32,697 nucleotides of DNA from Minisyncoccota bacterium (GTDB lineage: Bacteria > Patescibacteriota > Minisyncoccia > Phycocordibacterales > GCA-2747955), in the NCBI GenBank assembly GCA_020629435.1, contig JAHDDI010000003.1:24075-56771 (forward strand), written 5' to 3'. The translations under genes and the position numbers were made by a program. Below, piece after piece: positions 1-32,697 of this stretch. Numbering within the stretch: the first letter of the stretch is position 1; each line of letters opens with the position of its first letter. The notes under the pieces were generated by a model. That model worked only from the letters and a program-made list of their open reading frames with translations, was not told the origin of the DNA and made no database searches.

Positions 1-125
1 AATTGTTCGCTATCTCTATTTAATCCATGACGAATTATTTGTGCATGATTACACAGATATTGTAGCCGTCTTACTTCGTCCAATATTTGTTCATTGGTTG
101 CTTGTAGTAGTTCTTGTCTGTTCAT
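1..125 (-). CDS. HD-domain hydrolase paralog, N-terminal fragment (continues beyond window)
   Basis: Reverse-strand translation MNRQELLQATNEQILDEVRRLQYLCNHAQIIRHGLNRDSEQ matches the N-termini of the next HD proteins (TNEQILAQVQRIKYLYKMKGVFRYGTERD). Confidence 0.7.
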   Translation of the reverse strand, partial: MNRQELLQATNEQILDEVRRLQYLCNHAQIIRHGLNRDSEQ

Positions 126-129
126 AATT

Positions 130-735
130 CTATTGAAAATAAAATGCACCTGTTGCATCCAATTGCTCGGTTATTTCTTTAACATATTCAAAGGCAATGG
201 GGTGCGTTTTTGCTATAAACAAACGTTTGTTAATAAACATGTCCTTAGTTACCCGTTGCTTTGCGTAACGCATTTTTGCAACGGCTGGGTTAGACAACAA
301 TTCAAATGCACCTTCTGTTTTGTCCAACATTTTCATAAAATCAACTTCAGGACCATTTTGTGTTTCATATTCTACCGCAGACTTGTAAATTTCTTGAGAA
401 AGTGACATCGGTGTTTTAGTTCTTGCCGAATCTAATGCTTCAAGCTCGAGATTTGTGTCTGACTGAGTTTTTTGAAATGTGGGAATATCACCTGTCTCTA
501 TTTCGCCGGTATCGTGCCACAGAATCATGTCATAGATTTTCTGTTTATCTAGTCTATTTTCTGGGTCTAGAATAGGAAGAAAATATTTCGCAAGAACCAT
601 CAGTCCATAGACATGTTCCGCTACGGACTCAGTTGGGTCATTAGTATCACGTTGAAACCCCCACCGTGTCACATGTTTCAGACGCATCAGATACAAAATT
701 TGTTCTATCTCTTTTTGTATTTTTTCTTGATTCAT
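130..735 (-). CDS. HD-domain hydrolase, YfbR/HDDC2-like (5'-deoxynucleotidase type)
   Basis: ORF with AEHVYGL...WHDTGEIETGD HD signature. Confidence 0.8.
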   Translation of the reverse strand: MNQEKIQKEIEQILYLMRLKHVTRWGFQRDTNDPTESVAEHVYGLMVLAKYFLPILDPENRLDKQKIYDMILWHDTGEIETGDIPTFQKTQSDTNLELEALDSARTKTPMSLSQEIYKSAVEYETQNGPEVDFMKMLDKTEGAFELLSNPAVAKMRYAKQRVTKDMFINKRLFIAKTHPIAFEYVKEITEQLDATGAFYFQ

Positions 736-755
736 ACATTTAGTATAACACCCAG

Positions 756-1100
756 CTAGTCAAAGGTGTGCAGGATATCAAAAAAATTTATTATTTTTCC
801 TTTTTCATTTACACTGATTCCTTCTTTTTTGTATAATTTCATTCGTGCATCGTGGTGATCTGAATTAATCCAAACAATACCATTTGCATAGACAATACGA
901 TGCCACGGTATATTTTTGACACCCCTATTCGCTGCGCGACCTAAAATACCAGAGACACTACGTGCAGCCTGACCTCCTCCACCTGCGGCACGCGCTATGT
1001 GCCCATAGGTAGTTACTCGACCCGCAGGTACAGACAATGCTGCCTCTACAACACGGTCAGAAAATGTTGGGCCTTCTTTTTTGGTTACTATTTTATTCAT
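756..1100 (-). CDS. Alkyltransferase-like (ATL/MGMT family) DNA-binding protein
   Basis: VPAGRVTTYGHIARAAG...PWHRIV; the PCHR cysteine of MGMT is replaced by W, as in ATL proteins. Confidence 0.85.
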   Translation of the reverse strand: MNKIVTKKEGPTFSDRVVEAALSVPAGRVTTYGHIARAAGGGGQAARSVSGILGRAANRGVKNIPWHRIVYANGIVWINSDHHDARMKLYKKEGISVNEKGKIINFFDILHTFD

Positions 1101-1689
1101 AAAAATACCCTTGCCGTTTCATTTCGTTACCAATAACATCTGCAAAACGTTCTAGTACCGGAAACCCTGCAATATAATCTTTCTTTCCACGCATAGCCTG
1201 CTCAAATGTTGTTTTGTTGCGTAGCATGATTTCTTTACCATATTTATCAAACACTTCGAACAGTGGTTCAATTTTATCGATGGCTTTTGTAAACTGTGCT
1301 TCACGACTTTCTTGGGCTTCGTATTCAGCAACCAGAGCACGCACATCCAGTGCCATGTCTTGGGGGAGTTTATTTAAAGTAATTTCCATGTCTTTTTTCC
1401 CACGCGCACGGTCTGCGTCTGTTTTTTTGTAACTAATGATGTCGCCTGATTCAATCTCGTCTAAGTCATGCACAAACAACAAGTCCAGGACTTTTTGCCT
1501 ATCAATTGATTCGTCGATTAGTGGGAAAAAATAGTTAACTAACACGGTCATGCCATATAAATGTTCTGCGTTTGATTCTGCTCGCTTCCATGGGTCACGT
1601 TCTGTACCGTAACGAAACACCCCCTTCATTTTATATAGGTATTTGATACGCTGCACTTGAGCCAATATTTGTTCATTAGTCAAATCCAT
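1093..1689 (-). CDS. HD-domain hydrolase, YfbR/HDDC2-like paralog
   Basis: NAEHLYGM...FVHDLDEIESGD signature; paralogous to 130-735. Confidence 0.8.
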   Translation of the reverse strand: MDLTNEQILAQVQRIKYLYKMKGVFRYGTERDPWKRAESNAEHLYGMTVLVNYFFPLIDESIDRQKVLDLLFVHDLDEIESGDIISYKKTDADRARGKKDMEITLNKLPQDMALDVRALVAEYEAQESREAQFTKAIDKIEPLFEVFDKYGKEIMLRNKTTFEQAMRGKKDYIAGFPVLERFADVIGNEMKRQGYFYE

Positions 1690-1755
1690 ATATTAATATT
1701 ATAGCAAATAGAAAAAATTAATGGTTATATCTATCTAGTTTGTTAAACTAACGAA

Positions 1756-2193
1756 ATGAAACGTCTCAACTTTTTTGCCCTTATGATTTGTTTTCTTTCT
1801 CTCTCTCAAGTTATTGGTTTTTTTACAAACAACTATAATTTATTTTGGCTTGGAAAGGCATCCGCCTTTTCTCCTTTACCAATACCCTTTCGGGAATATC
1901 ATGGATATTATGAAAATTTTACTGTTCGTGAAACCATTACCTTGGTAGATAAAAATGGGAACTCAACTGTTTTGGATAAAAAAAATATACACGAGATGAC
2001 TGACGGTCCTCATCGTCGCAAAGTACTTTATTATTCAGGATTAGGGCATGGGCCCATTGTTGGTCCTGCTTTATATACACCGATAATTCAATATATTTTC
2101 TGTGATCGCCATGACTACCGCTCTGTTCACATTACTTATCAAAATAAAAAAACAAATAAATTCTATGAACCGATTGATTACACTTGCATCTAG
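1756..2193 (+). CDS. Hypothetical secreted/membrane-anchored protein
   Basis: ORF with N-terminal hydrophobic signal/anchor; 3' end overlaps the next ORF. Confidence 0.6.
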   Translation: MKRLNFFALMICFLSLSQVIGFFTNNYNLFWLGKASAFSPLPIPFREYHGYYENFTVRETITLVDKNGNSTVLDKKNIHEMTDGPHRRKVLYYSGLGHGPIVGPALYTPIIQYIFCDRHDYRSVHITYQNKKTNKFYEPIDYTCI

Positions 2194-3031
2194 TTACTTA
2201 GCAAAAACCCATAGTTATTCTCCATATCAATTTGCGTCATGGAGAATATTATTTGGACTGTTTCTTTTTGTATACAACATAACAGCGCTACCGTATGTGG
2301 TCGAACTATACAGCGGTGCTGGAGTGTTTGGTAATACAATCACCATCACTCTATTCCCTAATATTCTTATTTTTAATGACAGTGCGTCATTTGTTTATGG
2401 CTTAGGTGTTTTATCTGTATTACTTTCAGGCTGTATCGTACTTGGGTGGAATAGGCCGCTTGCAGCGGGAATTTTGTGGTACATTCATGCGTGTTTTTTT
2501 GGGTACAATTTTCTAACCGAGGATCCAACGTTAGCCTTTATTGGTCTCTTGTTATTAATGCTTGTTGTTATCCCCACAGGAGAGCCATTGAGTTTCAGTA
2601 GGCGAAACAGTTCTTGGCAGATGCCATTTTTTGTGTTTTGGGGGATGTTGTTCCTTGTTGGCTTAGGGTACACAGTCAGTGGTATTGATAAATTTTCAGG
2701 AACTAGCTGGCTAGATGGTTCGGCAATGTACTATATGTACGACATGACAATTGCATATGACAACTGGCTGGTATCTTTATTGAGACAACAGCCAGACTGG
2801 ATGACTGCACTGCAAACATGGTTTGCTGCTGGATGTATGACAGTTGCCCTACCTGCGCTGCTCTGGAATAAAACAAGACTATTAATGTGGATATTTTTGA
2901 CCGGGATGTTCATCTTTATGACCCTTACACATAATCTTTTACAGGTCACACTTGGTATGCTCTTGGTCCACCTTTTTATATTTGACCCACAATGGATACC
3001 TCAAAAAATTCGCAATAGATTTAAATTCTAA
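2165..3031 (+). CDS. HTTM-like (vitamin K-dependent gamma-carboxylase N-terminal type) integral membrane protein
   Basis: Multi-TM protein; SPYQFASWRILFGLFLFVYN...GLGYTVSGIDKFSGTSWLDGSAMYYM; start taken at internal ATG (MNRLI). Confidence 0.65.
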   Translation: MNRLITLASSYLAKTHSYSPYQFASWRILFGLFLFVYNITALPYVVELYSGAGVFGNTITITLFPNILIFNDSASFVYGLGVLSVLLSGCIVLGWNRPLAAGILWYIHACFFGYNFLTEDPTLAFIGLLLLMLVVIPTGEPLSFSRRNSSWQMPFFVFWGMLFLVGLGYTVSGIDKFSGTSWLDGSAMYYMYDMTIAYDNWLVSLLRQQPDWMTALQTWFAAGCMTVALPALLWNKTRLLMWIFLTGMFIFMTLTHNLLQVTLGMLLVHLFIFDPQWIPQKIRNRFKF

Positions 3032-4329
3032 GCTACTAACAATTTACCAACTTGGTCTGCCATTCCTGCCCCTGCGCAAATAATTATGTGGTCATTGTTG
3101 TAATTCGCATCTTCAATTACCTCTACAGCATTCTCTACTGAATCAACACACGTGATATCCATACCGTTTACTTTTTCTGTAACTTGGCTAACAACATCCT
3201 GAGAACGAATTGAGAAATCTTTGGGTTTTTCTCGTGCACCATAAATTGGCATCAAACGCACAACGTCTGGTCGAGACAATTGCTGTACCCATCCATCTAA
3301 AAAGTTTTCTGTTCGAGAATACTCGTGCAGTTGATACACCAATACTATTTTTTTGTCTCCATAGTGTTCCCGAACTCCGGTGATTAACACATCTAAGGCT
3401 TCTACGTTGTGTGCGTAATCATCATATACAGGTGCGCCATCAGTTGTCATGCCCAACAACTGAAATCGCCTATCTGCGGTTTCAAATTTTGTCTCAATTG
3501 TTTTTTGTACAATCGATGTCTCTAAGTTTAATTGGAGACAAGTCGTCAGCGCTGCTGCTGCATTGTGAACATTATATTGGCCTGGTATTGGCAAGTCCCA
3601 GCTGTGCTGAGCATACTGAGTATAATCAATGACTGTTATTCCTCGTTGTTCGGCATTCTGTGCAATTATATAGATATGCTGGGCATTTGGATCAGTGACC
3701 AGGACGCCATCTTTTGGTAGTCGATCGACAAATTTCTGAAACACACCTACATAGTTTTCTACTGTTCCAAAATAGTCTAAATGGTCTGGGGTAATATTGG
3801 TCATAACAACAATATCCGGATGAAGAGACATGAATGATTCTTTATATTCACATGCTTCAACCACAAACAAGTCACTGTCTCCTGCTTTAAAATTTGAACC
3901 AAAACGCGGCATTTGTCCACCGACAATAACTGTAGGGTCTAAACCTAGTTCGTCTAATACCGTTGCCACCATAGTAGTGGTGGTCGTCTTACCATTTGTT
4001 CCTGCAATTGCGATTGTCTTTTTATTGACAGATATCACTCCTAGATATTCAGGGTAGGTATATTGAGATATTTCACGTTCAACTGCAACAATTCGTTCCG
4101 GGTTATCGGGCGAAACCGCAGGAGAGTACACAACCAAATCACAGTGTTCAGGTACATTATCTGCTGTATGCTCTGTGTAAATCGTCGCTCCGATGTCCGT
4201 GCGTAATTTCTGACAAACATCATTGTCAGAATTATCTGCGCCAAATATCAAGTAGCCGTTTTGGTGTAAATATCGAGCCAATCCAGACAGTCCCGCACCT
4301 CCTATCCCTATTAAATATGCTGTTTTCAT
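3028..4329 (-). CDS. murC: UDP-N-acetylmuramate--L-alanine ligase family
   Basis: GIGGAGLSGLARYL; AGTNGKTTTTTM P-loop; Mur ligase organisation. Confidence 0.85.
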   Translation of the reverse strand: MKTAYLIGIGGAGLSGLARYLHQNGYLIFGADNSDNDVCQKLRTDIGATIYTEHTADNVPEHCDLVVYSPAVSPDNPERIVAVEREISQYTYPEYLGVISVNKKTIAIAGTNGKTTTTTMVATVLDELGLDPTVIVGGQMPRFGSNFKAGDSDLFVVEACEYKESFMSLHPDIVVMTNITPDHLDYFGTVENYVGVFQKFVDRLPKDGVLVTDPNAQHIYIIAQNAEQRGITVIDYTQYAQHSWDLPIPGQYNVHNAAAALTTCLQLNLETSIVQKTIETKFETADRRFQLLGMTTDGAPVYDDYAHNVEALDVLITGVREHYGDKKIVLVYQLHEYSRTENFLDGWVQQLSRPDVVRLMPIYGAREKPKDFSIRSQDVVSQVTEKVNGMDITCVDSVENAVEVIEDANYNNDHIIICAGAGMADQVGKLLVA

Positions 4330-4334
4330 AAATA

Positions 4335-5711
4335 TTATTTGTTACGTGTAAATTTCTTTACTGCCTTCAGAAATTGGTCATTACGGTCATATTCATTAGT
4401 AAACATGCCAAATGACGCTGCTGCAGGTGAAAGCACCACCACGTCCGTTTTTTTCGCCGTACGGGCAATATATGAAAATGCTGCATCCATCGAATCAACA
4501 CGAACATAGTCAGAGAAATTTTTTGGGAAATATTCAACCATGTCGTTTGTTCCTTCTCCCCTAAAAAACAATGCATGATCAATTAGTCGCGTTGCCCGAG
4601 AGCCCAATAATGAATAGTCGGTGTCTTTTCGCGCACCACCGGCAAGCCAAATTATTTCTTGGTCTGGGTGTTTGTCACGAATTGATTGCAGGGACAGGAT
4701 TGTGGACTCTGGAGTTGTTGAATTGTTGTCGTTATAGAAATGCACGCCGTCTATTTGTTCTAAATATTGCATGCGTCCCTCAACTGGTTTAAATGACTGA
4801 AGTGCTTTTTTAATTACAGACTCTTTTAGTTCTAGTTTGACACCTACTTGAAACACCAAGACGAGGTTCTGTTTCATGTGGTCCCCCAGTACATGGTATT
4901 TCCAGTCCGGTAATTTAGACAGGTTAATACTCCGTACTTTTTCTACATCACTTGGTCGACCGTATTCTTTTATTGCTTGTTTTGCTTGTGGTGACACATA
5001 ACATGCGGGCTCTTTTTGATATCTAAAGATATTTGCTTTGTCTTTAAAATAAGCCTTCATACTTCCCTTGTAGTAGTTCATATGGTCTGGAAAGAAATTT
5101 GTAAACACGGCAATGTCTGGTGATATACGTGCGTAACCAAACCCCTGCAACTGCCACGAGTCAAGCTCTAGCAGCAATACATCTTCGGACTTAATTTTTT
5201 TCACTAGTGGTAATGTTGCCACACCACGAATGTTGCCACCCAAATGATATGACTTACCTGCTGTATACAATAACGTCTTTATCATCTCCGTTACGGTTGA
5301 TTTACCTTTTGACCCAGTCACACCGATTGTACGCACATTCAATTCTTGCTTCCTGAGCATATCAACTAATAGTGCTGCTGACATATATACAGGAACATTG
5401 TTTTCTTTTGCTGTTTTTAGATATTCATTTTTCAGTGGCACACTTGAGGCGTGCAGGACCATATCAATATTTTTAAAATCTTTCTTTCTGTGTTTTCCGA
5501 GCACCCACTGTATTTGTGCTTCGTATTTTTTGAACCGAATAACAGACGATGCTAATTCTTCTTCTGATTTTAAATCAGTAATAATTAACTCTGCTCCACA
5601 CTCTAGCAGGAACAATGCGTCCGCTATTCCTCGACCTAATATCCCTAGTCCCATTACAGTTATTTTTTTACCTTCAAAATAGTCTTTGTACCAAATATTT
5701 TTCGTGCTCAT
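4335..5711 (-). CDS. murD: UDP-N-acetylmuramoylalanine--D-glutamate ligase
   Basis: VMGLGILGRGIADAL; GVTGSKGKSTVTEMI; YNDNNSTTPESTILSL. Confidence 0.88.
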   Translation of the reverse strand: MSTKNIWYKDYFEGKKITVMGLGILGRGIADALFLLECGAELIITDLKSEEELASSVIRFKKYEAQIQWVLGKHRKKDFKNIDMVLHASSVPLKNEYLKTAKENNVPVYMSAALLVDMLRKQELNVRTIGVTGSKGKSTVTEMIKTLLYTAGKSYHLGGNIRGVATLPLVKKIKSEDVLLLELDSWQLQGFGYARISPDIAVFTNFFPDHMNYYKGSMKAYFKDKANIFRYQKEPACYVSPQAKQAIKEYGRPSDVEKVRSINLSKLPDWKYHVLGDHMKQNLVLVFQVGVKLELKESVIKKALQSFKPVEGRMQYLEQIDGVHFYNDNNSTTPESTILSLQSIRDKHPDQEIIWLAGGARKDTDYSLLGSRATRLIDHALFFRGEGTNDMVEYFPKNFSDYVRVDSMDAAFSYIARTAKKTDVVVLSPAAASFGMFTNEYDRNDQFLKAVKKFTRNK

Positions 5712-5857
5712 GATTATTATTGTATCAATCTTTAGCTGTTTTCGTTGGTGATATTATGTTTAAAAAAGTATTGATTGCTGTCTATAATTTGTTACAATTG
5801 CCGACATTGCAGATATGTAATGCGAGAGGTATCTCGTTAAACATACATAATGGATAT

Positions 5858-5931
5858 GCGAGTGTAGCTCAGTTGGTTAGAGCGCATCACTGATAATGAT
5901 GAGGTCCCAGGTTCGAATCCTGGCATTCGCA
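5858..5931 (+). tRNA. tRNA-Ile (anticodon GAT)
   Basis: Cloverleaf: acceptor GCGAGTG/CATTCGC, D-arm GCTC/GAGC, anticodon stem CATCA/TGATG with loop CTGATAA, T-arm CCAGG TTCGAAT CCTGG; CCA not encoded. Confidence 0.95.
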
Positions 5932-5974
5932 CAGACAAAACAAAACACCCCTTGAGGGTGTTTTGTTTTGTCTG
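5932..5974 (+). terminator. Perfect 19-bp palindromic terminator abutting the tRNA
   Basis: CAGACAAAACAAAACACCC cttga GGGTGTTTTGTTTTGTCTG. Confidence 0.85.
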
Positions 5975-6023
5975 CATATGCAGGATGAGAAGTTCATGCC
6001 CGCGGAGCGTAGCGTAACGGGTA

Positions 6024-6039
6024 AATCCTGGCATTCGCA
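6024..6039 (+). repeat. 16-nt exact copy of tRNA-Ile 3' end
   Basis: AATCCTGGCATTCGCA identical to 5916-5931. Confidence 0.9.
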
Positions 6040-6124
6040 AAATAAATTCTGATACGATATCGACGCAATGGATCTAGGAATCTAAAATAAAGTCATGATA
6101 AACAACTACTTATTAAGTACCAAT

Positions 6125-6153
6125 AACAAAAAAGCCCTTTGGGCTTTTTTGTT
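6125..6153. terminator. Palindromic bidirectional terminator
   Basis: AACAAAAAAGCCC ttt GGGCTTTTTTGTT. Confidence 0.85.
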
Positions 6154-6240
6154 CGCACCTCCCCTATCTGTACGTCACCTTGGAACACTCGACTATCTAC
6201 TTCTTCCAAACTCGCCGGATGGTGCACGAGCATGCCCTTT
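6125..6240 (-). ncRNA. Candidate small RNA ending in the 6125-6153 terminator
   Basis: Non-coding intergenic; minus-strand GCACC/GGTGC (6221-6225 / 6155-6159) and TTGGAA/TTCCAA (6204-6209 / 6180-6185) pairings upstream of an intrinsic terminator. Confidence 0.3.
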
Positions 6241-6264
6241 GAAAATAACTAAACAGAAATAGAA

Positions 6265-6298
6265 AATATTAAAATCCGCATATGCGGATTGTAATATT
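6265..6298 (-). terminator. Terminator of rplM-rpsI unit
   Basis: AATATT..AATCCGCATATGCGGATT..AATATT hairpin directly after rpsI stop. Confidence 0.6.
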
Positions 6299-6300
6299 TA

Positions 6301-6783
6301 TTATCGTTTTACCCATGTAGGTGCCTTTCGAGCCTTTCGTAGACCAAACTTCTTTCGTTCTACTGAACGCGGATCACGTTTCAGGAATCCAGCGTGTTTC
6401 ATAGTTCCACGTAACTCTTCGTTGATTTCAACAAGTGCACGAGCAACCCCCAATCGAACTGCCTCTGCTTGTGCGTTTTGACCACTTCCTTTTGCCAACA
6501 CAGTCACTTGATATGTTTGCCCTACCTCAGGTGTAACCAATGATGCCATAGCAATACCGGTCAAACGTTCAGTTTTAAAATATTCTTTTACATCAATCCC
6601 GTTGACTGTCATAGAATTTGACTTAGCTTCATACAGACGCACTCGTACTGTTGCTGTCTTTCGACGTCCAACTGTTTCAGTATATTTACCTTTTGGTGCC
6701 TGCCCTCGCATTATTTCTGCAATTTTTCGCAGTACTGTCTTTTTGTTACGTTTTGTAACATTTCGATTTTTTACGTCAGCCAT
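6301..6783 (-). CDS. rpsI: 30S ribosomal protein S9
   Basis: YTETVGRRKTATVRVRL...DPRSVERKKFGLRKARKAPTWVKR. Confidence 0.97.
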   Translation of the reverse strand: MADVKNRNVTKRNKKTVLRKIAEIMRGQAPKGKYTETVGRRKTATVRVRLYEAKSNSMTVNGIDVKEYFKTERLTGIAMASLVTPEVGQTYQVTVLAKGSGQNAQAEAVRLGVARALVEINEELRGTMKHAGFLKRDPRSVERKKFGLRKARKAPTWVKR

Positions 6784-6784
6784 A

Positions 6785-7150
6785 TTATTCGTTGATTGTT
6801 AAATTTTTAAGCATCACAGGTCGCAATTTATTTGCTGGTAACATACCGGCAATTGCATTAGTCAATATTGCAGTGTAACCTTTTTTATCAATTACCTCTT
6901 CCATTCGCTGTGTTTTTAGTCCACCAGGATAACCAGAGTATCGATTGTATGTTTTTTGTTCTCGCTTTTTGTTTGTAATGTCTAACAGAGATGCGTTAGT
7001 AACAGTAACTGACACAGAAGGAACCACGTTCCGCTGGAAGTCAGGTAACTGTTTACCCATAAGCAAAACCGCGATTTCACTTGCCACTCGACCCAGTCGT
7101 TTTCCGGCTGCATCGATTGTGTATTCTTGTCTTGTGTTTGTGTCAGTCAT
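6785..7150 (-). CDS. rplM: 50S ribosomal protein L13
   Basis: IDAAGKRLGRVASEIAVLLMGK...YNRYSGYPGGLK. Confidence 0.96.
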   Translation of the reverse strand: MTDTNTRQEYTIDAAGKRLGRVASEIAVLLMGKQLPDFQRNVVPSVSVTVTNASLLDITNKKREQKTYNRYSGYPGGLKTQRMEEVIDKKGYTAILTNAIAGMLPANKLRPVMLKNLTINE

Positions 7151-7186
7151 GTTAATGTTTTTTATTTTGGGGATTATACCTTATTT

Positions 7187-7546
7187 CTATACAAATTCAA
7201 TAATTGCCATTTTTGCTCCATCGGAACCAATTCGCTGTCCAGATTTTACAATACGTAAATATCCACCTGGTCGTTCCTTGTATCGAACCGACAGGTCTTC
7301 AATAATTTTTTTTGTAGCCTTATCGCCACCAGAACCTAATTTTGAATGAATACCACGTCGAGTCGCCAATGTCCCATCCTTTCCTTTTGTGATTAATTTT
7401 TCAACATATGCACGAATTTCCTTTGCTTTCGCTTCAGTAGTTTCGATATGTTCACGGTCGATCAATGCAATTGCAAGAGATCGCAACAAAGCGCGTCGTG
7501 CATTACGTTCTCGTCCAAATTTTCTGTTTACATTATGATGTCGCAT
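7187..7546 (-). CDS. rplQ: 50S ribosomal protein L17
   Basis: MRHHNVNRKFGRERNARRALLRSLA. Confidence 0.97.
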   Translation of the reverse strand: MRHHNVNRKFGRERNARRALLRSLAIALIDREHIETTEAKAKEIRAYVEKLITKGKDGTLATRRGIHSKLGSGGDKATKKIIEDLSVRYKERPGGYLRIVKSGQRIGSDGAKMAIIEFV

Positions 7547-7575
7547 AAGCCTTTAAATAATATTTATAATTTTCT

Positions 7576-8265
7576 TTAGTCTTTACTTCCTGCCATTGCA
7601 GTTAATTGTTCTAGCATAATTTGTACTGACTGATCCATAACTTCTGTTGGTGTCAGTGTTCCGTCTGTTTCCACAGACATAATTACACGGTTGTAGTCTG
7701 TTCTATCTCCTACACGCATGTTTTCTACTTCATACGTTGCTCGCCGAATTGGTGTAAAAGAAGTATCCATCACCATTGTCCCGACAGGTAGTTTACCTTC
7801 CTGTAAGTCTTCTTTTGCAACATATCCAATTCCTTTTCGAACCTTGAATGTCATTGTAAATGATGCTTTTTTGTCAGAGACATTCATCAATAATGCATCT
7901 TCGTTCATAATTGACACTTCTGTTGGCGCATCAATTTGTTTTGCTGTGTATACTCCGTCACCTTTTACAACTAATGTACATTCTACTTCTTCTGCACCTT
8001 CTAGGCGGAACACTACACGTTTCAAATTCATAAGAATTGTAATCACGTCTTCTTTCACGCCTTCGATAGTAGAAAATTCATGATCAACTCCGTCAATTTT
8101 TACATGAACAACTCCGACTCCTGGAATTGAAGAGAGGATGATTCGTCGTAGTGAATTACCAAATGTGTGTCCGTATCCCGGGTACAAGTTATCAATTTTA
8201 AATGATGCCTTGAATCCGTCTTCAGATACTTGTTCTGGTTTACTAGGTAGTGTGATGTGTGTCAT
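7576..8265 (-). CDS. rpoA: RNA polymerase alpha subunit, N-terminal domain only
   Basis: YPGYGHTFGNSLRRIILSSIPG; 229 aa, ends at ...QIMLEQLTAMAGSKD stop with no CTD. Confidence 0.96.
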   Translation of the reverse strand: MTHITLPSKPEQVSEDGFKASFKIDNLYPGYGHTFGNSLRRIILSSIPGVGVVHVKIDGVDHEFSTIEGVKEDVITILMNLKRVVFRLEGAEEVECTLVVKGDGVYTAKQIDAPTEVSIMNEDALLMNVSDKKASFTMTFKVRKGIGYVAKEDLQEGKLPVGTMVMDTSFTPIRRATYEVENMRVGDRTDYNRVIMSVETDGTLTPTEVMDQSVQIMLEQLTAMAGSKD

Positions 8266-8306
8266 ATGAATAGTTATATTAACGTTGGCTTTTAAGTCTT
8301 TCCTGT

Positions 8307-8912
8307 TTAACGAGTGTAGTACTCAATAATTCGTTTGAGATCAAAATCATAGATAGTTGTCTCAGGTAGTGATGTAATAGATGCGGTCAGGTTTTTTAAA
8401 TCAAGATTCATCCAAGCGGGTGCTTTGTAATCTTTCTTCTTTGCAGCCAAACCATCAAATAGTACACTTCCCTGTGATCCTTCTCGTACAGTAATGATAT
8501 CTCCTTCTTTTACAGCAATAGACGGAACTGTTACCTTTCGTCCGTTATACATAATGTGTCCATGAGAAACCATTTGTCGTGCCATTCGTCGAGTATCTGC
8601 CAGTCCTGCTCGGTATACTACTGAATCAAGTCGTCGTTCCAATAGTTGATACAGAGATGCGTTTGTATCAGCTTTCACTGAAAGCGCTTGTTTAACGTAA
8701 TTCGCTAGGTGCTTTTCTTTTAAACCATAAGTCAGACGTAGTTTTTGTTTCTCCAATAACTGTTTAGAGTACTCAGAACCTTGTCGTGGTCGACGAGATC
8801 CTGGCCCTGTTTTACGATTTTGTTGTCGCAATGCAAACTTTTGTGTTTGTGTTTTTTCAAAGATTGCTCCGAGTCTTCGTGCAATTTTGTATTTTGGTCC
8901 AATTTTCAACAT
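8307..8912 (-). CDS. rpsD: 30S ribosomal protein S4
   Basis: S4 RNA-binding region LERRLDSVVYRAGLADTRRMARQMVSHGHIMYNGRKV. Confidence 0.97.
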   Translation of the reverse strand: MLKIGPKYKIARRLGAIFEKTQTQKFALRQQNRKTGPGSRRPRQGSEYSKQLLEKQKLRLTYGLKEKHLANYVKQALSVKADTNASLYQLLERRLDSVVYRAGLADTRRMARQMVSHGHIMYNGRKVTVPSIAVKEGDIITVREGSQGSVLFDGLAAKKKDYKAPAWMNLDLKNLTASITSLPETTIYDFDLKRIIEYYTR

Positions 8913-8942
8913 ACTAATTTGTTATATAGAATCTAATAATAA

Positions 8943-9377
8943 TTACACTCGTCGTGGTTTTCGAGCCTTGGGTCCATTGTGCGGTACCGGTGTATTGTCT
9001 TTAATTGTTTTTATCTCAATTCCTTTTGTGATAAAAGCTCGAACTGCCGATTCACGACCTGCTCCTACTCCCTTAACAATAACGTCGACTTCTTTAACAC
9101 CAGCTGTAAGTGCCTGTTCACCAATTAACTCTCCTACTTTTGCAGCTGCAAAAGGAGTACCTTTTTTGGCACCTTTAAATCCAAGTGCTCCAGCTGATGA
9201 AGTAAAGAACATGTTTCCTTCTGCATCTGTTAATGAAACTCGAGTGTTATTGTATGTTGATTCAACATGTAATATACCCGATGCTAGTTTTCGTTTACCA
9301 CCTCGAGAAATTGCTCGAGATCGCAATGCGTTGTTTTTATTATCACCCCCTTTCGAAATGATTCTCTTTTTACCCAT
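8943..9377 (-). CDS. rpsK: 30S ribosomal protein S11
   Basis: GILHVESTYNNTRVSLTDAEGN...HNGPKARKPRRV. Confidence 0.97.
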   Translation of the reverse strand: MGKKRIISKGGDNKNNALRSRAISRGGKRKLASGILHVESTYNNTRVSLTDAEGNMFFTSSAGALGFKGAKKGTPFAAAKVGELIGEQALTAGVKEVDVIVKGVGAGRESAVRAFITKGIEIKTIKDNTPVPHNGPKARKPRRV

Positions 9378-9404
9378 AACTATATGCTAACTAATAATAA
9401 TGTA

Positions 9405-9785
9405 TTAAGTCTTTGAAACTTTAACTCGTCCACTACCCATGGTTGCTCGAGAATTCCCTCGACGAGTTCGTGAATTTGTTTTTGTATTTTGTCCTCGAGA
9501 TGGCAATCCACGTGAATGTCGCATTCCTCTGTAAGACTGAATATCAATAAGACGTTTTACATTGGCTGCTCGTTCTCGTTTTAGGTCACCTTCAATTTGC
9601 ATTGCTTCGATCATTGACCGAATTGCAGATTCTTGTTCTTCAGTAACATCTGATGCACGAGTTCCGTGATCAACACCACATTCATCCAAGATTCGTTTTG
9701 CCTGTGCCCGACCTACTCCATAGACAGACGTCAAAGAAATCTCTAGACGTTTGTTGTCGGGGATTGTAATTCCTGCTATACGCAT
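9405..9785 (-). CDS. rpsM: 30S ribosomal protein S13
   Basis: MRIAGITIPDNKRLEISLTSVYGVGRAQAKRIL...GMRHSRGLPSRGQNTKTNSRTRRG. Confidence 0.97.
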   Translation of the reverse strand: MRIAGITIPDNKRLEISLTSVYGVGRAQAKRILDECGVDHGTRASDVTEEQESAIRSMIEAMQIEGDLKRERAANVKRLIDIQSYRGMRHSRGLPSRGQNTKTNSRTRRGNSRATMGSGRVKVSKT

Positions 9786-9839
9786 AATCTATTTACTAAT
9801 CTATATTAAATAATAAAAAACTACGTCAAAGATATATGA

Positions 9840-9965
9840 CTATCCTTGTCGTTGTTTATGTCGTCCACCGTTTTGTGGATCTGAACAAATATTGTACAAT
9901 CGTCCGTTTCTTCGGATAACTTTACAATATTTACAGATTGTTTTTACTGAAGCTTTTACTTTCAT
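9840..9965 (-). CDS. rpmJ: 50S ribosomal protein L36 (below the ORF-track length cutoff)
   Basis: Translation [41 protein letters not shown]; CxxC...C...H zinc motif. Confidence 0.95.
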
Positions 9966-9966
9966 T

Positions 9967-10182
9967 TTATAATCGTTTAACTATTCGACCCTTTCCCCCA
10001 TAGGGATCCATCATCACATCAACTTTATCTCCTACTAGCACGCGGATTCGGTGCAGCTTCATCTTCCCACCTAAGTAGGCGATGTGTTCGCTTCCGTCTT
10101 CCATTTCTAGACGGAACATAGTGTTCGGTAATGCTTCTGTGACTACTCCTATTTGGTTGTTTTCTTCTGATACTTTTGCCAT
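9967..10182 (-). CDS. infA: Translation initiation factor IF-1
   Basis: [43 protein letters not shown]. Confidence 0.95.
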
Positions 10183-10264
10183 AAATGGTACGCGGGATTA
10201 TAGCAGACTATATACATACCGCAAGTACCCGTCTGTATAAAATGTGAATACAGTTTTTATATAT

Positions 10265-10300
10265 AAAAAGCCCGCCGAAACAATAACGGCGGACTTTATT
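10265..10300 (-). terminator. GC-rich terminator of the LysR gene
   Basis: Minus-strand AAAGTCCGCCG..CGGCGGGCTTTTTATA hairpin, GC-rich unlike other terminators here. Confidence 0.75.
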
Positions 10301-10315
10301 TTCAGATTCATTGAC

Positions 10316-11221
10316 TTACCAATTATTTGCAGTCTTCTTTGCAAATGAATGGACAAGGAAATCAATGAACGTGCGAACCTTGGGCTGCGTGAAACGACCC
10401 GAAGGATACACCGCATAGATACCCTGGGTCTCGAACGGAAGACCAGGAATCGCTTCTTCGACCAGACCCTTCTCTAGTGCATCCGCGCAGAGGAACGACG
10501 GAAGGTACGCGATACCGAGGCCCGAGACCGCTGCATTCAACAGGGACTGACCGTCGTTAACCGTCAACCAACCTGTTGTGCGCACCTGACGCTTTTCGCC
10601 AGATGGCGCTGTTAGTTTCCAAACAGCTGAATTTGCCTGATTGGAATAGTGCAGCAACTTGTGGTCGTTCAGATCGTCGATCTTTTGAGGGCGACCGTAT
10701 TGCTCAAGGTAACCTGGAGAGGCAACCATGCGACGCGAAGTTTCCGCCAGCTTGCGAGCGCGCAATGTACTGTCTTCCATTTCCCCAATGCGTATCGCCA
10801 TGTCGAACCCCTCACCGATCAGTTCAGCATGTCGGTTGTTGAGAACCATGTTCACTGTGATATCAGGAAATTCACTCAGGAATTCACCAAGAATGGGTGA
10901 GATATGATTCACTCCAAAATCAGTTGCGACACTGATCCGTAACAGGCCCGTCGGGACTGATTGCATCGAAGTCACCAGCGCATCTGCTTCACCCGCATCG
11001 TTAAGAACGCGACGAGCGCGGTCGTAATACGCCAGACCAATTTCAGTTGGACTAACACGACGTGTTGTCCGATTCAGTAACCGTGCACCAAGACGAACCT
11101 CAAGACTTGAGACGTGTTTCGAGACGGCGGATTTTGAAATCCCCATCTTTTTCCCTGCGTCAGTAAATCCACCTTGATCCACAACTGTGGCAAAAGCTTC
11201 CATTTCAGTCAAACGATCCAT
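10316..11221 (-). CDS. LysR-family transcriptional regulator, probably alphaproteobacterial in origin
   Basis: MDRLTEMEAFATVVDQGGFTDAGKKMGISKSAVSKHVSSLEVRLGARLLNRTTRRVSPTEIG HTH; noticeably higher GC than neighbours. Confidence 0.95.
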   Translation of the reverse strand: MDRLTEMEAFATVVDQGGFTDAGKKMGISKSAVSKHVSSLEVRLGARLLNRTTRRVSPTEIGLAYYDRARRVLNDAGEADALVTSMQSVPTGLLRISVATDFGVNHISPILGEFLSEFPDITVNMVLNNRHAELIGEGFDMAIRIGEMEDSTLRARKLAETSRRMVASPGYLEQYGRPQKIDDLNDHKLLHYSNQANSAVWKLTAPSGEKRQVRTTGWLTVNDGQSLLNAAVSGLGIAYLPSFLCADALEKGLVEEAIPGLPFETQGIYAVYPSGRFTQPKVRTFIDFLVHSFAKKTANNW

Positions 11222-11353
11222 AAATTATACCTGTATTAGTGTCTCGTACTAGCGACACTCCTTAATTTCAGCTGGGCACTACACCAGCTATATTCTCATT
11301 TCGAGAAGTTTCATCTGGCGCTAGGTTATATGATTTTAAATATAAGTCAACTA

Positions 11354-12445
11354 TTATAATAATTTTGAGATATCAAATACAGTCACAACCAGCATTAATC
11401 CAATCAGAAACGCAAAGCCCGTGATATTAACGTACATAAACCACTTTGGATTTACAGGTCTTCGAATAACGGACTCTACGGCAACAAACACTAGTCGTCC
11501 CCCGTCCAATGCAGGAATCGGCAATAAATTAAATATAGCCAAGTTCAGAGACAACACTGCCAAGAACCACACGAAATCATTGACCCCCGCTGTAAATGAT
11601 TCCCCTGCAATTCCGGCTATACCCACAGGTCCAGCCAATCCGGATGTATCTGCGCTCCCCGTAAATAACCCACTAATTAAATCCGCAAACGCATAGATTA
11701 TTGTTATTGAAAAATCCCAAGTCATGACTGCTCCCGACATGACAGCTTCAAAAAATGGTAACTGCACAGTCCCAATATCATCTAACACAAGACCGACAAT
11801 TTGACTGTCATTGTATGACTGAGTTCCAACTGTCACTGATTGCACTTGGTCTGTTTCTGCATCAATATAGTTAATGGTAATCGGCTCTGAACTGTTATCT
11901 TTAATGAATTCTGTTAACTCATCGGAGTTTCCAATAAACTCTTGGCCCTGAACCTGTAGAGACGCGATGACGTCTGTCATTTCTATACCCGCTTGTGCAG
12001 CAGGATAATCGGGCAATACAGAAACCGCCATAACCCGCGCATCTTGTAATTGAGCATCAGGAAACTGAACTTGAGACACCTCGGTGCCACGCATTAACAA
12101 AAAACTGAAAAGCAACCAGGCAAGAATAAAATTAAATAATACCCCGCCAAATAACACTAGTGCCTGATACATGCGTGGCCGGTTATAAAACGCGGTTGGA
12201 TTGTTTTTATCATTCTCGACTTCTTCTGAACCGTTTTCCCCCCAGATTTTGACATACCCACCGATAGGTATAGCCCCCAATACATAGTTTGTCTGCCCCC
12301 ACTTTTTTTGCACAATTGTCGGTTTGAATCCAACAGCAAATTCGTCCACACGACACCCAGTGGCTTTTGCAATTAAGAAGTGCCCTAGTTCGTGTACAAA
12401 GACTAAAATTGTAATAACGATAATTAACGCAAAAAATGATGTCAT
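11354..12445 (-). CDS. rseP: RseP-like M50 site-2 zinc metalloprotease with PDZ
   Basis: VFVHELGHFLIAK HExxH; NLLPIPALDGGRL; start at MTSFF. Confidence 0.93.
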   Translation of the reverse strand: MTSFFALIIVITILVFVHELGHFLIAKATGCRVDEFAVGFKPTIVQKKWGQTNYVLGAIPIGGYVKIWGENGSEEVENDKNNPTAFYNRPRMYQALVLFGGVLFNFILAWLLFSFLLMRGTEVSQVQFPDAQLQDARVMAVSVLPDYPAAQAGIEMTDVIASLQVQGQEFIGNSDELTEFIKDNSSEPITINYIDAETDQVQSVTVGTQSYNDSQIVGLVLDDIGTVQLPFFEAVMSGAVMTWDFSITIIYAFADLISGLFTGSADTSGLAGPVGIAGIAGESFTAGVNDFVWFLAVLSLNLAIFNLLPIPALDGGRLVFVAVESVIRRPVNPKWFMYVNITGFAFLIGLMLVVTVFDISKLL

Positions 12446-12460
12446 AATTCTGCAATTGTA

Positions 12461-12504
12461 GCACAAGAAAAAACAAGAATAACTATTCTTGTTTTTTTCT
12501 TGTG
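12461..12504. terminator. Perfect 21-bp palindromic hairpin between rseP and frr
   Basis: GCACAAGAAAAAACAAGAATA ac TATTCTTGTTTTTTCTTGTGC. Confidence 0.8.
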
Positions 12505-12513
12505 CTAGGTTAT

Positions 12514-13059
12514 TTATTCTCGAATTTCGGCTTCTTTGTTTTTAAACAAATCTTCTAATTGTTCATTTGTTTTTTTGACCATATCTTCCATGTCTTCTTT
12601 CTGTGAATATTTTTCATCCTCTGATATATCCCCCACTTTTTCTTGTTCTTGTATTGTGTTCCATACATGGTCTCGTTCTTTTCTTGCAGAAATACGTGCT
12701 TGTTCTAGTTTTTCTTTTGCTAGTTTGACCATCATGTCTCGACGTTCAGATGTCAGGTCTGGAAAAATAACACGTACCCCTGTGTCTCCGCCAACGATAG
12801 ACAACCCTAGTCCTGCATCAACCAATGCTTTTTCTATTTCTTTCACTTGGTTTTTGTCATAAGGAGAAACCAGCAAAGATTTTGGTCCCTCTATTCCGAT
12901 GTTTGCCACCTGCATGATAGGTGTCATTGCGCCGTATGCAGACACCATTACACCATCTAAAATTGCTGGCGCTGCCTGCCCTGTTCGAATAGTCTGAAAT
13001 TCTGATCGCAACCATTCTACTACTGCTTGTAATTCTTTTGTAAATTGTGTTTTATCCAT
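12514..13059 (-). CDS. frr: Ribosome recycling factor
   Basis: LRSEFQTIRTGQAAPAILDGVMVSAYGAMTPIMQVANI...PDLTSERRDMMVKLAKEK. Confidence 0.96.
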   Translation of the reverse strand: MDKTQFTKELQAVVEWLRSEFQTIRTGQAAPAILDGVMVSAYGAMTPIMQVANIGIEGPKSLLVSPYDKNQVKEIEKALVDAGLGLSIVGGDTGVRVIFPDLTSERRDMMVKLAKEKLEQARISARKERDHVWNTIQEQEKVGDISEDEKYSQKEDMEDMVKKTNEQLEDLFKNKEAEIRE

Positions 13060-13178
13060 ATATATTATTTCGTTTTCTGATGTGTGTCATTATATCATGA
13101 CAATCTATTTTTTTTTGTAATCAAAAAGGAGCAGTCTTCAAACCGCTCCCTAAACATTTAGACTTTATATCACTTATT

Positions 13179-13592
13179 CTATTGGGTCGTTTCCCCTATA
13201 ACTCTGCGTTTAAACGTTTTCACCCACCATGTATATGACAATGGCGACTTGATAACCATCATCCACAAAGATTCAAAAAAATCTTCTTTCAAACGAGAGT
13301 GCTCTTTCAGAGCCACCAATCTTTCCTTTACACTTCCAAAGGAAAAGATAAGGAGAAGAGATCCCACAAGAGACAGAATGAGCCCCCCAATTATGATGTA
13401 CAATACCCACGGCAAGTACAGCGCCGCACGATGGACGATTGTTTCACCAGAGAATGTACCTCTAAGTTGCCTAATGTGGTACCAATAGATAATTGTGACG
13501 ACAGCCCCACCCAGAAACCAAGCCAGAATAACCCCCAAAACAAAAATGTTTCCAATAGTAATAGTTTCCATGTTTTTTACCTCAATGTTCAT
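13179..13592 (-). CDS. Small hypothetical membrane protein (two or more TM)
   Basis: ORF with hydrophobic segments FVLGVILAWFLGGAVVTIIYW and LPWVLYIIIGGLILSLVGSLLLIFSF. Confidence 0.55.
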   Translation of the reverse strand: MNIEVKNMETITIGNIFVLGVILAWFLGGAVVTIIYWYHIRQLRGTFSGETIVHRAALYLPWVLYIIIGGLILSLVGSLLLIFSFGSVKERLVALKEHSRLKEDFFESLWMMVIKSPLSYTWWVKTFKRRVIGETTQ

Positions 13593-13658
13593 TTTACTTT
13601 TACAACTGCAAAAGCTTCAATCGGTATTAAAACACAAAGATAACATAACGCAATATCT

Positions 13659-14522
13659 CTATCTGTTGATGGAACACTGCGGACCGACACACTTACGGAC
13701 TAAATTTATCTCGTCAAATATTTTTTGTTTTTTATTTTTTGGAACCAAATGACCTGCTTCGTGAATTAACCGTGCATCATTATCCATTAATTCTTGGCAC
13801 AGCACCACACCTTGATTTAAAAAATGTTGTTTTTGTTTTTTAGTTAAACTAGACAGACAAGTCAGTGGATGTATCCCCGACTCAATAATGAGATCATGTA
13901 AATTCCCTCGCCCCTTTCGTGGGTAATTCCAGCCAATCAATTCTATTCCTGCACATTCACCGTATGCAATTGCATTAGAAGAAAATTTTGTATTAGTAAT
14001 TATTGCCAAACGTTGTTTTTTATCTCCATAAAAACCACCTGCAATTAGGTCATCAAAACGTGCGCGCACATATAGGGTAACTTTTAAATCGGTTTTAATA
14101 GTTAGTTTATTATGAAATTTTAATTCTGCTGTAAATATCTCATCTTCAGTTTTTCCAATAACATCCATTTCGTGTGAAACACAACGTCCTTTTAGTTTTT
14201 TACCTACCTCAATTGTATATCCCTTTAATCGGAATACTTCTCCCACAAATTTCTCGAACGGAAACCCTGATGGTCCAAATTCTGAAATTGCTCGTCGTAG
14301 TGAGTATCGAAAATTTACTTCAGGGGTATGTAATTTTTTGTCTAATAATTTAAAGGCGCGTTTATAGATATGTGTTGTGGTTATACCATCATGTAGTTCT
14401 GACTCAATATGATTAATGATTGAATCAATTGTGGTTTCATCTGCACCCGATCTTTCCAAAGATCCATATAGTTTACTTGCGTCAAATTCTTCCTGCGTTC
14501 CATCCATTTTAGTTACTTGCAT
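13659..14522 (-). CDS. ATP-cone domain fused to Mrr-like PD-(D/E)xK nuclease
   Basis: VTKMDGTQEEFDASKLYGSLERSGAD ATP-cone; FEKFVGEVFRLKGYTIEVGKKLKGRCVSHEMDVIG...FTAELKFHNK nuclease core. Confidence 0.8.
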   Translation of the reverse strand: MQVTKMDGTQEEFDASKLYGSLERSGADETTIDSIINHIESELHDGITTTHIYKRAFKLLDKKLHTPEVNFRYSLRRAISEFGPSGFPFEKFVGEVFRLKGYTIEVGKKLKGRCVSHEMDVIGKTEDEIFTAELKFHNKLTIKTDLKVTLYVRARFDDLIAGGFYGDKKQRLAIITNTKFSSNAIAYGECAGIELIGWNYPRKGRGNLHDLIIESGIHPLTCLSSLTKKQKQHFLNQGVVLCQELMDNDARLIHEAGHLVPKNKKQKIFDEINLVRKCVGPQCSINR

Positions 14523-14573
14523 ACATCTAATTATCACCGATGAAATACCATAGCGCATCTAAATATTGGGGAT

Positions 14574-14607
14574 AAGAAATAAAAGCGCATGCGCGCTTTT
14601 ATTTCTT
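14574..14607. terminator. 15-bp palindromic terminator
   Basis: AAGAAATAAAAGCGC atgc GCGCTTTTATTTCTT. Confidence 0.8.
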
Positions 14608-14610
14608 GTC

Positions 14611-15669
14611 TTATAACATTCGCTCTAAATTTTTACTTCGAGGACTGTATTTATATGCATCTTCTACCGAGATTTCTCCTGCTCGTACCAAGTCAGATAA
14701 TGACCTGTTGAGAGATATCATCCCCTGATCTGATGATGTTTCTATGAATGAGTCGATTTCGTGTGTTCGTCCTTCGCGAATTAAGTTCGCTACAGCATTA
14801 TTGTTAATCAATAATTCATAGGCAGGAACTCGACCACCTGAAATAGAAGGAATCAACCGCTGCGAGAATATTCCCGTCAGAGTACCAGCCAACTGTGTTC
14901 GAATTTGTTTTTGCTGATCACCAGGGAAAATATCAATAATACGGTCAACTGTCTGTGATGCATTGTTTGTGTGCAGTGTCGAGAAAACCATGTGCCCCGT
15001 CTCCGCAGCAGTGATAGCAGCCTCAATAGTTTCAGGTCCACGCATCTCTCCTACAAGTAACACGTCGATGTCTTGCCTAAATGCACTACGCAGTGCGATT
15101 GCAAAATTTTCTGTATCAAACCCCACTTCCCGTTGGTCAATAATAGACTGTTTCTGAGAATAGATATACTCAATAGGGTCTTCGATTGTTACGATATGTT
15201 CATTTCTGTTTGAATTGATCATTTCTATCATAGTTGAGAGCGTAGTTGATTTACCATGACCTGTCGGCCCCACCACCAAAAAGAACCCTTGGGTCTTTTT
15301 GGTAAACGTTTCTAGGATTGGAGGCAGTCTGAGCTCTTCTAGAGTTTTTACCTCATTGTTGATTTGACGTAGGGCAATAGAGATATGTCCTTGTTGGAAA
15401 AATGCATTTCCTCGAAACCGAACTCCTCCTGCCTCAAATGCAAAGTCAAGTTCCTTTTTCTGAATAAATTTTTCACGTTGCTCTGGTGTCACCAACATAA
15501 ACAAAAGTTCATTGATTTGAGCCTTGTTTAATTGTAGCGACCGAGTAATAGGGATCAGGGTTCCTGAGACACGAATAGTCGGATACCGACCTTCTGATAG
15601 GTGTAGGTCAGATGCGGATTCAGATATTACTATCTGAATTAAATTTTTGAGTTCTTGTTTGATGTCCAT
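14611..15669 (-). CDS. pilT: Twitching motility / pilus retraction ATPase
   Basis: GPTGHGKSTTLSTMIEMIN Walker A; MVFSTLHTNNASQTVDRIIDIFP; start taken at MDIKQE. Confidence 0.93.
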   Translation of the reverse strand: MDIKQELKNLIQIVISESASDLHLSEGRYPTIRVSGTLIPITRSLQLNKAQINELLFMLVTPEQREKFIQKKELDFAFEAGGVRFRGNAFFQQGHISIALRQINNEVKTLEELRLPPILETFTKKTQGFFLVVGPTGHGKSTTLSTMIEMINSNRNEHIVTIEDPIEYIYSQKQSIIDQREVGFDTENFAIALRSAFRQDIDVLLVGEMRGPETIEAAITAAETGHMVFSTLHTNNASQTVDRIIDIFPGDQQKQIRTQLAGTLTGIFSQRLIPSISGGRVPAYELLINNNAVANLIREGRTHEIDSFIETSSDQGMISLNRSLSDLVRAGEISVEDAYKYSPRSKNLERML

Positions 15670-15742
15670 ATACATTAGTATAAAAGATTTTATGTAAAAT
15701 AAAAATCAATACCTTAACAAATTACAACACATTGAAAAAAAA

Positions 15743-16678
15743 TTAGCTATTGAGAAAATCAATAATTTCATTTTTTCTGCTTCCAATCACTTCTCTTCCG
15801 TGGTAATAATTATCTTCTAAAACCGGCAATGCATTGTCAGTAGTCCCTCCAATCTTTCTTTGTGGTTCAATAATCAAAACATACCCTTGTGCAACATAAT
15901 TCCTGAGAATTCGCATGGTTTTTCTTTCACGGTACCCTTTGAGTGCTAGCGAACCCAAGGAAAATAAATTTTTGCGATAGCGCTTTATAAAAACCATTAA
16001 AAACAATTGCAAGCATGCAATGGCCATATAAAATAACACATGATTTATTGATCCAGTTTTATTTGAATTAATAAGTAATAGGGTTTTTTTGTTCGTATCA
16101 ATACTTCTTAGGTCAAAGGTAGTTATCGCTGAGGCATCACTATATAAACGCTCATTAATTAATACATCTCGTTCATATCCAAACGGCATTGCCATCGATG
16201 CCTTTATGAACAAATGTATATTTTCAGCTGTTAAGTGTATTTCTGATTCTTCTGTGTTCCCTACCAATACATTTCTCTTTTCGGTGTGGTCGTAGACAAA
16301 AAATGAATACTGCGTACTGCTCGATAGTATATTATCAACATCCAGCGGGAACTGTTTTTTAAAAACATCGTCAACCAAATAATCAATATCAACCATGGGT
16401 TGTTCAGAAACAATATTTGAAAATTTCATGAACCGGTCATCTGATAATGCAGATGTCCATAACTGTAGTGAATTTTTACTGAACTGATCAGGTGAAGAGA
16501 TTAGACACATCATTGACCCCACACCAGCAGATGAGCCATGCGCAACATGTATATTATTGCCCAGTCCTCCTGATAACATGCCATCAAGCGCAGCGGCCGT
16601 TCCACAAGAGAAACCAGCAGCTGCACCACCCCCTGCAAAATTCAAATTAAAAGAATTTTTTAATACAGCACTCTGCAT
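15743..16678 (-). CDS. Patatin-like phospholipase-family protein
   Basis: FAGGGAAAGFSCGTAAALDGM oxyanion region, HGSSAGVG (GxSxG), YSDAS (catalytic Asp region). Confidence 0.7.
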   Translation of the reverse strand: MQSAVLKNSFNLNFAGGGAAAGFSCGTAAALDGMLSGGLGNNIHVAHGSSAGVGSMMCLISSPDQFSKNSLQLWTSALSDDRFMKFSNIVSEQPMVDIDYLVDDVFKKQFPLDVDNILSSSTQYSFFVYDHTEKRNVLVGNTEESEIHLTAENIHLFIKASMAMPFGYERDVLINERLYSDASAITTFDLRSIDTNKKTLLLINSNKTGSINHVLFYMAIACLQLFLMVFIKRYRKNLFSLGSLALKGYRERKTMRILRNYVAQGYVLIIEPQRKIGGTTDNALPVLEDNYYHGREVIGSRKNEIIDFLNS

Positions 16679-18393
16679 TACAACTTCATTACTTCTTCGA
16701 AACTAATTTTCCCACCGATTGCTTTTAAAATTGCGTCTTCCTTGAATGTAATCATTCCCTCTGATCGAGCTTGTTCATAAATGGCAAGAGACGACGGGTC
16801 AGTCAAAATAATTCGTTCTAATGCGTCACTCATCTCCATTACTTCGAATACACCTGTTCGACCTTTTGTTCCGGTTGGGTACTGGTCAGTAGGTTGTGGT
16901 TCGAATACTGTTTTTGCCTCTACAAATTGTTTCTTTTTTTCTTCAGGTAAATCATGTATCTGCTTGTCAATAAAATTACGGACTGATGCAGAAATTGGTA
17001 CTTCTTTACCACCTGTTGGAGCAAGTGTTCGTGACAATCGCTGTCCCACAACAGCAATCAATGTTGGTCCAATTAAATACCGTTCTACTCCCATATCAAC
17101 TAAACGTTGCACAACATCAGATGCTGTGTTGGTGTGGATTGTCGAGAGAACCAAGTGCCCCGTCAACGCTGCCTGGATGGCCAGTTTTGCTGTCTCGGTA
17201 TCACGAATCTCTCCCACCATAATAATATCGGGGTCCTGACGCAATACAGATCGTAACCCCTTGGCAAAGGTGTATCCAATATCAGGACGCATTTGTGATT
17301 GCGAGACCCCAGGAATATTTAACTCGATAGGGTTTTCGAGTGATAACACATTTTCTCCTGCCTTGTCTACTTCGTTTAAAAGTGAATACAGTGTATTTGT
17401 TTTTCCGGACCCAGTCGGTCCACACACCAAAATAATTCCATACGGTCGACCAATAGCCCGCTGCACCTTGGCCATGTTTTCTTCGGTGAATCCCAGTTCT
17501 GTCACGTTCATGGCACCACGTTCTGATTCTAATAGACGCATCACACATTTTTCACCATAGTACGTCGGAAACGTTGAAACACGAAAGTCAATTTTTCGAC
17601 CTAATAATTTTGCGGAAAAACGACCATCTTGCGGTACTCGTTTTTCATCCAATTTAATTTTTGACAGAATTTTTACTCGAGCGATAACTGAATTATGAAT
17701 ATTACGTGGCAGTGTTAAGTCCTTTTGTAGCACACCGTCGATTCGGTATCGGATGTCAGTTCCATACTCAAACGGTTCTATGTGAATATCAGATGTACCT
17801 GTTTCTGCAGCATGCTTTAGTACATTAGATACAATTTTTGTAATCGGAGCGTCTTCGGTTATTTTAGACGTCATGTCTTGGCTTGGGTCAATTGCCCCTA
17901 CTTCTGCTTGCAACGCTGCCTCATCAATAGCTAGTTCACCTAAGGCCTTTTTTACCTCACCTTTTAATCCTGAATAGTTTTTAATTACAAAATCATAAAA
18001 CTCATACGAGATAACGAACAGTTTATACGCCATTCCATTTCCCGCCGCCAAGAATTCTAAGGCAGACTTTGCTGCTAAATTTTCTGGATCTAAGATACCA
18101 ATTTCTACTGTATGGTCCTCGCTTATACCAATCGGGACTAAACCATAAACTGCAGCCGTGCTTTCCGGAATGTACTGTAAAATTTCTGGACTAATTGCTT
18201 TTTCACTTTCTTGTAATCGCACCGGGAGACTAGAAAAATACTCTTTTTTTGCATTAAAAAGCCTCGTCTCATCAGCGCCACGTTCAATAGCAACCTTATC
18301 TAATGGTTCCCCACGCAGCACGTCTTCTTCAATACGAGACACGTCTGACTGGTCTATAATACTATTTTGAACAAGATAATCTAAAAATGCCAT
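16678..18393 (-). CDS. pilB: Type IV pilus assembly / GspE-type ATPase
   Basis: CGPTGSGKTNTLYSLL; SDIHIEPFEYGTDIRYRIDGVL; LSTIHTNTASDVVQRLVDMGV. Confidence 0.95.
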   Translation of the reverse strand: MAFLDYLVQNSIIDQSDVSRIEEDVLRGEPLDKVAIERGADETRLFNAKKEYFSSLPVRLQESEKAISPEILQYIPESTAAVYGLVPIGISEDHTVEIGILDPENLAAKSALEFLAAGNGMAYKLFVISYEFYDFVIKNYSGLKGEVKKALGELAIDEAALQAEVGAIDPSQDMTSKITEDAPITKIVSNVLKHAAETGTSDIHIEPFEYGTDIRYRIDGVLQKDLTLPRNIHNSVIARVKILSKIKLDEKRVPQDGRFSAKLLGRKIDFRVSTFPTYYGEKCVMRLLESERGAMNVTELGFTEENMAKVQRAIGRPYGIILVCGPTGSGKTNTLYSLLNEVDKAGENVLSLENPIELNIPGVSQSQMRPDIGYTFAKGLRSVLRQDPDIIMVGEIRDTETAKLAIQAALTGHLVLSTIHTNTASDVVQRLVDMGVERYLIGPTLIAVVGQRLSRTLAPTGGKEVPISASVRNFIDKQIHDLPEEKKKQFVEAKTVFEPQPTDQYPTGTKGRTGVFEVMEMSDALERIILTDPSSLAIYEQARSEGMITFKEDAILKAIGGKISFEEVMKL

Positions 18394-18407
18394 GTATGTT
18401 ATGTATA

Positions 18408-18830
18408 TTAGTTAGAAGAACCATTAGGCTCGTCTGTATTTTGGTTTTCGGTCACATCGTTAAGTACACCTGCTCCCTCCACTTCTTGTATTGATCCTGC
18501 TTCTGCAATATTAGGTTGCTTGAACGGATTGTCTCGACCAATAGGTTGGTCTTGTATCTCAACAGAAAAGTCAATCAATTGAACAAACGCATCTTCTTGG
18601 AAAAAATCATTGTCGATATTAATTGTTTTTAACCTGTTAAGTGTTCCAACAATTTCTCGACCAATCTCAGAGCTAACAATTGAATCACTTTCTGATCGCA
18701 GTGAGCCCGCGTTTTCAGCCTTGGATGGGTCAAGAACAAAAATTTTATAGGCAAACATCAAAGCAACTATTACCAGAACAGCAATTATTACTTTTTTAAA
18801 TTTTTGAAGTGTAGTTTTTAAAGCATCCAT
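18408..18830 (-). CDS. PilP-like type IV pilus assembly protein
   Basis: Single N-terminal TM, IGRDNPFKQP motif, adjacent to pilO/N-like genes. Confidence 0.6.
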   Translation of the reverse strand: MDALKTTLQKFKKVIIAVLVIVALMFAYKIFVLDPSKAENAGSLRSESDSIVSSEIGREIVGTLNRLKTINIDNDFFQEDAFVQLIDFSVEIQDQPIGRDNPFKQPNIAEAGSIQEVEGAGVLNDVTENQNTDEPNGSSN

Positions 18831-18839
18831 AGTTTTATA

Positions 18840-19394
18840 TTATTCAGTTGGTAACCAATATGTCTTAATTCCGACATTGAAACGATAGAAGTCGACCTCT
18901 TCTGGGATTTCACTAATTTCAATTGATGTGACGTCAATAATTCGCAGAGACAGTGCTAGGTCATCGATAAAGTCTTTGAAATTTTCGTAAGTTGTTACTA
19001 CCGTAAAGTTGAATCCCACTACACCATACAGTCCCTGATCTGAAACATTGATTTCCTCCACTCCAGCACTATTGTCGGTTAGATTAATCTTGATATCACG
19101 AATAGTCATACCTCGTTTACTAGCAACAGAGTTAACATCCAAAATAAGACGAATATTATCGATATGTGTTGGCAACATTTTAGACAGCCTATTTAGATCT
19201 TCTTCAGAAATTGCATTATAACTTTGCTGGATATCGTTTCTGAATTCACGTATTTCAACTGTTTTTGCCAATGTCTCTTCATATCGGGTTTTTTCAACTT
19301 GCCTCTCTTGGATTAGCTGATACTGAGGATCTACCCATGTAGCAAAAAGCCCTACAGAAAGCATAATGAGAATAACAGGTACAAGAAATTGCAT
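18840..19394 (-). CDS. PilO-like type IV pilus assembly protein
   Basis: N-terminal TM plus coiled coil and small alpha/beta domain; gene order. Confidence 0.65.
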   Translation of the reverse strand: MQFLVPVILIMLSVGLFATWVDPQYQLIQERQVEKTRYEETLAKTVEIREFRNDIQQSYNAISEEDLNRLSKMLPTHIDNIRLILDVNSVASKRGMTIRDIKINLTDNSAGVEEINVSDQGLYGVVGFNFTVVTTYENFKDFIDDLALSLRIIDVTSIEISEIPEEVDFYRFNVGIKTYWLPTE

Positions 19395-19398
19395 ATAT

Positions 19399-19974
19399 CT
19401 ATAGGTTAGTGATAAATAAATCCTGGTCTAAGGTGAACGACAAATCAAACTGAATTCCACCTTCTCGTGCTTGATTTACTCCGCTGAGTAATAAATCTTT
19501 CATCTGACTCCCTTCTCGACCATAACGGTCAGCCTGTAGTGCAACATGTGCATAGGTTGGTGCAAATCCCCGAGACGAGACCACAACATTAGGGCCATCA
19601 GTATTAAAGCTAAAGTCTGACAGATATATATCAGTCAATGTATCTTCTTCTAAGATACTGAATATTTCAGAAATATTTACGTGGTTATCCAAAATAACGG
19701 TTGCAGACTTGATCCGGTTATTAACATTGATAAACTCCTCTACTGTAGACAGCCCATAGTTGTCACGGTTTTTCTGTAACTCTTCTAGTGCTTGTGAGTT
19801 TGCGGATTCTATTTGTTGTAACCACAAGAAAACTCCCAAAGATGCCAATAGGGATGTCAAAAAAATAATAATCGCAATTAACAGAAAAAGATTGGCAGCG
19901 AGAGGTGCCCGCACTTTTTGTTTGCTTTTAATATCTCCCTTGGGAATAAATGACGCGTTAATACCTCTATCCAT
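19399..19974 (-). CDS. PilN-like type IV pilus assembly protein
   Basis: N-terminal TM/coiled-coil fimbrial-assembly architecture; start at MDRGINASF. Confidence 0.65.
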   Translation of the reverse strand: MDRGINASFIPKGDIKSKQKVRAPLAANLFLLIAIIIFLTSLLASLGVFLWLQQIESANSQALEELQKNRDNYGLSTVEEFINVNNRIKSATVILDNHVNISEIFSILEEDTLTDIYLSDFSFNTDGPNVVVSSRGFAPTYAHVALQADRYGREGSQMKDLLLSGVNQAREGGIQFDLSFTLDQDLFITNL

Positions 19975-20045
19975 ATACTGATTATATCCCGCGCAAGGAT
20001 GCAAACCAAACAAAACTGTGGGGATAAGGAAGTATCCAATATGGT

Positions 20046-20087
20046 AGATAGAACAAAACACACCTCATGGTGTGTTTTGTTCTATCT
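20046..20087. terminator. Perfect 19-bp palindromic terminator
   Basis: AGATAGAACAAAACACACC tcat GGTGTGTTTTGTTCTATCT. Confidence 0.8.
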
Positions 20088-20103
20088 GTTATTCATGAGT
20101 ACT

Positions 20104-20391
20104 TTACCGGAACCCACCATCTATTTCTATTTGTTGGTCTGCAGGATTTGCACCAACAGTCGACGTGATGAAATTAATTATCCCGCCTACAGAGAACATA
20201 ATGGTCATTCCAACCAGTCCCCAAATCATATGACTTTTTCCAACAGAATTATCAGTCTGTCCGTCAGAGACACTAACCATAAATTGAAACAAACCCCAAA
20301 AGAAAAACAGTAACGCCGCTGCAAAACCCAATGTAATCAAAGGATCAATTAACACGGTAATGAATTTTCCTAACGCTTGTTCGATGGTCAT
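20104..20391 (-). CDS. T4SS_pilin-like small membrane protein
   Basis: Two TM: ITLGFAAALLFFFWGLFQFMVS...GKSHMIWGLVGMTIMFSVGGIINFI. Confidence 0.75.
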   Translation of the reverse strand: MTIEQALGKFITVLIDPLITLGFAAALLFFFWGLFQFMVSVSDGQTDNSVGKSHMIWGLVGMTIMFSVGGIINFITSTVGANPADQQIEIDGGFR

Positions 20392-20420
20392 ATACTAAGT
20401 ATGTATTATTCTTTAGAATA

Positions 20421-20777
20421 TTACCCTCCCCCTGCACTTCCTCGATTCAGTCCGTTTACACTTGGAACATCAATTGAATCTGTGTTTTGAAGATTTAATG
20501 TGTTTTGCATGAAACTTACTAGTCCAAATACAGATGACATCACAAATATTGCAATAACACCCCAAATCATTGTGCTTTTTCCTTTTTCTTTGTCGTCTCC
20601 TTCTTTTAGGATAAACATTGCTAGCCCATAGAAGAAGAATAGTAGTGCTGCTGCAAATGCAATCGGTGTTAGTGACGCGATCCATCTTCCAACTGTTTCA
20701 ATTAATCCATCGACATTATTTTGTCCAAATGCGATTGCTGGTGCTACAAAACCAACTGCGATAATAAGTTTTTTCAT
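20421..20777 (-). CDS. T4SS_pilin-like protein with signal peptide
   Basis: PIAFAAALLFFFYGLAMFILKEGDDKEKGKSTMIWGVIAIFVMSSVFGLVSFMQ. Confidence 0.78.
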   Translation of the reverse strand: MKKLIIAVGFVAPAIAFGQNNVDGLIETVGRWIASLTPIAFAAALLFFFYGLAMFILKEGDDKEKGKSTMIWGVIAIFVMSSVFGLVSFMQNTLNLQNTDSIDVPSVNGLNRGSAGGG

Positions 20778-20861
20778 AAAAAATAATTTAACAATAATAA
20801 TTATACCTATTTATTGTACCACTGCGCAATACAAGTACAACGTTCTAATCCACACAACCAT

Positions 20862-21227
20862 CTATCGAAATTCAATAGATGGTTGTGTTGGTGCTTTGAC
20901 ATTATTAACTCCAAATGAACTTTGTAAAAAACCAACCAGCCCCCAAATAGATGCCATCACGAACAATGTTATCACCCCCCAAATCATTAGATTACGCCCC
21001 TTTGCGTGCTCTCCACTATCACCGGCTGCCAACATAAATTGGACTAGTCCCACAAAAAATAACAGCAACGCAAGCGCGAATGCAACAGGTATCAACAACT
21101 GTACCCAACCCAGTACAGTATCAACCAGACTAAATACATTATTATTCTGACCAAAAACTATTGCAGGAAAAAATATCAGTCCAATTTGTAACAAACCTTT
21201 TGTAGTTTGAAATTTAAAAATATTCAT
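20862..21227 (-). CDS. T4SS_pilin-like protein
   Basis: PVAFALALLLFFVGLVQFMLAAGDSGEHAKGRNLMIWGVITLFVMASIWGLVGFLQ. Confidence 0.8.
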   Translation of the reverse strand: MNIFKFQTTKGLLQIGLIFFPAIVFGQNNNVFSLVDTVLGWVQLLIPVAFALALLLFFVGLVQFMLAAGDSGEHAKGRNLMIWGVITLFVMASIWGLVGFLQSSFGVNNVKAPTQPSIEFR

Positions 21228-21228
21228 A

Positions 21229-21564
21229 TTATAAAGTAAAAATACTGTCTGCAATAAATGCAATTATTCCCCATAACGACCCCATAACAAAGAAAATGAC
21301 AATTCCCCACAACATGAGACTGCGTCCACGTGCGTGTTCCCCTGCGTCGCCAGCAGAATAAATGAATTTAGCCAATCCCCAAAAGAAAACTAACAATGAA
21401 CCCGCTGCCAAAAGTGCTACTAAATTATTCATCAGTGACACCAAAACATCGACAAAGCCTCCCAGTGATCGCCCTTGGTTGTTTACTAATATTGGATTAT
21501 TTTGTGCCGCAGTAGTTGAGACTATAGCGAACCAAAGCGATATCGTTGTAATCGTTTTTTTCAT
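21229..21564 (-). CDS. T4SS_pilin-like protein
   Basis: LLAAGSLLVFFWGLAKFIYSAGDAGEHARGRSLMLWGIVIFFVMGSLWGIIAFI. Confidence 0.8.
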   Translation of the reverse strand: MKKTITTISLWFAIVSTTAAQNNPILVNNQGRSLGGFVDVLVSLMNNLVALLAAGSLLVFFWGLAKFIYSAGDAGEHARGRSLMLWGIVIFFVMGSLWGIIAFIADSIFTL

Positions 21565-21565
21565 A

Positions 21566-21940
21566 TTATCGAATTATTTGGTCTACGGTATTGGTAACTA
21601 ATTCCAGAATTACATATGCGCCTAACAAAACAACTCCTCCAATAATTACATAGAGAAAATTTGTTTTTGCTTGTGCCAATTTCTGATCATTACCTTGAGC
21701 TGATACAAATTGAAATCCTGACCACAGCAGTGCCAATGTAATAACAATTGGTGCGATTAAACCTACCAAAATATCTTTCACAATGTATACAACTAATTCC
21801 TGTAGCCCCATACCGTCTTTTAGTGGATTACATAATTTACCTCCACAAGTTGGACCCTGGGCGTTTTGAGCATGAGTGATGGCCGGAACCAATACTGTCC
21901 ACACAAACACAAACCCAGGTATCATTATTGTTTTATTCAT
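21566..21940 (-). CDS. T4SS_pilin-like protein
   Basis: IAPIVITLALLWSGFQFVSAQGNDQKLAQAKTNFLYVIIGGVVLLGAYVILELV. Confidence 0.78.
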   Translation of the reverse strand: MNKTIMIPGFVFVWTVLVPAITHAQNAQGPTCGGKLCNPLKDGMGLQELVVYIVKDILVGLIAPIVITLALLWSGFQFVSAQGNDQKLAQAKTNFLYVIIGGVVLLGAYVILELVTNTVDQIIR

Positions 21941-21950
21941 AATATCTATA

Positions 21951-23270
21951 TTACTGATTTTCTAATAAATTGGAAACGTCGTCGTCTATAAAATCTTGCC
22001 GCAAGAATGTCCCCATAAATGTCGAGACTAACAACCATGCCAACAACACGACACAGAATCCCCCGATTGCTTTAAATATTGCTGACTTGGCCTGGGCTAA
22101 TTCTGCAGAGTTACCTCGTGCTGTAACCAGTTTAAACCCTGCAATAAATATTGCCAACACAACAGCAATAGCCGCAGCCCATATAATGAACGTGACCACA
22201 TTATTGATTAATTGAACAAATTCCAACCATCCGCATGTTTTCCCTGTTCCGTCTGTTCCACATTCTGGAACCAGACCACCTTCTGATCCACCAAATTTAG
22301 TTTCATTAAAAATACGTTCTTGTTCAGCACGGATCCGCTCTAGTCGTTCTGCCTCTGCTGCATTGGCCAATTCTTCTGCTTCTAATTCTATTTGCGCTTC
22401 TGTTCTCCCCACAAGACCTTCATCATTCATACACCACTTCACGTCTGTACCCGACTGGTGTCCAGTTGAATCGACAATAGGGATCTCAATCATTCGACAC
22501 AATGCAGAAGATATTTGCTGTGACTCTTCAGGGTACTTTAAAATAAACCTCGCCTCACATTGCTGTTCATTTTGATACGTACAATCACGACCTGTACCAA
22601 CCCCGAATTGATCTTCGATATCAGGCTCTTGTCTTTGTTCATAAGTAAAACAAACTTGATCAAAACTATATCCCTCACCACTCTGTTGTCTTCTTTCACA
22701 AGAATCCGATTGCTCCATCCATTGCGTATAGGGTCCCTGTGCTAAATTACACTGAGTAAGTGCTTCATTTAGACCAAGTTGATTTACATCAAAACAATTT
22801 TGTGGCGGCCTTGATACACTAATAAATGTATGTAATTTTTCTGTCACAGAATCATCTGAACACGCCGATCCTGAAACCCATTTTCCATTAAATAATCCAG
22901 TTGGATCAAAAAAACATGTATTAGTACATGACCCGCCCGAAGAAGGAAAAAACTGTGCTTGCTCTAGACAAATATTTTCTGACTCATCTAGATCCGCTGC
23001 CTCATGAACCACAATTTGACTTGGATCTATACCCGCACAGAGATAATTTGTGATTGAATCATAAATTGGCGTATCAACCTGGATGTATACATTTCGAGGT
23101 GAAACAGTTGCCCACTCAAAACCTTCTTCAAATACTGCTTCGAGTTGCGCATCATCAAGAGCGCACCCCACTGGTGCCCCATTTACTATACTTGGAATTG
23201 TAAAGATACTAATCAGGCTTGCGGTAAATACAAATAGTATTTTGTTTAAACTAATTCTGTAATAATTCAT
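21951..23270 (-). CDS. Large secreted Cys-rich protein with C-terminal T4SS_pilin-like two-TM module
   Basis: Signal peptide, many Cys, acidic coiled coil, then FIIWAAAIAVVLAIFIAGFKLVTARGNSAELAQAKSAIFKAIGGFCVVLLAWLLV; start at MNYYRIS. Confidence 0.7.
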   Translation of the reverse strand: MNYYRISLNKILFVFTASLISIFTIPSIVNGAPVGCALDDAQLEAVFEEGFEWATVSPRNVYIQVDTPIYDSITNYLCAGIDPSQIVVHEAADLDESENICLEQAQFFPSSGGSCTNTCFFDPTGLFNGKWVSGSACSDDSVTEKLHTFISVSRPPQNCFDVNQLGLNEALTQCNLAQGPYTQWMEQSDSCERRQQSGEGYSFDQVCFTYEQRQEPDIEDQFGVGTGRDCTYQNEQQCEARFILKYPEESQQISSALCRMIEIPIVDSTGHQSGTDVKWCMNDEGLVGRTEAQIELEAEELANAAEAERLERIRAEQERIFNETKFGGSEGGLVPECGTDGTGKTCGWLEFVQLINNVVTFIIWAAAIAVVLAIFIAGFKLVTARGNSAELAQAKSAIFKAIGGFCVVLLAWLLVSTFMGTFLRQDFIDDDVSNLLENQ

Positions 23271-24552
23271 CAAGTTCAGCGTTAGAGACAGAAATCGCTT
23301 GGTCAATTGACCTCTGTCCACTAGTAATATATTCAATCATACGTGAAAAAATTCCATTCGTCGATTGTTCATTGGGGTCAATGAATGTTCGAGCATAAAT
23401 TGCCTCGGTCTTTAACACGTCTTGATACACCTCTTCTGAAACTGTGTTGACCAAGTCTCGTCGTACTGGTGCCAAATTTGATAGATCTAAAAATAAATTT
23501 GCCCCCAATTGGCTGGTCATGTTGGTCGCAGCAGTAAATGCACCACCAATGTTATCTGATGCACGTGGAATCATAAACCCATGCAGTCGTGCATGAACTG
23601 ACTTACGTCGAGACACGTCTTCATCAACAGCCGGAATTTCTGCAATAGCAAAGTTTAAATTTGGATTTTTCAGACGTAGTCCAGCAATATCTGAAGCGGG
23701 TGCAAAATAGACGGCTAATTTACCCGCCAGGAACTGCTCTTCTGCTGATAGCAGTGATCTGTTCCAAGAATATACCCCCTTGGATGCATCCGAAAATTCT
23801 GTATAAAACCGCAACACAGGCAGTGCGGATTCCACGGTGTCGTTTCCTTTTAATATGGCGTACATGTTTCCGTCTTGTGCTTGATACGTTATTGGGTTTC
23901 CAATTTGGAACAACAACGTTGCTAATATTTCTCGATAGTAATTAACATTCCGAGTCTCCCCAAATGCAATTGTTGACTGCAAAACATTTAGTGATTCATC
24001 AACAATGCTCAGCTCTGGTGCTAGTTCAAAAAAATCAGGCCATGACTTGGGTGGTTGTGCTAAACCAGCCGATGCAAACAAATCTCGATTCCAGTACATA
24101 ACCAGTGGATCAGATGCCAATGGTAATGCAACAATTCCACCATCACGAAAATACACTTCTGCTAATTCAACAAAATTTTCTTGAAATATACGCTTAGAGT
24201 AGCTTTCTGATGTTAGCGTGTATGTTTTATTTAAATATCGACTCATTTGTGTTTCATCAATAAACAACAAATCTGGTGACCGTCCAGATGCAAGTGCCTC
24301 TAGGACTTCTTCATCAAACTGACTTTCAGGGAAATAAGTATATTTTACCTTGTCGAATCCTTCAAAATTATTTTGCATCAACGATAAGTACTGTTTAAAT
24401 TGTTTTGAATCATATGATCCCCATATTTCCACAGACCCAATTTGTGGACCGGAATCTTTGGCAGAAAAGGTAGCAAAGGATATCACACCCCCTATAATCA
24501 ATAGAGCAAATATTCCCATCAATGCCAACCTGAAAAGTGATTTGTCTTGCAT
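23251..24552 (-). CDS. Extracellular solute-binding protein (family 1, sugar-type)
   Basis: VEIWGSYDSKQFKQYLSLMQ...SGRSPDLLFIDE...PLASDPLVMYWNRDLFASAGL; start at MQDKSLF. Confidence 0.85.
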   Translation of the reverse strand: MQDKSLFRLALMGIFALLIIGGVISFATFSAKDSGPQIGSVEIWGSYDSKQFKQYLSLMQNNFEGFDKVKYTYFPESQFDEEVLEALASGRSPDLLFIDETQMSRYLNKTYTLTSESYSKRIFQENFVELAEVYFRDGGIVALPLASDPLVMYWNRDLFASAGLAQPPKSWPDFFELAPELSIVDESLNVLQSTIAFGETRNVNYYREILATLLFQIGNPITYQAQDGNMYAILKGNDTVESALPVLRFYTEFSDASKGVYSWNRSLLSAEEQFLAGKLAVYFAPASDIAGLRLKNPNLNFAIAEIPAVDEDVSRRKSVHARLHGFMIPRASDNIGGAFTAATNMTSQLGANLFLDLSNLAPVRRDLVNTVSEEVYQDVLKTEAIYARTFIDPNEQSTNGIFSRMIEYITSGQRSIDQAISVSNAELDELLQN

Positions 24553-24553
24553 A

Positions 24554-25111
24554 TTAATTACTATTATTTGATATATTATTTGCCTGTCGAGCAATTACTC
24601 CGTAGTGATGGTCTCCAGCGCTAAATTCTTTTTCCAAAACAAACCCACTACTTTGCAAAAGCTCTGTTGCAGCTGATTGGTCACAAATTAACGCACTGTC
24701 TGGACCCAAACCATTGTGGCTATCAGTCCAGTCGATGACAATTAGTCGTCCATTTGGTCGCATTATTCGGGACGCTTCGGTGATTGCAGATGCTTTGTCT
24801 TCTAACTGGAACAGTGTGTTACATAATAAAACTGAATCAGCTACATTATCCTGTAATTTAGTTCCACGAACAATTTCGATATCTGCATGGATAATCTCAA
24901 TATTTGAAATCCCCTGCTCTTGTGATTCGGTCGCAATTCGTTCTAACAGTTCGTGCTGTACATCAACCGCATATACTCGCCCCTCTGGACCAATTAGTTG
25001 TGCAGCAGCCCGGGCATAATGCCCACTTCCAGAACCCAAGTCAACAACAACTGACCCGGCTCCCATTCCAATATTGTTTAAGATTTTTTGTGGTTCAGAA
25101 AAATTATTCAT
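24554..25111 (-). CDS. Class I SAM-dependent methyltransferase
   Basis: VVDLGSGSGHYARAAAQLIGPEGRVYAVDVQ. Confidence 0.9.
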   Translation of the reverse strand: MNNFSEPQKILNNIGMGAGSVVVDLGSGSGHYARAAAQLIGPEGRVYAVDVQHELLERIATESQEQGISNIEIIHADIEIVRGTKLQDNVADSVLLCNTLFQLEDKASAITEASRIMRPNGRLIVIDWTDSHNGLGPDSALICDQSAATELLQSSGFVLEKEFSAGDHHYGVIARQANNISNNSN

Positions 25112-25175
25112 ACCATCTATTATATGTCTAAATTATGTATCAACAAACAACACATGTTAACAGATAGGCCAGGGT

Positions 25176-25766
25176 TTATTTTTGTTTACTAACTGCACTG
25201 GTGTATCCCTCGGCTATGATGCGTTGGATATACGTATCTGATCTGTCCGCAATATCCGCCAATTGCCCTGTATATTTTCGGGACATTTTTCTTTTGACCA
25301 AATAATTCTGTACTGCATTATTTCCTTTTGGTTTTCGAGGATTACCAAACCAGTCCGTAGGGCAAACACCTATGCGTATACGTATAAAATTTCGGCCATT
25401 TAGTACCTCTTCAATGCTTTTTATGCCATTATGCCCCCCACTTCCTCGATTTCGAGCAATTTTAACGACACCAAAGGGTAAATCAATGTCATCATACACA
25501 ACAATAACCTTGTCTATGTCGATATCATTAATATCTTTGAGTGATTTTCCTGACTCGTTCATAAATGTTTGTGGCTTAATCAGTGTTACACCGCATTCAC
25601 CAATAACACCTTGTGAAATATCTGCCTTACGCATACGGTCAAAACTAAAATCATCAAAATCAATATTATGTTTTTTTTGCAACAAGTCTAAAATCATCCA
25701 TCCAATGTTATGTGGTGTATCCTGATACTGCTCTCCTGGATTACCTAATCCAACTATATAAAACAT
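25176..25766 (-). CDS. pth: Peptidyl-tRNA hydrolase
   Basis: IVGLGNPGEQYQDTPHNIGWMILD; KPQTFMNESGKSL; YDDIDLPFG; GSGGHNGIKSI. Confidence 0.96.
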   Translation of the reverse strand: MFYIVGLGNPGEQYQDTPHNIGWMILDLLQKKHNIDFDDFSFDRMRKADISQGVIGECGVTLIKPQTFMNESGKSLKDINDIDIDKVIVVYDDIDLPFGVVKIARNRGSGGHNGIKSIEEVLNGRNFIRIRIGVCPTDWFGNPRKPKGNNAVQNYLVKRKMSRKYTGQLADIADRSDTYIQRIIAEGYTSAVSKQK

Positions 25767-25887
25767 CTTGCTATTGTATCATCTTACTGTGAGCCCCAAA
25801 ATCATCAATTTCTGAATCATTTATATATTTTTGTGAATTCTCCTTAATGCCGAATCCTTGCTCTTGCTCGTATAATTGCCTTTTTCT

Positions 25888-25895
25888 GGTATAAT
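25888..25895 (+). promoter_or_regulatory. Extended -10 box for lepB (predicted leaderless)
   Basis: Extended TGGTATAAT; TATAAT at 25890-25895, 7 nt before ATG 25903. Confidence 0.65.
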
Positions 25896-25902
25896 CATGC
25901 CG

Positions 25903-26457
25903 ATGAAATCTGAATCAAATAAATCGTGGATCAGAGAATTAACAGAATTCTTTATCTTGTTGTTCGTAATTATTATCCCCTTTAGAATATATGTCGCTGA
26001 ACCGTATATAGTTTCTGGTATTTCCATGTCAGAAACCTATGAAACTGGACATTATTTGATAATAAACAAATTCTGGCACAAACTGTCAGATATTGATCGT
26101 GGCGATGTTTTAGTGTTTCGATCTCCAAATGATGATAATAAATTTTATATTAAAAGAGTAATCGGATTACCCGGAGAAACTGTTTCGATATCAAACACTG
26201 TCGTAACTATTAGTCCCGAAGATGGCTCAGACCCCTTCGTTCTCGAAGAACCCTACATTAAAAACCCTACATATGCAGAGGTGAGCCTGACATTATCAGA
26301 ACAAGAGTATTTTATGATGGGTGACAACAGGGAAAATAGTTACGATTCGCGCGCGTGGGGTCCACTGAACGAAACTGCTATTAGAGGTGAACCCGTCATG
26401 CGACTATTCCCTTTTACAGACATTAATCTTTTACCAGGTAGATACCAACAATACTAA
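25903..26457 (+). CDS. lepB: Signal peptidase I
   Basis: GISMSETYETGHYLIINK; GDVLVFRSP; YIKRVIGLPGE; MMGDNRENSYDSRAWGPL. Confidence 0.93.
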   Translation: MKSESNKSWIRELTEFFILLFVIIIPFRIYVAEPYIVSGISMSETYETGHYLIINKFWHKLSDIDRGDVLVFRSPNDDNKFYIKRVIGLPGETVSISNTVVTISPEDGSDPFVLEEPYIKNPTYAEVSLTLSEQEYFMMGDNRENSYDSRAWGPLNETAIRGEPVMRLFPFTDINLLPGRYQQY

Positions 26458-26469
26458 TACACATTTTTT

Positions 26470-27603
26470 ATGGCTACAAAAAAACAACAAACTCCAAAAC
26501 CAAAAAATAACGCTGAGCATACTGCGTTTCACTATGGTTTTGATTTAGTAGAAATTAAAGAAACAGCTGGTGCAAACACTAAAGGGCAACGTGCCGAAGA
26601 AGAAAAAGTAAAGGTGCTAAAATACTACAGCAGTGACAACGACCTGAAACGTGAAATACCCAAATCAATGATGTTTTACAATAAACCATTGATAAAAGAA
26701 AAAGATGGAAAAAAATCAGCCAATACTATTGGGCTTGATTTAATTGGGGTGGACAATGCTTTGGCCGAAGCATTAGTTATTCAGACTGCACTTTCTATTT
26801 TAAAAGACGAAGGATACAAAGATTTATCTATTGAAATTAATTCAATCGGAGACAAAGATTCTGTTAAGCGATTTGAAAAAGAACTAGTTGCGTATTACAA
26901 AACACGGACGGATGACTTGAAATCTATTGAAAAGAAAAAAATTAATGCTGATCATGTTATGGAGTTGTTTACTTCTGACAAAGATTATATGCAAGAAATA
27001 AATGCAGACGCACCAAAACCTATCTACTTCCTGTCTGATAGCAGCTCTGCTCACTTTAAAGAAGTATTAGAATTTTTAGAAGAAATCAATACTCCATACA
27101 ATATTTCAGATTCATTGATTGGTGATAAAAATTATTTCTCAAAAGTTATCTTTGTGATTAAGGGAAGAATCGGTAAAGAAAAAGAATCAAAAGTACTAGC
27201 CCGCGGTGGACGGTACGACGAATTAGCCGGAGAAGTAACACGTAAAAGAAAGATTGCTGCAGTTGGATTATCAATGGACTTTAAAGCAAAAACTAAAAAA
27301 CCAACCACTAAAGCAACAGATGTTAGCATTCATTTAATTAAGATTGGGTTTAATGCAAAACTAAAATCACTAGAAATTATGGAGGCAATGAAATCTGTTG
27401 GTGCTCCACTCAACCATAGCCTGGACGAGAAAAAGATATCTCACCAAATTGAACATGCCGTAGAAAACGACGCATCATACGCACTAATTGTGGGCCAAAG
27501 AGAAGCAAACAACGGAAAAGTTCTGGTTCGAAACATGGAAACCAGCGCACAAGATGAGATAAAAATAGAGGACCTGGCAAAATACATGAAAAAATTAATG
27601 TAA
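26470..27603 (+). CDS. Histidyl-tRNA synthetase-like protein with degenerate catalytic motifs
   Basis: LSIEINSIGD, LARGGRYDELAGE, C-terminal anticodon-binding-like KKISHQIEHAVENDASYALIVGQREANNGKVLVRNM; class II motifs 1 and 2 not recognisable. Confidence 0.75.
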   Translation: MATKKQQTPKPKNNAEHTAFHYGFDLVEIKETAGANTKGQRAEEEKVKVLKYYSSDNDLKREIPKSMMFYNKPLIKEKDGKKSANTIGLDLIGVDNALAEALVIQTALSILKDEGYKDLSIEINSIGDKDSVKRFEKELVAYYKTRTDDLKSIEKKKINADHVMELFTSDKDYMQEINADAPKPIYFLSDSSSAHFKEVLEFLEEINTPYNISDSLIGDKNYFSKVIFVIKGRIGKEKESKVLARGGRYDELAGEVTRKRKIAAVGLSMDFKAKTKKPTTKATDVSIHLIKIGFNAKLKSLEIMEAMKSVGAPLNHSLDEKKISHQIEHAVENDASYALIVGQREANNGKVLVRNMETSAQDEIKIEDLAKYMKKLM

Positions 27604-27621
27604 GAATATTATTTACAACAA

Positions 27622-27650
27622 CAAAAACCGCGCAATGCGGTTTTGTTTTG
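27622..27650 (+). terminator. Terminator after HisRS-like gene
   Basis: CAAAAACCGC gcaat GCGGTTTTG followed by TTTTG. Confidence 0.75.
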
Positions 27651-27795
27651 GCTATGTTTTTGGGCATCTCAATCCTACACAAGCAACTTATTATATTATT
27701 TGCTTCGGTTTTTTTATTATTAACTTTTTGGAATATATATCCATGTATCCTCACTCTGTTCTATACAAAATAGCTTTTTTCAGTATCTTTTTTTG

Positions 27796-28042
27796 TCCGT
27801 TATTCAAACACTACTAGCTTCGACCAAACTACCTGTTGGTCTGCAGATAGTGTTTGGAATAAAGGACGGAGGTGTTATTCAGTTCCGATTATGTAATTTA
27901 GCTTGAGGTTCAAGTACAATTTTAATACTGTATTAATTCCACCGTTACAACTTTTCTTGAACCCCTGCAGACGAGACGATTAGATGGTTTTTTCCTTCAG
28001 GCAGTCTCGTCGAAGCCAGTTCAAAAAAAGTTAGTAATAAAA
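27796..28042 (+). ncRNA. Candidate structured RNA, copy A
   Basis: Homologous to 30114-30421 (reverse strand). Stems: 27796-27813/27848-27870; GACCAA/TTGGTC 27822-27827/27836-27841; CAGT/ACTG 27880-27883/27927-27930; AACTTTTCTTGAAC/GTTCAAAAAAAGTT 27949-27962/28019-28032; GACGAGAC/GTCTCGTC 27970-27977/28004-28011. Confidence 0.7.
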
Positions 28043-28179
28043 AAAATTCCAAAGCAGATACTAAAAATTTTAAACAATCAAAGTGATGATGCACAAGCGC
28101 AAATGTACATATCCAAAGACTATGTCTTTACAAAACCACGCAAGCTGCAAACAAGAACCTACTTAGTCGAAAATAGACT

Positions 28180-29328
28180 TTATGCAGAAAATTTTCGAAC
28201 AGCCGAGAACAGCTTTCGGGTTAGATTTCGTAGTAGACCCCTATTTTTTGATCGCTCTTGATCCATTGCTTGAATAGCGACCCCGTAAACACTTGCCCAC
28301 CCCAGTTCACGCTCATCTGCATCTTGCCTTTTGAATGCACGAATGAGTGCCTTTCTGGTAGGTATTTTTAACACATCACGCGCCAACATATCAATATCTT
28401 GTAACATTGACCCTGCACCGCACAAAACAGCTCCTCCTGGCAAATTACCACTCTTTTCGATTGATTTTAAGTCAGCGTTTACCTTCTTAAAAATATCGAT
28501 TGTTGCTTTTTTAATTGTTGCGTGAACTTTCTCCGAACTAATTGATGCGGCAATTGGCCCTCCTAATTTAATTATTTCTGCGTCAGACACAGATATTTGA
28601 TATTCCAATGCTATGGCCTGAGTAATTGAATCACTTCCTTGTTCCAAATATCCTACATGAATTGGAGCATCGTGCTCATAAACAACATATGATGTTGCGT
28701 CGCTTCCAATATCAATCAACACACATCCTACCTTTCTATCTATGGTAGACAGCGACACTATACTAGCGCCAATAATAGCTGGTAAAAAATCTTCGGTGTC
28801 TACTTCAATCTGGTCCAGTACGTCTTCTGCTGCATCGATATTCTGACTAGCATAATTAAATAGCATTGCTTCAACATCTAATTTCTTACCCTTCATTCCT
28901 ATTGGTTCTGATACTGTTTCTTGTCCGTCCAGCTTGTAGTGCAAAATAATTGAATCTATATTTCTCTGGTTTGTTGACAGAGTTTTTTTAACTGAACGCC
29001 TGATGGATTGTTCGATATCAAATTCTGTCACAATAGAGTCACCGTGACTGACCGCAACTGGAGAAGACACAATTTTTGTTGCCATGGGTCCACCACCTGC
29101 GGTTACATATATTTCTTTTATCTGCTGACCAATTTGTTTTTCTGTTAATCGGATTGCTTTTTTGACTGCTACGTACACATCCGATTTATTGGTAATGTAT
29201 CCATTACGCACCCCTGCAGATTGTGCACTAGATCGTGCTAATAAAACAATTTTTTCATCACGCAATTGGCCCGCGACAACGCGGATTGTATTACTCCCTA
29301 TATCAATTGCTGCAATAATTTGTGACAT
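28180..29328 (-). CDS. ftsA: FtsA-like actin-family cell division protein
   Basis: AAIDIGSNTIRVVAG; GCVLIDIGSDATSYVVYE; GGAVLCGAGSMLQDI; amphipathic C-term GLLRNLTRKLFSAVRKF. Confidence 0.85.
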   Translation of the reverse strand: MSQIIAAIDIGSNTIRVVAGQLRDEKIVLLARSSAQSAGVRNGYITNKSDVYVAVKKAIRLTEKQIGQQIKEIYVTAGGGPMATKIVSSPVAVSHGDSIVTEFDIEQSIRRSVKKTLSTNQRNIDSIILHYKLDGQETVSEPIGMKGKKLDVEAMLFNYASQNIDAAEDVLDQIEVDTEDFLPAIIGASIVSLSTIDRKVGCVLIDIGSDATSYVVYEHDAPIHVGYLEQGSDSITQAIALEYQISVSDAEIIKLGGPIAASISSEKVHATIKKATIDIFKKVNADLKSIEKSGNLPGGAVLCGAGSMLQDIDMLARDVLKIPTRKALIRAFKRQDADERELGWASVYGVAIQAMDQERSKNRGLLRNLTRKLFSAVRKFSA

Positions 29329-29333
29329 AATAA

Positions 29334-29711
29334 TTAAATACCAAATTGTTTTCTAAATTTGGACTCCAGTCTATCCATTGTAGCACCGTGGTCGTGCCCC
29401 TTCAAATGCACTAATCCGTGGACAAACAAAAATCCTACAAAATTTTCAAAAGTACGGTCAAAATTTTTATATTGTTTTTTACACACCGGCAGACAAATAA
29501 ACATTTCTCCTGTTGTGCCTGACAGTGGAAACGACAATATATTAGTTGCATAATCCTTGCCTCTACTTTCTCTATTTATTTTTCGCATCAAATGTTCTCC
29601 ACAAAAAACCAAAGATAATTCATATTTGTTACCCAACACCGCAGCGGCCATCTCGTTGTAGTTATATTTTTTAGGGAACACTGAACGAGTTGTATTTGAG
29701 ATATCTATCAT
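29334..29711 (-). CDS. ybeY: Endoribonuclease YbeY
   Basis: DYATNILSFPL; FVHGLVHLKGHDHG metal-binding motif. Confidence 0.93.
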   Translation of the reverse strand: MIDISNTTRSVFPKKYNYNEMAAAVLGNKYELSLVFCGEHLMRKINRESRGKDYATNILSFPLSGTTGEMFICLPVCKKQYKNFDRTFENFVGFLFVHGLVHLKGHDHGATMDRLESKFRKQFGI

Positions 29712-29738
29712 ATCTCTAGTATACGCTAGGAGTGAGAC

Positions 29739-29772
29739 ATAAACAAAAACCCCTTGAGGGGTTTTTGTTTAT
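29739..29772. terminator. 15-bp palindromic terminator between rpsU and ybeY
   Basis: ATAAACAAAAACCCC ttga GGGGTTTTTGTTTAT. Confidence 0.8.
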
Positions 29773-29779
29773 AGTTGTA

Positions 29780-30004
29780 CTATTTAATTTTTCCCATTTT
29801 TCGAAGCATGTCTCGCTCTTCTGTTTTTTGAATCTTACGTAGAGCAATATTTTTTCGTTTTAATGCAGATGGTTTTCGTTGTTCAAATTTCTGAGATTTC
29901 AGTTTGTTAACTACTCCTGCTCCTCGAACTTTTTGAGTAAACCGTTTTAAAGTACCCAAGGTATTTTCTTTTTCTTTTTTTGTGATGTGTGCGTTTAGTG
30001 CCAT
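29780..30004 (-). CDS. rpsU: 30S ribosomal protein S21
   Basis: Small basic protein; LKRFTQKVRGAGVVNKLKSQKFEQRKPSALKRKNIALRKI. Confidence 0.8.
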   Translation of the reverse strand: MALNAHITKKEKENTLGTLKRFTQKVRGAGVVNKLKSQKFEQRKPSALKRKNIALRKIQKTEERDMLRKMGKIK

Positions 30005-30113
30005 AGTGGCCAGTAGAATAACATATTTTTATTACTACGCAATAGCTCAACAATACGTTTTGTGCTGCCTAATACTGTTTATCGTAAACTATCCTACTTC
30101 TTGTCGCGGCATA

Positions 30114-30421
30114 TTTTGTTACTAACTTATTTCAAACTTGCTTCGTAGCTACTACCTGTCAGTAAATTCTTGTCCATCGTAGCTACTGCAGGGTTTGAAA
30201 TAAGTTGTGACGGTAGAATTCCTGTACCATTAGATTTTAACTAATCTTGAAATCTAATTACCAGAACAGAAGTAAGCCCTCCCACCCCTTTATTCCAAAC
30301 ACTATCCGCAGACCAAACGAACTGAATAGTTATTTCAACCAGGTAGTTTGGTCGGGCTAGTCTCACGGTTTTACAAACCTAGACTATCATGTATACAAAG
30401 CTGGTAGTGTTTGAATAAAGG
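30114..30421 (-). ncRNA. Candidate structured RNA, copy B
   Basis: Stems (plus coordinates): 30405-30421/30287-30304; TAGTCT/AGACTA 30358-30363/30381-30386; GTTTGGTC/GACCAAAC 30346-30353/30311-30318; AAATCTAAT/ATTAGATTT 30250-30258/30229-30237; 14-bp perfect 30193-30206/30124-30137; GTAGCTAC/GTAGCTAC 30179-30186/30145-30152. Confidence 0.7.
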
Positions 30422-30522
30422 CAGAAAAATTGCCGGATTAAAAGTTAGGTATGTTTTAAGTAGAATGGAGTGAGAGTGAACTAGACACATAACCCAAAAC
30501 AATACACCCATAGATTATACTT

Positions 30523-30891
30523 TTATTCAAAAAATGTCGTTTTCATTTTTTGCCAAAATGTCTTTTCTTCTTCATTAATTACAATCTCTTCGTCTTCGTC
30601 ACGTACCAAAACCAACACACGCTCCCCTTCTCTTTTGATTGCATATTTTTCAATCAAAAAATCTTGCACCCCTGTGTCAGTTTCTAATAGTTCATTTCTT
30701 GCCTGAACCTTTTCTAGTCTGGTTTCAATATTTGCCTTGCGCAACTCTAGTTCATGTAACATTGCTTGGGCTTGTTTGTGTGACAAGTAATTTCCCCATG
30801 CCCATCGAGTCACCACAAATGTCACAAAAACAACTACTCCTAAAAATAGATACTGTCTTTTTGATTTGTTTTTATTATTACGAATCGACAT
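30523..30891 (-). CDS. FtsB/DivIC-like septum formation initiator
   Basis: N-terminal TM then coiled coil QAMLHELELRKANIETRLEKVQARNELLETDTGVQDFLIEKYAIKREGE; start at MSIRNN. Confidence 0.8.
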   Translation of the reverse strand: MSIRNNKNKSKRQYLFLGVVVFVTFVVTRWAWGNYLSHKQAQAMLHELELRKANIETRLEKVQARNELLETDTGVQDFLIEKYAIKREGERVLVLVRDEDEEIVINEEEKTFWQKMKTTFFE

Positions 30892-30928
30892 AATGTGATT
30901 ATTATACACCAAACTGCACTAAGCCATT

Positions 30929-30956
30929 TTGATAAAAATGAATTCTGATTTACAAT
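30929..30956 (+). promoter_or_regulatory. Predicted promoter of the 33-aa membrane microprotein
   Basis: TTGATA, 16-nt spacer, TACAAT; ATG starts 7 nt after the -10 box. Confidence 0.65.
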
Positions 30957-30962
30957 AGAGAT

Positions 30963-31064
30963 ATGTACGGACCAAAATCAAAAGCAATCAAAATATTCTG
31001 GATCATTATGGGCTCATTTGTCATCCTTTCGATGGCTGCCAGCTCTCTTATTTATATAATCTAG
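30963..31064 (+). CDS. 33-aa single-TM membrane microprotein
   Basis: Translation MYGPKSKAIKIFWIIMGSFVILSMAASSLIYII; own promoter and terminator; below ORF-track cutoff. Confidence 0.65.
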   Translation: MYGPKSKAIKIFWIIMGSFVILSMAASSLIYII

Positions 31065-31100
31065 TAAAACAAAAACCGCCTAGGCGGTTTTTGTTTTACT
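31063..31100. terminator. Perfect 18-bp palindromic terminator shared by two convergent genes
   Basis: AGTAAAACAAAAACCGCC ta GGCGGTTTTTGTTTTACT. Confidence 0.85.
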
Positions 31101-32697
31101 AATCAGATTTCATCATTTTCAAGAACACATCTTGCGGGATATTCACCTTCCCCATGTCACGCATCTTTGCTTTCCCCTTTTTCTGTTTTTCTAATAGTTT
31201 CTTTTTTCGGGTAATGTCTCCTCCGTACAATTTTGCTGTCACATCCTTACGATATGCCTTGACTGTCTTCGACGATATGATTCTCCCCATAGATTTTCCT
31301 TGGATTTTCATAACAAAGTTCTGTCGTGGCAAGACACTGTGTAATTTCTCTACTGCGGATTCAGCCTCTTCTTGGGATCTGTTTTTAGATATTACCCGTG
31401 CAAAGGCTGCCATAGGCTCATCAGCTACAATAATATCCAGCCGCGTTACGTTGGCATCACGATATTCGATTGGTTCATACGACAGTGACGCATACCCTGA
31501 CGTGGTTGATTTTAGTTCATCAAAAAAACCTCGCATCAATTCTCGCAGTGGTAATTCACCTTTTATCTCTACACGCCCGTCTCCGAAGGTGTAGTTTGAC
31601 TGTACATTACCTTCATGATGGAAAAACATTTGTGATATGACTCCAGAATATTCGTCTGGCGAAATAATTTTTGCCAATACCCATGGCTCTTGCACTGACG
31701 TTATGTCACCGTGATCCGGAAACAGCGACGGGTTGTAAATTGTTTCAGCTTCTCCATTTTTTCTAACTACCTCATATACGATGGTCGGGTGAGTGATGAT
31801 TAATTCTAAATCAAATTCACGTCGTAATCGTTCGGTCACAATTTCCATGTGCAGCATACCCAAGAAACCACAACGAAATCCCCGTCCCAATGACCCCGTT
31901 GTCTCTTCTTCAAAGGACAATGAACTGTCAGATAATTGCAGTTTTTCCAGCGCTGGTCGTAATAGTTCAAAATCATCTTGAGATTCTGGGTATAACGACG
32001 CCCACACCACAGGTTTCGGATTAGCGTATCCAGGATATGCCTCTAATGCGTTATTTCGGTATACAACAGTGTCTCCCACACTAGCAACTCCTGGCTTCTT
32101 AATTCCAGTCACAATATAACCAATCTCTCCGGCTGATAAACTGTCGGTTGGTACTTCGTCAGGTTGAAATACCCCAACCTCCATTGACTGAAATTTTTCG
32201 TTCATTATTTTAAATAATAAATCTTTGGACTTTTTTACCTGTCCATCTAATATTCGAACAAACACAATAATTCCTTTGTTGGGATGATATTTAAAGTCAA
32301 AAATAAGCGCACGTAGATCTGTGTCGTTATCATAAGTAGACTCTGGTGCTGGAACCTGTTCAATAACACGAACCAGTAATTCATCTACTCCAGCGCCTGT
32401 TTTTCCAGATGTCTCTAAGATGTCTTCTATTTCACAATCCAACAGTAGCGCCACCTCTTCTTTGATTTCATCAACACGTGATAATGGGCTATCGCATTTT
32501 GATAAGGCTGGGATAATCTTTAATCCAGCCTCTTTTGCCATGGTTAGTGTGGTCAGTGTCTGCGCCTGCACTCCTTGGGTTGCATCAACCAACAAAATTG
32601 CCCCTTCGACTGCCTTTAAGGCTCGTGATACTTCATAAGCAAAGTCGATGTGTCCTGGGGTATCAATCAGGTTCATGATGTAGTCTGAACCGTCATG
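31099..32697 (-). CDS. lepA: Elongation factor 4 (partial, 5' end outside window)
   Basis: HDGSDYIMNLIDTPGHIDFAYEVSRALKAVEGAILLVDATQGVQAQT; GFRCGFLGMLHMEIVTERLRREF; frame open to window end. Confidence 0.97.
   Translation of the reverse strand, partial: HDGSDYIMNLIDTPGHIDFAYEVSRALKAVEGAILLVDATQGVQAQTLTTLTMAKEAGLKIIPALSKCDSPLSRVDEIKEEVALLLDCEIEDILETSGKTGAGVDELLVRVIEQVPAPESTYDNDTDLRALIFDFKYHPNKGIIVFVRILDGQVKKSKDLLFKIMNEKFQSMEVGVFQPDEVPTDSLSAGEIGYIVTGIKKPGVASVGDTVVYRNNALEAYPGYANPKPVVWASLYPESQDDFELLRPALEKLQLSDSSLSFEEETTGSLGRGFRCGFLGMLHMEIVTERLRREFDLELIITHPTIVYEVVRKNGEAETIYNPSLFPDHGDITSVQEPWVLAKIISPDEYSGVISQMFFHHEGNVQSNYTFGDGRVEIKGELPLRELMRGFFDELKSTTSGYASLSYEPIEYRDANVTRLDIIVADEPMAAFARVISKNRSQEEAESAVEKLHSVLPRQNFVMKIQGKSMGRIISSKTVKAYRKDVTAKLYGGDITRKKKLLEKQKKGKAKMRDMGKVNIPQDVFLKMMKSD

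Follow-up and report, generated by a model that had tools for sequence, protein, structure and literature searches.

Dispersed palindromic hairpin elements at the ends of an inverted ftsA-ybeY-rpsU segment in a Minisyncoccota genome

Two similar sequences, A (27796-28042, + strand) and B (30114-30421, - strand), lie in inverted orientation around the ftsA-ybeY-rpsU segment (28180-30004, - strand) of the window, the 32,697-nucleotide stretch of Minisyncoccota DNA analysed here, and raise the question of whether such a pair represents a structured RNA present twice or a repeat that acts as DNA. An earlier note had proposed the former, an unrecognised RNA in two diverged inverted copies with compensatory base changes, and its coordinates and shared sequence blocks proved to be as described. 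Used as a query against the whole genome, A returned B at E = 5e-14, a similarity beyond chance; as the note had also expected, no reading frame that looks like a gene spans the element, and no Rfam family accounts for it, the matches being chance ones both at the gathering threshold and at a loose E-value. The folds of both sequences are better than those of dinucleotide shuffles (z of -5.9 for A and -4.0 for B). In the segment between them, FtsA and YbeY score over their Pfam cut-offs, and Ribosomal_S21 (E 0.003) scores below its own.

Anatomy of the two elements

The repeated unit is a leader (~60 nt; consensus near TGCACCCTYACTCTGT...TATTTTATTT..TTTCGG) followed by an imperfect hairpin (~100 nt), the latter composed of an outer stem, an internal loop with AGCTTCG opposite CTGCAG, a variable inner stem, and a loop starting CTACCTG. 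Leaders were delimited by alignment of all units, and hairpins by their folds, by covariation, and by matches to R1, a covariance model built from hairpin 2 only.

In A, the leader of hairpin 1 (CTCACTCTGTTCTATACAAAA...) occupies 27743-27791 (+) and the hairpin itself 27792-27870 (+), where R1 matches at 27778-27872 (+) with 26 bits (E 1.9e-5); the fold gives TTATTCAAACACTA/TAGTGTTTGGAATAA as the outer stem, with AGCTTCG at 27816-27822, the loop ACTACCTG, and CTGCAG at 27841-27846. A spacer with no strand of its own (27873-27938) leads to hairpin 2 (27939-28054), which has its motif on the - strand and its leader side on the right, and which covaries and matches R1 at 121 bits. B begins with the leader of its hairpin 2 (GTGCTGCCTAATACTG..., 30040-30102, +), continues with hairpin 2 (30103-30216, +; 110 bits to R1, and likewise covarying), in whose inner stem TAGCTAC replaces ACGAGAC, and ends, beyond the spacer (30217-30287), with hairpin 1 (30288-30421, -) and the leader of the latter (TCACTCTCACTCC..., 30422-30480, -). 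Hairpin 1 of B rests on its fold and on an R1 match to its core (30310-30354, -; 21 bits), and the extra hairpin that had been reported in B is present in that fold, at about 30356-30387.

When the two spacers were aligned locally, 207 of 300 shuffles aligned as well as the real pair. Since the spacer is therefore unconserved, the description of A and B as aligned end to end is incorrect.

Copies, covariation and the case for RNA

Seven element sites, four paired and three single, are dispersed through the host genome (G000; 698 kb, 86% complete), all of them intergenic and non-coding. Two units in opposite orientation make up A, B, C14a (about 8.06-8.6 kb of contig C14) and C2 (about 43.7-44.4 kb of contig C2), and hairpin 2 stands alone at C14b (16.04-16.16 kb of contig C14), C7 (2.32-2.43 kb of contig C7) and C18 (15.96-16.07 kb of contig C18). 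A and B are thus copies, as the earlier note had it, but of an element with seven sites, and every full copy comprises the hairpin motif twice, once on each strand. R1, though derived from hairpin 2, detects hairpin 1 on the other strand at all four paired sites (21-53 bits), and the genome has six exact occurrences of GTTACTAACTT, which forms the foot of hairpin 2, all of them within elements. Supposed relics of hairpin 1 at C18, C7 and C14b were unconvincing (29, 311 and 28 of 500 shuffles, respectively, were equally good).

Hairpin 1 has the outer stem TTATTCAAACACTA at two of the paired sites, A and B, and GTTCTTT...AAACACAA at the other two, C14a and C2, which are 78% identical through both leaders; BLAST confirms the leader similarity for C14a and C2, and more weakly for A. 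Because a whole copy is two inverted blocks around a short unconserved spacer, it carries terminal inverted repeats, which are present at A, at C2 and, as TGCACCCTTA.../TGCGCCCTTA... ends, at C14a, and are absent from the single-module sites. At A and C2 an extra leader lies outside hairpin 1, and it is this extra leader (TTTGCTTCGGTTTTTTTATTATTAACTTTTTGG, 27698-27733, +, in A) that forms the outer arm of the inverted repeat of A (27709-27729 with 28025-28045, 95% complementary).

Covariation was assessed in hairpin 2, of which the one genome supplies seven copies. In this set 96.9% of the cells are paired, 13 pairs show double-sided change, and covariation scores 0.418, compared with 0.157 for shuffled and at most 0.134 for slid controls; the stem pairs that the earlier note had named as compensatory exist, and the stems covary across all seven copies. 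The copies agree least in the inner stem (identity 0.42) and the apical loop (0.52), and most in the outer stem (0.85) and the internal loop (0.91). That the internal-loop motif has been kept while the stems were rewritten suggests that the folded structure is what is recognised. A pseudoknot between loop CCTG and internal-loop CAGG is, by reading, unsupported because no matching change accompanies GTAG in the copies that have it.

In pairwise comparisons of hairpin 2, 127 differences are double-sided and 46 single-sided, and the pairs are almost purely Watson-Crick, a pattern that would also fit old inverted repeats held palindromic by template switching at replication, not by selection. To this explanation we give very little credence, given that the asymmetric internal loop GCTTCG/CTGCAG is 91% identical and has never been corrected to perfect pairing, which points to selection on the motif.

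The strong fold z-scores, the strong covariation and the conserved loop sequences would all be at home in a family of structured non-coding RNAs, either paralogous small RNAs or processing and stability hairpins in untranslated regions, and in six of the seven copies of hairpin 2 the fold of the GCTTCG strand is slightly better than that of the complementary strand. ERIC-type repeats can affect mRNA when transcribed, and similar known families can act as RNA if co-transcribed (PMC2229807, PMC2267715); by analogy, an RNA effect of the present elements on neighbouring genes is possible.

Against an RNA family stands the conserved single-stranded motif GCTTCG...CTACCTG...CTGCAG, which the two hairpins of a full copy carry on opposite strands, so that no single transcript contains both in the same sense. 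A structured RNA should also show clearly more G-U than A-C pairs, and the 28 core pairs, read on the motif strand, contain four G-T and two A-C in about 195 cells, a small sample on which the low G-T content is based, with no strand bias. The hairpin, then, is kept, its pairs nearly all Watson-Crick and neither strand firmly marked as the functional one. Promoter-like sites around the elements are in no excess over shuffles.

The settings of the elements are unrelated, neither neighbour gene nor orientation being consistent across sites. A lies between the convergent hisS and ftsA, and B between rpsU and an ftsB-like gene; the other settings are secA|DUF1761, secE|prfA, upstream of rpsS, between genes for a pentapeptide protein and an rluD-like protein, and between the divergent mscL and tgt, where some of the names (DUF1761, secE and prfA, for example) are what we take the genes to be from their sequences rather than from Pfam matches.

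The earlier note had looked to many homologs in related genomes for support, and none appeared beyond the host genome. A covariance-model search of the 60 nearest relatives found no element. Wider searches covered 397 genomes of the order and 380 of the phylum, counts that include the host genome, and apart from the host none gave a match; these searches scored nine candidates per genome and can miss weak copies. The genomes that came up included no second member of the genus, no homologue was found in other genera, and phages and plasmids yielded no element. Two BLAST matches of A in relatives, outside the host genome, were chance matches of A/T-rich sequence, and pattern matches in viral and genome contigs were rejected because they do not fit the covariance model.

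An RNA family thus seems to us unlikely. The absence from Rfam, the lack of a reading frame and the covariation all stand as the earlier note would have them, but the opposite-strand motif, the lack of strand bias, the dispersed settings and the rearrangements described below do not suit an RNA gene.

Inversion and insertion at the elements

In two relatives, G001 and G004, the gene order is hisS-rpsU-ybeY-ftsA on one strand, and here it is hisS-A-ftsA-ybeY-rpsU-B, an exact inversion whose ends are the elements A and B, themselves in inverted orientation. G001 also has prfA followed by tgt, whereas in the host genome prfA has C14a beside it and tgt has C18. The gap between secA and DUF1761, which contains C2, is 1350 nt here and about 70 nt in G001, and that between rplL and rpsS, which contains C14b, is 1430 nt here and about 310 nt in G001. 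These adjacencies in G001 are empty sites, though not base-exact ones, G001 being of another genus, and the insertions at C2 and C14b exceed the length of the elements. All but one of the element-free adjacencies compared are kept in G001, the exception being tgt/AcrB-like, where other genes lie between, and no inverted repeats of the same kind were seen in the compared stretches of relatives. Given that the comparison covers a few stretches picked around the elements, it establishes an association and not a cause.

Several further features of these regions were observed. Between rplL and rpsS, at about 16243-17193 of contig C14, a frame of at least 266 aa adjoins C14b and runs into an assembly gap; it has no Pfam or NCBIfam match. 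Between secA and DUF1761, a GC-rich, foreign-looking segment (about 44400-44900 of contig C2) is inserted together with C2 and contains a 64-aa frame (MKKFALPGL...) and a sequence resembling a promoter (TTGACA/TAATAT); the inserted frames near C2, the 64-aa one included, have no NCBIfam match. Assembly gaps, each a run of 100 N flanked on either side by the same sequence, occur inside or near the elements at C2, C14a and C14b; hairpins, or a population in which both orientations exist, may be their cause, and similar gaps occur elsewhere too. Away from the elements, the window holds a gene for a LysR-type regulator (10316-11221, -), flanked by an rseP-like gene and one for a ribosomal protein, with a GC content of about 0.50-0.52 in surroundings of about 0.38-0.42 and about 45% identity to Azospirillum plasmid LysR proteins, and this gene is likely a horizontal transfer or an assembly chimera.

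Conserved unpaired motifs on freely changing stems are what would be expected if structure, not sequence, were recognised, and raise the alternative of structure-guided recombination sites like integron attC, at which a recombinase would read the internal loop of the folded hairpin and inverted pairs would drive inversions. The exact A/B inversion and the reading frames inserted next to C2 and C14b fit such sites. On the other hand, the genome has a single tyrosine recombinase match (PF00589), in a 315-aa frame, as for a housekeeping Xer, the stem ends do not, by reading, fit the R-boxes RYYYAAC/GTTRRRY, and there is no cassette array. Moreover, the hairpins of A and B have diverged from each other, and the A/B segment is present in the assembly in one orientation only. 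We regard attC-like sites as distinctly improbable.

The opposite-strand motif, the single and paired modules, the lack of strand bias, the lineage restriction and the coincidence with rearrangements and insertions speak for a DNA element rather than an RNA gene, and we consider it probable that A and B are two of the seven sites of a lineage-restricted, MITE-like element, a palindromic, non-coding DNA repeat interspersed in the genome and able to insert and recombine. In such an element the hairpin-bearing ends would be recognised as DNA, as a cruciform or a folded single strand, by a putative enzyme acting in trans, through which the element could have spread into intergenic regions, and the copies would then have served as substrates for the recombination that inverted ftsA-ybeY-rpsU between A and B. 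No transposase of the Y1 family was found in the host genome (86% complete), and the seven copies, being diverged, give no sign of recent transposition. No target-site duplication was found at C14a, C2 or B, and the offset 7-mer at A can be chance, the ends of the elements being placed to within several bases; several accepted repeat families are likewise without a recorded target duplication (PMC2229807).

Relation to known repeat families

MITE-like stem-loop repeats, among them ERIC/IRU, RPE (Rickettsia palindromic elements), Correia/NEMIS, RUP and YPAL, have been reviewed (PMC2229807), and with these families the present elements share being short, non-coding, intergenic, palindromic, dispersed and lineage-restricted, with inverted repeats and long stem-loops. 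They differ in that full copies here are about 250-400 nt and consist of two inverted hairpin modules, in that the stems have been almost fully replaced between copies and yet still pair, and in that the copies are few, without a detected target duplication, and positioned at synteny breaks. Stem-loop families that include double-hairpin ones are known (PMC2267715), and the CIR repeats of Caulobacter and Brucella and the 'double hairpin' families also have two long stem-loops per unit (PMC2229807, PMC2267715); compared by description, the hairpins here differ in sharing one motif on opposite strands and in occurring as single-hairpin copies too.

REP/BIME sequences, associated with RAYT (Y1), are likewise extragenic palindromes in inverted pairs, but REPs are 20-40 bp, most of them tagged GTAG or CGTC (PMC3733652), whereas the hairpins here are about 100 nt and no Y1 enzyme was found in the genome. 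The integron attC sites are similar in being imperfect hairpins with variable stems and conserved unpaired features, and dissimilar in their core-site consensus, which by reading the present hairpins lack, in their cassette arrays, and in their integron integrase, of which none was identified here.

Good descriptions of repeated palindromic elements exist for enterobacteria, Neisseria and Rickettsia, and our literature search turned up no paper on such elements in Patescibacteria or the candidate phyla radiation. The kind is already known, from ERIC, RPE and Correia, and this family is new. A family that keeps its pairing and its loop motif on rewritten stems, and that sits at the ends of an exact inversion, would offer a handle on how reduced genomes are rearranged, and it also serves as a warning that covariation inside one genome does not prove an RNA.
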